This document shows positions 1-64,000 of a stretch of 64,000 nucleotides of DNA, piece after piece. How positions within the stretch are numbered: the first letter of the stretch is position 1; the number at the start of each line of letters is the position of its first letter. The position numbers and the translations under genes are program-made. This DNA comes from Desulfobacteraceae bacterium (GTDB lineage Bacteria > Desulfobacterota > Desulfobacteria > Desulfobacterales > SKZT01). The stretch is taken from NCBI GenBank assembly GCA_011389745.1, contig JAABTQ010000004.1:1-64000 (forward strand). Reading direction: 5' to 3'. The notes under the pieces are model-generated. The model did not search any database. It saw nothing but the letters and a program-made list of their open reading frames with translations, and was not told the DNA's origin.

Positions 1-2
1 GG

Positions 3-173
3 TTTCGTTGCCCGCTATGTGACAACTTTCATACCGCCACCAATGATCAAACCAATCTGGCCAGATGTTTTGACTGCAAAGTAAACTTTAACCCCATTGA
101 TCTGGTCATAACGGTGGAAAAATGCAGCTTTGTTGATGCTGTAGAAAGACTCAAAAAAAGTTTCGATCAATAA
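3..173 (+). CDS. CHC2-type zinc-finger protein, 3' part (IS-associated)
   Basis: The reading frame is open at the window edge and ends with TAA at 171-173. The visible 56 residues contain two Cys pairs, CPLC near the start and CFDC about 25 residues later, in the arrangement of the CHC2/primase-type zinc ribbon. A helical tail follows (FVDAVERLKK). Small CHC2 proteins of this kind accompany some IS21-like elements, downstream of the transposase and IstB-type ATPase; this association is from memory. The downstream repeats at 192-270 fit an element end. The rest of the gene lies outside the window, so the assignment as an IS passenger is inference. Confidence 0.6.
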   Translation, partial: FRCPLCDNFHTATNDQTNLARCFDCKVNFNPIDLVITVEKCSFVDAVERLKKSFDQ

Positions 174-272
174 TTCTTCCCACGCTGCCGGAAAAAACTC
201 CCAACTTCCGGCAGCATTCTTCAGGGACAAATAAATTGAAACTCTTAGGGACAAATAATCCGGGACTTAGCA
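174..272 (+). mobile_element. Probable right end of an IS21-like element
   Basis: The 12-base word AGGGACAAATAA occurs twice here, near 192 and near 247, and the second copy runs on into TCCGGGACTTAG. Repeated subterminal words at an element end are typical of IS21-family transposase sites. The segment stops where an unrelated reading frame (the beta-helix protein) becomes continuous, at about 255-272. The sequence ends in CA at 271-272, compatible with a TG...CA element. The exact boundary and any target duplication cannot be fixed because the other end is outside the window. Confidence 0.5.
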
Positions 273-1376
273 CTTAATGACAGTCTTGCCATAGACTGGA
301 TTCCGGTTGGTACAAATGGTTGCGGGGATACGATTGTTTCCGACCAGCGAGGGGTCGCTCGCCCACAAGGCAATGGGTGTGACATTGGCGCTTATGAACT
401 GGCTTTGGTGGTTGATAATGAAGCACCAGTCGTTACAGATGTACAAGTGACCCCAAATCCAAGTCCTGCAAATTCCGAAGTTACCCTTACTGCCACAATC
501 GATGATACTTCGACAGGTAATTCTAACATTGCGTTCGCTGAGTACAATTTGAACGGGGGTGATTGGATAGAGATCTACCCAGTTGACGCAACTTTTGACA
601 GCCCGACAGAGGAAGTTTTTGCAACGTTATGGTTTACTGAGTCACAATACGACACGCACACTATCTGTGTCCGGGGTAGTGATGTGTTTAATAATATCTC
701 TGAATCGGTTTGCACAGAGCTTACTATAGAGCTGGATATTGTTCTCCCACCAGATATTCAAGTTTCCCCGCTATCTCATGACTTTGGCAATGTCCAATGG
801 GGACAGTCAAGTACAGCAATATTCACTATCACCAATGTTGGGAGTGGGAAGCTGACTATAGATGATATTTATTTGGATGTATTTGAAGCTTTCTCGATTA
901 CTTCTGATCCATCGCTACCTGGGGAACTTCTCTCTAACGAATCCACAGAAGTGGAAATAACTTTTAGCCCCTACAGCCTTCAGTTGTATACGGATGTTCT
1001 TTACATAGGGAGCAATGATCCCGACAACCCATCGAAAGTGATTCCTTTGAGTGGAACAGGCGTGATAAATGATACATTCTCTGAACAGGTGAGTATCATT
1101 ATTGATTATATTGAAGATTCTATTGAAGACGGAACCCTTGAGGGTGTAGGCCCTGGAAGATCAGCCAATAACAAAGTAAATGCTCTTATTAACATGATTA
1201 AATCGGCTGGAGATCTTCTGGAATCTGGACAAATGACAGAAGGATGCCAACAACTTGCAGACATCTATCTTAAAGTCGATGGTGTAAGTCCTCCACCGGA
1301 TTTTGTTACCGGAGAAGCAAGAGAAGGACTCGCTGACCTTATTGAGGGGCTAATGATTTACTCCGGTTGCCAATAG
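273..1376 (+). pseudogene. Secreted beta-helix / Ig-like / ASH-domain surface protein, 5'-truncated
   Basis: The frame is open from about 249 to the TAG at 1374-1376, with no start codon that would give a normal protein; a TTG at 405 is only a formal start. The first visible residues, up to RGVARPQGNGCDIGAYEL at about 342-401, match the C-terminal end of right-handed beta-helix surface proteins. Then comes an Ig-like domain beginning at NEAPVVTDV. An ASH/choice-of-anchor-D-like domain with the DFGNVQWGQ motif follows, and a short helical Cys-containing tail ends the protein. These are extracellular or periplasmic modules. The N-terminal part, including any signal peptide, appears to be separated by the IS end just upstream. 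It could be a remnant rather than an expressed gene. Confidence 0.7.
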
Positions 1377-1439
1377 ACTTCTCAGGGTTTTTGTATTTAA
1401 GAAAGTAACTTATTCACTGGATATATTTGAATAGGACCT

Positions 1440-2776
1440 AATCGAGTAGGAGGAGGGCTCGCGCCCTCCGTCCTCTCACACCACCGTACTTACGGTTCCG
1501 TATACGGCGGTTCGTGAATTATGTTTAAACTTTACAATTGTATCCAGCAGCGATACGAGTCCTAGCCTGTCAAAGAACTTCTTTGGGAAAGCCTGGTTCA
1601 TATGGGAAGCACCAGAGTTCCACCAGGGACCTCGGCCATTTGATGCCGATTTCCAGGCACGCTCTTCTGATATCCCACATTTCATCATCCGTTTCACCCG
1701 TGTATATCTTCGTTTCCATTGCCGCCACACAACACAGCGCAGGCGACGTCTGATCCATCCATCCAGTTGTTCAAAGATACCCTTTACCTCAGACAGCCGG
1801 AAATAATTGATCCAACCCCTGAGTATCGGTTTGATTTCTGTAATGAATTTCTTCAGGTTCTTTCCCCTGCCACACCTGAATGCGTCCTTCAGTTTACCTT
1901 TAAATCTGGTCACTGAAACTGGTGCAACCTTCAGACGAGGGGGTTTATGAAATGTGAAGCTATATCCTAGAAATTTCCTGTTCCATGGACGATCTACCGC
2001 ACTTTTGGCCCGGTTGATTTTAAGGCGGAGCTTGCCGGTGACATACGTCTCCAGGAATTCAGAACTCTTTCTCCGGCTCTGCGTGATCCCACATAAATAT
2101 TGCAGTCATCTGCATATCGGCAAAAACTGTGCCCACGACGTTCCAGTTCTTTATCCAAATCATCCAGGAGGATGTTGGACAACAAAGGAGATAGTGGCCC
2201 GCCTTATGACCGGAGTACCCTCTCCTTGCCGTGCCATTTGACGCACCAACACCGTACCCTCGCGGATTCCGTCCGCTACTCTCCGGTATGGGATCGGGTA
2301 TCTCAACCCTACTTGTCTGCATCTTTTCTGACATCGAAATTCAAGCTCCTGTCGTATAGTTCACGTTCAGGCCTTCAGCCCGGTCGGAATGGGCCTACTA
2401 TGCCGTCGGCTGACTTCTGCCGGTTCTTCCTGCCACCTCCCGGCGGCAGTAGCACATGGCAAACCGGCAGATCTCCCAGGGTAAGACGCGCGACCTTCAC
2501 ACTTATGCCTGCCGCATATACGCCCACACCTTCCGTGCAAGTATCGGGCTTTAGAGATATTTGTCTCTTTACCCGGTGTGGCCGCCTCATATGCGGTTCC
2601 TGTTCGTCAGGCCAGTGCTTTGCTTACAGCTTCCTTCAGATCCTGCCTCGCGGCAGACACCCTTGCCGTTCAGCTAACCGTTCCCCTTGCCGGGCCGGTA
2701 GAGGACTTTCACCTCCAAGTCACTCGGGTTTCCCCGAATAGCGCCAGTCAGGCGCTGCGCGCCATGCCTGGCGCAC
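1440..2776 (-). mobile_element. Degenerate group II intron (probable bacterial class C)
   Basis: Read on the minus strand, the element begins at 2776 with GTGCGCC and the characteristic domain I segment containing GGAGGTGAAAGTCCTC. It ends near 1440 after a domain V-like segment at about 1475-1513 (GAACCGCC ... GGTGGTG) and a GC-rich hairpin. Between them lies a broken reverse transcriptase/maturase ORF. The total length of about 1.34 kb is too short for an intact intron with a full ORF, so internal sequence has been lost. The RT sequence style ([19 protein letters not shown]) matches the class C introns I know. Its 5' end abuts a terminator hairpin, which is the class C target type. Confidence 0.85.
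1476..2334 (-). pseudogene. ltrA: Group II intron reverse transcriptase/maturase remnant
   Basis: The N-terminal start ([13 protein letters not shown]) lies at 2334, followed by an apparent deletion of most of RT domains 0-4. The frame then shifts near 2195-2210, at the GTP/GGPLSP motif. RT domain 5 with the catalytic YADD is readable at about 2080-2190, and the frame breaks again around 2000. The maturase domain is open from 1913 down to 1476 (GWINYFRL, DGWIRRRLRC, KFFDRLGL). The protein is therefore in at least three pieces and cannot be functional. The final residues overlap the domain V region of the intron RNA. Confidence 0.85.
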
Positions 2777-2782
2777 AAAAAC

Positions 2783-2816
2783 TAAAGGCAGAGTCGTGAC
2801 CATGGCTCTGCCTTTA
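2783..2816 (-). terminator. Intrinsic terminator hairpin, intron target
   Basis: There is an 11-base perfect stem, TAAAGGCAGAG against CTCTGCCTTTA, with a 12-base loop. On the minus strand it is followed by TAGTTTTTG, a U-rich tract. The group II intron 5' end (2776) lies directly after the T run. The transcription unit it once ended is no longer recognisable. Confidence 0.7.
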
Positions 2817-3612
2817 AAATTTGAAAAAACAACAATAAATAAGAAACAGCAAATTTTTCGTTCGGCGCTGAAAAATAATCCCTACCCGGCCTTTATAAAG
2901 GTGAAATAGTTTACCAAAAATTCCAAACTTCACAACAAAACTAAAATTGGCTCAAAACTTAAAATTTTGTTTGTGTCGTCATATAGTTTTAGGAATTTGA
3001 TTTTTTCCCCGTACCAAAAAGTCCAAAGCAGATAAAGCTAATTTTCCCCCCGGCGGTAAAAGCCCCTCACCAATATCGGAATACCGAATGTGAATCCTAA
3101 AACCAAAAATTGAAGAACGACTGTTTGTATAGGATTCCGAGAATAGGACAACAGGACAAACTATCACCTCTTGATTTGCTATAGCTACCTGAAAACCGGG
3201 ATGTTCAATTGTGTTCCATAAAATTCTAAAGGCTATGTTTTGTCGGATAAAATGATCAGAAAAGATGGGATCTGATACAGACTATGGTCCTGCTATGACA
3301 AGACAGGGATGATGGGATTCCAACCATCTATTGGAGACCGGACGAGGCGTTTTGGACCTGATATAACGCCATGGCAAGATACCATGGAAACCGTGCCAGA
3401 AATCTGTATCATGCGCAGGAAGATATAATTTTACCAATGGTTGAAAAAGGGAAAAAGTTTGAATAATGTGATGGTTCTCTATTCTTGATCTTGCAGATAG
3501 AGCCCATGATTTGGTATGCTTTATTTAAAGCTAAATTCCATAAGGTCATGCCCGGAATTAATGGCTGTAATCCGGCAGACAGACAGCACAGTGTTTTAAA
3601 AATTGAGAGGGA
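2817..3612. other. Gene-poor stretch with a decayed coding remnant
   Basis: There is no intact gene here. On the plus strand, 3314-3466 reads as a plausible protein-like segment (IYWRPDEAFW, then YNAMARYHGN and DIILPMVEKG) interrupted by an in-frame TGA; another in-frame TGA lies just upstream. This looks like a decayed gene that I cannot name. The rest is AT-rich and unremarkable. Confidence 0.4.
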
Positions 3613-3822
3613 ATGAAAATGAAATTAAAAGTCGTTCTTGAACCCAGTGATGATGGTGGTTTCACAGTATACGTCCCAAGCCTTCCAGGTTGCATTAGCG
3701 AAGGAGATACAAAAGAGCAAGCCCTTGCTAACATTAAAGAAGCCATCGAGTTATACCTGGAACCGGTTGATGACGATCTTACTTTTTCTCCTGATACTGA
3801 AATCACAGAGATCGCCATATGA
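3613..3822 (+). CDS. hicB: HicB-family antitoxin
   Basis: This 69-residue protein has the HicB partial RNase-H-like fold signature: DDGGFTVYVPSLPGCISEGDT near residues 13-33, then a helix EQALANIKEAIELYLE. It neutralises the HicA mRNA interferase by direct binding. The start ATG at 3613 follows GAGAGGGA. The stop overlaps the ATG of the hicA remnant (ATGA), a usual coupling. The order hicB-hicA is found in part of the family. The frame is intact even though its toxin partner is damaged. Confidence 0.9.
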   Translation: MKMKLKVVLEPSDDGGFTVYVPSLPGCISEGDTKEQALANIKEAIELYLEPVDDDLTFSPDTEITEIAI

Positions 3823-3954
3823 CAAAGGTACCAAGTTTGGAGTATGAGAAAGTCATAAAAGCCCTGCAACGAGACGGCTGGGTTGTCTTTTACCCTTTCC
3901 CATATTCTGAAACAGGCTCGTCTTCCTTTAGACCGATTCATTGACCTGATCTGA
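3819..3954 (+). pseudogene. hicA: HicA toxin remnant with internal deletion
   Basis: The first 23 codons give a normal HicA N-terminus (VPSLEYEKVIKALQRDGWVV). The expected GSHxxL segment with the catalytic histidine is missing. After codon 23 the frame runs to a TGA at 3942-3944. In another frame the true HicA C-terminus is readable up to the TGA at 3952-3954 (LSHILKQARLPLDRFIDLI). An internal deletion of roughly 80 bases, not a multiple of three, explains both facts. The product cannot be an active RNase. Confidence 0.85.
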
Positions 3955-4349
3955 AAATTTAATTGCGATTTCCGCATATATATGGATTGTTCAGCGCTGT
4001 TTTCTGCGATAGATGCCGGATTGATCGGTAATTTTTCTTGATGTCAGGGTAGGTTCTCTATCATACTGTAATCATTATTATTTTATACTTTTAGCCATTT
4101 TAGGACACTTTTTGGGCATATCGTAATTACAGTTCGGTGGGTGCCAGGGTGAGACTGTTTCGAGATGTAAAGTTTTGACGAAGATGGCGGGAATTATTTT
4201 TCAGGCTATCTATGATAGTGATAAATAATTTTGGATGGGCAGAAAAGAGGAACCCGGATCATCCAACTTAATAGAGATTGAAAAAAACAAAAACATGGTT
4301 TATTTTGATTTATATTTCAGAAAAAAAATCATAGAAGAAATGGAAAAAC
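3955..4349. other. Intergenic, no gene seen
   Basis: AT-rich sequence between the two toxin-antitoxin modules. I see no ORF with protein-like composition and no clear hairpin or RNA motif. An AT-rich stretch at 4280-4330 probably carries the promoter of the antitoxin that starts at 4350. Confidence 0.4.
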
Positions 4350-4550
4350 ATGATTGATATAAAAGAATTAAATCCGGAATTCATCACTGACAAAGAAGGT
4401 AATAAAAAAGCAGTGGTTCTTTCCATCTCCGATTTCCGGGAATTGGTGGAAGATCTCGAAGACTTAGCTGTCATTGCCGAAAGAAGAGACGAGCTGACCA
4501 TTTCCCATGAAGTCCTGCTGGCAGAGCTGAAAAACGATGGCCTCTTATAA
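4350..4550 (+). CDS. Phd/YefM-like antitoxin of a RelE-type module
   Basis: The 66-residue protein begins with ELNPEFITDKEGNKKAVVLS and continues with FRELVEDLEDLAVIAERRDE, the pattern of antitoxins that precede RelE/ParE toxins. The N-terminal part would bind DNA and the acidic C-terminal tail would wrap the toxin. The 3' end overlaps the start of the relE-like reading frame at 4537 by 14 bases, as in a coupled operon. The toxin gene is truncated (next entry), so this is an orphan antitoxin unless a homologous toxin exists elsewhere. Confidence 0.75.
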   Translation: MIDIKELNPEFITDKEGNKKAVVLSISDFRELVEDLEDLAVIAERRDELTISHEVLLAELKNDGLL

Positions 4551-6423
4551 TATCAGATGGAAACTCTCTGCCAAAAAAGAACTGAAAAAATTACCAAAAG
4601 AAACAATTCTAAAAATATTGGCTGTAAAGCGATCCAAACGGTTCTTCAAGCCGGAAAAAAATGGAATACGATGCCAATGTTGTATTGGTAAAATCATATT
4701 GAAAACACCTGCTTTTATACCGACCACTTTTCAAGAAGTTCATCAATTTGGCTGGAAAGGCCTGGATGTTGTTATTGTCAGCGGGGATACCTATATCGAT
4801 TCTTCTTATATCGGTGCCGCCGTTATAGGACGAATTCTGCTTGAAGCCGGGTATCGTGTAGGGATCATTGCCCAGCCCGACACTCAATCTGATAGTGATA
4901 TTGCCAGGCTTGGAGAACCTGAACTTTTTTGGGGGGTTACCTCCGGAAGTGTTGACTCGATGGTGGCCAATTATACTGCGTTGGGAAAAAGGCGTAAAAG
5001 TGATGATTTGACCCCCGGCGGACTTAATAACAGACGCCCGGACCGGGCAGCCATTGTCTACACCAATTTGATCCGGCGTTACTTCAAGCAAACCGTACCT
5101 GTTGTGTTGGGAGGAATTGAGGCTAGTCTGCGGCGCATTTCCCACTATGATGCATGGTCTGATTCTGTGAGGCGTTCAATCCTAGTGGATTCAAAAGCCG
5201 ACATTCTGGTTTACGGTATGGCCGAGCGAAGTATTTCAGAGTTGGCTGAAAAATTCAAACGCAAGGAAAATATAGAATCCGTCAGAGGAATCTGCTATAT
5301 CAGCAAACAGGTACCCGAGCAGTCACCGTATTTTCAAGGTTCTGATATTCAACTTCCGGACCATGCAGTTGTGCTAAAAAACAAAGATGAACTGGCCGGA
5401 ATGTTCACAACATTTTACAAAAATTCTGACCCTATTAGCGGAAAAAGGTTGTATCAGCGGCAAGACACCCGATATCTGGTACAAAATCCACCTCAGTTTC
5501 CACTTTCCACCGGTGAACTCGATAAAATTTATGAAATGCCTTTTGCCCGACAGGTTCATCCTTTTTATAGCAAGGATGGGCATGTAAAAGCTATCGACAC
5601 CATTCGGTTTTCCCTGACCACCCATCGGGGGTGTTACGGAGAATGTCGTTTTTGTGCCATAACCGTTCATCAGGGTCGTTATGTGATATCGCGCAGCAAG
5701 CCTTCTGTTTTGCGGGAGGCTGCCTCATTCAATACATTTGCCGATTTTAAAGGTGTCATTTCAGACGTGGGGGGCCCCACCGCCAATATGTACGGATTTG
5801 AGTGCGAAATTAAAAAGCACAAAGGGGCCTGCCTTAACAAAAGCTGTCTTTTTCCCAGTCCCTGTAAACATCTTCCTGTAAATCACAGCCATCAAATCCG
5901 ATTGCTGAAATCCTTGCAAAGCCTCGATGGAATCCGAAAAGTCTTTATCGGCTCCGGAATTCGTTATGACCTTATATTAAAGGACCGGAAATTCGGGGTT
6001 CCATATCTCGAAGAACTCATACAGAACCATGTTTCAGGCCAGCTCAAGATTGCACCCGAACATGTACGGGAGCAAGTCTTAAACCTCATGGGCAAACCCG
6101 ATTCTGATTGCCTTGAAACTTTTCTTGGCTTATTTAATCGGATTAATCGTAAAAATCGCACTAAGGTTTTTTTGACATATTACCTGATGGCGGCACATCC
6201 GGGCTGCACCATTTCAGATATGCAACACTTAAGAGAGTTCGCCATAAAAACCATGCGGTTGCTTCCGGAACAGGTTCAAATCTTTACGCCATCTCCCTCC
6301 ACTTTTTCCACGTTGATGTATTATACCGGGAAAAATCCCTTTACCGGCAGAAATATATTTGTAGAGAAAAAAACTCCCGGTAAACAGAAACAAAAGGATG
6401 TTATTACGGGAAGTCGGCATTGA
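4537..6423 (+). CDS. ygiQ: YgiQ-family radical SAM protein with RelE-derived N-terminus
   Basis: The ORF encodes 628 residues. From about residue 59 it follows the YgiQ/UPF0313 family: FIPTT, GDTYIDSSYIG, RVGIIAQPD, GGIEASLRR, and the radical SAM triad Cys366-x3-Cys370-x2-Cys373. A second Cys-rich insert, CLNKSCLFPSPC, follows. YgiQ proteins bind a [4Fe-4S] cluster and SAM; their substrate is unclear. Residues 1-29 (YNIRWKLSAKKELKKLPKE) are instead a RelE/ParE toxin start, translationally coupled to the upstream antitoxin. Residues 30-54 match neither. The native YgiQ start may be the TTG at 4699, where the family homology begins, but no good ribosome-binding site precedes it. A deletion or insertion probably fused the two genes. 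Confidence 0.85.
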   Translation: MASYNIRWKLSAKKELKKLPKETILKILAVKRSKRFFKPEKNGIRCQCCIGKIILKTPAFIPTTFQEVHQFGWKGLDVVIVSGDTYIDSSYIGAAVIGRILLEAGYRVGIIAQPDTQSDSDIARLGEPELFWGVTSGSVDSMVANYTALGKRRKSDDLTPGGLNNRRPDRAAIVYTNLIRRYFKQTVPVVLGGIEASLRRISHYDAWSDSVRRSILVDSKADILVYGMAERSISELAEKFKRKENIESVRGICYISKQVPEQSPYFQGSDIQLPDHAVVLKNKDELAGMFTTFYKNSDPISGKRLYQRQDTRYLVQNPPQFPLSTGELDKIYEMPFARQVHPFYSKDGHVKAIDTIRFSLTTHRGCYGECRFCAITVHQGRYVISRSKPSVLREAASFNTFADFKGVISDVGGPTANMYGFECEIKKHKGACLNKSCLFPSPCKHLPVNHSHQIRLLKSLQSLDGIRKVFIGSGIRYDLILKDRKFGVPYLEELIQNHVSGQLKIAPEHVREQVLNLMGKPDSDCLETFLGLFNRINRKNRTKVFLTYYLMAAHPGCTISDMQHLREFAIKTMRLLPEQVQIFTPSPSTFSTLMYYTGKNPFTGRNIFVEKKTPGKQKQKDVITGSRH

Positions 6424-6438
6424 TAATCAGAACTTCAG

Positions 6439-7377
6439 TTACCGGGACAGTCTATCCCAAGTCGCTTTTGCCTGATCTTTCATATCCGGTTTTCTCCCGC
6501 CTGAATCCTGGTGGCTGCCTTGGGGCGGCTGGAAATCTTTTCTACCCCTGAGCTTGGCGATTCTCTCCTCCAGAGGCGGATGAGTGGAAAAAAGGCCCAT
6601 GAGCCCTCCTGCGGTAAGAGGATTAACAATAAACATGTGTGCAGTTGACGGGTTGGCATCCATGGGGACTTTTTTAGAGTAAGCACCCAATTTTTCAAGG
6701 GCCATGGCCAGACCTTCCGAATGGCCTGCAAACTTTGCTCCGGTAGAATCGGCCATGTATTCCCTGGATCGTGAAATGGCCATCTGAATCAGCATTGCCG
6801 CCATGGGTGCAAAAATAGACATCGCTATCAGGCCGAATATATTGGATCCGCCTTCGCCATTCCGGTTGAAACCACCGAAAATAGCCCCCCACCGCGCCAT
6901 GGATGCAAGAATCATTATGGCTCCCGCCAAAGTGGCCGCAATTGTGCCGATAAGAATGTCGCGATTGTTCACATGGGCCAATTCATGTGCCAATACTCCC
7001 TTAAGCTCTTCCGCGTTCAGGATTTTGAGCAGCCCCTCGGTAACGGCCACGACAGCATGCTCAGGGTCTCTTCCGGTAGCAAAAGCATTGGGGGAATCCT
7101 GAGGAATAATATAAACCTTGGGCATTGGAAGCCGGGCTTGACCTGCCAGTTCCCGAACCATGCCATAAAGTTCCGGCGCATGGCTTTCACTCACCTCATG
7201 AGCGTTGTACATTTTAAGCACAATTCGATCCGAATACCAGTAACTGATCAGGTTCATTCCACCTGCAAAAATCAATGCAATAACCATCCCCTGAGGTCCC
7301 CCCAAAAGATTTCCCACCCAAAGAATAAAAGCTGTCAATAAGGCTAAAAGAATCGTTGTTTTAAAATTATTACCCAT
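6439..7377 (-). CDS. htpX: Zinc metalloprotease HtpX
   Basis: This 312-residue inner-membrane protease (family M48B) degrades misfolded membrane proteins. It has two N-terminal membrane segments (residues 8-25 and 29-46) and the zinc site HELAH at 131-135. Two further hydrophobic segments follow (about 143-160 and 176-198), then the downstream Glu-containing SREYMADS motif. Length and motif order match the family. It converges on ygiQ with a 15-base gap and is probably monocistronic. The ATG at 7377 is preceded by AAGGAG. Confidence 0.95.
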
Positions 7378-7660
7378 TTGTAATTACTCCTTATATTTAA
7401 TCCGTATCAAACTGAACCTTTCGAAAATCAGGAATCCGTACACCGGATTCTTACTTTAAATTTTTTTATTTTTATAATATTTATAATGATACCAATATAG
7501 TATATTAGATCGTGGATTTCAAGATTAACCCAATACGATTTGATTAATGGTAAATGTTTAGCCGGAAAATTTTATGGGTGTTTGACTTTGTTGTATTAAT
7601 TCATATAAATTTGAAGGAAAAAAATTTGAATAATTAACACAAACTTTTCGGAGTGTTACA

Positions 7661-8809
7661 GTGATAGATTTTTACGATATTCTCGGAATACCAAAAAACG
7701 CATCTGAAGAACAGATCAAGAAAGCATACCGGAAAATGGCCAGGAAATGGCATCCGGACCTCAATCCGGGCAACAAAGAGGCCGAGCAGAAATTTAAAGA
7801 AATATCCATGGCTTATGATGTTTTGGGAAAACCGGAAAAACGTAAGCTTTATGATGAATTCGGTGAACAAGGGCTTCAAACAGGTTTTGATTCACAAAAA
7901 GCCAGAGAATATAAGAAATGGAGTGGATTTCAACAAGACCGGGGAGATTGGAAAAGCCAAGATAAAGATTTTGGGCGATACCAGAGCTATGAAGACATTT
8001 TCAAAGACATATATGGTGACGGAGAGAGTTTTTATCACCAAAATGGGGACAGTAACGGCTCAAAACCCTTAACAGGCCGTGATATCGATTATGACATGGA
8101 AATAGATCTTGTCTCTGCACTAAAAGGTTTTGAAACCGATCTTTCCATGCAGAAACAAAAAACTTGCTCAGGTTGTGGAGGGATTGGCATTGAAGCTCAT
8201 GCACAGGAGGATCTTTGTCTCAATTGTGGCGGCACCGGCAGAGTGAATGTCGCCCAGGGTCCTATGAAATTTACCCGAACCTGTCCACAGTGCAATGGAA
8301 AAGGAAAAAGCGGCAAACCCTGCTCCAAATGCGATGGAAAAGGTTCTGTCGTGGATACGGAACGTATCCGGATTACTATTCCTCAAGGTGTCAAAGAGGG
8401 TTCCCGGGTCCGTTTAGCCGGTAAAGGCGAACCGGGCATGGATGGTGGGCGACCCGGTGACCTTTATTTGATCATTCATATCAAACAACATCCTTTTTTA
8501 AAACGGGATGGTGATGACCTTTATATGGAAGTACCAGTTACTGTTGGTGAAGCCATGGCCGGCGGTAGCATTACAATCCCGTCTTTTGACGGACAGATAA
8601 ATTTGAAAATTCCTTCACAAAGCCAAAGCGGACAGACTTTAAAGTTAAAGGGGAAGGGAGCTGTTGATGTAAAAACAAAGAAAAAAGGGGATCTATTGGT
8701 AAAACTTATCGTAAAAGTACCAAAAACTAAAAACAATGAGATACTTGACGCTGCAAAAAAAATGGAAAAGTTTTATACCGACGATATCAGAGCGGGTATA
8801 AAAATATAA
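7661..8809 (+). CDS. dnaJ: DnaJ-type Hsp40 co-chaperone
   Basis: The 382-residue protein has an N-terminal J domain with HPD at 31-33. Four CxxCxGxG-type zinc motifs lie between residues 169 and 228, followed by the two beta-sandwich C-terminal domains. This is the type I DnaJ layout. The usual Gly/Phe-rich linker is replaced by a charged, aromatic linker (about residues 70-130), so it may be a second, specialised DnaJ. The start is GTG at 7661. The convergent small CbpM/MerR-like gene that follows supports a chaperone-modulator pair. Confidence 0.9.
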   Translation: MIDFYDILGIPKNASEEQIKKAYRKMARKWHPDLNPGNKEAEQKFKEISMAYDVLGKPEKRKLYDEFGEQGLQTGFDSQKAREYKKWSGFQQDRGDWKSQDKDFGRYQSYEDIFKDIYGDGESFYHQNGDSNGSKPLTGRDIDYDMEIDLVSALKGFETDLSMQKQKTCSGCGGIGIEAHAQEDLCLNCGGTGRVNVAQGPMKFTRTCPQCNGKGKSGKPCSKCDGKGSVVDTERIRITIPQGVKEGSRVRLAGKGEPGMDGGRPGDLYLIIHIKQHPFLKRDGDDLYMEVPVTVGEAMAGGSITIPSFDGQINLKIPSQSQSGQTLKLKGKGAVDVKTKKKGDLLVKLIVKVPKTKNNEILDAAKKMEKFYTDDIRAGIKI

Positions 8810-8838
8810 AACCGGCTTCAGGTACCGGCGGTTTTTTT
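8807..8838. terminator. Possible bidirectional terminator between dnaJ and cbpM-like gene
   Basis: AAACCG and CGGTTT arms with an imperfect GC inner stem flank the convergent stop codons, followed by a run of seven T on the plus strand. The stem contains a bulge, so the call is tentative. Confidence 0.4.
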
Positions 8839-9141
8839 CATCAATTCATGCATTTGACCGGCCATATCCTTTAAGATATCATCAAACTGTTTTCTCATGT
8901 CAAACATGCTTTGGCGCATGTTGATAATAATGTCTACACCCGGCAGGTTGACATCCATTTCTTCTATAAGTATTTTTGCCAAACGCATCTTTTCAAGCTC
9001 ATCATCGGAAAACAATCTGCCTGATGATTTTTGGGTACAGGTGGAACACACGATCTGCTCTTTTTCAAGTTGAAAAATAAACTGTTCATCAACCTGAAAA
9101 AGCCGGGTTATTTCAGTGACTGTCCAATATTTTTTACTCAT
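8818..9141 (-). CDS. CbpM / MerR-like chaperone modulator
   Basis: The likely start is the ATG at 9141, preceded by AAGGAAAACC, giving 107 residues; a longer frame to 9246 has no such support. The protein begins with a MerR-like helix-turn-helix (TVTEITRLFQVDEQFIFQLEKE), then a CSTC pair and a long helical tail rich in Met and Asp. CbpM-type modulators bind the J domain of CbpA-like DnaJ proteins. The convergent position beside dnaJ supports that role. A DNA-binding regulator is the alternative. Confidence 0.7.
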   Translation of the reverse strand: MSKKYWTVTEITRLFQVDEQFIFQLEKEQIVCSTCTQKSSGRLFSDDELEKMRLAKILIEEMDVNLPGVDIIINMRQSMFDMRKQFDDILKDMAGQMHELMKKTAGT

Positions 9142-9541
9142 TTGGTTTTCCTTGCAAGGCGAGATTGGTTTAAAAGACACAATCAACTGAGCTTTTGAAA
9201 CATCCTGCCTGCTGATCATATTCAATCCGGAATTCACGAGTCTCAAATCCCATTATTATTTTTCTATAATAATAAATAATTACAAAAACCGCAACATCCA
9301 ACTCGTTGTTTTCAAATTGGACTTGCTCTGACACTTATTATTTGTAATTATTTTAAAGAATCAAGTATGCGGTTGATCTTCCAAACCAAATGGTGCAGTA
9401 TTTGATTTTGGTAACTTCATCAATTGTATCACATTCGATATTGGTATCCCCAAGGGTAATAAATAACCGGAAACAAGGGCACTCGATTGAAAAGCTGGTT
9501 TTATAAATGACAACAAGTTAAACATACGGAGAAAAATAGAA
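9142..9541. other. Intergenic, no gene seen
   Basis: AT-rich divergent intergenic region between the CbpM-like gene and the HIRAN gene. It should hold the promoters of both. I could not identify a convincing -35/-10 pair, operator or RNA motif. Confidence 0.4.
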
Positions 9542-10015
9542 ATGAGGCTTCTTAATTTGATAGAGTCAGTACTGTTCAGGTCAAAAACCGTTTCTAAAGA
9601 GGTTCAGGTCGAATTAAAAGAGATCATTTGTAAAAGAAAAAAAAAGGACTTTATTGATAAATTCAGAACTAGAGCCGTAGGCACCGAATACAGCAATCCT
9701 AACGGAAGTCGTCGCCAGGAGGCCATCCTGCAGGTAAAAGAGAAAGATAAGGTGCGTCTAGTTTGGGCGGAAGGCCAATCCGGATCTAAAGATATTGTAT
9801 ATTTGGTGAAAGGTGGTATCGGGCGCGAACTGGTTATGTCAAACTGTTTTGGAAGACTGGATGATAAAATAGCAGCCCAGGTAATCCAGTGGTTAAACAA
9901 AGAAAATATTGTCACCGCCGCCAGAGTTGTAAAAATTACCGGTGGAACATCAAAAAATCCCAAACTAGGGTGTATTCTGGAATTGGAAACGTATCAGGGA
10001 CCTAAAGAAAGATAA
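9542..10015 (+). CDS. Stand-alone HIRAN-domain protein
   Basis: The 157-residue protein has a basic helical N-terminus (residues 1-40). A single HIRAN-like domain follows, starting at FRTRAVGTEYSNPNGSRRQE and ending with AARVVKITGGTSKNPKLG. HIRAN domains bind DNA 3' ends or stalled forks when part of HLTF/Rad5 helicases. Stand-alone bacterial copies are poorly characterised. A DNA-repair or damage-sensing role is inference. The SD-like GGAG lies about 10 bases before the ATG. No partner gene is obvious; the gene converges on the Cys-rich peptide gene. Confidence 0.65.
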   Translation: MRLLNLIESVLFRSKTVSKEVQVELKEIICKRKKKDFIDKFRTRAVGTEYSNPNGSRRQEAILQVKEKDKVRLVWAEGQSGSKDIVYLVKGGIGRELVMSNCFGRLDDKIAAQVIQWLNKENIVTAARVVKITGGTSKNPKLGCILELETYQGPKER

Positions 10016-10080
10016 TTGGGTGAAAAATGTGGGAAAAACGGAATGCAGCTTTTGGATTTTATTTAAAAATCACCACGCTA

Positions 10081-10110
10081 ATAGGATTGGGCGAAATCGC
10101 CCAATCCTAT
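10081..10110. terminator. Perfect 14-bp inverted repeat between convergent genes
   Basis: The arms ATAGGATTGGGCGA and TCGCCCAATCCTAT are exactly complementary with a 2-base AA spacer. It lies between the ends of the HIRAN gene and the cysteine-rich peptide gene. There is no strong T tract on either side, so it may be a bidirectional terminator or RNA-stability hairpin. Confidence 0.55.
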
Positions 10111-10125
10111 TGCATACAAAAAATA

Positions 10126-10281
10126 TTAACAACAGCGGCAAGAGCTAACATAACAACCACATGGATCTAAATAACACCCACATGGATCCACAACATAACA
10201 GCAGACGGGATCCGCGTTGGATACTTCCTTTTTTTCGTCTTCATCTTTTCCGCTGTCTTCGGTTATTTTTTTTTCTTCCAT
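10126..10281 (-). CDS. Cysteine-rich small protein with DPCGCY heptads
   Basis: The frame runs from ATG at 10281 to TAA at 10126 and encodes 51 residues. A strong Shine-Dalgarno GGGAGG lies 7 bases before the ATG. Residues 1-25 are highly charged (KKITEDSGKDEDEKK) with no signal peptide. Residues 26-51 contain nine Cys in near-heptad units: VDPCGCY at 31-37, LDPCGCY at 38-44 and VSSCRCC at 45-51, preceded by a diverged ADPVCCY. I do not recognise a family. A charged leader with a Cys-rich C-terminal core resembles a RiPP precursor or a metallothionein-like metal binder, but no maturation enzyme is adjacent. The ribosome-binding site and ordered repeats argue for a real gene. Confidence 0.7.
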   Translation of the reverse strand: MEEKKITEDSGKDEDEKKEVSNADPVCCYVVDPCGCYLDPCGCYVSSCRCC

Positions 10282-10537
10282 CAAAATTACCTCCCATATA
10301 TAAATAAAAGCAGGATGATTTCAGTTTCTTAAAAAACCTGGAAACTGTTTATCGTTTTACGAACCACAATTTCCCCCAGGTCAAACAGATATTCATTGTC
10401 TTTTTTCTGATAAAGCAACATTCAAATACTAAATTAATTGTTTGGCCTATTATCAATAATTGTTATCTTTTATGGCCTGTCAAGTCAAAAAAAATCGAAT
10501 GATATCAGAAGAAGTTTTCAAAGGTTATATTTAATTC

Positions 10538-11755
10538 TTATTTCAGTTTAAGGCGGTATCCTTCTTTTTTAAGCTCATACGCTACTTCATCCAGATGTTG
10601 TGGTCCCCGGGTTTCAATTTCCAGATCCACCCTCGTTCGGTAGATGGCCAAATCTCTTAAATTTCGGTCATGATAAATATGAAGGACATTGGCTTTCATT
10701 GATGCAACCAAACTTAACAGGCGGGAAAGAGAACCAGGCATATCATCCAGTGTGACTTCAAAACGCATCATGCGACCGTTTTTCATTAATCCCTTACGTA
10801 ATATCCGTCCCAGAAGCGGACTGTCCACGTTGCCTCCGCTGATAATAAGAACTATATTGGACTTGGGAGGCACTTGAACCGACCCATTTAAAAAAGCCGC
10901 GAGACCGACAGCACCGGATCCTTCGGCCAGTATTTTTTTTTGCTCAAGGAGCATCAAGATTGCAGCAGCAATTTCTTCCTCCTCAACAAGAACAATATCA
11001 TCGACAAGCTCTTTGACAATCTCAAAATTATGATTGCCAATTTGCTTGACACTAATTCCATCTGCAATCGATTGCTTTGAAGTTACACGAACCGGCTTTC
11101 CCCTTTTTAGAGAAGCCTTGGCCGACGGGCATGCCGCCGCCTGTACTCCGATAATTTTTATCCCCGGCCTGACCGCTTTTAACGCTGAAGCAATTCCCGA
11201 AATAAGACCTCCCCCGCCCACGGGAACCAGAATTATATCCGGATTATTCAAATCTTCAAAGATTTCCAACCCTATTGTTCCCTGGCCGGTAATTATATCG
11301 GGATCATCATAGGGATGAATAAACAACTTTTCATCTCCGGCAATCTCTTTTGCCTTGGAAAGGCTTTCGGCAAGATTTTGCCCAAAACAGATTACCTCAC
11401 CCCCATACCCCCTTGTGGCTTCCTGTTTGGATATGGAAGACCACTCGGGCATCACGATGGTGGACGTAAGGCCGGAATTTTTAGCGGCAAGCGCTACACC
11501 CTGGGCGTGGTTTCCCGCAGACGCCGCCACTACCGAGGATACACCACCGGCTTTATTGACGGATAACAACTTATAAGTGGCTCCCCGTATCTTGAATGAA
11601 CCTGTTTTTTGCAAATTTTCCATTTTAAGAAAAATATTGGCATTAAACCGACGACTCAGGGACGGTGAATAAACCAGGGGCGTTCGGATAATTTTATCCC
11701 GAATCAATTCTGCGGCGCTTTTAATAATATCTAAGGGAATCAGAAAATTAGCCAT
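10538..11755 (-). CDS. ilvA: Threonine ammonia-lyase
   Basis: The 405-residue enzyme deaminates threonine to 2-oxobutanoate, the entry to isoleucine synthesis. The PLP-binding lysine is Lys55 in GSFKIRGA. The glycine-rich phosphate loop VPVGGGGLISG and the serine/glycine region ISGGNVDS are present. A C-terminal ACT-type regulatory domain starts at about residue 328 (RFEVTLDDMPGSLSRL). The length matches the medium form with one ACT domain. The gene follows the bactofilin gene by 33 bases on the same strand. Confidence 0.93.
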   Translation of the reverse strand: MANFLIPLDIIKSAAELIRDKIIRTPLVYSPSLSRRFNANIFLKMENLQKTGSFKIRGATYKLLSVNKAGGVSSVVAASAGNHAQGVALAAKNSGLTSTIVMPEWSSISKQEATRGYGGEVICFGQNLAESLSKAKEIAGDEKLFIHPYDDPDIITGQGTIGLEIFEDLNNPDIILVPVGGGGLISGIASALKAVRPGIKIIGVQAAACPSAKASLKRGKPVRVTSKQSIADGISVKQIGNHNFEIVKELVDDIVLVEEEEIAAAILMLLEQKKILAEGSGAVGLAAFLNGSVQVPPKSNIVLIISGGNVDSPLLGRILRKGLMKNGRMMRFEVTLDDMPGSLSRLLSLVASMKANVLHIYHDRNLRDLAIYRTRVDLEIETRGPQHLDEVAYELKKEGYRLKLK

Positions 11756-11787
11756 AAGAGATCAGAGATAATAAACCTCATATTATA

Positions 11788-12120
11788 TCAACTTTTTTTC
11801 AAACATTCGACATCGGCATTCAAAACGCCACCGGCATCGAGAACCAATGAGTTACAATGTACACTTCCGGAACAAATACCTGTAGACAGTATAACCACTT
11901 CCTTTGTTTCCCGAATCGATCCATCGAACTTTCCGGCAATGGAGATGGAGGTCGCCGTAGCATCTGCAAAAACGGCCCCGTCTTTGGCAATAATGACATG
12001 TTCTCCGATTAGTTTTCCTTTTATTGTCCCATTAATGATCAGCCTGCCTTTGCATTGGACAATTCCTTCGATGGTAAGGTTTTTATCAATCAAAGAAAAA
12101 TCTTTAAATTTTTTGGCCAC
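11788..12120 (-). CDS. Bactofilin (polymer-forming cytoskeletal protein)
   Basis: The 110-residue protein is almost entirely a right-handed beta-helix of short repeats (NLTIEGIVQCKGRLIINGTIKG, then repeated V/I-x-G turns), the bactofilin DUF583 core. Bactofilins polymerise without nucleotide into membrane-associated filaments that place cell-wall enzymes or other partners. The gene is 23 bases downstream of a membrane protein that resembles the N-terminal part of the M23 peptidases often paired with bactofilins. Confidence 0.9.
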   Translation of the reverse strand: MAKKFKDFSLIDKNLTIEGIVQCKGRLIINGTIKGKLIGEHVIIAKDGAVFADATATSISIAGKFDGSIRETKEVVILSTGICSGSVHCNSLVLDAGGVLNADVECLKKS

Positions 12121-12143
12121 TTGCTTTCTCCATAATCATTGAC

Positions 12144-13034
12144 TCAAATTTTTACCGGAAATTCTTGTTTAAAAAGCAAGTCTCCGTTTTTGCCGAATAC
12201 AAACACATCGGCCATAAAAGATCTTCCGAGATACTCATTATAATGAGCTGTAAATTTGACGTTCTTAAACCGCGATATTTTGAAGTTATGCCCTGATTTG
12301 TAATTTGTCGGCATGCCGTCGCTATCGAGAAATTTGTCAGGAATTATAAGCCATGTGTCGGAATCTTTTTGATGATTCTTTAATACCACAAATAGATATC
12401 CGGAAACGGTGTTTTTGGAGATATTGCTCAATTTGAATGTTACATTCAACCTGTTTGTTTGGTGCGTTACGGTAAAAGCAGTTACAGAGACAAAATTCGA
12501 CTTTATGACCTCTTGTTTTAAATATGATTCTTGGGTTCCACTGTTTATCTTCTGGTTAATTTTTTCTTCATCAGTGGGATCCTTGTCTTCGCCATTTGCC
12601 TCCTGCGGGGATTCTGTTGCAATTTCTGATACTTTCTGCAGTTCAGATTCGCCACCAACCTGACTTTCAGTCTGCTTATTCCCTTCCAGGTTCGGCTCAA
12701 TTCCAGCCATAACCAGTCGAGCCGCCAATATTTCATTTTCAGTCTTAAGATTGCCGACAACATTTTCAAAATCATTTAGGGATTCCTTCAAGATTTTGGT
12801 TTCCCTGTGGCTATTTTGAAAAAGATGAAACAGCCATAATGCTGATGTGGTTGATATAGATATTACGACAATAATCAATACTGCGAATATTTTATACCTC
12901 AGGAAATTAAAAACTTTTCCGTTATCACCGATTAGGAGCAGATGCCAATGCACCTTGCGTTTTTTAACTTTATGCGGTTTGATAGTAAATTTTTGGCTGG
13001 TCATATTCTTAGATGTCAGGATTTTTTGCGTCAT
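12144..13034 (-). CDS. Single-pass membrane protein, bactofilin partner
   Basis: The 296-residue frame has a basic cytoplasmic start (KPHKVKKRKVHWHLL), one membrane helix at about 48-69, a coiled coil at about 74-105, and an acidic linker rich in Glu and Gln. A C-terminal beta-rich domain from about residue 178 (FVSVTAFTVTHQTNRLNVTF) completes it. The N-terminal layout resembles bactofilin-associated M23 peptidases, but no HxxxD/HxH zinc peptidase motifs follow. The start at 13034 lies inside a dispersed repeat; the ATG at 13004 (MTSQK) is a plausible alternative. Its role as a periplasmic arm for bactofilin filaments is inference. Confidence 0.7.
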   Translation of the reverse strand: MTQKILTSKNMTSQKFTIKPHKVKKRKVHWHLLLIGDNGKVFNFLRYKIFAVLIIVVISISTTSALWLFHLFQNSHRETKILKESLNDFENVVGNLKTENEILAARLVMAGIEPNLEGNKQTESQVGGESELQKVSEIATESPQEANGEDKDPTDEEKINQKINSGTQESYLKQEVIKSNFVSVTAFTVTHQTNRLNVTFKLSNISKNTVSGYLFVVLKNHQKDSDTWLIIPDKFLDSDGMPTNYKSGHNFKISRFKNVKFTAHYNEYLGRSFMADVFVFGKNGDLLFKQEFPVKI

Positions 13035-13100
13035 TCCGGCGAAAGCCGAAATCCAGTTTTTTCAGATAATTATGAACTCCGGCCTTCGCCGGAGTGAAAA
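13030..13100. repeat. Dispersed hairpin repeat, paired copy
   Basis: A left unit GTCATTCCGGCGAAAGCC (13030-13047) and an inverted right unit (hairpin ACTCCGGC-CTTC-GCCGGAGT, 13076-13095) face each other. Together they form a small MITE-like palindrome of about 70 bases. A related single unit occurs at 57975-58001. The repeat overlaps the annotated start codon of the membrane protein gene. Confidence 0.7.
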
Positions 13101-13186
13101 AAGTAACCCTTTTTAATTAAAACAAGATCCATATCATTGAAAGAAAAAATCTTCCACCTTAAAAACCATAAGATTCACCGGCATAG

Positions 13187-13996
13187 TCAGGGGGTTGCCA
13201 AGGTAATAGCAATAGGGTCTCCTTTGCAAACTTCAAGTTGTTGACTTGCATTTCCGCAATTGACAGCGATCTCTAAATAACCTCTGCTTCCGATAATCAT
13301 GAGAGCTTGTTTTTCAGGAACAATCTGGTAACTGCTGGAAAGCCCCCTAATAAAAATATTACCTATTTTTAAAACAGGCAATTTATCCGGATGTTGTCGG
13401 CACATCTGATGAATTATTCCTGCTTCAATATTGGTAAGTAAATTTCCAAATCGATCTATGGAAATCACAGTGCCGTCAATGGAATTTTCCGGAGATATTT
13501 TCGAAGTGAGATTTTTTATTGTTTTAAGATCGGAATATTTAACCGGTGGTCCTAAAAGTTTAATTGGGGTTTTTCTGGATAGCCACGCAGCTACGGGAGC
13601 GATGATGTCTCTTCCATGAAATGTCCGGCTGATACTATGAAGAAAATATCGGGAATTGTTTAACCAAACCCCGGCCTCGATTGTCTGATTTTGCCATAGA
13701 AGCGACAAAAGGCCATTATCAGGAGCAAGAAAAAAATGACCGTCAATTTTTAAAACCACAATCCTTCTGTCAGTTCCCACGCCTGGATCTACAACAGCCA
13801 CATGTATTGTATTTTTGGGAAAATATGGATATGAAGCCTTGAGTAAATAAGCTGCCTGGGTAATATCCTGAGGATCTATCATATGAGTCAAATCGATAAT
13901 GTCCGCATCAGGATCTATTGAAAGGATCACACCTTTCATGACTCCGACATATTCATCAAAGTGGCCGAAATCGGTGAGCAAGGTTATGATGGGCAT
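13187..13996 (-). CDS. S-adenosyl-L-methionine hydrolase (adenosine-forming), DUF62 family
   Basis: The 269-residue protein begins with the diagnostic ITLLTDFGHFDEYVGVMKG, where the aspartates contact SAM. It has VAVVDPGVGT at about 68-77 and FHGRDIIAPVAAWL at about 124-137, all conserved in the DUF62/fluorinase-like family. Bacterial members convert SAM and water to adenosine and methionine. The lack of a fluorinase-specific context makes the hydrolase assignment more likely. It lies 41 bases downstream of ruvB on the same strand. Confidence 0.9.
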   Translation of the reverse strand: MPIITLLTDFGHFDEYVGVMKGVILSIDPDADIIDLTHMIDPQDITQAAYLLKASYPYFPKNTIHVAVVDPGVGTDRRIVVLKIDGHFFLAPDNGLLSLLWQNQTIEAGVWLNNSRYFLHSISRTFHGRDIIAPVAAWLSRKTPIKLLGPPVKYSDLKTIKNLTSKISPENSIDGTVISIDRFGNLLTNIEAGIIHQMCRQHPDKLPVLKIGNIFIRGLSSSYQIVPEKQALMIIGSRGYLEIAVNCGNASQQLEVCKGDPIAITLATP

Positions 13997-14037
13997 GTCT
14001 TTTTTACCATTGCTTCCGAACCTTAAATCAAAACAAA

Positions 14038-15081
14038 TTAAAATAATAGTTTTTGCTGAACAGCAAATCCAAGATGTTCGTATGAAGACTCCGATGCCTT
14101 TCTTCCTGAAGAAGTCCTTGTGATCATTCCTATTTTTAAAAGATACGGCTCGACCACATCGACCAGAGTATCGGTTTCTTCCTGAAGTGTGGCGGCAATG
14201 GCTTCAATTCCAACCGGCCCCCCCTTGTAAAACTCTATGATGGTCATAAGATATCTGCGGTCAAGATGAGTCAATCCCTTATTGTCCACACCTTCGAGAG
14301 CAAGTGCCGCCTGGACAGTCTTTTTTCGGATAATTCCATCAGACCTGACCTGAGCGTAGTCCCGAACCCGCTTCAGCAATCGGTTGACAATTCTCGGTGT
14401 ACCACGGGATCTCATGGCCAATTCAACGGCACCTTCATCATCTATTTCAATATCCAGAATTACGGCAGATCGTTTGCCAATAGTAATTAACTCTTCAAGG
14501 CTATAAAAATCAAGGCTCCGAAAAATTCCAAAACGATCTCTTAAAGGTGCCGACAACAGTCCCACTCGAGTGGTAGCACCCACAAGTGTAAAATGGTTGA
14601 GGCGAAACCGATGGCTTCGTGCATGGGCACCTTTGTCAAAAATAAAATCTACGGCAAAATCCTCCATGGCAGGATAGAGGAATTCTTCAACAGGTTTTGG
14701 GGTTCGGTGGATTTCATCGATAAAGAGCAGATCGTTTGCCTGAAGATGCGTCAGAATACCGATAAGGTCACCGCCTTTTTCTAATGCCGGGCCTGATGAT
14801 ACCGTCAACGTACCGCCCATCTCATTTGCGATAATATGAGCCAGTGTCGTTTTACCCAATCCCGGAGGACCATGAAACAATACATGATCCAAAGGCTCAT
14901 TGCGTTTTTTAGCTGCCTCGATAGCAATTTTGAATGTCTCCACGACTTCGTTCTGCCCAATATATTCAGATAGCAGTTTTGGCCGTAAGGAAATGAATTC
15001 AGGTTCCCGGTCCTCGGCAAGCTTGGCACCGGATACGATTCCATGGGTTTCTGATGCATATGTCCAGATGTTATCCGTCAT
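14038..15081 (-). CDS. ruvB: Holliday junction branch migration helicase RuvB
   Basis: The 347-residue AAA+ motor drives branch migration with RuvA. It has Walker [10 protein letters not shown] at 71-79, Walker [10 protein letters not shown], sensor [19 protein letters not shown] with the arginine finger region, and a C-terminal winged helix. The start overlaps the ruvA stop by 4 bases, which signals translational coupling in the ruvC-ruvA-ruvB order. Confidence 0.98.
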
Positions 15082-15695
15082 GGAGTCACCGTAGCTCTGT
15101 ACACCTCATCAAAGAGCTCTTCGGGGGTGGAAATGGTCTTGTTTCTTTGCAATGCCTCCTTGATCATCTTTTTAGCATCGGTGGTTTTATGACCCAACTG
15201 GGTGATGAGTACATCAAGTACCGGATATACAAAATCCTCAACCGGTGTCATATCTTTCTCTTCATGGGAATGATATTCGACAAATTTGGCCATCTTTCCG
15301 TTGAGAGTTGCGATAATTTTCTGCGCGGTTCTTCCGCCAATGCCTTTTAAGGTTTTCAATTTATGAATATCTTTGGTTTCAATAGCTGCGGCAATTTCAC
15401 TAACGGGGATAGTCAGGGCTTTGACAGCCTTCAATGGGCCGATATCTTCGGCAGTAATAAAAGACTGAAAAAAATCTCGTTCCAAATCAGTGTTAAAACC
15501 AATCAACACAGGCTTTGGCTGACGCTCACTTTGCTGGTAATAAATGAATAGGGCCACTTCATCGCCAACGGTCTTATCTTGAAGCCTATCCATGACCACT
15601 GCGGGAACCATCACTTCGTAACCAACCTGGTTAGCCAGCACCAAAATGCGGTCCTCTTCTTTTTTCAATAATTTGCCCTCTACATAACCAATCAT
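15078..15695 (-). CDS. ruvA: Holliday junction DNA-binding protein RuvA
   Basis: The 205-residue protein has an N-terminal OB fold ([20 protein letters not shown]). Two helix-hairpin-helix motifs are visible around residues 71-130 ([15 protein letters not shown]). A C-terminal domain that contacts RuvB closes the protein. RuvA tetramers hold the four-way junction square-planar. The gene follows ruvC by 36 bases and overlaps ruvB. Confidence 0.97.
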
Positions 15696-15731
15696 AAACT
15701 CAAATGTTGCTAATGGATTAATTCGATTATT

Positions 15732-16229
15732 TTACATTTGCCCTATTGTTGACGGTCGCCTTCGGTATAGTCCAATTAATGCAAGGGCTAAGGCATCGGA
15801 TGCATGGTCGGGCCTAATGGGATCAATCGTGCCCAATTGATTACGGACAGCCCTTTCCAATTGGGCTTTGTCGGCTTTTCCGTTTCCGGTCAGCACCTGT
15901 TTGACCTCTGTTACCGATATCTCCGTCACCGGTACCTTTGCCCGGCATCCGGCAAGTAAAATAACACCGGCCACTTTACCCAGCGTGATTCCGGATTGAG
16001 GATATTCCTTTAAGGAAAAAATATCCTCTAAAACAATAAGATCAGGCTTTTCGAATTTTAAAACACTGAGAATTTCTGAAAAAATACGATCCAGACGCAA
16101 AGGCAAAAGCATTTTTTTTGATGTTCGAATACTGCCATAAGCGTATGTGGTAACTTTTAAGGCAGAACCAGTTACAATGCCGATACCGGTTGTGGCGAGC
16201 CCAGGATCAATTCCGATGATTTTTTCCAT
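15732..16229 (-). CDS. ruvC: Crossover junction endonuclease RuvC
   Basis: The 165-residue resolvase shows the four acidic residues of the RNase-H-like fold: Asp7 in GIDPG, Glu in VLEDIF, and the Asp pair in RPDHASDALALA. It nicks Holliday junctions symmetrically. It is first in the ruvCAB run and lies downstream of the tol-pal genes, separated from cpoB by 39 bases. Confidence 0.97.
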   Translation of the reverse strand: MEKIIGIDPGLATTGIGIVTGSALKVTTYAYGSIRTSKKMLLPLRLDRIFSEILSVLKFEKPDLIVLEDIFSLKEYPQSGITLGKVAGVILLAGCRAKVPVTEISVTEVKQVLTGNGKADKAQLERAVRNQLGTIDPIRPDHASDALALALIGLYRRRPSTIGQM

Positions 16230-16268
16230 CCTGTCCGGTTCATATTCGTTTAAAAATAAGAATTGATT

Positions 16269-17090
16269 CTAAATTTCCGATAATTTCTTTTTAGCAACTG
16301 CCGCTTCGTTGGAACCAGAATATTTGTCTGCAAGTTCTTTTAAAATCAGGCGGGCATTGGTTTTATCCCCAAGGTTTAAGAATGCAAAGCCTTGTTTGAG
16401 CAATGCTGCCGGGACTTTACTGTCTTTCGGGTATTTATCAATCACCTTTTGATATTCCAGAATAGCCTTTTCATACCATTTTTCCTGATAATAGGTTTCT
16501 CCGAGCCAAAACTGGGCGTTACCGGCTCTTGGTGAGGAAGGATATTTTTTCAGCAAGTTCTCGAATTCTTTCCTTCCCGATTCATACTCCCCCTGGTCAA
16601 AGGCTTTTTTGGCAACTATATAAAGATCGGTATCTGAAAGATCTTTTCCAGGTTCATCCTGCACCGGCATTTTTTCAGGTGCCGTACCGGCAGTCAGTGA
16701 AGGTACGGATGTTTTTCTTTCTGTCGATTCAAGGTTCAAATATTTTTCCAAACGCAGAATACGCTCATTTTGTTGGGTGACCATTTCCTGAAGCTGACCG
16801 ACATTGTTTTCAACCCCGCTCGCCCCTTGGTTTACCTGGTGCTGAACCTCTTCGAGCCGGCCGTTGAGCACTTGAAGCTCCTCTTTCATGCTGTCTATCT
16901 CAACATTCAGCGAAGCTGATTGGCTTCTGATATCGAGTTCTTCCTCTGTGGTTTTACTTAAAAGTCTTTCCATTTTCGCACTAGTGATCTCTACTTGTGA
17001 AAGACGATTATCCAGATTAATGACATCCTGCTGGGCTGCGCAGCCAAATAAGAGTGCCGGATAAAAAATGATCAATAAATATCTTTTCAT
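16269..17090 (-). CDS. cpoB: Tol-Pal coordinator CpoB/YbgF
   Basis: The ATG at 17090 starts a lipoprotein-like signal (MKRYLLIIFYPALLFGCAAQ), so it is preferred over the longer frame from 17150. A trimerising coiled coil covers about residues 25-110, a linker follows, and three TPR units occupy the C-terminal 130 residues (DTDLYIVAKKAFDQGEYESG onward). CpoB couples outer-membrane constriction by Tol to septal peptidoglycan synthesis. Lipid attachment through the Cys is not the rule in E. coli CpoB, so this copy may be anchored differently. Confidence 0.9.
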   Translation of the reverse strand: MKRYLLIIFYPALLFGCAAQQDVINLDNRLSQVEITSAKMERLLSKTTEEELDIRSQSASLNVEIDSMKEELQVLNGRLEEVQHQVNQGASGVENNVGQLQEMVTQQNERILRLEKYLNLESTERKTSVPSLTAGTAPEKMPVQDEPGKDLSDTDLYIVAKKAFDQGEYESGRKEFENLLKKYPSSPRAGNAQFWLGETYYQEKWYEKAILEYQKVIDKYPKDSKVPAALLKQGFAFLNLGDKTNARLILKELADKYSGSNEAAVAKKKLSEI

Positions 17091-17187
17091 GGTTTTAACG
17101 CCCCAGTATCTTTGAAATTTCCGATTCAATAACCTGAATCGATTATGCATTTGTTATTGTCATTTTTATTTGACAAATAGTCAATGA

Positions 17188-17214
17188 AAGCCGGCGCATT
17201 TAAGCCGCCGGCTT
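17188..17214 (-). terminator. GC-rich hairpin between pal and cpoB
   Basis: Arms AAGCCGGCG and CGCCGGCTT pair perfectly around a 9-base loop. No T tract follows on the minus strand, so it may only attenuate read-through or protect the upstream pal mRNA. Confidence 0.4.
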
Positions 17215-17245
17215 GATATAATTTGCCGAAATGAACCCATGGTTT

Positions 17246-17821
17246 CTATTGAAGGACAAAATGTGCCCGTCGGTTTCTATCCCATGCTTCTTCGTTGCTA
17301 CCAGGATCAACAGGCCGCTCTTCACCGTAACTTATGGTAGACAAACGGGAACTCGAAATACCAAGATTCATCAAAAAAGCCTTCGCGGCTAAAGCTCGTC
17401 GCTCACCCAAAGCAAGGTTGTATTCCGCAGTTCCCCTCTCATCGCAATGGCCTTCTATAACAACAGAAACCCCGGGATTTGACCGCAAAAATTCAGCCTT
17501 TTTCCTTAAAACCTCCTGTGCATCAGCCCGAATCACAGATTGGTCGAAATCAAAATAAATATCCTCGTCGATAATCTGCTGCTGTTGTTGCGACATGGTT
17601 TGCCTTTTTTGTTCTTCCATGAGACGCTGCTCTTCGAGTGCCCGACGTCTGGCCTCTTCTTCTTCAGCCAAGGCTTTTTGACGGGCTGCATCATACTGAT
17701 CGGCATCAGTCCCAATAAGCGATACATCGGGTTGTACCTGCTTTTTTGAACACCCTGTTGTCATTAACAGGGCCGGTACCACTAGCAACAAAACCAGAAC
17801 CATCCAAATCCTTTTCTTCAT
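17246..17821 (-). CDS. pal: Peptidoglycan-associated lipoprotein Pal
   Basis: The 191-residue lipoprotein has a lipobox ending at Cys24 (LLMTTGC). A Glu/Gln/Arg-rich helical spacer covers about residues 40-85, and an OmpA-like peptidoglycan-binding domain follows with VVIEGHCDERGTAEYNLALG. Pal anchors the outer membrane to the wall and binds TolB. A Shine-Dalgarno GGAGGA lies directly before the ATG. It follows tolB by 28 bases in the usual tolB-pal order. The acidic/basic coiled insert is longer than in E. coli Pal. Confidence 0.95.
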   Translation of the reverse strand: MKKRIWMVLVLLLVVPALLMTTGCSKKQVQPDVSLIGTDADQYDAARQKALAEEEEARRRALEEQRLMEEQKRQTMSQQQQQIIDEDIYFDFDQSVIRADAQEVLRKKAEFLRSNPGVSVVIEGHCDERGTAEYNLALGERRALAAKAFLMNLGISSSRLSTISYGEERPVDPGSNEEAWDRNRRAHFVLQ

Positions 17822-17849
17822 TTTTTCCTCCTAAATTATTATTTTAAAA

Positions 17850-19205
17850 TCAATTCCCGCTATCTCCAACGCTTGGGGACCATTTGGGATTACTTTGCTC
17901 TCCCGGCAAACTGAGCAACCGCCGTTGATCTGTTCCAAAAGCGGTCATCACATAAATCCTTGAGGCTCCCTCTCGAGTTGAGCTAAATACAATCATGCTT
18001 CCATCAGGAGACCATGAAGGTGACTCATTATCTTTGTTATTATGCGTTAACCTGACATTTCCTGACCCATCGACTCCTATCACGGAGATATTAACACCGG
18101 CACGGTCCATGGAAGAATATACAATTTTATCCCCCAATGGCGACCATGACGGTTGCGTGTTGTAGTTACCCTGGAAAGTTAATCGGCGTGCATTTCCGGT
18201 ATCCATACTTTTAATATATATCTGAGGGCTCCCGGCACGTCTGGAAACAAAGGCCATTTGTTTTCCATCCGGAGACCATGTGGGTGATACATCTATTCCT
18301 TCACTGTTCGTAAGTTGTTTGATGATTTTACCTTCCCCACTCAACAAGTAGATCTCCTGATCCCCCGAAAAGGACAAGGTCGCCGCTAGTTCGAACCTAC
18401 CCGGAACCCATGCCGGAAAACTGTTTATCCCCTCCCGGGCCACAACAAATCCTCTTTTTTGTTTCACATGCTGTATGTAAAGATCAGGTTTACCTTTCAC
18501 ATATGAAGTATATGCAATCCACTGGGCATCCCCTGACCATGCCGGAAACAGCGTTATGGAATTATGATTGGTAAACTGTCTCACATCATGGCCATCAAAA
18601 TCACAAATATTAATCTCCTTTTTACCAGTCCCTGTGGAAATAAACGCAATCTTACTGTCAAAAATTCCACGATTACCTGTTAGATAAAATATAATTTCTC
18701 CGGCAAAACGGAGCATGATCTTCCTGAGATCCTGAGGAGTTCCCGTATATTTTTTCCCGACCAGCAATTTTTGCTGAAAGGTATCAAAGAGCCTAAGTTC
18801 TATGTGCAGGATACCATCCTGAATGGCCACACCGGATGTGACCAACAGTTCGGTCCCGAGAACAGTCCAGTTTTTAAAATTAATTCCGGTACCGACTATT
18901 TCCGCTTCCTGTGGATCAACCAAAAAGGCCTTTCGATCAACCAGTGTAAAATAGCCTGTAAATTCGAGAAGTTCGGAAAGAATATCCGTTCCTTTAATTC
19001 CGATTTCACTCTCTTGTCCGGTCCGATTGATGGCCTTAAATAGAGGAACGGCGATAGGAATTTTCCTAAGAAAGGGTTTGGTGATGTCAATATAATCATA
19101 TTGGGCATGGGTATAAGGTGCAACTACCGCAATACTTAATATTAATATACAGGTGACGATAAAAAATCTTTTGATCTGATTACATGATGGCGAATTAAGT
19201 ATCAT
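17850..19205 (-). CDS. tolB: Tol-Pal periplasmic protein TolB
   Basis: The 451-residue protein has a signal peptide (hydrophobic 14-29, cleavage near THAQ). An N-terminal domain binds TolA and Pal, and a six-bladed propeller carries repeated SPSWSPDG / PTWSPDGKQMAF motifs from about residue 205. It links the TolA energy arm to Pal. It starts three bases after tolA ends, consistent with one operon. Confidence 0.96.
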   Translation of the reverse strand: MILNSPSCNQIKRFFIVTCILILSIAVVAPYTHAQYDYIDITKPFLRKIPIAVPLFKAINRTGQESEIGIKGTDILSELLEFTGYFTLVDRKAFLVDPQEAEIVGTGINFKNWTVLGTELLVTSGVAIQDGILHIELRLFDTFQQKLLVGKKYTGTPQDLRKIMLRFAGEIIFYLTGNRGIFDSKIAFISTGTGKKEINICDFDGHDVRQFTNHNSITLFPAWSGDAQWIAYTSYVKGKPDLYIQHVKQKRGFVVAREGINSFPAWVPGRFELAATLSFSGDQEIYLLSGEGKIIKQLTNSEGIDVSPTWSPDGKQMAFVSRRAGSPQIYIKSMDTGNARRLTFQGNYNTQPSWSPLGDKIVYSSMDRAGVNISVIGVDGSGNVRLTHNNKDNESPSWSPDGSMIVFSSTREGASRIYVMTAFGTDQRRLLSLPGEQSNPKWSPSVGDSGN

Positions 19206-19208
19206 TTT

Positions 19209-20249
19209 TTAATTACCCAAGCCCTCCGGAGTAAAGTTGAATCCGACCTTATAATCATAAAATCCAATTTCTCTTGGTAAGGGCGGAAGTGGATTCGATT
19301 TTTGGATGGCTCTTATGGCAGACTCATCCAAATATGGGTTTCCCGACTTTTTATCAATCCAAATATCTAATATTTCACCATTGGACGAAATCTTTATACC
19401 AACACTGGTTTTCAAATTGCTCTGTCCCCTAGCCAATTGTTCTGAAAAAGCCCAATTTTTTTGAATATGATAATAAATCAAACCATTGTATACCTCCATG
19501 GCGGAACCAACACCTCCCCCGCCACCACTGCCGGGACCTGTCCCCCTGGCACCTGAGCCGGTTCCACCGCCTCCTCCTCCTCTCGATTGGGAGTTTTCAG
19601 ATGAACCGACTCTGGGTGATGTATTTGCAACTTCATTTTCAAGGCGGGCGATAGCATCACTGACCGATTTTGCCCTTGAGTCTTCCGCCTGCTTTTCCAA
19701 TTGTTCAATGGCACTTCGAACCACCTTGGAAGGCTGGAACGTTTCTTTTTTCAGAGATTTTTTTTCCTTAGGTTGTTGTTCCGGTTTTTCTTTCGGGGTT
19801 TCTTTAGGAGCCAAAGATACCTCGGGTTGCCTTTCCTCTGGTATGGGAGGTGCAACAGGTTTCTTTTCTACTGCTACTTTTTTTTCCGGTACAGCCGGCT
19901 CCTTTACCTCAGGCTCAGCCACCTTGCCAATTTCCGCCGTTTCAGCCGGTGGCTCCTTTGCCTGAGCCGGCGCTTCAACGACCTCCTTTTTTGCGGATGA
20001 ACCTTCCGGCCTGAGATCACCCAATGAAACCATTCGTACACTGACAATCGTTGGGGTATAAGGCTTTTTAAACGATACCGGCGGAATAAAAATTAACGCG
20101 GCAATGATTATCAAATGGCCGATAAAAGCAACCAAAACAGCCTGTAAGAGCTGGTTGGAGCTGTCTTCGCCATCACCCATTTCCGGGTAAGGGTATGAAA
20201 TGCCGGTATTGCCGTCATCAGCTTTTAGTTTGTTTAATATCTTTTTCAT
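19209..20249 (-). CDS. tolA: TolA / TonB-family energy-transducing protein
   Basis: Starting from the ATG at 20249 the protein has 346 residues. A membrane helix lies at about 35-58 (VLVAFIGHLIIIAALIFIPP), followed by a long Lys/Glu/Pro-rich linker and a Gly-rich hinge. A C-terminal TonB-like domain ends it (SSNGEILDIWIDKKSGNPYLDESA). It spans the periplasm and transmits proton-motive force from TolQR to TolB/Pal. The start overlaps tolR by 32 bases; an alternative ATG at 20180 would remove the overlap. The Pro-rich linker makes it closer in style to TonB than to E. coli TolA. Confidence 0.85.
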   Translation of the reverse strand: MKKILNKLKADDGNTGISYPYPEMGDGEDSSNQLLQAVLVAFIGHLIIIAALIFIPPVSFKKPYTPTIVSVRMVSLGDLRPEGSSAKKEVVEAPAQAKEPPAETAEIGKVAEPEVKEPAVPEKKVAVEKKPVAPPIPEERQPEVSLAPKETPKEKPEQQPKEKKSLKKETFQPSKVVRSAIEQLEKQAEDSRAKSVSDAIARLENEVANTSPRVGSSENSQSRGGGGGGTGSGARGTGPGSGGGGGVGSAMEVYNGLIYYHIQKNWAFSEQLARGQSNLKTSVGIKISSNGEILDIWIDKKSGNPYLDESAIRAIQKSNPLPPLPREIGFYDYKVGFNFTPEGLGN

Positions 20250-20655
20250 CCGAATATTGCGGCTCTGTAACCATGCCGAGCCTTTCGACACCGGCATCTT
20301 TGATTTCCGACATTACCTTCACAACCACTCCGTATGGAATTTCCTTGTCCGCCCTGAGATAAACCTCCCGATCAGATTGGCCCTTAATGATCAAATCCAG
20401 CTTTTCCCTTAATTCAGTAAGCTGAACCTGGTAATCATTCAGGAATATTTCCCCATTTTGATTCACAGAAACAATCAACTGTTCCTGCTCGGTTGCCAAA
20501 GGTTGTGATGTGGCCTGAGGAAGAGACACTTCAACCCCTTCAATCATCATCGGTGCAGCCACCATAAAAACAATCAACAGTACCAGCATGACATCCACAA
20601 AAGGCGTGACATTAATATCAGACATAAGACGGTCGGTATTACCGGTATGGCTCAT
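20218..20655 (-). CDS. tolR: Biopolymer transport protein TolR/ExbD
   Basis: The 145-residue protein has one membrane helix (residues 19-39) with the proton-relay aspartate in the DVMLVLLIVFMVAAPMM motif. A periplasmic ExbD domain completes it. The start overlaps the tolQ stop (ATGA), and tolA overlaps its end. In this order it forms the stator with TolQ. Confidence 0.95.
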   Translation of the reverse strand: MSHTGNTDRLMSDINVTPFVDVMLVLLIVFMVAAPMMIEGVEVSLPQATSQPLATEQEQLIVSVNQNGEIFLNDYQVQLTELREKLDLIIKGQSDREVYLRADKEIPYGVVVKVMSEIKDAGVERLGMVTEPQYSDEKDIKQTKS

Positions 20656-21470
20656 TTGCCGCTCCTTTTATTCTGGAAAATATCGCGTTCTATAATATTG
20701 ATAAAATCCGCGGAAAAGTTGTGTAATTCAGATTCGATTGTTCTGATTTTTTGTGTAAAGTGATTAAAAAAAATCACTGAAGGTATGGCTACCGCCAAGC
20801 CTGCAGCTGTTGCGATCAGAGCTTCCGCAATACCCGGCGCCACCACGGCAAGATTGGCCGAACCTCTGACCCCTATTCCATGAAATGAATTCATGATACC
20901 CCAGACAGTTCCAAAAAGACCTATAAAAGGAGAAGTATTTCCGGTGGTAGCCAAAAAGGGCACAAGTTGAGTCATTCTGGTGATTTCAGATGTTATTGCC
21001 CGGCGAAGTGCTCTTTGCACATTATCACTGCCTGAAATCCGGTTGCTCATGGAATCATCGTCTGACTTTTCTCTCATCCCAGCTACACCAGCCCTGCGAA
21101 GCGCCCTTTGCACATTATCACTGCCTGAAATCCGATTGCTCATGGCATCATCGTCAGGCTTCTCTCTTGTCACAGGCCCACCTGCCCGACTGATCCTTTT
21201 TAATTCCAAATATCCGATTCGAAAAACCCGGGCAACAGGACTGATATCAAATTGTTTCGCCTTGGCAAAAGCACCTGACAAATCACGGCTTTTCCAGAAA
21301 AATTCAGTAAAGTCGGCTGATTCCAGAAAAGCTTTTCTAAGATATCGGAATTTGATGAATATTATGGACCAGGAAGCCACTGAAAACAGCAAAAGCACCA
21401 GCAACACAAACTGAACAACCAGGCTGGCATTGGCAATTAAATGAAAATAGTCAATTTCTACGGGAAGCAT
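20652..21470 (-). CDS. tolQ: Proton channel protein TolQ (MotA/ExbB family) with internal duplication
   Basis: The 272-residue protein has three membrane segments at about 15-37, 170-190 and 207-235 and the conserved channel region GLFGTVWGIMNSFHGIG. The cytoplasmic loop between the first and second segments contains a tandem 31-residue duplication whose units share MSNRISGSDNVQRALR. Typical TolQ proteins are about 230 residues, so the extra unit accounts for much of the excess length. It is first gene of the tol-pal operon; its promoter should lie in 21471-21786. Confidence 0.93.
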   Translation of the reverse strand: MLPVEIDYFHLIANASLVVQFVLLVLLLFSVASWSIIFIKFRYLRKAFLESADFTEFFWKSRDLSGAFAKAKQFDISPVARVFRIGYLELKRISRAGGPVTREKPDDDAMSNRISGSDNVQRALRRAGVAGMREKSDDDSMSNRISGSDNVQRALRRAITSEITRMTQLVPFLATTGNTSPFIGLFGTVWGIMNSFHGIGVRGSANLAVVAPGIAEALIATAAGLAVAIPSVIFFNHFTQKIRTIESELHNFSADFINIIERDIFQNKRSGK

Positions 21471-21786
21471 TTAAACTCCGATGTTAATTAAATTTAAATA
21501 AATTATTTTTTATAAGTCCTAAACATTTGTTTATACAAAAAATTTGTTTGAGTTTCAATATCATTTAATCGAATGTCTATATGAATTCGGTTAGGGTGTC
21601 AAGTCTTCGAATTTTCATTCAACCAACTGAATTGTTATATAATATTCTGTAATCTTGATTTTCCGCTCCTGTGTTTCATTCCAATTTGAATTTTAACGAA
21701 TAATGTTATAAGTATTTTATTTTAATGACAGATAATCATTGTTTTGGCAATTCATTACCTCAATTATACTTTATTATAGGATTAAA
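21471..21786. other. Divergent intergenic region
   Basis: Very AT-rich region between tolQ and the HD-domain gene. It must contain the promoter of the tol-pal-ruv run. I see AT tracts but no unambiguous promoter, operator or structured RNA. Confidence 0.4.
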
Positions 21787-22377
21787 ATGGGAATAAAAGA
21801 TGTGGCGGACTTTCTGTTTGAAGGGCGTCTGTTAAAAAAGATCCCCCGGTCCGGCTTTCAATTTCTGGGTGACGGAAAAGAATCGGTAGCCGAACATTGC
21901 TTTTCAACCACCCTGATCGCTTTTGTCATCTCACAACTCGAACCGGATGTAAACGCTGAAAAGCTTATTTCTATGTGCCTTGTGCACGACCTGGCCGAAT
22001 CCAGGGTTGGAGATTTAAACTATGTTCAGAAAATGTATGTAACCGTTGATGAAAATAGCGCTATTTCTCACATGACCCGTGATCTGCCATTCGGAGACCA
22101 TTTGACCGAGCTCATTGATGAATTCAACCGGAACACTTCGAAAGAAGCTCAGCTAGCCCATGATGCCGACCAACTTGCATTAATATTGGAACTGAAAAAC
22201 TTGTCTGATCTGGGTAAAACTCACGCGGACAAATGGCTTGCCCACGTGACCCAACGCTTGACAACCGATATTGGAAAACACCTTGCCGATGCTATCCTGA
22301 ATTGTGAACAGGATTCATGGTGGCTCAAAGATTACCACGAAAATTGGCGGGATGATTCATCGCTTGATGAAATGTAA
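21787..22377 (+). CDS. HD-domain phosphohydrolase (YfbR/5'-deoxynucleotidase-like)
   Basis: The ATG at 21787 is chosen because AGGATTAAA precedes it and the family starts here (MGIKDVADFLFEG); 196 residues. The metal-binding residues are visible: H of AEHCFST, HD of CLVHDLAE and the distal D of AHDADQLAL. Relatives dephosphorylate deoxynucleoside 5'-monophosphates; the substrate of this one is not determined. It precedes sdhC but a separate promoter lies between them. Confidence 0.85.
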   Translation: MGIKDVADFLFEGRLLKKIPRSGFQFLGDGKESVAEHCFSTTLIAFVISQLEPDVNAEKLISMCLVHDLAESRVGDLNYVQKMYVTVDENSAISHMTRDLPFGDHLTELIDEFNRNTSKEAQLAHDADQLALILELKNLSDLGKTHADKWLAHVTQRLTTDIGKHLADAILNCEQDSWWLKDYHENWRDDSSLDEM

Positions 22378-22398
22378 CTTTTGGGATGTAAAAAAATC

Positions 22399-22428
22399 TT
22401 GACAAATTTCAAATCAAGCTAGTATCTT
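22399..22428 (+). promoter_or_regulatory. Candidate sdhCAB promoter with adjacent palindrome
   Basis: TTGACA at 22399-22404 is followed after 18 bases by TATCTT (or after 15 by TAGTAT). Just downstream, at 22437-22453, TGACTGAGCGCTCGTTC has the perfect core GAGCGCTC and resembles a TetR-family operator. The combination suggests repression near the start site. This is read by eye only. Confidence 0.45.
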
Positions 22429-22563
22429 TACTGTCTGACTGAGCGCTCGTTCGAAATTCTCCGGAGTTCTTTTGCCAATTTCCAATAGGTGAGCTGCTCA
22501 TCATTAAAGGCAATTGTCTCAAAGTTTGGATGTGCTGAATTCAAATGTTTACAGGAGGATAAC

Positions 22564-23205
22564 ATGAACTGGTTAACCAAGACCATAGGAGCTTCCATCG
22601 GGAAAAAACTAATGATGGCCATTACCGGCCTGTCCTTTATTGGTTTTCTTATGGCGCATCTGGCAGGCAATCTCACCATTTATGGTGGAAAAGATGCCTT
22701 CAACGCCTACGCTCAAAAACTTCATACTATAGGGCCCGTCTTAAAAGTTGCTGAAATCGGTCTCCTGGTATTCGCCGTTGTCCATGTGCTGACCGGTGTT
22801 TGGTTATTTTATCAGAATTACAATGCAAGACCCCAGAAATACGCCATCAAAAAAAGTGGCGGAGGCCGCACGGTCGGTTCACGAACCATGCCTTATACAG
22901 GGCTTTTTTTACTGGTGTTCGTCATTTTGCACCTGAGCAATTTTACATTTACCGATAAATCCCAGACGACCATATATGAAATCGTTTCAAGCACTTTTGC
23001 CAATCCATTCTATGTTATGTTTTACATCATTGCAATGGCCGTGGCTGCCGTACATGTCAGCCATGGATTTTGGAGTGCATTTCAAAGCCTTGGGCTCAAC
23101 CATTCAAAATATATGCCTATCATTATGGTTCTCAGCATTGTTTTTGCGGTTGTGGTCGGAGTCGGTTTCGGATTTTTGCCGATTTATATTTCGTTTCAAG
23201 CTTAG
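22564..23205 (+). CDS. sdhC: Succinate dehydrogenase/fumarate reductase cytochrome b subunit
   Basis: The ATG at 22564 follows AGGAGGAT and gives 213 residues; a longer frame from 22489 is less likely. Five membrane helices and histidines in MAHLAGN, VVHVLTG, ILHLSNF and VHVSHGF match the single-subunit, di-heme type (Wolinella FrdC-like). It anchors SdhAB and exchanges electrons with menaquinone. In sulfate reducers this complex works in the oxidative TCA cycle or as fumarate reductase. Confidence 0.93.
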   Translation: MNWLTKTIGASIGKKLMMAITGLSFIGFLMAHLAGNLTIYGGKDAFNAYAQKLHTIGPVLKVAEIGLLVFAVVHVLTGVWLFYQNYNARPQKYAIKKSGGGRTVGSRTMPYTGLFLLVFVILHLSNFTFTDKSQTTIYEIVSSTFANPFYVMFYIIAMAVAAVHVSHGFWSAFQSLGLNHSKYMPIIMVLSIVFAVVVGVGFGFLPIYISFQA

Positions 23206-23227
23206 ATAAGTATAGAAAGGATCCATT

Positions 23228-25141
23228 ATGATACTTGATGGAAAAGTACCGGGAGGACCACTGGCGCAAAAATGGGAAAAACACCGTTTTGATCTTAAAC
23301 TGGTCAATCCTGCCAACAAGAGAAAATATAAAATTATTGTAGTCGGTACAGGACTAGCCGGTGGCAGTGCATCAGCAAGCCTTGCCGAATTAGGTTATGA
23401 GGTCAAAACTTTTTGCATTCAGGATAGCCCCAGAAGAGCGCACAGTATTGCCGCCCAGGGTGGAATCAACGCCGCTAAAAACTATCCTAACGATGGCGAC
23501 AGCATCTGGCGTCTTTTTTATGACACAATCAAAGGTGGGGATTTTCGGGCCAGAGAGGCCAACGTATATCGCCTTGCTCAGGTCAGTAACAACATAATTG
23601 ACCAGTGCGTAGCTCAGGGTATTCCTTTTGCCAGAGATTATGGAGGACTTCTTCTGAATCGAAGTTTCGGAGGCGCTCAGGTTTCCCGAACGTTTTATGC
23701 CAGAGGCCAAACCGGCCAGCAGCTTTTGCTCGGCGCCTACAGCGCTTTGATGCGACAGGTCGGCATGGGAAGAGTCACCATGTATCCCCGAAGAGAAATG
23801 CTCGATATAGTGACCATCAACCAAAAGGCTCGCGGAATTGTTGTCCGAAACATTATAAACGGCAAAATCGAACGACATGAGGCCGATGCCGTGGTGCTGT
23901 GCACCGGAGGCTACGGCAATGTTTTTTTTCTATCCACCAACGCCATGGCCTGCAATGTATCAGCCACCTACCGATGTTATAAAAAAGGGGCATTTTTTGC
24001 CAACCCTTGTTTTACACAGATTCATCCTACGTGTATCCCGGTTCACGGTGATTTTCAATCCAAACTGACCCTCATGAGTGAAAGCCTGAGAAATGACGGA
24101 CGGGTATGGGTACCCAAAGATCCCAAAGACAAGCGCCCACCGACTGATATTCCGGAATCTGACCGGGATTACTACCTGGAACGAAAATACCCCAGTTTCG
24201 GCAATCTGGTTCCCCGCGATGTGGCTTCGCGAAATTCAAAAGTTGTCTGTGACGAAGGAAAAGGAGTGGGTGAAACGGGGCTTGCAGTTTATCTGGATTT
24301 TTCCGATGCCATTAAACGCGATGGCAGGGAAACCATCGAGAAAAAATACGGAAATCTTTTTGCCATGTATGAAAAAATTACTGCGGACAACCCCTATGAA
24401 ACCCCCATGATGATCTATCCGGCAACACATTATACCATGGGCGGCCTTTGGGTGGATTACAATCTCATGAGTACCATCGACGGCCTGTTTGTGCTTGGAG
24501 AAGCCAACTTCTCCGACCACGGGGCCAACCGCCTTGGTGCCAGTGCTCTTATGCAGGGCCTTGCCGACGGATATTTTATCATCCCTTATACCATAGGAGG
24601 CTATCTCGCAAGTTCATCTTTTGAAAAAATCGATACTGCCCATCCGGCATTCGAGAATAGCGAGATGACTGCCAGGAAGCAACTCGACAAGCTGTTGTCA
24701 ATTAATGGAAGGCGCACGGTGGATGATTTTCATCGTGACCTCGGCCATATCATGTGGGACTACTGTGGCATGTCCCGTAACGATGACGGATTACAAAAAG
24801 CGCAAGGGATGATTCAGGAGCTTCGGGTCGAATTCTGGGACAATGTGCTGGTGCCGGGAAAAAATGAAGATTTCAATCAAAGCCTTGAAAAAGCCGGAAG
24901 AGTGGCCGATTTTCTTGAGTTCGCCGAACTGATGATCATCGATGCACTTCAGCGAAGGGAATCCTGCGGATGCCATTTTAACGAGGCTTTTCAGACCGAG
25001 GAGAATGAGGCTAAACGAGATGATAAAAACTACCGCCATGTGGCCGCCTGGGAATTTGCAGGAGTGGACAAATCGCCGGTTTTTCACAAAGAACCCCTTG
25101 ACTTTGAAAATGTTGAATTATCGCAAAGGAGTTACAAGTGA
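23228..25141 (+). CDS. sdhA: Succinate dehydrogenase/fumarate reductase flavoprotein subunit
   Basis: The 637-residue subunit has the FAD-binding [19 protein letters not shown] near residues 37-55 and the covalent-FAD histidine in [17 protein letters not shown]. The active-site [12 protein letters not shown] and the C-terminal [10 protein letters not shown] and [16 protein letters not shown] motifs are also present. It follows sdhC by 22 bases and overlaps sdhB by 4. The length matches the B-type family. Confidence 0.97.
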
Positions 25142-25902
25142 CAAAGACCATTAATATCACACTGAAAGTTTGGCGTCAGAATGGCCCTCAGGTCAAAGGG
25201 CGCCTTGAAACATATCATGCCGACAACATTTCAACCGATATGTCGTTTCTGGAAATGCTTGATGTGGTCAACGAACAGCTGACCCTGAGTCATCGGGAAC
25301 CCATCGCTTTTGACCATGACTGCCGTGAAGGTATTTGCGGCATGTGCGGAGCGGTTGTCAACGGTCGTCCCCATGGCCATCAAAAAGGGACCACAATATG
25401 CCAGTTGCACATGAGACAATTTAACGATGGAGACACCATCGTGGTGGAACCCTGGCGAGCAAGAGCATTTCCAATTATCAAAGACCTGGCGGTGGATCGC
25501 AGTGCACTGGATAAAATCATCCAGGCCGGAGGATATATATCCGCCAACACCGGCGCCGCTCAGGATGCCAACAACATCACCGTTGCCCAGAATATTGCCG
25601 AAAAAGCCATGGATGCCGCTGCATGTATTGGTTGCGGAGCCTGTGTGGCCGCATGCCCCAATGCATCGGCCATGTTGTTTAGCGGAGCAAAAATTTCCCA
25701 TCTGGCTCTTCTACCCCAAGGAAAACCTGAAGCCGCCAGAAGGGTCACCCATATGCTCAGAGCCATGGATGAGCTTGGTTTCGGCAACTGTAGCAATGAA
25801 CGTGAATGCGAAGCCGAATGCCCAAAGGAGATTTCCATTGTCAATATCGCCCGAATGAACCGAGAATTTATCAAAGCGGGCTTTAGTTCTTCTGTTGAGT
25901 AA
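25138..25902 (+). CDS. sdhB: Succinate dehydrogenase/fumarate reductase iron-sulfur subunit
   Basis: The 254-residue subunit has a [2Fe-2S] site (CREGICGMC about residues 62-70 with a later Cys). The [12 protein letters not shown] motif and the [12 protein letters not shown] motif supply the [4Fe-4S] and [3Fe-4S] clusters. It carries electrons from the flavoprotein to the cytochrome b subunit. The start overlaps the sdhA stop. Confidence 0.97.
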
Positions 25903-26034
25903 ACTCCCCCTGCCCCGGCCGGTGCCCTCTAAAAATCTTACGGCGCCGGCCCTTTGTTCTAACACCCCTGGTATTTCGCTGACCAATTAGCTGTACTTCA
26001 GAGCAGTCCGTCATTTCGCAATCGTTTTACAATT

Positions 26035-26610
26035 TTATCCAATGATCTTTTTCATCAACCATGCCATATTTTCACCAAGACTTTTCATGGTCTCCATACC
26101 CTCTTGATCGGATTTTACCTCCTCTTTATCCAATCCGAACCCCATATTCCAATAGATGGACCCCGGAATAATCATCTGATTAATGGTAAAAAAGTGATTC
26201 ATGGTATCAAAGGCGTGGATCGAACCGGCCCGCCGCACAGCAACCACCGCTGCACCGGGTTTTCGTTTGAACATGTGATCATTGGCAATGGCCACCATCC
26301 CGGCCCGGTCGATCAGTGCCTTCATTTCAGTACTTACATCGGCAAAATAGGTAGGAGAACCCAGGATAATCCCGTCTGCTTCAAGCATTTTTCCAATGCA
26401 AAAGTTCATGTCATCTTCGTTGACCGCACAGCGCTGATCTTTATTTTCAAAACATTGCATGCAAGCGATACATCCTTTAAGGGTTTTTCCGGAGAGCTGG
26501 ATCAGCTCGGTCCGGATATCTTCCTTTTCCAACTCCTCAAATACACGTTGGATCATGGCTTCTGTATTGCCTTTCTTACGAGCACTTCCATTAAATGCAA
26601 CTACTTTCAC
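26035..26610 (-). CDS. Iron-sulfur flavoprotein-like NAD(P)H reductase
   Basis: The 191-residue flavodoxin-fold protein starts with VVAFNGSARKKGNT, the FMN phosphate loop. It carries Cys47, Cys50, Cys53 and Cys61, a Cx2Cx2Cx7C pattern like the [4Fe-4S] site of archaeal Isf proteins. GSPTYFADVSTEMKALIDR is the second flavin-binding segment. Such proteins transfer electrons in anaerobes, often in oxidative-stress defence. The ATG at 26610 is preceded by AAGGAGG. It is transcribed alone. Confidence 0.87.
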   Translation of the reverse strand: MKVVAFNGSARKKGNTEAMIQRVFEELEKEDIRTELIQLSGKTLKGCIACMQCFENKDQRCAVNEDDMNFCIGKMLEADGIILGSPTYFADVSTEMKALIDRAGMVAIANDHMFKRKPGAAVVAVRRAGSIHAFDTMNHFFTINQMIIPGSIYWNMGFGLDKEEVKSDQEGMETMKSLGENMAWLMKKIIG

Positions 26611-26760
26611 AATTTGCCTCCTTATTAATTTTATAGCTGTTTTATGCCAAATTATTGTGAATTTACCAATGTTTTAAGATCTCGGCAATAAAAATTCTTG
26701 ATTATGAAAATATGGAAGTGTATCTTATCTAATTTTAATCTATATTAATTAATTTAGCGG

Positions 26761-27444
26761 ATGAGTGACCATATGAAACTGACAATTGACGAAGTTGCCC
26801 AATGCCTTGACGTACCTTTGAGTACTGTGGAGCGATGGATACGCCAGGGACGTATTCCCGTGGGCAAATCAGGGGGTGAATGTATATTTCAAAAGCCTAT
26901 CCTGGAAGTATGGGCCAAGAAACATAACATTTCTTTCACGCTTTCGGATAAAAAGGTTAAGAAACACAGCCAGGATAAACCTGTAAATCTTTTTAATGCC
27001 ATGGCCTTTGGAGGTGTTTATTACGGCATTGAAGGAGACAGTGTTTCTGAAGTCTTAGAATCTGCACTGAAAAATATTGCATTTCTGGATCAGGATGAAA
27101 AGGAAACGCTTTGGGTCAAATTACTGGAACGTGAAGAAATGGCATCCACCGGAATTGGCAGAGGAATTGCCATTCCACACCCCCGCATACCCCTTGATGA
27201 AAGCATGGAAGAACCTGTTATCATCACCTGCTTTTTAAAAAATCCTCTTGATTATCGGGCGGTGGATGGTTTTCCTGTTTTTGTCCTGTTCATTTTGTTA
27301 AGTCCATCGATTAAAACTCATCTTCATCTTCTGTCTAGGTTGGCTTTTTGTGTCAGGGATGCTTCATTCGTGGAATTTTTAAAGCGGGTTCCCGACCAGG
27401 AAAAACTCTTGGAAAAAGTCGAAAATCTTGAATATGCGAGTTAA
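26761..27444 (+). CDS. HTH plus PTS EIIA (PtsN-like) domain regulator
   Basis: The 227-residue protein has an N-terminal excisionase/MerR-like helix-turn-helix (LTIDEVAQCLDVPLSTVERWIRQGRIP). A type 2 EIIA domain follows, in which His140 in GIAIPHPR is the expected phosphorylation site. PtsN-like proteins sense phosphate flow through PTS and control potassium and stress responses. The fused HTH suggests a DNA-binding regulator. It is 32 bases before a CLC channel gene on the same strand. Function is inferred from domain content. Confidence 0.75.
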   Translation: MSDHMKLTIDEVAQCLDVPLSTVERWIRQGRIPVGKSGGECIFQKPILEVWAKKHNISFTLSDKKVKKHSQDKPVNLFNAMAFGGVYYGIEGDSVSEVLESALKNIAFLDQDEKETLWVKLLEREEMASTGIGRGIAIPHPRIPLDESMEEPVIITCFLKNPLDYRAVDGFPVFVLFILLSPSIKTHLHLLSRLAFCVRDASFVEFLKRVPDQEKLLEKVENLEYAS

Positions 27445-27476
27445 ATTACAAGCAATAGATTTTTAAAGAGCTGCCT

Positions 27477-29192
27477 ATGAAACCCTGGATATATCCAGCC
27501 CAATGGGCATTATTCAAAATGGATGACCGTCTTTTGATGATGTTTATCGGGGCTATTGTGGGAACTTGCAGCGGTTTTGCCGCCGTAGTCCTTAACCATT
27601 CCTTGCTGTTTTTACTCGAATGGCTTTCTCAGTGGCGGCAACACTGGTGGGCTTTTATTCTTCCGGCTATTGGGGCTGCGCTTTCCTCTTTGTTTTTAGA
27701 AAAAGTTGTCAAAGAAGGCGCCGGGCATGGGGTTCCGGAGGTAATCTACAGTGTTTCCAGATATGGCGGCCTTCTTCGCCTTAGATCCACTTTTTCAAGA
27801 CTGGTTTCAAGCTGTTTGACAATAGGGAGCGGAGGAAGTGCAGGACCAGAGGCACCTGTGGTCATGAGTGGATCGGCAATCGGTTCTAATATCGCCCGTT
27901 TTTTTTCCCTGAATGACCGTCAGAGAGTTACCCTTGTGGGATGCGGAGCCGCAGGTGCTATTTCATCCATTTTCAATGCGCCAATTGCCGGAATTGTTTT
28001 CACTGTCGAGGTGATATTGGGTGAATGGACCGCATTAAATATCATACCTATTGCAATTGCCGCGGTAGCGGGTACTGAAATCAGCCGGGCACTTCAGGGC
28101 AATCAGATTGTCTTCAGCCACAAGGTCTTCGCCATCGATATGGGAGACATCATTGCATCCATCGGAGTTGCTGTTTTTACCGCCGCAGCCGCCATTTTGT
28201 TGACTCATGGGTTACGCTCGATGCACAAAATATCCGGAAAAGTCAGGGCTCCCATGTGGATACGGGCTGCCATAGGTGGATCCATGGTCGGGATTATCGG
28301 TCTTTCTCTCCCGGTGGTCTTAGGAGAAGGTTACCATTCCGTGCATACCATGATTGAGGGAAATTTTTCATCTGGACTGGCATTTGTGGCAATAGCCTGT
28401 TTAGCCAAAATCATAGCCACTTCTCTGACTCTCGGCTGGGGAGGTTCCGGAGGGATTTTTGCGCCGTGTTTAGTAATCGGCAGCCTGGTGGGATTGGCTT
28501 ATCATCGGGCACTATCCATGCTATGGCCTTCCGCGGATTGGGTCAATGAAGGATGTTTTGCACTTCTGGGCATGGCAGGTCTGATCAGCGGCATGCTTCA
28601 GGCACCTTTGACCGGCATTTTTTTAATCGTTGAAATTACAGGCGGATATGCCGTAATTCTTCCACTGATCATGGTATCGGCAATTTCCGCCACTCTTTGC
28701 CACTATATTGAACCGTCCTCTTTTTATCTGAAGGAGCTTGTAGACCGCGGTCACCTTCTCAGACCAGGAACTGATGCAAGAGTATTATCGGATTTAAGCA
28801 TCAAAGAACTCTTGGAAACCGATTGTGTCTGCGTTTCACAGAATATGTCGCTTAGAGATTTTGTCAAAATCGTCGAAAACTCCCGCCGTAACTATTATCC
28901 GGTTGAAAACGATGAAACAGGTGAATTCGTTGGGATGCTGCATCTGGATGACATTCGGCCTTATTTATTTAACCGCATGCTGTATGACGCTGTACTGGTC
29001 GGTCAGATTATGAATCCTCACGTGGCAACGGTTCTTCCGGATGAGGATCTTTCAAAAATTCTTCGCAAAATGGATTCCCAGCGGCTTTTCAGCATGCCTG
29101 TCGTGGTCAATAACCGGTTTGTCGGAATGATATCCAAGGCAACACTTTTGGATAAGTATCGTAAAGAATTAATGGTGCAAACCAGTTTTTAA
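27477..29192 (+). CDS. CLC-family chloride channel/antiporter with CBS pair
   Basis: The 571-residue protein has about ten membrane segments over residues 20-420. GSGGSAGPEAPV at about 117-128 places Glu125 at the gating-glutamate position, and GGSGGIFAP is the second filter motif. Two CBS domains from about residue 445 to the end may bind nucleotides. The gene sits between the EIIA-HTH regulator and a Usp-like gene, suggesting an anion or pH-homeostasis unit. Confidence 0.92.
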   Translation: MKPWIYPAQWALFKMDDRLLMMFIGAIVGTCSGFAAVVLNHSLLFLLEWLSQWRQHWWAFILPAIGAALSSLFLEKVVKEGAGHGVPEVIYSVSRYGGLLRLRSTFSRLVSSCLTIGSGGSAGPEAPVVMSGSAIGSNIARFFSLNDRQRVTLVGCGAAGAISSIFNAPIAGIVFTVEVILGEWTALNIIPIAIAAVAGTEISRALQGNQIVFSHKVFAIDMGDIIASIGVAVFTAAAAILLTHGLRSMHKISGKVRAPMWIRAAIGGSMVGIIGLSLPVVLGEGYHSVHTMIEGNFSSGLAFVAIACLAKIIATSLTLGWGGSGGIFAPCLVIGSLVGLAYHRALSMLWPSADWVNEGCFALLGMAGLISGMLQAPLTGIFLIVEITGGYAVILPLIMVSAISATLCHYIEPSSFYLKELVDRGHLLRPGTDARVLSDLSIKELLETDCVCVSQNMSLRDFVKIVENSRRNYYPVENDETGEFVGMLHLDDIRPYLFNRMLYDAVLVGQIMNPHVATVLPDEDLSKILRKMDSQRLFSMPVVVNNRFVGMISKATLLDKYRKELMVQTSF

Positions 29193-29277
29193 TCACAATC
29201 CTGAAAAATCGTATCTGATTTAGACCATAGTTTCCGCTTTATCGAAAAAGACGGAGAATACTGATTCAAGGACCTTA

Positions 29278-30105
29278 ATGATGATTTCCAGACTGTTGCA
29301 TATTTTTCAAAACACGCCCCTGGGACGTGAAACCTTGCTTCAAGCCGCCTATTTTACCAAAAAACTTCGGGCTTCTTTAACAATTTATATTCCACGACAT
29401 ATCAAATTTCTGATGTATTTTGACAATGATGTTGTTCAGGTGGATTTGGATCACAGCTACCTGGTTTCTCCTGATACCGCCCATGATCATGCCGTTGAAA
29501 TTGCCAGGGAAGCAGGAGTAGAACCTTCATTTATCGAACCCAAACATTTTACCGCTTCGGCTTTACCGGATATTCCCACGGATTTTGACTATATGATTTG
29601 CCCGAGAAGTATCAGCAATTTATCTTCAAAACTCGGTCTCGGATATATCGGCCCCAAAGTTCAAAGTATCATCAACACAGCTAATTTTCCGGTGTTGATC
29701 GCAAGCCATGTTTATAAACCCTGGAAAAATATTGTCGTTTTTTTCGGTGGTTCAGCAAACGCCTTTAATGCACTAAAACTGGGATTTCTTATCCAAAATA
29801 TAACCAACTTTCCTCTTACACTTTTTACTTATGCCGAAACATCGTTTGAAGCTTATCAAAAAGAAATTGCCGACCAAGGCGTAGAAGATGAATTAGGACT
29901 GAGGGTCGAAGACTGGCAATTTTTTGAGTCCGGAAACCTGACAGACTATCTTTACAACGTGCCTCATGACGCGCTAGTCATTTTAGGAGCTTTCAATCAT
30001 GGTTTAATTCGGGATATTATGTTCGGAAATAAATTGGAAAAAATTCAGACCTCCATTACTAACAACCTGCTGATTGTCGGCTCCAGATATTCGGCAGTTG
30101 GCTGA
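29278..30105 (+). CDS. Universal-stress-protein-like tandem domain protein
   Basis: The 275-residue protein looks like two Usp-type Rossmann-like halves. The first begins MISRLLHIFQNTPLGRETLLQAAYF and the second at about residue 150 (WKNIVVFFGGSANAFNALKLGFL). The C-terminal LVILGAFNHGLIRDIMFGN segment corresponds to the Usp GSRGxG-type nucleotide loop, but is diverged. The gene follows the CLC gene by 85 bases. A stress or nucleotide-sensing role with the channel is inference. Confidence 0.65.
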   Translation: MMISRLLHIFQNTPLGRETLLQAAYFTKKLRASLTIYIPRHIKFLMYFDNDVVQVDLDHSYLVSPDTAHDHAVEIAREAGVEPSFIEPKHFTASALPDIPTDFDYMICPRSISNLSSKLGLGYIGPKVQSIINTANFPVLIASHVYKPWKNIVVFFGGSANAFNALKLGFLIQNITNFPLTLFTYAETSFEAYQKEIADQGVEDELGLRVEDWQFFESGNLTDYLYNVPHDALVILGAFNHGLIRDIMFGNKLEKIQTSITNNLLIVGSRYSAVG

Positions 30106-30108
30106 AGT

Positions 30109-31083
30109 ATGTCAAGCAAAAATCTCCTGATAATTCACCAGGGAGCCTTAGGCGATGTGGTGACAAGTTTCAGCTCACTTCTGTTGTTCAAAAAAACATA
30201 TTCCCAAATCGACCTTGTATGCAGACAGTCCATTGGTCGCATGGCAGAGCAGTTAAAGGTGATCGACCAAAGTTTCAGCATTGAATCAGCAGCCTTCTCA
30301 CGCCTTTATGGAGAAAATTCCGCTGATTTCGATGGCGCCCTAATTAATTTTTTAAGACCTTATAATGATATAGTTTTGTTTTCCTTTTCAAGAAATTTGG
30401 CTGAAAATATCAAAAATGCATCCGGCAAAAGGGTCTTTCAAATTCCTCCTCGTCCGGATCCTTCCGAAAAAATTCATGTCGGTCAATATCTGATATCTCG
30501 CATGGTGAATTTGAAGATTTTTGAAGATGAGGCTGAAAACAACTTCAAAGATGTTTATCAAGATCTTCGCAATTCGGATTTCAAAGAAAAAAAGATTTTC
30601 ATTCATCCCGGCTCCGGAAGTCGCCTTAAAAACTGGCCCATTCAGTATTTTCTGAAACTTGTAAGAATGTTGTCTGCTGATGGTTTTGAGCCGGTTTTTA
30701 TCCTGGGCCCGGCAGAAGACGGCGTGGCTGAAATCATTTTAAGACATGGACTATCGGATGAGCACGTTTTGCAGTTATTTGATCCGGTGAAACTGGTTAA
30801 CGTTTTAAAAACAGGGAGCGCTTTTATCGGAAATGACTCTGGGGTATCTCATCTTGCGGCATTTATCGGACTTCCGACGCTGGTTATTTTCGGTCCGACG
30901 CATCCTTTACGGTGGCATCCTATGGGCAGGAAAGTTGAAACCATCAGTTGCCAATTCGATTGTGATCCTTGTTTTGAAATCTCAAAAAGGGATTGTGAAT
31001 CCATGGATTGCCTTATGAGGATATCTCCGGAACAGGTACGACATAAATTCCATATATTCATATCGTTATCTGTTCCAGGTTGA
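30109..31083 (+). CDS. Glycosyltransferase family 9 (heptosyltransferase-like)
   Basis: The 324-residue protein starts IIHQGALGDVVTSFSSLLLF, the GT9 N-terminal motif. IFIHPGSGSRLKNWPIQYF and FIGNDSGVSHLAAFIGLPTLVIFGPTHPLRW are the characteristic C-terminal donor-site segments. Relatives add heptose to lipopolysaccharide core. The start lies 3 bases after the Usp stop. The 3' end overlaps murI on the other strand by 26 bases. Confidence 0.85.
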   Translation: MSSKNLLIIHQGALGDVVTSFSSLLLFKKTYSQIDLVCRQSIGRMAEQLKVIDQSFSIESAAFSRLYGENSADFDGALINFLRPYNDIVLFSFSRNLAENIKNASGKRVFQIPPRPDPSEKIHVGQYLISRMVNLKIFEDEAENNFKDVYQDLRNSDFKEKKIFIHPGSGSRLKNWPIQYFLKLVRMLSADGFEPVFILGPAEDGVAEIILRHGLSDEHVLQLFDPVKLVNVLKTGSAFIGNDSGVSHLAAFIGLPTLVIFGPTHPLRWHPMGRKVETISCQFDCDPCFEISKRDCESMDCLMRISPEQVRHKFHIFISLSVPG

Positions 31084-31843
31084 GACTTTTTCTAAAAAGC
31101 TTTTTTGCTATTTTTTCAATTGGCCCACTGATATCGGTAAGAAAAAATCGTATCACTCCTTTACGGCTTAATTTTTGGTCAAAATCAGGGTGATTTTTTA
31201 AAAACTCGACAAGATAATCTGCGAGAACCATGGTTGAATCAATGACCTTGACACGTTTTCCAGCTTTACGTTTAATGGTTTCGCACAGGGGGGAATAATA
31301 TGAACAAGCGGCAATCAGCGTGTCAATCTGTCGAATTTTTAAAGGTTGAATATATTTTTTCACGATCATGTTGGTTTCCGGCTTTTTAAACCATCCTTCC
31401 TCAACAATTGGTAATAAAAGCGGACATGCGAAAGAATAAACCATGGTTTCCGGTTGAATCGCCTTAATTTTTTTTTCATAAATCCCGCTTTCAATGGTCG
31501 CTCGTGTTCCGATGACCCCTATTCTCAAAAATTTCGAAACTTTCAAAGACCGCTCTATGGAAGGTGTTACCGAATCAATGAGGTTGACCGGAAAATTTTC
31601 GGTTATTGCCGTAGCAGCCGCACTTGAGATATCATGACAGGCGATCAGAATCAGGCGGGCACCTTTTTCGAACAAAAACCGGGCGCCTTCCAAAGCATAA
31701 GACTTAATTAATGCAGGACTATTATTAACAAATGGACCTCTTGCCGTGTCACCCAAAAATATGACATCGTGCTCTGCAAGAGTATCAGATAAAACCCTTG
31801 CTAGGCCCAACCCTCCGACACCCGAATCCAATATGCCGATCAT
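31058..31843 (-). CDS. murI: Aspartate/glutamate racemase family (MurI-like), divergent motifs
   Basis: The 261-residue protein begins IGILDSGVGGLGLARVLSD and has FLGDTARGPF, as in MurI. Both cysteine positions remain: Cys69 in LILIACHDIS and Cys180 in TLIAACSYYSP. The usual surrounding residues CNTAS and GCTHYP are changed to CHDIS and ACSYYS. MurI makes D-glutamate for peptidoglycan. These substitutions lower confidence in that activity and leave another racemase specificity possible. Confidence 0.75.
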   Translation of the reverse strand: MIGILDSGVGGLGLARVLSDTLAEHDVIFLGDTARGPFVNNSPALIKSYALEGARFLFEKGARLILIACHDISSAAATAITENFPVNLIDSVTPSIERSLKVSKFLRIGVIGTRATIESGIYEKKIKAIQPETMVYSFACPLLLPIVEEGWFKKPETNMIVKKYIQPLKIRQIDTLIAACSYYSPLCETIKRKAGKRVKVIDSTMVLADYLVEFLKNHPDFDQKLSRKGVIRFFLTDISGPIEKIAKKLFRKSLNLEQITI

Positions 31844-31963
31844 TTTACCTCTGGGGTTTTAGAATAGAGTTTGGTTGCATATCAAGATATAATGTTTTAC
31901 TCTACGCCATCTTAAAATTAAACCGGAAACTTCTAATAAATAAAAAAACTAAGGAGAAACACA

Positions 31964-32239
31964 ATGGAATCAGACCATAAAACGCCTTCAAGAGATCAAA
32001 GGATCTTTGATTTAAAACTTTCAAAAGAAACTATCTCTTTATACCTATTATGCTGTGGGATCAAGGATGCCGGTGTAACCCTGACGACAAAAAACATTTT
32101 AGAGCGCTGGAACAGCTCAGAAGAAGTTTTTCAAAAAGCAATGAAAGAGCTTGAAGATAGAAACATCATTTCAAGAATACTTTCAGATGGTGATAAAAAT
32201 GATGTATTCCAGATAAAAGATGTGCATGGCTGGCGGTAA
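31964..32239 (+). CDS. Small conserved-looking protein, winged-helix-like
   Basis: The 91-residue protein is mostly helical, with LTTKNILERW, a Met/Glu helix and ELEDRNIISRILSDGDKNDVFQIKD that resembles a winged-helix hairpin. A good AAGGAG lies 9 bases before the ATG. I do not recognise a family. It is divergent from murI and convergent with the YkgJ-like gene, with no operon partner. Confidence 0.6.
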   Translation: MESDHKTPSRDQRIFDLKLSKETISLYLLCCGIKDAGVTLTTKNILERWNSSEEVFQKAMKELEDRNIISRILSDGDKNDVFQIKDVHGWR

Positions 32240-32273
32240 ATTGCCCCCTTATTAACCCGCCTGTAAAACAACA

Positions 32274-32690
32274 TTATTTTTTCCTGCCTTCAATAACTTT
32301 GCGAACGCAGGAAACAATTACCCAGTCAGGGAAATCTGTACGAATACCAGGGCATGCATTTGCCATGATGCGCCAATTGCTGACGTCGATAACTACGGCT
32401 TCGATAAAAGGCCAAGCTTTACACATATGAGGTTTGACCGGGTGGATGGAACATTTCTTATCCCAGAAAACACAATATCCATCCATTTTTTGAGCTAAAA
32501 CTTTCCCGAGACGGGTTATCTGGCAATATTTTTTTATAAACGAGGCCGAATCGATATTCAGATAGTTGGAAATGTTTGAAACTTCCTCTTCAGTAACATA
32601 AGTTCCACCAAACCCCTTGCAACATTCCCCACACATATCACATTGAAAGATATCCTCAGGACGGACTTCACGGTTTTTTTTAAAATGCAT
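32274..32690 (-). CDS. YkgJ-type cysteine cluster protein
   Basis: The 138-residue protein has the CxxCGxCC motif (CDMCGECCKGFGG at about 18-30) and later Cys in CSIHPVKPHMC, the zinc/iron-binding pattern of UPF0153/YkgJ proteins. Function is unknown. The start overlaps the 3' end of recR by 11 bases, so it may be cotranscribed behind recR. Confidence 0.8.
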   Translation of the reverse strand: MHFKKNREVRPEDIFQCDMCGECCKGFGGTYVTEEEVSNISNYLNIDSASFIKKYCQITRLGKVLAQKMDGYCVFWDKKCSIHPVKPHMCKAWPFIEAVVIDVSNWRIMANACPGIRTDFPDWVIVSCVRKVIEGRKK

Positions 32691-33282
32691 GACGGCACTC
32701 CATGGCTTTTCTTAATGTTACTTGATCCACATATTTCAGATCACCGCCAATAGGAACCCCTGATGCAATCCGCATGATTTTGATGGAATACTTTCCAAGA
32801 AGCTCGGCCATGTAACAGGCAGTAGCTTCCCCTTCCACGTTTGTACCTGTGGCGATCACCACTTCGTTGATTCGGCCCTCTAAAATTCTTGCCTCAAGTT
32901 CTTTTATCCGGATATGTTCGGGACCAATACCTTCCATGGGTGACAACACACCATGAAGCACATGATACAACCCTTTAAATGCACCGGACTTTTCGATGGC
33001 TACCAAATCCGCAGGCTGCTCCACCAAACAAATTACATTTTGATCCCGACCCGGATTATTGCATATTTTGCAAACTTCACCATCACTTAATCCGAAACAG
33101 ACTGAGCAGAGACGAACTTTTTCCTTAACATCCAAAATACTTTCGGCCAAATTTTCCATTTCTTTTAATGGGGCCTGAAGCATATAGATGGAAAGGCGTT
33201 CAGCGGTTTTTTCACCGATACCGGGAAGCTTTGAAAGATTTTTAATAAGCACACCAATAGTTGCAGGATAATGGGTTGTCAT
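32680..33282 (-). CDS. recR: Recombination mediator RecR
   Basis: The 200-residue protein has the helix-hairpin-helix LPGIGEKTAERLS near residues 17-29. The zinc-binding CSVCFGLSDGEVCKIC follows, then a Toprim domain and the C-terminal GVPIGGDLKYVDQVTL. It loads RecA at gaps with RecO. The dnaX-ybaB-recR order is widespread. Confidence 0.97.
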   Translation of the reverse strand: MTTHYPATIGVLIKNLSKLPGIGEKTAERLSIYMLQAPLKEMENLAESILDVKEKVRLCSVCFGLSDGEVCKICNNPGRDQNVICLVEQPADLVAIEKSGAFKGLYHVLHGVLSPMEGIGPEHIRIKELEARILEGRINEVVIATGTNVEGEATACYMAELLGKYSIKIMRIASGVPIGGDLKYVDQVTLRKAMECRHAF

Positions 33283-33349
33283 TTCAGATCCTTAGAATAA
33301 AGTTTCAGGGAATAATTGTTTTTCCCTGAATAATTTGAGGCAGTTTGTT

Positions 33350-33661
33350 TTACATTAATCCAGGGATCTTCAGACCTCCCGTTAATTTACCCATTTCGCC
33401 TGAAACCATTTCCTGGGACTTTGTCAAGGCATCATTGACAGCAGCCATTATCAAATCCTGAAGCATTTCCACATCCTCGGGGTCGACCACTTCCTTTTCG
33501 ATATTAATGGAGACGATCTGCTGCTTGCCACTGGCAACCACCTTAACCATACCACCACCGGCACTGGTTTCCACTGTTTTTTCAGCCAACTCCTCCTGAA
33601 GTTTAATCATTTTTGCCTGAAGCTTCTGAGCCTGCTTCATCATGTCTCCCATGCCTTTCAT
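33350..33661 (-). CDS. YbaB/EbfC nucleoid-associated protein
   Basis: The 103-residue protein has the family start ([22 protein letters not shown]) and the motif [22 protein letters not shown]. YbaB dimers bind DNA. The ATG overlaps the dnaX stop (ATGA), and recR follows 67 bases later. Confidence 0.93.
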
Positions 33662-35379
33662 GAGTAATCCTCCTTAAGTATTGTAACGTCTATCACCTGA
33701 CCGTTGAAAATTTCAATAGCTTCGGCCACAATCGGTTGGTTCAGGGCCTCCTGTTTCAAACGGCTTTCCTGATCAATTTTGTTTTGATGATTTTTCTGAG
33801 CATTTTCATTGGCTTTTATGATAATTTCAGGTGTTTTACCAAGTAAAACCCGACAGGCTTTCCTGATTTTATCAATGTTTTTACTGATCCGGCTAAATTG
33901 AATCCCACTGTCATTGCTTTCAATTTCCATTTGGTCTTCTGAAATATTCAAAAGCCTGGCCTTGGCGAGCATCGCACCAAGAATTCCATGCTTTTCAGAA
34001 ACCTTTTTCACTATTTTCTCCCAGATAATTTCCGGTGGCTGTTTCCAATCAAAGTTTTTTTCTCCGCTTTCGATTTGGCAAACATCTTTTTCCCTTCCGA
34101 GATTAGTTTCCGTTAAAACCTCGTTTTCCACTGCTATTGCTTTCGCACCCTCATTTAATTTTCCTTGTATCGATATGTCTTCGGGATTCAGAGAGCTGTT
34201 TACCTGAGGCACAACATGAATAGCCGATCCGGAATCAACAGCATTTTTCAAAGAATCAAGCTTTTCAATAACCTCATCGATTGACAGAACAGGCTTTATC
34301 TGGCACATGCGTATTAAAGCCATCTCCAAGGCCATCTTGGGCTGAGCTGAAAATCTCATGGTTGGTTCTTCCCTGAAAAGGATATCAAAAAGCTGAGCGA
34401 CATGGGATGGAGTAACCCGAGAAACCTGATCAGCCATCATTTTCATCTCGTGTTTCGGAACATCCACCAGCTTGTCTAAATTCTTTGACAACTTGACGAC
34501 CAAAAGGTTTCTGAAATGTTCCAATAGGTCGGAATAAAGCTTTTTCATGTCCTGCCCGCGATCATAGATTTCATCCAAAACCACCAGTATTTCAGGGACA
34601 TCAGCAGCAAGGATTCCATCCGTCAAATCGAAAATCAACTTTCTGTCGATCACTCCCATAATATTAAGGATCTGGTCGCGTACCAACCCTCCCTCGGAAC
34701 AGGTCATGACCTGATCCAACAAGCTCAGAGCGTCGCGCATACAGCCTCCAGCCTCCCTGGCCATAAGATTTAGGCTTTCTTTTTCGATATCAAAATTTTC
34801 TTTTTTGCAGATGGATTCAAGGTGGTCAGTAATGGCGTCGATAGAAATTCGTCTGAAATCATGCCTTCGGCATCTGGACAAAATGGTTAGAGGGATTTTA
34901 TGAGGTTCCGTGGTGGCAAATATGAATAAAACATGAGCCGGCGGTTCTTCCAGTGTTTTCAGTAAGGCATTGAAAGCCGCAGTGCTGAGCATATGAACTT
35001 CATCTATAATGTATATCTTGTACCGACTGTGGGCAGGCATGTATTTGATATTGTCCCGCAATTCCCGTACCTGTTCGACCCCGTTGTTTGATGCTCCGTC
35101 AATTTCATAAACATCCACGGCCCCTGATGATGTAATGTCCTGGCAGGACTTACAGTTATTACAAGGCACCGGTGCAGGACCTTTTTCACAGTTCATGGCC
35201 TTTGCCAGAATACGCGCTACGGTTGTTTTGCCTGTTCCTCTGGGGCCTGAAAATAACACCGCATGCGCCATACGATTTGAGGCAATAGCATTTTTCAGGG
35301 TCAGAGTCACATGATCCTGCTTGACAACATCCTCAAATGTCTGAGGGCGGTATTTGCGTGCTAAAACAAGATATGCCAT
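33658..35379 (-). CDS. dnaX: DNA polymerase III subunit gamma/tau
   Basis: The 573-residue clamp-loader ATPase has Walker [13 protein letters not shown] at about 45-56, four zinc-binding Cys between residues 69 and 84, Walker [10 protein letters not shown] and the sensor region [10 protein letters not shown]. The C-terminal tau region from about residue 370 is shorter and diverged. I did not find the E. coli-type A-AAA-AAG slip site in frame. Confidence 0.96.
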
Positions 35380-35436
35380 ATTTTTAAACGTTACATTAGC
35401 GGGATAGTAATAAATTCGATAGTCACGGGGAAAATG

Positions 35437-35530
35437 TGGCGGAGAGAGAGGGATTCGAACCCTCGGTACCGCTTTTGGCAGTACACACGATTTCCAGTCG
35501 TGCTCCTTCAGCCAGCTCGGACATCTCTCC
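35437..35530 (-). tRNA. tRNA-Ser(GGA)
   Basis: On the minus strand the gene starts GGAGAGATGTCCGAG and ends TCTCTCC-G-CCA, so CCA is encoded. The anticodon loop CTGGAAA gives anticodon GGA. The long variable arm (about GTGTACTGCC...GGTACC) is typical of serine tRNA. The T arm GGTTCGAATCC is intact. Confidence 0.95.
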
Positions 35531-35682
35531 GCAATGGATCAACTTATTAAGGATCCGCTTCAAACCACCAATTTTGATGAACCTTTATTTATCCAATAGT
35601 AAACCCGGAAAAAATTTCCGCTGTATTTTCGGTTCACCATAACACATTCGACCATCATGATGTTTATCCAGGGAGTATCTGC

Positions 35683-35775
35683 TGGCGGAGAGGGTGGGAT
35701 TCGAACCCACGATCCCGTTATTCACAGGATACCGCTTTTCGAGAGCGGGGCCTTCAGCCGCTCGGCCACCTCTCC
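35683..35775 (-). tRNA. tRNA-Ser(CGA)
   Basis: On the minus strand it starts GGAGAGGTGGCCGAGC and ends CCTCTCC-G-CCA. The anticodon loop CTCGAAA gives CGA. The long variable arm (GTATCCTGTGAATAACGGGAT) and the T arm GGTTCGAATCC confirm serine. It lies about 150 bases upstream of tRNA-Ser(GGA) on the same strand. Confidence 0.95.
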
Positions 35776-36018
35776 GGCTCTCTCCCTTGCGGATACAAGT
35801 GGTTTTATTTATATGAATTATGATCCAATGTCAAGATTTTGGTTTCTTTTTTCTCGATTGTTATGCGCATAGCCTTTCAGTGTTCAAAAATCGGCGATTA
35901 TTGCTTAATCTAAAAATCAGAATCGATACACCCCTTAATTAATGCTTGAACATCCTGTGAATTTTTTGTATCAGAATCCTTTTATTAAAATCAAACTGAT
36001 TCGAAAGAGGAATTCAAT

Positions 36019-37347
36019 ATGGCACAAATCGTCCCTTTCAGGGGAATTTTATATAATCCTGAAAAAGTCGAAGACTTTTCAGATGTGGTCGCCCCGCCAT
36101 ACGATGTAATTTCACCTCAACAACAAGAACAACTTCATCAACGCCATCCGAATAACGTGATAAGGCTCATTTTGGGCAAAATCGAAAAAAATGACACAGA
36201 CCAAAACAACCGATATACAAGGGCGGCAGCATTTTTAAAAACATGGCTGGGAAAAAAAATTCTGGTGCGTGACCAGTTACCTGCCCTTTATATTTCATCG
36301 GTGGCATTTCCTATCGAAAACTGTTTAGTCACTCGTTTCGGGTTGGTTGCTTTGGTGCGCCTGGAGCCATTTGAGAAAGGTGTAGTACTTCCCCACGAGA
36401 AAACCTTTTCAAAAGTCAAATCCGAGCGACTGGAACTTATAAAAGCCTGCCACGCCAACTTCAGCCCCATTTTTTCACTCTATTCCGACCATAACGGCAT
36501 AGTGGAGATATTAAAACAGGCTGTTATCCATCGTGGCCCGGACATGGAGATGTTTGACAGCAATGGTTTTTTACAAAGGCTTTGGCGAATCACGGACGCA
36601 TCGGTTCATCAGACAATTTCAAAGGCAATGGCCGATAAGACCATCTTTATCGCCGACGGACATCACCGCTATGAAACGGCATTGAACTATCGGGATTGGG
36701 TTGCCCGCCACAGTGAAAATTTTTCAGATGACCATCCTGCCAATTTTTTAATGATGTCCTTAAGCAGTATGGAAGACCCCGGCCTTGTAATTCTTCCTGC
36801 CCATCGAATTCTCAGCCACGTCGGGGATGAGGCATTGGATGCATTTGAACAAAAGGTCGAACAATACTTTGAAATCACAAATTTTGATTTCAAAAACCTG
36901 AATATGGATACGGTCCGAAATCAATTCATCGATGCGCTTCATTCAAATAGTGAAAGAAATCGTATCGGAGTGTACATGAAAAACCGCCAAGCTTTTATTC
37001 TGTTAACCCTGAAACCCGATGTGATGGAAAATTTGTATTCACATGAAATTCCAAAATCATTGAGAAATCTGGATGTCACCGTCCTCACCCGACTGGTCTT
37101 CATGGACATACTCGGTTTTGATCAGAATCGTTTGGACAATGAAAAACTGATCACCTATTCCAGCACAGAAAAGGAGGCGATAGAGACGGTTCTAAAAGGA
37201 GATTACGATGTCACTTTTATTCTAAACCCGACAAAAATTGAACAGGTTCAGCAAGTCGCCCGGGAAGGTCTGATCATGCCGCGAAAATCCACCTATTTCT
37301 ACCCAAAAGTCATCTCCGGCCATGTGCTCAACAGCCTTGTTCCTTAA
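36019..37347 (+). CDS. DUF1015 family protein
   Basis: The 442-residue protein begins IVPFRGILYNPEKVEDFSDVVAPPYDVISP, the DUF1015 signature. It contains FIADGHHRYETALNYRD around residues 210-226 and a C-terminal FILNPTKIEQV. The family is common in anaerobes and often near D-3-phosphoglycerate dehydrogenase; its biochemical role is not established here. The ATG follows GAAAGAGGAA. It converges on the methyltransferase gene with 4 bases of overlap. Confidence 0.88.
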   Translation: MAQIVPFRGILYNPEKVEDFSDVVAPPYDVISPQQQEQLHQRHPNNVIRLILGKIEKNDTDQNNRYTRAAAFLKTWLGKKILVRDQLPALYISSVAFPIENCLVTRFGLVALVRLEPFEKGVVLPHEKTFSKVKSERLELIKACHANFSPIFSLYSDHNGIVEILKQAVIHRGPDMEMFDSNGFLQRLWRITDASVHQTISKAMADKTIFIADGHHRYETALNYRDWVARHSENFSDDHPANFLMMSLSSMEDPGLVILPAHRILSHVGDEALDAFEQKVEQYFEITNFDFKNLNMDTVRNQFIDALHSNSERNRIGVYMKNRQAFILLTLKPDVMENLYSHEIPKSLRNLDVTVLTRLVFMDILGFDQNRLDNEKLITYSSTEKEAIETVLKGDYDVTFILNPTKIEQVQQVAREGLIMPRKSTYFYPKVISGHVLNSLVP

Positions 37348-38117
37348 ATCTTGAACATTTTTTCAATTTCAGGTGTATAAGATCCATCCGTCTCATGCAC
37401 ATACAAAGGAAAACCGATGGTAACACCTCCCCGGCCATGCTTAACGGCCATGACAATCACCCGGTTGGCATCGGCATGGTAATGAGGATGAACGGTTCGA
37501 AGCCATTTGGGCTCCAGTTTTGAGATTCGAAGACAATAAAAAAGCTCTGTCAGTCTTTGGGCCGGGTAGATTATAAAAAGGGTTCCCGACACTTTAAGCA
37601 CTCGCACTGAAATTTCGATAACATCAGAGATCGTGGCAAAAATTTCATGTTTTGCCACGGTTTTTGCCATATTATGCCCAAACCTGGAATGTCCGATTTT
37701 TCCGAAAGGAGGATTGACAACAACTATATCCACGGGTCCGTCGATATCTTTGGAACATAAACGTTTCATATCCGCGCAGATGATCTTAATCTGTTTTTCC
37801 AACTGGTTTTCAAAAACATTGAAACGGGCCAATTTAGCCATGGATTCTTGTATTTCAATGCCATAAATTTTGATATTCGGGAACCTTCGGGCAAGAATTA
37901 ACGCAATGATACCGCAGCCTGTACCCAGGTCCAGTACCCGCTGATTCGGTTTCGGATTAATCTGGTGGGCCAACAATAAAGCATCTATGGAGAAACGATA
38001 TCCTTTTTCAGACTGTTTTACTAAAAGAGTATTATTTAAAAGAGCCTCGGAAACAAGTCGGTTTTCTTTTTCTGAATTGATCTCAAATGCCGAACATTTT
38101 TCTTCCCCGCTTTCCAT
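37344..38117 (-). CDS. tRNA1(Val) adenine-N6 methyltransferase-like (YfiC family)
   Basis: The 257-residue SAM-dependent enzyme has RVLDLGTGCGIIALILARR (SAM site, about 59-77) and the N6-adenine motif NPPFGK. YfiC/TrmN6 methylates A37 of tRNA-Val. The N-terminal 30 residues are extra and acidic. It lies 6 bases downstream of the DUF721 gene on the same strand. Confidence 0.87.
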   Translation of the reverse strand: MESGEEKCSAFEINSEKENRLVSEALLNNTLLVKQSEKGYRFSIDALLLAHQINPKPNQRVLDLGTGCGIIALILARRFPNIKIYGIEIQESMAKLARFNVFENQLEKQIKIICADMKRLCSKDIDGPVDIVVVNPPFGKIGHSRFGHNMAKTVAKHEIFATISDVIEISVRVLKVSGTLFIIYPAQRLTELFYCLRISKLEPKWLRTVHPHYHADANRVIVMAVKHGRGGVTIGFPLYVHETDGSYTPEIEKMFKI

Positions 38118-38123
38118 ATCTGC

Positions 38124-38474
38124 TTAAACGCCTATTTTGAATTTAATGTCATCCACCACGTTGTGCTCCAATGCCATGTTGAGCTTACTGATGATATCTT
38201 GCTTTAAAAATTGCAATTGATGTATCCATGGTGAACTGGTCACATTCACATATAAGAGCCTTCCCTTAAATACCGCCGGCCTTGCATTTTGTGCAATGGT
38301 TTCTCCTACAGTTTCATCCCAATAGCGCCATATAAGCGCCAAATCTCCATTAGCCTTTTCATGTAATACCCTCAAAAGATTATTTAAAACATTTCCGATG
38401 TGAATCGGTTCCTGGTTTTTTTCTCTTTGTTCCACCATATGCCCAACCTCCCGGATGGTTCCGATAAGCCTCAA
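38124..38474 (-). CDS. DUF721 / DciA-like protein
   Basis: The 116-residue protein contains GNVLNNLLRVL, ALIWRYWDETVGETIAQNARPA and the terminal VNVTSSPWIHQLQFLKQDII, the DUF721 pattern. DciA-type members assist loading of the replicative helicase DnaB. The start could also be the ATG at residue 13 (38438). Confidence 0.8.
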   Translation of the reverse strand: MRLIGTIREVGHMVEQREKNQEPIHIGNVLNNLLRVLHEKANGDLALIWRYWDETVGETIAQNARPAVFKGRLLYVNVTSSPWIHQLQFLKQDIISKLNMALEHNVVDDIKFKIGV

Positions 38475-38684
38475 ACCGAAATCAACTTATTGGTTTTTCC
38501 TTGACTTGAAAATCCTTGTTGTTTACATTACTAAATAATTCATTTTGTATTAAGTGGAAAAATTTGAATTTATGATTATTGTATTAACCATCTACCAATT
38601 TTTTATTGTGTTCGCAATAAAGAATTATTAGACAATCAGGCAAAGGCAGAAGTTAGCATAACTTTTTATTAGGATATAACTAAA

Positions 38685-39716
38685 ATGAGTTGGGATTGGG
38701 AAAAACTAAAAGAACAGCAGCAAAAAATGGGGGCTAGTCCGCCTCAAATGGATGACATTATTAATAAGTTTAAAAATTTCAGGCTACCCGGCGGTCCTAT
38801 CATCGTTATCATTATCATTCTCGCCGTATTGGCTTCATCATCATTTTATACGGTGAATGTCGATGAAGTAGGAATGGTTCAGCGTTTTGGAAAATATGTG
38901 AGGACAACACAACCCGGATTAAATTTCAAATTGCCCGTAGGCATTGAAAAAGTTACCAAAGTCAGGGTACGACATGTTTTTAAGGAAGAATTCGGTGCTC
39001 AGACAACTCCCGGAGTCAGCAGGGCCCGCGTTGGAAGTAATTCTGATGAAAGTACGGAAACACTCATGCTTACAGGAGATTTAAACGTGGCGGTTGTTCC
39101 CTGGATTGTGCAGTACCGTATTGACAATCCGTTCGATTTTCTCTTTAAGGTTAGGGATGTCCGCAGATTATTGGTTGATATGTCTGAAGCCACCATGAGA
39201 CTTGTCGTCGGGGACCGAAGTATCAACGAAGTCATCAGCAAGCGTGATGAAATCGCCACCGAAGCCAAAGCCCAACTGCAAAAAGAACTCGATAATGCTC
39301 AGTCGGGTATTTTTATTGTAACGATTGAAATGAAAAGAACAAATGTTCCCAGGGCAGTCCAACCCTCCTTTAACGAGGTCAACCAGGCAACACAGGAAAA
39401 AGAAAAACTGATTTACCAGGCCAAGGAGGAATATAACAAGGCCATACCATCGGCACGGGGTGAAGCAGAAAGAATTGTCAGAACTGCTGAAGGTTATGCA
39501 TTGGATCGTGTCAACCGGGCCCAGGGTGATGCCGCAAGATTTAAGGCTGTTTACGAAGAATACGCAAAAGCCCCGGATGTCACCAAAAGACGAATTTATT
39601 TGGAAACCCTAAAAGATTTATTTCCCAAGTTGGGACCCAAATATATTATCGATGAGAATCATAAAAATTTACTTCCTCTTTTGAATCTTGGAAAGGAAAG
39701 CGGGCTGTCAAAATGA
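38685..39716 (+). CDS. hflK: FtsH protease modulator HflK
   Basis: The 343-residue membrane protein has one N-terminal helix at about 38-56 and a prohibitin/SPFH domain (VDEVGMVQRFGKYVRTTQPGLNF). A coiled tail follows from about residue 230. It complexes with HflC around FtsH. The stop overlaps the hflC start by 4 bases. Confidence 0.94.
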   Translation: MSWDWEKLKEQQQKMGASPPQMDDIINKFKNFRLPGGPIIVIIIILAVLASSSFYTVNVDEVGMVQRFGKYVRTTQPGLNFKLPVGIEKVTKVRVRHVFKEEFGAQTTPGVSRARVGSNSDESTETLMLTGDLNVAVVPWIVQYRIDNPFDFLFKVRDVRRLLVDMSEATMRLVVGDRSINEVISKRDEIATEAKAQLQKELDNAQSGIFIVTIEMKRTNVPRAVQPSFNEVNQATQEKEKLIYQAKEEYNKAIPSARGEAERIVRTAEGYALDRVNRAQGDAARFKAVYEEYAKAPDVTKRRIYLETLKDLFPKLGPKYIIDENHKNLLPLLNLGKESGLSK

Positions 39717-40663
39717 AATCTTCTAAAGGACTGATATTAATAGTTTTTATTGCAATTGGAGTGCTTGCCGTGTTTTTATCCGCCTTTGTGGTGGATGAAA
39801 CCGAGCAAGTCGTGGTAACCCAGTTCGGGCGAGTTATTGGAGAACCTATAGCAGAGCCGGGCTTAAGATTCAGGATACCTTTTATTCAGCATGTAAACTA
39901 CTTTCCCAAAAACCTGTTGCAATGGGATGGCAGTCCTGGTCAAATTCCCACCAGAGATAAAACCTTTATATGGGTGGAGGCTTTTGCACGTTGGAAAATA
40001 GTTGACCCTGTCAAATTTTTTCAAACAGTCAACAACGTAGCAGGTGCCATCTCACGACTTGAGGACATCATCGATCCTTCCGTGCGAAACTTCATCACTT
40101 CTTACCCACTGATTGAAGCGGTCCGTTTGACCAACCGGGAACTCGATCTGTTGGAAGAAGGGATCGAAGCTGAGGATCTTCAGCACGACCCAAAAGTCTT
40201 TTCCAGAATAACAACAGGAAGAGCAAAAATCACCGAGGGTATCCTTGAACAGGCTCAGCCTAAAGTGGATCAATTTGGAATCGAACTCGTAGATGTCAAA
40301 ATCAGGCGAATAAATTACGTTGAAGAAGTACAAAAAACCGTTTTCGATCGTATGATAGCAGAAAGAAAACAAATTGCTGAAAAATTTCGTTCAGAAGGAA
40401 GAGGAGAGGCCCAGAAAATCCTCGGTGACAAGGAAAGAGACCTGAAAGAAATTATTTCGGATGCTTATAGAATAAGCGAGGAAGTAAAAGGTAATTCAGA
40501 TGCGGAAGCAACAATTATCTATGCAGATGCTCATGGGCTTGATCCGGAATTTTATTCCTTTTTGAAAACCCTTGAGATTTACACTCAATCCTTAGATGAT
40601 AAAAATTCGGTAATTTTTTCAACCGAGTCAGAATTCTTTAAATATCTGAACGGCTTTGACTAA
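39713..40663 (+). CDS. hflC: FtsH protease modulator HflC
   Basis: The 316-residue protein has an N-terminal signal-anchor (GLILIVFIAIGVLAVFLSAF). An SPFH domain follows with ETEQVVVTQFGRVIG, and the C-terminus carries AYRISEEVKGNSDAEA. It pairs with HflK. A strong terminator follows at 40694-40722. Confidence 0.95.
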   Translation: MKSSKGLILIVFIAIGVLAVFLSAFVVDETEQVVVTQFGRVIGEPIAEPGLRFRIPFIQHVNYFPKNLLQWDGSPGQIPTRDKTFIWVEAFARWKIVDPVKFFQTVNNVAGAISRLEDIIDPSVRNFITSYPLIEAVRLTNRELDLLEEGIEAEDLQHDPKVFSRITTGRAKITEGILEQAQPKVDQFGIELVDVKIRRINYVEEVQKTVFDRMIAERKQIAEKFRSEGRGEAQKILGDKERDLKEIISDAYRISEEVKGNSDAEATIIYADAHGLDPEFYSFLKTLEIYTQSLDDKNSVIFSTESEFFKYLNGFD

Positions 40664-40693
40664 CCAAAGCCATTCCTTCACTGCACCCCAAAA

Positions 40694-40722
40694 AAAAGCA
40701 CCGGAAAAATCCGGTGCTTTTT
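40694..40722. terminator. Strong intrinsic terminator after hflC
   Basis: AAAAGCACCGG and CCGGTGCTTTT form a perfect 11-base stem around AAAAAT, followed by TTG. The symmetry also allows termination of the small gene on the opposite strand. Confidence 0.85.
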
Positions 40723-40762
40723 GCCGACCTAAAGGTTGCTTATCATTGAAAACCCTCTGAAA

Positions 40763-40861
40763 CTATTTACCTTTTCGTCTTTGATGGCGCGTTCTGGCTA
40801 AAAGTTTTCGATGTTTATGCTTTCTCATTTTCTTTCTTCGTTTTTTGACTACGCTTCCCAA
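40763..40861 (-). CDS. AURKAIP1/COX24 (mS38-like) basic small protein
   Basis: The frame runs from TTG at 40861 to TAG at 40763 and encodes 32 residues, nearly all Lys, Arg and His (VKKRRKKMRKHKHRKLL, then ARTRHQRRKGK). A GGAGGTG lies 5 bases upstream of the TTG. The sequence matches the small COX24/AURKAIP1 domain family, related to mitoribosomal protein mS38, so it probably binds the small ribosomal subunit. It lies between convergent and divergent neighbours with its own promoter. Confidence 0.85.
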   Translation of the reverse strand: MGSVVKKRRKKMRKHKHRKLLARTRHQRRKGK

Positions 40862-41056
40862 CTAATCACCTCCTTAATTTTAACCCATTATAAAAACAAT
40901 ATTTCTGTATTGCTGAATAATTTTTTATGAAAACTCATCGACCTTTTAAGCATAATGCATCTTTTCATATTTTTCAACCCAATAATCCGATTGATAATAC
41001 CCTACTGTTATGATAGTTAACCTCATGAATGATTATTAAGAAAAAACCGGCAAATC

Positions 41057-41605
41057 ATGGGGAAACATATGGCCTCGAGGGAGTTGAAAAAATTTAATGA
41101 AAATCAGATTGAAATTATTAACAACTCCGTGGCATTAGCTGAAGAGCTTGTGAGTGAACATTACAAAATGTCTGCCAATCAATGGCTCCGCGGCCGCTAT
41201 GATGTCAAAACCCTTGCGGACCTGGCGGCAGATGAAATCGTGCATGGGCCTTTTGCACAAATTATCCGATATGAAGCAAAAAAAAAAGATACCTTTCTGG
41301 GTTCTTCAACCTACGATTTTTACAAAATATGCCTTCAGGACCATGCCATATTGGCAGTATTAGCGAAGACTCCTCTGATGCAGCTCTTTTCTTTTTCTCT
41401 TTACATCCTTACTCACGAACTGATTCACATCGTGAGATTTGGACAATTCCTTCAAAACTTCAACGCTACCGAAGATGAAAAATTGGAAGAAGAAACCCGG
41501 GTTCATGAACAGACGTATCAAATTTTAAAACCATTACGAGTACCGGGTCTTAATGAAGTGTTTCATTTCTATATCAAATGGAGAAACAGCATACAAAATC
41601 TTTGA
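41057..41605 (+). CDS. Conserved-looking protein with HExxH motif (possible zincin)
   Basis: The 182-residue protein contains HELIHIVRFGQF with HELIH at 120-124, the zinc-binding motif of metallopeptidases. Hydrophobic residues precede it, and an acidic helix with EEETRVHEQTY lies about 20 residues later and could supply a third ligand. No signal peptide is seen. I do not recognise the family. It precedes the FmdB-like gene by 143 bases, possibly in a loose unit. An alternative start is the ATG at residue 5. Confidence 0.6.
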   Translation: MGKHMASRELKKFNENQIEIINNSVALAEELVSEHYKMSANQWLRGRYDVKTLADLAADEIVHGPFAQIIRYEAKKKDTFLGSSTYDFYKICLQDHAILAVLAKTPLMQLFSFSLYILTHELIHIVRFGQFLQNFNATEDEKLEEETRVHEQTYQILKPLRVPGLNEVFHFYIKWRNSIQNL

Positions 41606-41748
41606 TAAATCGATCAATTTCCATTAAAAAACATTCTCGAAGATTCTTGACAACAAGACAACATGATCTATATTAGTCTCAAAACTCGGCGTTTAAAAAA
41701 GTAACCGGTAATAATCAAAATATTTAAAAATCAAGGAGGCGACGACTT

Positions 41749-42042
41749 ATGCCCATTTATGAGTATGAGTGTGAAAATTGCGGGCGCATCGAAGAAACCC
41801 TCCAGAAAATTTCGGATGCTCCGCTTTGCACATGCAGACATTGTTCGGGAAACCTTCATAAGCTTGTATCCCATAGCAGTTTCCATTTAAAAGGAACCGG
41901 TTGGTATGTTACGGATTATGCAAAAAAATCCGCAAAAAAAACTGAGGGCTCCTCCCCGCCGGAATCCAAAGAAACAGTCGATTCCAAGTGTAATACCGAT
42001 ACCGGCAGTGATAAGGCCGGGAAAAAGTCAACACCGGAATAA
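41749..42042 (+). CDS. FmdB-family zinc ribbon protein
   Basis: The 97-residue protein begins [12 protein letters not shown] and continues with CTCRHC, the two Cys pairs of the FmdB zinc ribbon. A poorly conserved hydrophilic tail follows from about residue 60. FmdB was named for regulation of formamidase; most members have unknown targets. AAGGAGG precedes the start. Confidence 0.9.
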
Positions 42043-42383
42043 TTTCTTTATTTTATTCTTTGGATAACCAAAAAGGCAAAAGCTTTAACAACCACCTAAA
42101 ATTTCAATTAAGAACCTTTACATTGTCAAATGCGTGATTACAGTTTGGCCTCTGAACAGATTATCACGGCATATTACAGAATGAATTAACATTAAATTAA
42201 ATGTTTTAAATTGAAATTAAAGTTGGTTTTTTAAAGAATGTTTTTGTCTGAATTCCCCTAAGTATGAAAACATATTAAAGTTGATGAGTAATAATCAGGT
42301 TATTATGCCCTCAAAGCTGAATTCTTATTGAAATTTCTTTAAACTTTGGGGTTTGACTCAAATTTTGAAACAAAAGGAGAAAC
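42043..42383. other. groESL upstream region
   Basis: This AT-rich leader should carry the groES promoter. I looked for the CIRCE inverted repeat (TTAGCACTC/GAGTGCTAA) and for a sigma-32 CTTGAAA/CCCCAT pair and found neither clearly. Confidence 0.4.
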
Positions 42384-42677
42384 ATGAAGATGAAATTAAG
42401 ACCACTTCAGGATCGAATCTTAGTTAAACGCGTGGAGCAGGAAAGCATGACTAAGGGAGGAATTATTATCCCTGACTCTGCAAAAGAAAAACCGGCGGAA
42501 GGTGAAGTTGTCGCTGTTGGTAACGGCAAAATGGGTGAGGACGGCAAAAGAATCACTCCTGACATCAAAGCAGGTGATCGTATCCTTTTCGGGAAATATG
42601 CGGGCACCGAAGTTAAAATTGATGGTGAAGAGCACCTGATTATGCGTGAAGATGATGTTCTTGGTATCATCGAGTAA
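42384..42677 (+). CDS. groES: Co-chaperonin GroES
   Basis: The 97-residue protein has [13 protein letters not shown], the mobile-loop region [19 protein letters not shown] (approximately, residues 20-37) and [12 protein letters not shown]-like strands. It caps GroEL. AAGGAG precedes the ATG, and groEL follows after 67 bases. Confidence 0.97.
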
Positions 42678-42711
42678 AAAAACCACAGATTCTTACAAAT
42701 ATCTATTTTAA

Positions 42712-44403
<1,692 letters not shown>

Positions 44404-44444
44404 CCGCTTAAGGGCTGTCTTTAAAAATCCCAATATACTTTAAT

Positions 44445-44487
44445 AAAAAAACCCTCCTGTTTCAAAAAATAGGGGGGTTTTTTTTTA
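44445..44487. terminator. Terminator between groEL and a zinc-ribbon gene
   Basis: AAAAAACCCTCCT pairs with AGGGGGGTTTTTT around a 12-base loop, followed by more T. The A tract on the left gives the opposite strand a T run as well, so it can serve both convergent genes. Confidence 0.85.
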
Positions 44488-44512
44488 TTGTTTGATAAAA
44501 TATTTTTGAATT

Positions 44513-44728
44513 TTATTGATTTCCAAAACCGTTTTGTCCGCCACAATCCGGGCACTGCCATGTAATAGCATTGCATGACATACCCCACAGATTTTCATCC
44601 ATGCACTCCTGGCAAATCGCAAAACCACATCTGCAGTGCCAACAAAAACGAAATTGCCCTCCGCAGCAATGGCATTCAAAACTTTTGAGCCTTTTTCTCC
44701 GTATTCGTTTATATTGTAAATTATTCAT
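44513..44728 (-). CDS. Small zinc-ribbon protein
   Basis: The 71-residue protein has Cys/His clusters CHCCGGQFRFCWHCRCG, CQEC and a final CPDCGGQNG, enough for two zinc sites. A basic N-terminus (RIRRKRLK) precedes them. I do not recognise the family. The clean spacing of Cys pairs supports a real gene, though no good ribosome-binding site precedes the ATG. It converges on groEL. Confidence 0.6.
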   Translation of the reverse strand: MNNLQYKRIRRKRLKSFECHCCGGQFRFCWHCRCGFAICQECMDENLWGMSCNAITWQCPDCGGQNGFGNQ

Positions 44729-44926
44729 AAATCAGAATCATCTCATTTTTTTAGTTCAAATATTTTTTAAGGCTTGCTTGTTGTTTTGAGTATTTCATGA
44801 TAGAAAATTAATTATCGAGAACATGTCAAACCTTTTAACTTACCGAAATGATAATAAATTTACCTTAATTCATCATGGCATCACTGTCAAGATGCAATTT
44901 CTAATCGAAAGAAAGGCAAAAGGCTA

Positions 44927-47623
44927 GTGATAAAACGATCTGAGGGAAAACCTGAACATACCATTTATTTAGTGGATGGAAGCAGCTATATTTATCGGGC
45001 ATACCACGCTATCCGAGGACTTTCCAATTCTCAGGGACTTCCCACCAACGCTATCTTTGGTTTTACGCGAATGTTGATCAAACTTATAGAGGACCGAAAG
45101 CCCGAATATTTGATTATGCTTTTCGATGCCAAAGGTCCGAAATTTCGACACAAAATCTACGAAGAATACAAGGCAAACAGGCCCCCCATGCCTGAAGATC
45201 TATGCATTCAGATTCCTTATATCAAGGAAGTGACCCAGGGGTTCAAACTTCCGTTATTAGAATTGGAAGGTTATGAAGCCGACGATCTGATCGGTACTTT
45301 GGCGGTAAAAGCTGAAGAAGCCGGGTTTTCCGTGGTCATGGTTACTGGTGACAAGGATTTTTTGCAGCTGGTTACAGAAAATATCCAGATATGGGATCCT
45401 ATGAAAGACACGACCATAACGATTGAAACCATCCGGGATTCTTTCGGTTTAGAACCGGCACAGATTATCGATGTCATGGGGCTTTCAGGGGATACATCCG
45501 ACAATATACCAGGAGTGCCGGGAATTGGTCAGAAAACAGCGGTTTCTTTAATACAAGCATATGGCAGCATCGATCGCCTCTATCAAAAGATTGATCATAT
45601 CACTCAGAAAAAGCAGAAGGAAAATCTGATCAAATTCAAAGATCAGGCATACCTGAGTCGTCGGTTAGTAAAATTAGACAGCCAGGCCCCTGTGGAATTT
45701 AAACCTGAAAATTTCAAGCTCGGAACAACGGATAACGACAAATTGTCACAGCTTTTCAAATTTCTGGAGTTTCGTCAATTACAGCAAAACTACCCTGTTC
45801 AGTCGGATCTTGGAGAAAAAAATTATCAGGGTGTGCAGAATTTAATAGCTCTAAAAGATTTAGTAACCCTCTTGACTAGATCAGACAGATTTTCCATTAC
45901 TACAGAAACTACCTCCCAGGATCCCATGAAAGCCGGACTTGTTGGACTATCGTTTTCCGTACTTGCTGGTGAGGCTTTTTATATTCCCTGCGGGCACACA
46001 AGCGAAAATGAGTCTTTGCAACTTAAAACGCAATTGGCACTGGAACAACTTCGCCCGGTCCTGGAAAATCCGGATATAAAAAAAATAGGACAAAATATCA
46101 AATATGATTGGCTTGTTTTAAACCGTCATGGGATCGCTTTTGAAGGCGTTTCTTTCGACACAATGGTTGCCTCCTATTTGATCAACCCTTCAAAAAGAGC
46201 CCACAACCTTGACCAGATTGCCTTAGACTTTCTGAACCATAAAACCATTTCCTATGAAGACGTTACGGGTAAAGGGAAAAATGCCATCAGGTTCGATCAG
46301 GTGCCATTGGATAAAGCCTTGCCCTATGCTTGCGAAGATGCCGACATTAATCTTATGGCTGCCGATGTGCTTAAGCCTCGTCTTGAAGAAATCGGTGTGA
46401 TGGAGCTTTTTAATAAAGTAGAACTTCCTCTGATTCCGGTTTTGATGCGAATGGAACAAAAAGGTATTTTCGTAGATGCTCAAAGACTTCAGGCATTGTC
46501 CAAGTCATTCGGGTTTCAGCTGCAACAGCTGGAACATGAAATTTATTCTCTTGCCGGAGAAAAATTCAATATTAACTCTTCACAGCAACTGGGCCAAATC
46601 ATGTTCGAAAAACTGAATCTGCCTGTTCAGAAAAAGACAAAAAAACGAACCGGCTACTCGACAGATGTCAGTGTACTCACAACCCTTTCCAGAATTCATG
46701 AACTTCCGGCTCATATTTTACGGCACCGGACATTGAGCAAATTAAAAACCACCTATGCAGATGCTCTGGTGGATCTAATCCACCCCGAAACCGGACGTAT
46801 TCATACTTCATATAACCAGACCGTCACCTCCACCGGAAGATTGAGCAGCTCTGATCCGAATCTCCAAAATATTCCCATTCGCACTGAAGAGGGAAGAGAA
46901 ATTCGTAGTGCTTTTATACCTAAGAAGAGATGGCTGCTTATGTCCGCCGATTATTCTCAAATCGAGCTTCGAATTCTAGCCCATTATTCCAATGACGAAA
47001 TTCTGATCAAAGCCTTCTGTAAGGATGAGGATATACACACCAGGACAGCGTCTGAGATATTCAACGCATTTCCGGAAATGATAGATTCGGAGCTCAGAAG
47101 ACAGGCGAAAGTGATTAATTTTGGTATTATTTACGGCATGGGTCCCTTTAGACTGTCAAATGAATTGGGAATCAGTCAGAAAATGGCTAAAACTTACATA
47201 AGTAATTATTTTAGCAGATACCGCGGTGTTAAAAACTTTATTGATCAAACCATTGAAAATGCGAGAGAAACAGGCAAAACAAGTACCCTGTTAGGTAGAA
47301 TCAGGCTTCTGCCGGAAATCAATAGCGCCAACAAAATTATCAGCCAGGCCGCAGAACGTATTGCCATTAATACACCAATCCAGGGAACTGCCGCGGATCT
47401 CATTAAGGTGGCTATGATTAATATCGATAAAGCCTTAAATGAAAAAGGGCTCCAAACAGCTATGCTTTTAACGGTTCACGATGAACTTGTCTTTGAAGTC
47501 CCACCCGGGGAAATCCATGAAGCTACCCAATTGGTGCGGGATATCATGGAAAATGTATGGGAACTGAAAGTGCCGCTGAAAGTCAGTATTCAAAGTGGTA
47601 AAAACTGGGCTGAAGCACATTAA
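44927..47623 (+). CDS. polA: DNA polymerase I
   Basis: The 898-residue protein has a 5'-3' nuclease domain (residues 10-300, with YRAYHA and ADDLIGTLA), an exonuclease-like domain (about 310-510) and the polymerase domain. The polymerase domain has SADYSQIELRILAH, RRQAKVINFGIIYG and LLTVHDELVFE. It fills gaps and removes RNA primers. In the 3'-5' exonuclease site the first acidic motif reads ITTET: Thr325 stands where E. coli has Asp355. The later FDTM and EDAD aspartates remain. The start is GTG. Confidence 0.97.
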   Translation: MIKRSEGKPEHTIYLVDGSSYIYRAYHAIRGLSNSQGLPTNAIFGFTRMLIKLIEDRKPEYLIMLFDAKGPKFRHKIYEEYKANRPPMPEDLCIQIPYIKEVTQGFKLPLLELEGYEADDLIGTLAVKAEEAGFSVVMVTGDKDFLQLVTENIQIWDPMKDTTITIETIRDSFGLEPAQIIDVMGLSGDTSDNIPGVPGIGQKTAVSLIQAYGSIDRLYQKIDHITQKKQKENLIKFKDQAYLSRRLVKLDSQAPVEFKPENFKLGTTDNDKLSQLFKFLEFRQLQQNYPVQSDLGEKNYQGVQNLIALKDLVTLLTRSDRFSITTETTSQDPMKAGLVGLSFSVLAGEAFYIPCGHTSENESLQLKTQLALEQLRPVLENPDIKKIGQNIKYDWLVLNRHGIAFEGVSFDTMVASYLINPSKRAHNLDQIALDFLNHKTISYEDVTGKGKNAIRFDQVPLDKALPYACEDADINLMAADVLKPRLEEIGVMELFNKVELPLIPVLMRMEQKGIFVDAQRLQALSKSFGFQLQQLEHEIYSLAGEKFNINSSQQLGQIMFEKLNLPVQKKTKKRTGYSTDVSVLTTLSRIHELPAHILRHRTLSKLKTTYADALVDLIHPETGRIHTSYNQTVTSTGRLSSSDPNLQNIPIRTEEGREIRSAFIPKKRWLLMSADYSQIELRILAHYSNDEILIKAFCKDEDIHTRTASEIFNAFPEMIDSELRRQAKVINFGIIYGMGPFRLSNELGISQKMAKTYISNYFSRYRGVKNFIDQTIENARETGKTSTLLGRIRLLPEINSANKIISQAAERIAINTPIQGTAADLIKVAMINIDKALNEKGLQTAMLLTVHDELVFEVPPGEIHEATQLVRDIMENVWELKVPLKVSIQSGKNWAEAH

Positions 47624-47715
47624 AAAGTCTCTTTAAGCATAACGATGACACGTGCTTGCGGGTCATGATGAATTTTTTACGCCTCCTGAAACCATAAAAA
47701 TTGGCTTAAAAATGA

Positions 47716-48102
47716 TTAAACCGCAGTATAAATGCCTCTGTTTTTGCGTTTAATTTTCTCAAGCTTGTTTAGACGAAAAACAATATTTCGGATTTTCTTT
47801 TCGCCGAAACCAGTTTTATCCTGAATTTCTGAAAAACTGGCCCCTTCATCACCCGTTTCTTTGATGATTTCCAAGACCGCATCCGATGCAGTCATACCGG
47901 GTCTGCCGGATTGTAACCTTCCTTTTATATCACGCCCCCCCGTTCCTGATATCTTGGCTCTTACCGCGGTATCTTTCACCATTGCCTCCAAGCGTTCCAG
48001 CTTGGTCATAAGCCTTTCGATATCCTTTCTGGTCGGAATATTATAATGCTTCATAAAAAACTTCACCATGGCATCGAAACTAACCGACTTTTTTTTTGGC
48101 AT
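47716..48102 (-). CDS. Winged-helix-type regulator with N-terminal coiled coil
   Basis: The ATG at 48102 follows AAGGAGGATGGG and gives 128 residues; the longer frame from 48156 is unlikely. The first part (KHYNIPTRKDIERLMTKLER) resembles the phasin-like coiled segment. The C-terminal 50 residues (SFSEIQDKTGFGEKKIRNIV) look like a winged helix. No closer family is recognised. It could regulate storage-granule or stress genes, which is inference. Confidence 0.6.
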   Translation of the reverse strand: MPKKKSVSFDAMVKFFMKHYNIPTRKDIERLMTKLERLEAMVKDTAVRAKISGTGGRDIKGRLQSGRPGMTASDAVLEIIKETGDEGASFSEIQDKTGFGEKKIRNIVFRLNKLEKIKRKNRGIYTAV

Positions 48103-48512
48103 GACCCCATCCTCCTTAAAAAAAATTGTTCTGATAATTGCAATAAAATTTCTCAAGGAACAAGTAAAAAAGTCCTCTTAAAACCGATTGCGAAAATTGC
48201 GACCCCTTTACCTCTGGAAGTTAATTTGGAGGGCTATTGCATATAATCTTATCCCTTAACTCACATTACCATAAATAGTAAACTAACAAAAGTCAAGTTT
48301 GGTTATCATTTTTATCTTATTTTGAGACAAAAAGGTATTTCAATTACTATCGAGGCATTTGTAATCAATTTAAGAGCATAAGGTTTGTCTTTTATTATAA
48401 CATATAAAGATTGTTTGAATTTTTTTCATTATAATGGTAATGAGGTTTCAGGTTGATTTTAAATGAAATGGGATAATTCTTATGTCTAGTACTTAATCAG
48501 CAGAGGTTTGAT
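48103..48512. other. Divergent intergenic region
   Basis: AT-rich region between the winged-helix gene and the cNMP-binding gene. It should carry both promoters. I see no hairpin with a T tract and no recognisable RNA element. Confidence 0.4.
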
Positions 48513-48980
48513 ATGAACCAGTCAGATATTGAAATCGCCCTTGAAGAGAGTGAATTTTTTAAAAGACTCGAAAAAGAGGCTATTAAAAAAATCGCAACCT
48601 TATGTAAACTGACTCTACTTGAAGCAGGAGATTATGTATTTCAGCAAGGAGATTTCGGTGATCATCTTTACATTATTGCTGATGGACAGGTTTTCCTTGA
48701 AAGATTGTTGGACATGGGAACCCGCAAAGCGAATGTAGTCATTGAAACCCTTGGTAAGGGAAGAGTCTTTGGATGCTGGTCCACCTTGCTTGATGACCCG
48801 CATATCCTGATGTCATCGGCATGCTGTCAGAAACCTACCATGGTCATCTCCTTAAAGGGAACCGATCTCAGAGACATGATGAAAGAAGATAGAAAAATCG
48901 GTTTTCATATATTAGAAAGGCTCTGCTTTCTTCTTAGAGACAGGATACAGGCGGCCTATGGTGCCTTGGAAAGAATTTAA
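48513..48980 (+). CDS. Cyclic-nucleotide-binding (CRP-like) domain protein
   Basis: The 155-residue protein is a single cNMP-binding beta-roll (AGDYVFQQGDFGDHLYIIADGQVFLE, VIETLGKGRVFGCWSTLL) without a DNA-binding C-terminus. The phosphate-cassette arginine typical of cAMP binders is not seen, so the ligand is open. It lies 53 bases before the NuoE-like gene and may regulate or belong to that module. Confidence 0.8.
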   Translation: MNQSDIEIALEESEFFKRLEKEAIKKIATLCKLTLLEAGDYVFQQGDFGDHLYIIADGQVFLERLLDMGTRKANVVIETLGKGRVFGCWSTLLDDPHILMSSACCQKPTMVISLKGTDLRDMMKEDRKIGFHILERLCFLLRDRIQAAYGALERI

Positions 48981-49033
48981 CGTTGTCAATCTTTGTAAAT
49001 CCATAGAGTATCAAAGACGTTAAGGAGAGCCAG

Positions 49034-49570
49034 ATGGATGTGATTTTGACATCTGAGGACAAGGTTATTATTGAAAAATTAGGTTCTCGTCTGACCCAAT
49101 GTGAAAAAGTCAAAACAAATCTCATTCCCATTTTACAGATGATACAGGAGGAATTAAAATACCTGCCTCCTGAAGTAATCAAGATGGTTGCCAAATATCT
49201 TGAAATACCCGGCAGTGAAGTCTATGGCGTGGCAACGTTTTACAATCAATTCAAATTCAATCCTCCAGGCAAAAATCCCATAAAAGTTTGCCTTGGCACC
49301 GCATGCCATGTAAGGGCCGGCGATATTATCCTCGAAAATTTTGAGAGAAAACTGGGAATCTCCGAAGGACAAACCACCGAAGATCGAGAGTTCAGCATAG
49401 AGCGTGTCGCATGTGTGGGATGCTGCGCGCTGGCACCTGTAGCAATTATGGGCGATACTGTCCATGGTCATATGGCGCCAAGTAAAGTTGAAGGTCTCAT
49501 TTTAAGAGTTCAGGTGGAACATGAAAAAGCAGAAAGAGAAAGGCAAAAAATTGAATCCGATCGACAATAA
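49034..49570 (+). CDS. NuoE-like [2Fe-2S] subunit
   Basis: The 178-residue thioredoxin-like ferredoxin has helical residues 20-60 (QMIQEELKYLPPEVIKMVAK), then VYGVATFYNQF. The four cluster Cys are in CLGTACHVRAG and CVGCCALAP. It passes electrons from the NuoF-like flavoprotein. AAGGAG precedes the ATG. The next gene overlaps its end by 50 bases. Confidence 0.92.
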   Translation: MDVILTSEDKVIIEKLGSRLTQCEKVKTNLIPILQMIQEELKYLPPEVIKMVAKYLEIPGSEVYGVATFYNQFKFNPPGKNPIKVCLGTACHVRAGDIILENFERKLGISEGQTTEDREFSIERVACVGCCALAPVAIMGDTVHGHMAPSKVEGLILRVQVEHEKAERERQKIESDRQ

Positions 49571-51491
49571 AATAATTGACGAGAAATTTGGAGCCATATT
49601 TGCCGAAGCCCAGCGCCGTAAAAAAGAACGCCAAAACAATTCGATACCTAAAATCCATATCGGCTTGTCCACATGCGGCATTGCTGCCGGAGCCATGGAA
49701 ACTAAAACAGCCTTCGAGGAAACCCTGTCCCAGCGAGGAATTGAAGCTCAAATTCATTGCGTGGGATGTATTGGTCATTGCTATGCAGAACCGTGGGTCA
49801 TTATTGAAAATTCTGAATCAGGATTTCCGCCGATTTTTTATCCACAGGTTACTGCCGGAAAAGCCAAAATGCTTACCAAGCTTTATCTCGAAGAAGGAGA
49901 TCCCAGGCTGGAACATATTCTGGGAGCCATGGAAGAAAACGAGATGATTCCCTCGGTGTGGGAGTTTTCCCGCTTCAGCAAGGAAAAACGTATAGTAATG
50001 GATCTTTGCGGCAAAATTGATCCGGACGATATTAATGAATATATTGCGGAGGATGGCTATTCATCATGGGCAAAAGCTTTGAAAAGTCCTCCTGATGAAG
50101 TTCTAAAACAAGTTTTAGGGTCCGGATTAAGAGGCAGGGGCGGGGCTGGTTTTCTCACAGGAAAAAAGTGGGAACTGGCATTAAAACAAACTCATTTGGA
50201 AAAAATCGTTATTTGTAATGCCGATGAAGGAGATCCCGGAGCCTATATGGACAGGACCATTCTGGAAAGTAATCCCCACCAGGTGCTGGAAGGTCTAGCT
50301 CTGTGCGCATACGCCATAGGAGCACACAAGGCACTTTTCTATGTCCGGGCAGAATATCCCCTCGCGGTCAAAACAATCCAGAATGCAATATCGCAGGCCA
50401 TGGAATCAGGCATTATCGGAAAGGATATTCTTGGAAGTGGGTTTGACCTCGAAATGGATGTTTTTCAAGGTTCAGGTGCTTTTGTTTGCGGTGAGGAGAC
50501 GGCATTAATCCTTTCCATGGAGGGATCGCGCGGCATGCCATATCACCGGCCACCATATCCGGCCGAAAGAGGTTTCCAAGGTCTATCCACAGTCATCAAC
50601 AATGTTAAAACCCTTGCCGCAGTGCCCCCTATCCTTAAAAATGGCGCTTCGTGGTATCGCCAAACAGGAACCCCAGAAAGCCCCGGAACAGCAATTTTTT
50701 CAGTTGTCGGAAATGTGACTCATCCCGGTCTGGTGGAAATTCCCATGGGAGTTACTCTCAGAACTCTGATTTTTGATATATGCGGTGGTATTCCTGATAA
50801 AAAGAAGTTTAAGGCAGCGCAGATCGGAGGACCTTCAGGAGGATGTTTACCTGAAGAGTTTCTCGATACCCCCATTGATTTTGATTCTTTGATAGAAGCC
50901 GGAGCCATGATGGGTTCCGGGGGTATGGTGGTACTCGATGAAGACACTTGCATGGTCGATGTGGCCAAATATTTTTTAGATTTCACCCAAAAGGAATCCT
51001 GCGGCAAGTGCACGTTCTGTCGGATTGGCACCTGGCATTTACTTTCCATTTTACAGCGTCTGACCATCGGAGAGGGTCAGGAAGGTGATATAGAAAAATT
51101 AGAGCAACTCAGTCATGATATTAAAAACGGCTCCCTGTGTGGTCTTGGGAAAACAGCCCCCAATCCGGTGTTAACATCACTGAAATATTTTCGCGAAGAA
51201 TATGAAGCCCACATCAAGGAAGGCTGTTGCCCTGCAGCTTCCTGCCGGGCTCTTTCAGCGTATTACATCGATTTAGACAAATGCGCTCGGGGTTGTGATG
51301 CTTGTGTAGGCTGTTGTCCGGTAGATGCCGTATTTACAACCTCAAACCGTAAAAAGGGAATCGATCAGCAGCTTTGTGTCAAATGTGGAGAATGCAAAGT
51401 TCATTGCCCTCCGGATTACAATGCCATCTTTAGAATATCTCCTGCTCATCTTGCTCCCATTATCGAACGCCCAAAAGAAGAAAACCAATGA
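49521..51491 (+). CDS. NuoF-like NADH-binding flavoprotein with ferredoxin domains
   Basis: The 656-residue protein resembles HydB/HndC. An N-terminal thioredoxin-like [2Fe-2S] segment (residues 45-125, CVGCIGHCY) comes first. The FMN/NADH domain has LRGRGGAGFLTGKKWE and NADEGDPGAYMDR, and ESCGKCTFCRIGTW is the [4Fe-4S] site. Two C-terminal [4Fe-4S] motifs follow (CDACVGCCP, CVKCGECKVHCP). It oxidises or reduces NAD(H). With no hydrogenase or formate dehydrogenase next door, the electron partner is unknown. Confidence 0.93.
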   Translation: MKKQKEKGKKLNPIDNKIIDEKFGAIFAEAQRRKKERQNNSIPKIHIGLSTCGIAAGAMETKTAFEETLSQRGIEAQIHCVGCIGHCYAEPWVIIENSESGFPPIFYPQVTAGKAKMLTKLYLEEGDPRLEHILGAMEENEMIPSVWEFSRFSKEKRIVMDLCGKIDPDDINEYIAEDGYSSWAKALKSPPDEVLKQVLGSGLRGRGGAGFLTGKKWELALKQTHLEKIVICNADEGDPGAYMDRTILESNPHQVLEGLALCAYAIGAHKALFYVRAEYPLAVKTIQNAISQAMESGIIGKDILGSGFDLEMDVFQGSGAFVCGEETALILSMEGSRGMPYHRPPYPAERGFQGLSTVINNVKTLAAVPPILKNGASWYRQTGTPESPGTAIFSVVGNVTHPGLVEIPMGVTLRTLIFDICGGIPDKKKFKAAQIGGPSGGCLPEEFLDTPIDFDSLIEAGAMMGSGGMVVLDEDTCMVDVAKYFLDFTQKESCGKCTFCRIGTWHLLSILQRLTIGEGQEGDIEKLEQLSHDIKNGSLCGLGKTAPNPVLTSLKYFREEYEAHIKEGCCPAASCRALSAYYIDLDKCARGCDACVGCCPVDAVFTTSNRKKGIDQQLCVKCGECKVHCPPDYNAIFRISPAHLAPIIERPKEENQ

Positions 51492-51518
51492 TGACAACTT
51501 TCTGAAGGAAATAAAACC

Positions 51519-52160
51519 ATGGTGCAAATCCTGGTAGACAACAACATAATTGAGGCTGAAAATGGAGCAAACTTGCTTCAGACTTGTCTTGAAAATGGTA
51601 TCTATATTCCCAATCTGTGCTATTTAAATGATTCGCAGGAACCTTTTGCTGCCTGCCGGCTATGTTTTGTAGAAATTGACGGACACCCTGTTGCTGCCTG
51701 CACACAAAAAGTAAGCGAAGGATTGCAAGTGCAAACTGATACCTCTGCGGTGCGCAGTTTGCAAAAAACAGCATTTCGCCTTTTGCTTTCAGTCCATGAA
51801 ATTAAATGTAAAGAATGCTCCGCCAATAAACGATGTGATCTTCAACGAATTGCCAAATTTCTAAAAGTGGGATTAAAACCAAAAGGATTGGAAATCCGCC
51901 TTAAAGATCCCGGTTTGGACTCCGGTCATCCTTATTTGATAGTGGATCAAAATCGATGCGTACTATGCGGAAAATGTGTTCAGGTCTGCCTTCAAAAACA
52001 TGGTCATAGTTACCTGACTTTTGCAAAACGTGGGTTTGATACGGTGATCAGTGGATATATAGAGCCGGATGACATTCCACTAACTTTTTCAGGTTGCACT
52101 TTATGTATTGATATTTGCCCTGTTATGGCAATTTCTTTAAAAGAGGGCATAAAATCTTAA
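51519..52160 (+). CDS. NuoG N-terminal-like iron-sulfur protein
   Basis: The 213-residue protein has an N-terminal [2Fe-2S] domain (CLENGIYIPNLCYL, ACRLCFVEIDG) and a His/Cys cluster region (HEIKCKECSANKRCDL). CVLCGKCVQVC and CTLCIDICP [4Fe-4S] motifs follow. It matches the electron-entry part of NuoG or HydA without the catalytic domain. It probably connects the NuoE/F pair to another enzyme. AAGGA precedes the ATG. Confidence 0.9.
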   Translation: MVQILVDNNIIEAENGANLLQTCLENGIYIPNLCYLNDSQEPFAACRLCFVEIDGHPVAACTQKVSEGLQVQTDTSAVRSLQKTAFRLLLSVHEIKCKECSANKRCDLQRIAKFLKVGLKPKGLEIRLKDPGLDSGHPYLIVDQNRCVLCGKCVQVCLQKHGHSYLTFAKRGFDTVISGYIEPDDIPLTFSGCTLCIDICPVMAISLKEGIKS

Positions 52161-52195
52161 ACGTTTTTTATTCAGGCAGATAGCTTTCTGGTTTT

Positions 52196-53623
52196 TTAGC
52201 CAACCAGCCTTGATTTTTTTCTAATTTTATATTCCCGGGCATTTTTAACCAAAGATTCTGCCCACTCGGGTGTTCCGAGGGCATGAATATGGGTGTATGT
52301 GGCGAGAACGTTTTTATAAACAAATCCGTCTTTATGATCCTTGATTCCGGAGCCACGGCGCATGGAAAAAACCAAATTGCTTTTTCCGTTGGGACATTTG
52401 AGAACACTTGAATAATGAAACTCGTGCCCTTTGAGTTCGGTTCCTACCTCGAAAAAGGGATTTTTCCCTTCCACTGTGATGATCGTATATCCATGCCCCT
52501 GAGGTCTTTTGCAAAGGCCGAATTTCAGCGGAAGAACTCCGGCCATGGGGTAGGATTTGTCTTTCAGGATGAGTTCTTCACCCAAATACATCAATCCGCC
52601 GCATTCCGCATAAATAGGTAGTCCACTTTCCGCCAGAATTTTCAATTTTTTCCGGAAATTATCCTTTTCAGCCAGAATTTCCGCATGGGTTTCCGGGAAA
52701 CCTCCTCCGATATAAAGAGCATCCACATCCGGAAAATCATCATCTGCAAAAGGGCTGATAAATACCACGGACGAACCGGCGGACCTTAACGCCTCTATAT
52801 TATCCGGATAATAAAATTGAAACGCCGAATCCCTGATAACACCAATTGTAGGACTATCTTTGTCGATTTGTGTTTCATAACCAAAAGGTTCTTCCTTAAA
52901 AAGTGGTTCTGTCATTTTTAAGGTTCCTGCCTTTCGCGCAATATCCTCAACAGAATTTAAATCAATATGCTTTGCAACAACTTCTGCAATCGCTGCAACA
53001 GAATCAAAACCACAATTATGCTCTGGTGTTGGGATCAAGCCCATATGCCGTTCAGGAAAATTTTGCTCTTTGAGTTTTGGCACCGCACCTATTACAGAAA
53101 TTCCACAGTGGTATTCTATATTTTGTCGGATATTTTTCTGGTGGCGGGAACCTGCTACATGGTTTAAAATAACACCTTTGATTTGAACATCAGGATCAAA
53201 CCGAAGACAGCCCAAAACAATTGCGGCCATGGTCCGGGTTGATTTGGTGCAGTCAAGGCATAATATGACCGGTGTATTTAATAGCTTGGCCAATTCCGCC
53301 GTGCTGGTTTTTCCGAATGTATCGATACCATCATATAAACCACGGTTTCCTTCAATAACTGCAATATCACTATCCTGGGAATGTTGAAGAAAAGAACTTA
53401 GAATTTTTTGATCGGAAATGAGGAAATTATCCAGATTATAGCAAGGCCGGCCTGCTGAAAGTGCAAGCCAGCCCGCATCTATGTAATCCGGACCTTTTTT
53501 AAAAGGTGCAACCGCTTTTCCCTGTTTTGATAGAGCCGCGATAATGCCAACGGATAAAACCGTTTTGCCGGACCCTCCACGCAATGCAGCAATTAAAATT
53601 CTTGGGAGATCCGATGGCAACAT
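52196..53623 (-). CDS. dsrN: Cobyrinate a,c-diamide synthase-like (DsrN/CbiA)
   Basis: The 475-residue amidotransferase has an N-terminal ATPase domain (GGSGKTVLSVGIIAAL at about 16-31, FKKGPDYIDAGWLALSAGRPCYNLDNFL). A C-terminal class I glutaminase-like domain has the nucleophile region YAECGGLMYLGEEL. Members in dsr operons are thought to amidate siroheme to siro-amide for DsrAB; this is from the literature on Desulfovibrio-type enzymes, and cobalamin synthesis is the alternative. It follows dsrD by 66 bases on the same strand. Confidence 0.9.
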   Translation of the reverse strand: MLPSDLPRILIAALRGGSGKTVLSVGIIAALSKQGKAVAPFKKGPDYIDAGWLALSAGRPCYNLDNFLISDQKILSSFLQHSQDSDIAVIEGNRGLYDGIDTFGKTSTAELAKLLNTPVILCLDCTKSTRTMAAIVLGCLRFDPDVQIKGVILNHVAGSRHQKNIRQNIEYHCGISVIGAVPKLKEQNFPERHMGLIPTPEHNCGFDSVAAIAEVVAKHIDLNSVEDIARKAGTLKMTEPLFKEEPFGYETQIDKDSPTIGVIRDSAFQFYYPDNIEALRSAGSSVVFISPFADDDFPDVDALYIGGGFPETHAEILAEKDNFRKKLKILAESGLPIYAECGGLMYLGEELILKDKSYPMAGVLPLKFGLCKRPQGHGYTIITVEGKNPFFEVGTELKGHEFHYSSVLKCPNGKSNLVFSMRRGSGIKDHKDGFVYKNVLATYTHIHALGTPEWAESLVKNAREYKIRKKSRLVG

Positions 53624-53689
53624 TGGCTTATGAGAAAATAGTCTAAAACAAGATTTGGAAAGGTAATGCCAGTGATGGTCAAATACCGG

Positions 53690-53929
53690 TTAGTCTTCAT
53701 GCTCGGCATGAGCCTGTTTTCCGGTGCCTTTCAGGCCATACATGGAGGTACTTCCACTTGACCAATACTCAAGAACGCCCTCCTGAACCAACTGATTGAT
53801 CAGTTTTTTGGCTTCCCTGGGTTTCATGTCGATGATTTTAGCCAAATCGTTGAAATAAAATTTGGACTTCACCTTCTGTTTCTTGGTAAGGCCGTCAACG
53901 ATTAACTGTTTTGCTTCTTCGTATTCCAT
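53690..53929 (-). CDS. dsrD: Dissimilatory sulfite reductase activator DsrD
   Basis: The 79-residue protein has a winged-helix core (KFYFNDLAKIIDMKPREAKKLINQL) and the aromatic hairpin EYWSSGSTSMYGL. DsrD was shown to act as an allosteric activator of DsrAB rather than as a DNA-binding regulator. It lies directly after dsrB in the standard dsrABD order. Confidence 0.95.
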   Translation of the reverse strand: MEYEEAKQLIVDGLTKKQKVKSKFYFNDLAKIIDMKPREAKKLINQLVQEGVLEYWSSGSTSMYGLKGTGKQAHAEHED

Positions 53930-53994
53930 ACTTCACCCCTTTTTTTTTATTTTCGGGGAGCACCAACAACGGGCTCCCCGACATGGGTTTTTAA

Positions 53995-55143
53995 TTAGAA
54001 CTTGAATTGTGAAGTCTGGCGCCAGGTATAATAAGCCGGATCACGGAAATCGTCAATGAGGTGATGCGTAAATTCCAGTTCGCATTTCTCAAAGAATCTT
54101 TCCCATCCGATTCTTTCGGCCCATTCACCAAGACGTTCATATTTTCTGGCTTCGCCAGCATAAACTTCGACCATTTTCTGGATAACATCACAAGTGGTCG
54201 GCCATCGTGGTGCTTCATTCGGAATAAATGCCACAACAACTTTTGAGAACTTGGGTGCGCTGACTCGGTTGGATACTTTTCCACCGGCCATCAGAACGAT
54301 ACCATCGCCTTCAGTATCTGCTAGTGGAAGAGAGGGGCACATGGTGTAACAGTTACCGCAAAACATGCAGCGATCATTGTTTATGGCCACACTGTTGACC
54401 TTTTTTCCATCGGGCAATTCCACCTTTGACGGCTTAATTGCCGCGGTAGGACAGGAAGCAATGGCTAGTGGAATTTCGCACATTTTGTCGAGATATTCAT
54501 GATCCAGTAGGGGCGGTTTGCGGTGGTAACCCAAAATAGCGATATCGGAACAATGAACCGCACCGCACATATTCAGACAACATGCCAAAGATACTCTAAC
54601 GTGAGCCGGCATTCTGTGATTTTTAAATTCATCAAAAAGAACATCCATGACCGCTTTCACCGGGCCGGAAGCATCCGTGGCCGGTGTGTGGCAATGAAGC
54701 CATCCCTGGGTATGAACGATGTTGCTAATTCCTGCACCGGTACCGCCTATGGGAAACTTGAAACTGCCCGCATCAAACTTTCGGCTTTCAAGATCATCAA
54801 TCAAAGGCTGTACTTTGTCTTTGCCGTCGACCATGAATTCGATATTGTTTCGGGTAGTAAAACGAAGATAACCGCCACAGTGTTTATCAGCGATTTCGCA
54901 GATTTCACGAATGTGTGTAACGGACATCAAACGGGCGCCGCCACAACGAACCGTGTAGACTTCATCACCTGACTCGGCCACATGCACAAACACACCGGGT
55001 TGCAAATACTCATGATAGAGCCAGGTACCTTTGTTTTTAGCGATGACCGGAGGGTAAAATTCATCATATTTTCGAGGACCAATATCAGTGATCCTATCCT
55101 CCATTGGTTTATCCGGATTGTATCCTGAAGAAATAAATGCCAT
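53995..55143 (-). CDS. dsrB: Dissimilatory sulfite reductase beta subunit
   Basis: The ATG at 55143 is preceded by AGGGGGAAT and gives 382 residues; a longer frame from 55200 lacks support. Siroheme/cluster Cys occur in [14 protein letters not shown] and [10 protein letters not shown]. The inserted ferredoxin domain has [12 protein letters not shown]. With DsrA it reduces sulfite in the last steps of sulfate respiration. It follows dsrA by 11 bases. Confidence 0.97.
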
Positions 55144-55154
55144 GATTCCCCCTT

Positions 55155-56468
55155 TTACCTCTGATGGTGTTTTCTGAATTCGTTGATGTCGCGTTCCCAA
55201 CCACCTTCGACTTCTTCTTCTTTCCAGAAGATATAGGGGTTGGTACGAGGTTCCTGAACCATCCGCGGATCAGGTTCAAAATTAGCCATTTCAAGAAGTT
55301 TCTGAAGGCCCTGACGTTTCATCAACTCTCCAAGACGCTCACGGTTTTTGCCCTCTTCCATCCACCAATCCCAAATGGGTTCGATGACGTTTTCCTTGAT
55401 TTCTGTGTAGGGAGCTTCAGCCTTGATAAAAGGTACGATCAGCGAACCCAATTGAGCACCATCCAGAATCGGAGCTTTGGCGCCTGCAAAAATCGACAAG
55501 CCTCGTTCATCACCGATACGAAGGGCCCTGGGCATAACATTGATACAATGCATGCAGCGGGTGCATTCCCTGTTGTCGATCTTCAGTTCTTTGCCATCCA
55601 TCCACATACACTCGGTGGGACACAAATCAATGACTTCTTTTTGAATGTCAAATGCACCCCAATCTCGTCCGCTGTGGGCACCGGCGTTCGGCACAAACTC
55701 GCCGCCGATATAAGCCTGAACCGCTTCCTGATCAATCTTGATATCGTCTTTCCAGGTTCCGATAAAAGACATGTCTGCGCGTGCAATTGAAGCCACACAA
55801 CCGTTGGGACAACCATCGAACTTGAACTTGAATTTATAGGGGAACGCCGGACGATGCAGCTCATCCTGATATTCCATTGTCAGGTCATAACACAGATCCT
55901 GAGTATCATAGCAGGCATATTCACAGCGGGCCTGACCGATACAATCCGCGGGGGTTCTGAGATTGGAACCTGAGCCGCCCAAGTCCTGACCAATATTATG
56001 GGTCAACTCATAGAAAATTTCCTCAAGCTGCTTGGTTGTGGTACCGAGAAAAATAATGTCGCCGGTAGACCCGTGCATATTGGTAATACCACTGCCCCGA
56101 AAGTCCCACAGATCAGTGATTCTTCTCAGGTGTTCAGTCGTGTAGAATTTTCCGCCAGGCTGGGCTATGCGCATGGTGTGAAAATGCGCAACACCGGGGA
56201 ACATTTCCGGCTGATCGCAATACCGGCCAATAACGCCGCCGCCATAACCGAATACACCGACAATACCACCGTGTTTCCAGTGGGTCCGACCGTGTTTGAA
56301 AGAAAGCTCGAGTACACCCAAAATGTCTTCGACCACATCGACCGGGATCTGATATTCGATGTTATCTGGATTTTTGGCCCGTCTCTCGGCCTCTTGCTTC
56401 AAGTCGGACACGAAGCTGGGCCAGGGTCCGGATTCTAACTGGTCCAACATTGGGATTTCATGTTTCAT
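55155..56468 (-). CDS. dsrA: Dissimilatory sulfite reductase alpha subunit
   Basis: The 437-residue subunit has the siroheme and cluster motifs [17 protein letters not shown] and [13 protein letters not shown]. The inserted ferredoxin motif [15 protein letters not shown] follows CPTECMWMD. It is the phylogenetic marker of sulfate-reducing bacteria. A good GGAGGT lies before the ATG, and the operon dsrA-dsrB-dsrD-dsrN follows. Confidence 0.98.
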
Positions 56469-56558
56469 CGTGTTACCTCCATTAATGTTAATAATTGGCT
56501 ACTCAAAATAAACCGATTTTCCCGCTATGGCTCCTGAGTCACCTCCTCTCAGTTAGGG

Positions 56559-56588
56559 CTGTTTTAATCTGTTTTAATCTGTTTTTTG
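56559..56588. repeat. Short direct repeats in the dsrA leader
   Basis: The 10-base unit CTGTTTTAAT occurs twice in succession and a third, partial copy (CTGTTTTTTG) follows. The one-helical-turn period would place factors on the same face of DNA. It could also be simple slippage-derived sequence. Confidence 0.5.
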
Positions 56589-56610
56589 TAATTTCCCATT
56601 TAAAGGGGCA

Positions 56611-56639
56611 GATATATTATCAATTAAGCACTTTGTCAA
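56611..56639 (-). promoter_or_regulatory. Candidate sigma-70 promoter of the dsr operon
   Basis: On the minus strand TTGACA (56634-56639) is followed after exactly 17 bases by TATATC (56611-56616). The predicted start site would leave a leader of about 135 bases before dsrA. Between promoter and gene lie two and a half direct repeats CTGTTTTAAT (plus-strand reading, 56559-56588). Confidence 0.6.
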
Positions 56640-56680
56640 TAAAAAATAACTTATTGAAAATGGTTATCAGAACATCAAAA

Positions 56681-57904
56681 CTAACATTCTTTGGAGAATT
56701 GTTTTGACAAAAACCGGTTCACAAAAGATTCGAATATAAACGCATGAGATTCTATTCTTGACTTGACCATCACCAATTCCGGCGCCTGCTGTGGCCAGGC
56801 TGCAATAATATCAGTAAAAAATTTCTCGATTATGGGCTGAGTCAACGAATTCAAATATATACTCAAATAATTCAAAACCTTACGAGATATGATATTTCGT
56901 TGAATTTTTTGAGACAACCCTTCGTAAAAACCATCGATGGTTGCCATGACGTAAATGTCATTTGCCCATGCAAGATCACCGACCCCACCGAAACGGTCGA
57001 TTCGGTTCTTAATACTCAGATCCATCAAAAAAACCAACAGTGCCTCCAACACGGATTCAAGGTCTTTTTCATCGTTACACACGATCGGACAATAGCCTCT
57101 GACAGTCACAAGCATTACCTTCAGCCGATCGTCTTCAACCTTTACCACAAAATCACCTGCGGCATGATGCCATGGATGAATTTGTTCAAAAGTTTCCATG
57201 TCATGGTAGCATGTTAGGATCAGAGCAGTTTGACGGTATAATTCATAGGCTTGCTTTTCCGAAAGGAAGTAGTTGCCTTTGGTTTGATCCCACACTTCAA
57301 TGCGGCAGTTTCTATCCTGGTCGATTGAATGAATATGGAACTCATTAAACCCTGAGAACCATTGTCCTAAGAACATTCGAAAATCCGACCCCGCGTTTGC
57401 AGGGTTAACATCCCCGTATTCATATACAGCAGGAATAAAGTTCCATGGCATTTCGCTGCTTAGCTTTGTCAACAGTTCAAACTCTTTTCTGGCACAATTT
57501 AAACCTGCTTCGCTCACAGCAACATTTAAAACAAATTGCCACTGTTGTTTTTTTGCAGTAACTTCAATTTTTGAGGGATGGTAATATTCGCCGTGCTTTT
57601 CAAGAATAATTGAGACATTTTCAATTGTTTCCGGAAAAATCAGCGTTTTGGATTGCTGATGCACTGCTGAGGCAAGCCGTTGAAAATGATTTTCAGATAA
57701 AAAAGCTTCTGCTGCGTTGAAATAAGAACCATATGTGACAGGCACACTGTCAAAAGCCGAAGCCTTGATACGGCTCACAGGAAGCTGACTGCTCCAGATG
57801 GGATCATTTTCCTTAATGGGATCAATAAGCCCGGATAAAAAAAATTTAAACTTATTCAACAGCGAGAAAATCTGCTTTCGCCTCGCAAATAAAACCCAAG
57901 GCAT
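56681..57904 (-). CDS. Uncharacterised protein, possible kinase/phosphotransferase fold
   Basis: The 407-residue protein has WQFVLNVAVSEAGLNCARKEFELL (a beta-Lys-like strand and Glu helix). QIHPWHHAAGDFVV at 241-254 echoes the HxD loop of APH-type phosphotransferases. A C-terminal helical region follows from about 330. There is no signal peptide or membrane helix. No family is certain. The start at 57904 lacks a clear ribosome-binding site. It stands between the dsr operon and a TPR gene, all on the same strand, and might work in the same process. Confidence 0.55.
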   Translation of the reverse strand: MPWVLFARRKQIFSLLNKFKFFLSGLIDPIKENDPIWSSQLPVSRIKASAFDSVPVTYGSYFNAAEAFLSENHFQRLASAVHQQSKTLIFPETIENVSIILEKHGEYYHPSKIEVTAKKQQWQFVLNVAVSEAGLNCARKEFELLTKLSSEMPWNFIPAVYEYGDVNPANAGSDFRMFLGQWFSGFNEFHIHSIDQDRNCRIEVWDQTKGNYFLSEKQAYELYRQTALILTCYHDMETFEQIHPWHHAAGDFVVKVEDDRLKVMLVTVRGYCPIVCNDEKDLESVLEALLVFLMDLSIKNRIDRFGGVGDLAWANDIYVMATIDGFYEGLSQKIQRNIISRKVLNYLSIYLNSLTQPIIEKFFTDIIAAWPQQAPELVMVKSRIESHAFIFESFVNRFLSKQFSKEC

Positions 57905-57974
57905 GTGGTTTATTGGCTAAATTCGATTCTATTTGTAGAAACATATACATCATAACGTCCGAGACAATTATCAC

Positions 57975-58001
57975 GTCATACCGGGGAAGGCCGGTATCCA
58001 G
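57975..58001. repeat. Dispersed hairpin repeat, single unit
   Basis: GTCATACCGGGGAAGGCC followed by GGTATCCAG forms a short stem and resembles the unit at 13030 (GTCATTCCGGCGAAAGCC). It lies in the gap before the TPR gene. Confidence 0.6.
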
Positions 58002-58065
58002 TTCAGTGGCTCTATTTTCTGAATCCGACACCTGCCCTGAGGCCATGATCCGGGCTACTCCCGAT

Positions 58066-58689
58066 TCACTTCCGATATGTCTCAATTTCCTTCACGATAT
58101 TTTCAGCGACTTCATAGCCCAATTCCCTGGCTTTATCGCAATGTTTTGCCGCCAATTCATGCAAGCCCTTTTCAAGATAAGCGATTGCCAGGTTGTTGTG
58201 CGCAACCGGAAAATTGGGTTCAAGTTCAATAGCTTTCAGATTGGCCTCGATGCTCTCATCAAGTTGGCCGTTCATCAAATATGCATTTGCAAGATTGGAA
58301 AATGCCTGCACAAACCTGGGATTCCATCGAACAGCTTTTTCCAGATGATAAATTGCATCTTCGATTTTTCCCTGCTGAAGGTATACAAAACCAATGTTTC
58401 CATGACCTTCGGAGAAACCAGCCCTGGAGTGAATTGCATCCTTATTATGTTTCAGACAGCCTTCCAGATCCCCCCTGTTTAAACAAAGCCCACCCAGAAG
58501 TACATAAGCTTCGGCCAGGTTTGGACTGCAATGGACAGCGGCCTTCAGCGACATTTCAGCTTCTTCATACCTTTTTTGACCGATAAGCGCGACGGCGAGA
58601 TTATAGTGAGATGACCCGCAATCCGGGTTTGAGGCAATGGCTTGCCTAGCTTTGGCAATAAATTCATCCGCATTTTTTGCTTGAACCAT
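58066..58689 (-). CDS. Tetratricopeptide repeat protein
   Basis: The 207-residue protein consists of about five TPR units (SSHYNLAVALIGQKRYEEAE, FSNLANAYLMNGQLDESIEA and others) with no signal peptide, so it is probably cytoplasmic. TPR arrays mediate protein contacts. It is the first gene upstream of the kinase-like protein and the dsr operon on the same strand; a shared role is only suggested by position. Confidence 0.85.
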   Translation of the reverse strand: MVQAKNADEFIAKARQAIASNPDCGSSHYNLAVALIGQKRYEEAEMSLKAAVHCSPNLAEAYVLLGGLCLNRGDLEGCLKHNKDAIHSRAGFSEGHGNIGFVYLQQGKIEDAIYHLEKAVRWNPRFVQAFSNLANAYLMNGQLDESIEANLKAIELEPNFPVAHNNLAIAYLEKGLHELAAKHCDKARELGYEVAENIVKEIETYRK

Positions 58690-59020
58690 AATAATATCCT
58701 TAACGATCTTTTCGACATTAATAAAATTTTAATGAACTTGTAAACTGCGTGATACTTCTTCAAATTTAAAAATTGTTAATATACGCTAAATCAATTCAGA
58801 ATGAAACCCCAAATTTTCAACCTATTGGGGCCGGGTTCTCTGAACTTGATTTTAGTGCCACATTTTAAGAATAAGCCTTTTAAGCTTTTTTTCTTGACAT
58901 GATACAGGCATTTCTTTACTTTTCTAATATTTTTAACACCATCTTTCTTTTAATCATCATATCTATAAATTATCATGTGCTTAAATCTTTTTACAATTTT
59001 TTGATAGTAAGGGGGAAAAT
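58690..59020. other. Divergent intergenic region
   Basis: AT-rich sequence between the TPR gene and the dapA-like gene. It probably contains promoters for both. I could not assign a convincing -35/-10 pair with standard spacing. Confidence 0.4.
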
Positions 59021-60058
59021 ATGCTCACTGGATGTTTTACTGCCCTGGTTACACCATTTTCAGGCGATACAGTTGATTATGAAGGTTTGGAAAAGCTCGC
59101 GCAGTTTCAGATTCAAAACGGCATTTCCGGCATTCTGGCGGTTGGTACTACCGGAGAAAGCCCGGTCTTAACATGGGAAGAACACCTGAATGTTGTGGAA
59201 AAAATTGCCGAACAGACCCGGGGAAAATGCCTTTGCATTGCCGGGACAGGCAGCAACAACACCAAAGAATCCTTGCAAGCAACCCAGCATGCTGTAAAAG
59301 CAAAAGTCGACGCTGTCTTACTGGTGGATCCCTATTACAACGGACCCAGTTCCATCGAGATTCGAAAAGAATATATCAGTCCTTTGGCTGCTTCTTTTCC
59401 TGAAATAGAAATGATTCCGTATATTATCCCCGGCAGAACCGGCACACAACTTCTGCCGGAAGACCTGGCTCTTTTGAACAAAACCTTTAAAAACGTCAAT
59501 ACTGTCAAAGAAGCAACAGGAAATATTGAGAACATGCGTCGCACCCGCCAATGTTGCGGTCCTGATTTTACAATCCTTTCCGGTGACGACGGCATGACTT
59601 TTGACATGATGACCGATCCGTTGATTAATGGCGCAGGGGTAATATCGGTCGTTTCAAATGTCGCACCAAAAGCGGTCAGCCAAATGGTTTCACTACTTAA
59701 AGAAAAAAATAAAACCGAAGCAAGAAAACTTATGGAGGCCCTCACACCATTGTTCGGACTTGTGATGATTAAAACACAGGAGCAAACCCCTTATGGAGAG
59801 GTGTTATGCAAAGCCAGAAATCCAATAGGGATCAAACTGTTGATGGCGATTCTGGGCATGCCCTCGGGGGGGTGCCGTCAACCCCTTGGCAAAGCAACCC
59901 AAAACGGTTTGAATGAGGTAATTGGTGCGGCACAGACGGTCTGGAAAAATAACCCGGAAATTTTAAAACCGGTACAAGACTTTTTTAATGTGGATATCGG
60001 CGATCGTCTGAATGATCCTTCAAAATTGGATGGTCTAGCCTACGAAGAATATGAATGA
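59021..60058 (+). CDS. Dihydrodipicolinate synthase family protein
   Basis: The 345-residue lyase has GTTGESPVLTWEEH (Thr43/Thr44), Tyr134 in PYIIPGRTG and the Schiff-base Lys163 in TVKEATGN, matching DapA chemistry. It would condense pyruvate with aspartate semialdehyde for lysine and diaminopimelate. It has about 50 extra C-terminal residues compared with the usual 290-residue DapA. Another aldolase of the family is possible. Confidence 0.87.
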   Translation: MLTGCFTALVTPFSGDTVDYEGLEKLAQFQIQNGISGILAVGTTGESPVLTWEEHLNVVEKIAEQTRGKCLCIAGTGSNNTKESLQATQHAVKAKVDAVLLVDPYYNGPSSIEIRKEYISPLAASFPEIEMIPYIIPGRTGTQLLPEDLALLNKTFKNVNTVKEATGNIENMRRTRQCCGPDFTILSGDDGMTFDMMTDPLINGAGVISVVSNVAPKAVSQMVSLLKEKNKTEARKLMEALTPLFGLVMIKTQEQTPYGEVLCKARNPIGIKLLMAILGMPSGGCRQPLGKATQNGLNEVIGAAQTVWKNNPEILKPVQDFFNVDIGDRLNDPSKLDGLAYEEYE

Positions 60059-60084
60059 CATCGTTTCGTTTTTATCGTCAATTC

Positions 60085-60116
60085 TGGTGTCAGGTTTATT
60101 TTTTCACCTGACACCA
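60085..60116. terminator. Inverted repeat between convergent genes
   Basis: TGGTGTCAGGT pairs with ACCTGACACCA around a 10-base T-rich loop. It lies between the dapA-like gene and the Cys-cluster gene. There is no clear T tract on either side, so termination efficiency is uncertain. Confidence 0.5.
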
Positions 60117-60146
60117 TCTAAATTCAGTTGACTCAAACAGAAACGA

Positions 60147-60959
60147 TTATTTCTCCATTTTTTTTCCATCGACCACAATAGCATCTTTCATGCTAAAAAC
60201 AGCGTCAGGACTGCCTTGGAACAAAATGGATTTCAGCCATTTTACAGCGAATTTTAACAACTCGATTTCATTTTCTTTTATCTTTTTAATCGTTTCAGGA
60301 TCTACATCGTAGCGGTCTAAAAAGGAGCTTTTAAAAACAAAGTCCCTGAACTTGTCGATGTTATAACTGGCCATGAAAAACATGTCCTTGGCTTTTTGAG
60401 TCAGCTGGACATTTTTGGGAAAAGATCTTTTTCTTACAACCAGATCAGTCCAGCCGGCGTTAATTTCGTCATGGATATCCAAACCCTGATCCTTCCTCCA
60501 CTGGCGAACCGACCATTCCGTATCTTCTTCAAACCCTTTGCAATGGGGTTCATGAACAAAAAAATAAAATTCACTTCCGTCAGAATCTTCTTTATGAGAA
60601 AGGGATGCAACACCAATTGGATAATACCGGCAAGTGGTAGGCCTGTCCTTATAAACCAAACATCCGTCATCGCGAACAAAAGGACAGGATTGCTGCTCGT
60701 CGTCCAAAAGCCTTAAGGTGACCATGGGAAGATCTGTCTTTTCCAGAATTTCAGGTTTGGTGTAAATCGCCAGGAATTCGTCAGAACTCAGATTTAGACG
60801 ATTTTTCAAACGGATGATGTCATAAGGAGTCAAGATGATATTAATACCCCGGCAACATTGCGTAAAACATGAAATACCTTTATGGCATTTAAACTTGAAA
60901 CGGCTCTCCGGGGACAATCTGACCGGTTCTATACCAGTCATGGATTCGGCTATACCCAT
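60147..60959 (-). CDS. YkgJ-type cysteine cluster protein (long form)
   Basis: The 270-residue protein has an N-terminal FKCHKGISCFTQCCRGINI and a later CPFVRDDGCLVYKDRPTTCRYYP, the UPF0153 metal-binding Cys pattern. The C-terminal half is helical and less conserved. GAAAGGAA precedes the ATG at 60959. It is the second YkgJ-like protein in the window. Function is unknown. Confidence 0.8.
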   Translation of the reverse strand: MGIAESMTGIEPVRLSPESRFKFKCHKGISCFTQCCRGINIILTPYDIIRLKNRLNLSSDEFLAIYTKPEILEKTDLPMVTLRLLDDEQQSCPFVRDDGCLVYKDRPTTCRYYPIGVASLSHKEDSDGSEFYFFVHEPHCKGFEEDTEWSVRQWRKDQGLDIHDEINAGWTDLVVRKRSFPKNVQLTQKAKDMFFMASYNIDKFRDFVFKSSFLDRYDVDPETIKKIKENEIELLKFAVKWLKSILFQGSPDAVFSMKDAIVVDGKKMEK

Positions 60960-61138
60960 ATTTTTAATTTCCTTTCATTTATATTTTAGCAAAGCATATT
61001 AAAACTCTGGTATGATAAAGGGCCTTGAATAAAATGTCAAATGCTAAACCCCGGTCGAGTTTGATTGGAACAAGATGATGCTTAAATAAAATTAAATCTT
61101 GATTTAAAACATGCATATGCTATTTCATTTTTCAAATT

Positions 61139-61588
61139 ATGAGTGCTAATTTTTCACAATATAATGCAGGCCGAATATTTCTCGGTCGACTGAACGGCGG
61201 GGAAGATATCATCCATGCCGTGGAAGATTTTTGTAAGAAAAACACCATCAAATTTGCAGCTTTTTCAGTGACTGGAGCGGTATCACTATTCACCATAGGT
61301 GTTTTTGATCAAAAACAACAGGTTCATGTTACTTCCAGGCATGAATTTTTTTCTGAAATTATTTGTTGTACAGGCAACATAATTTTACATGGTGAAAACG
61401 CGTATGTGCAAGCCCAGATTATTCTGGCGGATCAACTGGGAAAAACTTCGGGAGGGCGTCTTTTTTCCGATACCCTGTTATTTGCCGGAGAATTGCAGCT
61501 TATGGAACTTATGGGCCCTCCTGCAAGCAGGGAGTATGACCAGGCTTCAGGCCGAATGCTATGGGTTATAAATAAATTGAAAAAATAA
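61139..61588 (+). CDS. PPC-domain (DUF296) putative DNA-binding protein
   Basis: The 149-residue protein has FLGRLNGGEDIIHAVEDFCKKN, FAAFSVTGAVS and the later ILADQLGKTSGGRLFSDTLLFAGELQL, the PPC/DUF296 pattern. The fold is related to AT-hook-associated DNA-binding domains and forms trimers. Its own binding target is not known. It lies 86 bases upstream of ilvE. Confidence 0.8.
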   Translation: MSANFSQYNAGRIFLGRLNGGEDIIHAVEDFCKKNTIKFAAFSVTGAVSLFTIGVFDQKQQVHVTSRHEFFSEIICCTGNIILHGENAYVQAQIILADQLGKTSGGRLFSDTLLFAGELQLMELMGPPASREYDQASGRMLWVINKLKK

Positions 61589-61673
61589 CGAGTTTTGAAG
61601 TATATTTCTGAATTGTTTCCAGAGCATGAATTCTACAATTCTGCAGCCATTTAAATAAATTTAGGAGGTTGAG

Positions 61674-62738
61674 ATGGAACTGACCATAAAAAAAGCAGAC
61701 CGGTTAAAACCCAAGCCGGATGACTCCGAACTGGCTTTCGGCACTATTTTTACAGATCATATGTTTAATATGGATTATCATCCGGACAAGGGATGGTTCA
61801 ATCCTCGCATTGAACCCTACAAAGCTATCGAGATGGATCCGGCCACAATGGTACTGCATTATGGTCAAGCGATTTTCGAAGGCCTGAAAGCCTTTAGAGC
61901 ATCCTCGGGCAAAATTCAGCTTTTCAGACCGAAAGATAATATACGGCGAATGAACCGGTCTGCGCGAGCTCTTTGCATGAAAGAAATCGATGAGGATTTT
62001 TTTCTCAATCACTTAAAAGACCTGATCTTATTGGAAAAAGACTGGGTCCCAAAAGCTCCAGGAACGTCCCTTTATATTCGGCCAACCTGCATTGCCATGG
62101 ATCCTTATCTGGGGGTAAGATCATCGCATACCTTTCGGTTTTTTATCATTTTGTGTCCAGTCGGTGCCTACTATAAAGAAGGTTTTAATCCTGTTAAGAT
62201 TTGGGTCACCAAAGATCACGTGCGTGCGGTGCGCGGGGGACTGGGTGAAGCCAAGACACCTGGAAATTACGCTGCAAGTTTATTGGCAGCAGAAGAAGCT
62301 CATAAGGCAGGCTATACCCAGGTGTTATGGTTGGATGGTGTGGAATTAAAATATGTCGAGGAAGTCGGCTCGATGAATATCTTTTTTGTCATCGATAATC
62401 AAATTATAACCCCTATGTTAAACGGAAGCATTCTTCCCGGAATCACCCGGGATTCAATCATTGCTTTAGGCAAAAAATGGGGCATGAACGTCCTGGAAAA
62501 AAGAATCAGTATCGATGAAGTCATGGATGCTCACAGTTCCGGAAAACTTCAGGAAATTTTTGGTTCAGGAACAGCCGCGGTCATTTCACCAGTGGGAGAA
62601 CTCAAATACGGTGACAATATTATCACTATTGGAAATGGAAAAGTAGGGCCGGTGGCACATAAATTGTTTGATGCCATCACTGATATTCAGTACGGCAAGG
62701 TTGAAGATCCTATGGGATGGATCATGCCTATTCATTAA
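61674..62738 (+). CDS. ilvE: Branched-chain amino acid aminotransferase
   Basis: The 354-residue PLP enzyme has FEGLKAFRASSGKIQLFRP, YIRPTCIAMDP, the PLP lysine region AKTPGNYAASLLAAEEA and FVIDNQIITPMLNGSILPGITRD. It transfers amino groups in Ile, Leu and Val synthesis. A strong GGAGGT precedes the start. The sequence matches the long (class IV) form. Confidence 0.94.
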   Translation: MELTIKKADRLKPKPDDSELAFGTIFTDHMFNMDYHPDKGWFNPRIEPYKAIEMDPATMVLHYGQAIFEGLKAFRASSGKIQLFRPKDNIRRMNRSARALCMKEIDEDFFLNHLKDLILLEKDWVPKAPGTSLYIRPTCIAMDPYLGVRSSHTFRFFIILCPVGAYYKEGFNPVKIWVTKDHVRAVRGGLGEAKTPGNYAASLLAAEEAHKAGYTQVLWLDGVELKYVEEVGSMNIFFVIDNQIITPMLNGSILPGITRDSIIALGKKWGMNVLEKRISIDEVMDAHSSGKLQEIFGSGTAAVISPVGELKYGDNIITIGNGKVGPVAHKLFDAITDIQYGKVEDPMGWIMPIH

Positions 62739-62787
62739 AATGACCACCCTGTTTTTAACTTTCTTCGGTAGAATAAGAGGATCTTAA

Positions 62788-64000
62788 ATGAATACAAATC
62801 AGGAATTATCAGACAAAACATTATCCGGCCATTTAGCCTCTTTTGTTAAAAAGATGCAAAATGACGGACTCGATACCGAAATCATCGATTCTTTTACATA
62901 TTATTACCAAAAAGTTGTCAACAATGAAAAAGGGTTCATTCATGATAAAGATATCAGCCCGGTAGAACCTGAGGAAATTCACGATTTAAAAGACCTGGGG
63001 AAATATGCCGAAGCCGGAAAAAAAGTAATGAACCGGACAGTCATGATTGTGCTAAACGGCGGTCTTGGAACCAGCATGGGTCTCACCGGCCCTAAATCCC
63101 TTATAAAAATAAAGGATGATAAAACTTTTTTGGAATTTAAAATGGAGGATTCCAAAAATCTGCGAATTAAGCTGTTGCTGATGAACAGTTTTCGCACACA
63201 TGAAAAAACGCTTTCGGCCATACGCCAAATGGGGTTAAAAAATCAACTTGATTTTCCGTTAAGCTTTCTCCAATACAAGTTTCCAAAAATTAACAGGCAT
63301 GACCTGTCTCCTGCTGTGTGGACCAAGAATCCCTCCTTAGAGTGGAACCCTCCTGGCCACGGTGACATTTATTCAGCGCTTTTTTCTTCCAAAATGATTC
63401 ACAAGCTTCTGGATCAGAATATACGTTATGCCTTTATCAGCAACTCCGATAACCTTGGAGCACGGGTCGACGAATCATTGCTGGGTTATTTTTCTCAAAA
63501 CAGCCTTCCGTTTTTAATGGAGGTCACCCAGAGACGTCCTTTGGATGCAAAGGGAGGCCATTTGGCCAAACTCAAAAATGGAAGACTTGTTTTAAGAGAG
63601 ATTGCGCAATGCCCTGAAGAAGAATTGGAAGCATTCCAGGATATAAAAAAATATCGTTTTTTCAATACCAACAATCTCTGGATAGACCTTGTTTTTTTAA
63701 GAGATTATGTCTCGAAATATGATAAAATTTATCTTCCTTTGATATTAAAACCCGGTAAGCTTGACCCCAGGGATGACTTAAGCCCGGACATTTTTCAGGT
63801 GGAAACCGCTATGGGTGCTGCTATCTCCATGTTTGATGGAGCTTCCACGGTTAAAGTTTCCAAAGCACGATTTTTGCCGGTAAAGGGCCATAATGACTTA
63901 TTGGCTATTTGGTCTGATTGTTATTTAGTAAAAGAAAATAAGGGGGTGATTTCTAATCCGGCCCGTGACAGTAATATGCTTCCGATCAGCATATCCCTTG
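62788..64000 (+). CDS. UTP-glucose-1-phosphate uridylyltransferase-like, 3'-truncated by window
   Basis: The frame starts with ATG at 62788 (49 bases after ilvE, AAGAGGA upstream) and is open to the end with 404 codons. It has MIVLNGGLGTSMGLTGPKSLI, the UDPGP (PF01704-type) nucleotide loop, NSFRTHEKTLSAI, EWNPPGHGDIY and FISNSDNLGA. It makes UDP-sugars for envelope polymers. The C-terminal part lies beyond the window. Confidence 0.87.
   Translation, partial: MNTNQELSDKTLSGHLASFVKKMQNDGLDTEIIDSFTYYYQKVVNNEKGFIHDKDISPVEPEEIHDLKDLGKYAEAGKKVMNRTVMIVLNGGLGTSMGLTGPKSLIKIKDDKTFLEFKMEDSKNLRIKLLLMNSFRTHEKTLSAIRQMGLKNQLDFPLSFLQYKFPKINRHDLSPAVWTKNPSLEWNPPGHGDIYSALFSSKMIHKLLDQNIRYAFISNSDNLGARVDESLLGYFSQNSLPFLMEVTQRRPLDAKGGHLAKLKNGRLVLREIAQCPEEELEAFQDIKKYRFFNTNNLWIDLVFLRDYVSKYDKIYLPLILKPGKLDPRDDLSPDIFQVETAMGAAISMFDGASTVKVSKARFLPVKGHNDLLAIWSDCYLVKENKGVISNPARDSNMLPISISL

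Follow-up and report, generated by a model that had tools for sequence, protein, structure and literature searches.

A 51-residue, cysteine-rich peptide encoded in the analyzed window (the 64,000-nucleotide stretch from position 1 of contig JAABTQ010000004.1, Desulfobacteraceae bacterium) was confirmed to be the product of a real coding gene under purifying selection, which is strongest in its C-terminal core. The family to which it belongs is unnamed and has so far been found in only one order of Desulfobacterota, and we consider the chances about even that it acts as a stand-alone, cytoplasmic, metallothionein-like metal-thiolate protein. The minus-strand reading frame, its GGGAGG ribosome-binding site, the nine cysteines and the heptads were all recovered exactly as the initial annotation had described them (Table 1). 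The translated product is MEEKKITEDSGKDEDEKKEVSNADPVCCYVVDPCGCYLDPCGCYVSSCRCC, where every one of the nine cysteines lies within the last 26 residues, the heptads VDPCGCY and LDPCGCY are exact, and the third unit reads VSSCRCC. The ATG at position 10281, preceded by GGGAGGTAATTTTG, is the sensible start; beginning at the TTG at 10284 would lengthen the product by one residue.

Table 1. Features of the peptide gene in the window and of companion genes at other loci.
Feature	Coordinates	Strand	Basis
Cys-rich 51-aa protein CDS, TAA stop included	10126..10281	minus	ORF, homologues, selection
Charged N-terminal segment, residues 1-25, probably disordered, fast evolving	10207..10281	minus	pLDDT, pN/pS, composition
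Cys core, residues 26-51, two DPCGCY heptads and CRCC end	10129..10206	minus	pN/pS, Cys columns
Ribosome-binding site GGGAGG	10290..10295	minus	sequence; family comparison
Candidate sigma-70-type promoter TTGACA-16-AATTAT (tentative)	10456..10483	minus	
Strong hairpin shortly 3' of stop	10079..10112	minus	fold -29.3 kcal/mol, z -7.2
Companion protein, about 58 aa, paired Cys, no Pfam match	L098:1271-1471	minus	
Companion protein	L102:3249-3440	minus	
Companion protein	L141:8361-8600	minus	
Companion protein	L142:8713-8901	plus	
Companion protein	L143:8757-8966	plus	
Companion protein	L145:769-1029	minus	

The earlier statement that this is not random sequence was borne out. Across 40 trials with first-order Markov versions of the window, no ORF of at least 40 aa with 8 Cys in 26 residues was obtained, and in homologues from other genera the codons change synonymously while the pattern persists; chance is therefore excluded. 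Pooled pN/pS was 0.13 in the core and 0.50 in the leader over 21 codon-aligned comparisons, some of which share members, and these values are only indicative since many individual dS values were saturated. In pairwise comparisons, 93 of 107 Cys columns were retained, and in 39 of the 93 the codon had swapped between TGT and TGC. The leaders of 31 members showed no consensus. Conserved heptads with a variable leader, as had been predicted, were thus observed, and the core-to-leader difference and the TGT/TGC swaps are those of a coding gene with homologues rather than of non-coding DNA confined to one strain. Besides the peptide, two ORFs of the window passed the same Cys count (17559-17681 on the plus strand and 44513-44731 on the minus strand), but both are different in kind, and no other Cys-dense ORF in the window had the layout of the peptide. 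The small ORF at 44513-44731 (CHCCGGQFRFCWHCRCGFAICQEC), with at least 8 Cys in 26 residues, looks by eye like a zinc-binding domain.

The initial annotation had pointed to other Desulfobacterota as the place to look for homologues, and single-sequence and profile searches recovered them from further genera and families within the same order. At E 0.1 or better, the family was present in 59 of 389 genomes of the order, and homologues of the same layout occurred in as many as 35 of the 150 genera sampled; the weakest matches of this list are doubtful, and reading by eye confirmed about 40 loci. The distribution across the order was patchy. A restrictive pattern scan of about 85,000 species gave 10 confirmed loci, all labeled as Desulfobacteraceae, Deltaproteobacteria, Desulfosarcina, or the Olavius algarvensis Delta 4 endosymbiont, and among 395 genomes drawn from across the phylum there were two matches, namely the genome of the window itself and one genome of the same order. 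Hence, no homologue outside the order was found in either search. Additionally, neither the peptide nor 31 homologues had a credible match in Pfam or NCBIfam, no relatives of the peptide were found by a PDB sequence search, by plasmid tblastn or among viral contigs, and a literature search for the heptad sequence found nothing.

Four related subtypes were distinguished, all of which combine a charged segment at the N-terminus with a Cys core at the C-terminus. Subtype A, which includes the window peptide, has two to five units and follows CCYVVDPCGCYVDPCGC..CCC; subtype B reads CGCFxVVDACGCRVVDPCGCYVSQCCC, subtype C reads CCYxVVDGCGCVVGTYCCDGPDMSxCR, and subtype D reads LCCCYIxDxxGxYxDPCYxPVxxCC. 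In profile comparison, A/B was related to C with probability 93 and to D with probability 96, where composition contributes to both values as the profiles are short and Cys-rich. The CCC motif formed the C-terminal end in 25 of 33 A/B members. Besides Cys, the core conserved Asp, Pro, Gly, Tyr, and Val, and in most units the Tyr adjoins a Cys. An in-frame TGA (selenocysteine) was seen in none of the cores read. The strict DPCGC unit, the CCC terminus and the restriction to one order would also suit a metallochaperone or storage protein for the supply of one metal or cofactor, not a general buffer. However, the core holds from 7 to 12 Cys across members, a single Cys is missing in some of them, and no client enzyme was linked to the peptide, which leaves this role quite unlikely. 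The number of units also differs between members, which fits a modular ligand and not a precise active site.

In a metallothionein-like protein, a metal-thiolate cluster formed by the core would enclose metal ions of soft or borderline character, or else reactive sulfur species, with [V/Y]DPCGC as the repeatable ligand module. Solubility of the core would come from the charged, disordered N-terminal segment, which no enzyme would need to recognize, and a strong Shine-Dalgarno sequence and the gene's own transcript end would suit a protein made in quantity. Metal or reactive sulfur binding, the location and the amount of the peptide are what we infer from these features. The selection focused on the core, the retention of Cys, a core composition of 34% Cys, the lack of an apparent signal peptide in the sequence, and the lack of a linked enzyme all argue for such a protein. 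On the other side, classical metallothioneins do not usually have a Tyr beside Cys, as most units do here, and the core has few CxxC motifs. The distribution is patchy, the recurring neighbors included no identified metal transporter or metal regulator, and the upstream regions yielded no established common regulatory site. The low-confidence AlphaFold (AF2) prediction for the peptide (pLDDT 60, with about 50 in the leader, and no confident fold) neither helps nor hurts.

The known bacterial metallothioneins (SmtA/BmtA/PmtA; PF02069) are similarly small and Cys-rich with CxC pairs, and usually have no dedicated modifying enzyme. The peptide differs from them in its lack of a PF02069 match, its tandem heptads, its charged N-terminal tail and its Cys arrangement (CC, CGC, and CCC). 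Cys makes up about one third of the 26-residue core, and CxC and CC are abundant. The peptide is also Tyr-rich (9% of the core, where few aromatics would be expected of a bacterial metallothionein) and has essentially no His, while Lys, Met, and Trp are likewise almost absent. Since it is not a member of PF02069 by sequence, we propose a metallothionein-like function rather than membership of that family. PF02069 itself was found in none of 40 genomes of the order, such that the metallothionein role would be unfilled in them. Sulfate reducers inhabit sediments rich in sulfide, in which the supply of metals is extreme. A Cys-heptad protein that is unannotated, occurs in many genera and carries strong translation signals of its own would be a natural candidate for a metal or sulfur buffer in these organisms, and it is small enough to synthesize.

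The initial annotation had offered two possibilities, a RiPP precursor or a metal-binding peptide, of which metal binding is the better reading. As a RiPP precursor, the leader would recruit a maturase encoded elsewhere and the Cys/Tyr core would be modified, for example by thioether, thiooxazole or Cys-Tyr links, to give a metallophore or signal. The leader-plus-core layout, the short repeated units and the Cys beside Tyr are consistent with this, but most RiPP precursors show the opposite of the pattern seen here, in which the core is conserved and the leader drifts, and this favors a stand-alone metallothionein-like protein. The earlier remark that no maturation enzyme is visible nearby extended to the family, as none was linked in about 40 neighborhoods. 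Enzymes acting in trans were compared between 20 genomes with an A/B peptide and 20 without it. MNIO (PF05114) occurred in one of the 40 genomes and was missing from that of the window; PqqD occurred in 14 of 20 genomes with the peptide and 12 of 20 without it and did not track the peptide; and YcaO occurred in 35 of the 40, with two carriers lacking it. SPASM radical SAM proteins were present in all 40 and hence uninformative, although for the same reason a shared enzyme could act in trans. None of the RiPP enzyme families tested tracked the peptide gene, and a RiPP precursor is thus considered unlikely. Bufferin- and methanobactin-type RiPPs, which depend on MNIO, resemble the peptide as Cys-rich peptides with a possible metal role, but they differ in their need for an enzyme missing from 39 of the 40 genomes and from the loci read, and in the signal peptide not apparent here. 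Similarly, Cys-rich peptides of the ranthipeptide type (SPASM/PqqD) share the leader and Cys core, but for the family no adjacent SPASM or PqqD gene was found, the leader is unconserved, and no NCBIfam precursor model matched.

The genes flanking the peptide in the window were assigned by Pfam to housekeeping functions (a threonine ammonia-lyase-like PALP/ACT-domain enzyme, DnaJ, an M48 protease, a MerR-type regulator, a bactofilin, RuvB, and a YgiQ-like radical SAM protein). The YgiQ-like gene lies about 4 kb away and has no counterpart in the other neighborhoods compared. Among the roughly 40 neighborhoods, recurring proteins reflected only synteny between close relatives or large generic families. 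A 157-aa protein without a Pfam match is encoded convergently with the peptide gene in the window (9542-10015, plus strand).

The family ribosome-binding site is mostly GGAGGTGAT or near it, and a near-consensus Shine-Dalgarno sequence was found in most members. The promoter candidate is tentative because such sites are no commoner than in shuffles. The hairpin beyond the stop likely marks the transcript end, though no U-run follows it; stems of at least 12 bp were found 3' of 27 of 41 members, compared with 6.5% of stretches drawn at random from these loci. A short ORF rich in one amino acid and followed by a hairpin also recalls a regulatory leader ORF, in which Cys codons would attenuate a downstream gene. 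This is extremely improbable, as residues other than Cys are conserved and the next gene downstream in the window is on the opposite strand; an attenuator leader peptide was rejected because the downstream gene is not conserved across neighborhoods. Upstream of family members, a motif search exceeded the score of a small shuffled control with a weak consensus, which relatedness of the sequences alone may explain, and no operator is claimed. An Rfam scan around the peptide gene gave sub-threshold matches only.

In six loci, the gene immediately downstream of subtype D encodes a second small protein, with the pattern CC..E..L...L..CD...HxCYRxAARxSGxRxRxC. A profile search also found its relatives near subtype A in three genomes, where the gene is convergent (L027), divergent (L070), or about 1 kb away (L082). 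This companion was present in 30 of 194 genomes, in some of them without the peptide, and was not detected in the genome of the window. Its co-occurrence with the peptide had an odds ratio of 6 (p 2e-4, not corrected for phylogeny). The AlphaFold model is a confidently predicted two-helix hairpin (pLDDT 92.8) with insignificant structural matches in a fold search, and the family is uncharacterized. Genes of aconitase, TrpS, SodB, and UspA, named from sequence inspection, occurred near subtype D in varying combinations (L098, L100, L105, L140, L141, L142, and L143).

These neighbors and the adjoining hairpin bear on the main rival to the metallothionein-like function, with which it overlaps: a sacrificial or relay Cys core would guard Fe-S enzymes when anaerobes meet oxygen, in some species with the hairpin as co-worker. 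The bacterial metallothionein PmtA has been linked to oxidative stress (PMC11237414), which is consistent with this protection. However, the subtype D neighborhood may be inherited synteny, the gene in the window has no such neighbors and its genome no detected companion, and Fe-S protection is regarded as doubtful. An order-specific thiol system built from two unrelated tiny proteins is likewise considered rather unlikely; in it, the repetitive metal-thiolate protein with DPCGC units would exchange metal or sulfur with a paired-Cys helical-hairpin partner in those lineages that have one, and the system would stand in for classical metallothionein in these anaerobes. The companion offers an independent handle on the function of the peptide. 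In genome G044, a third small Cys-rich ORF (RCEEHCVYEWVDC...) was observed directly upstream of the companion gene (L154:1282-1464, plus strand).
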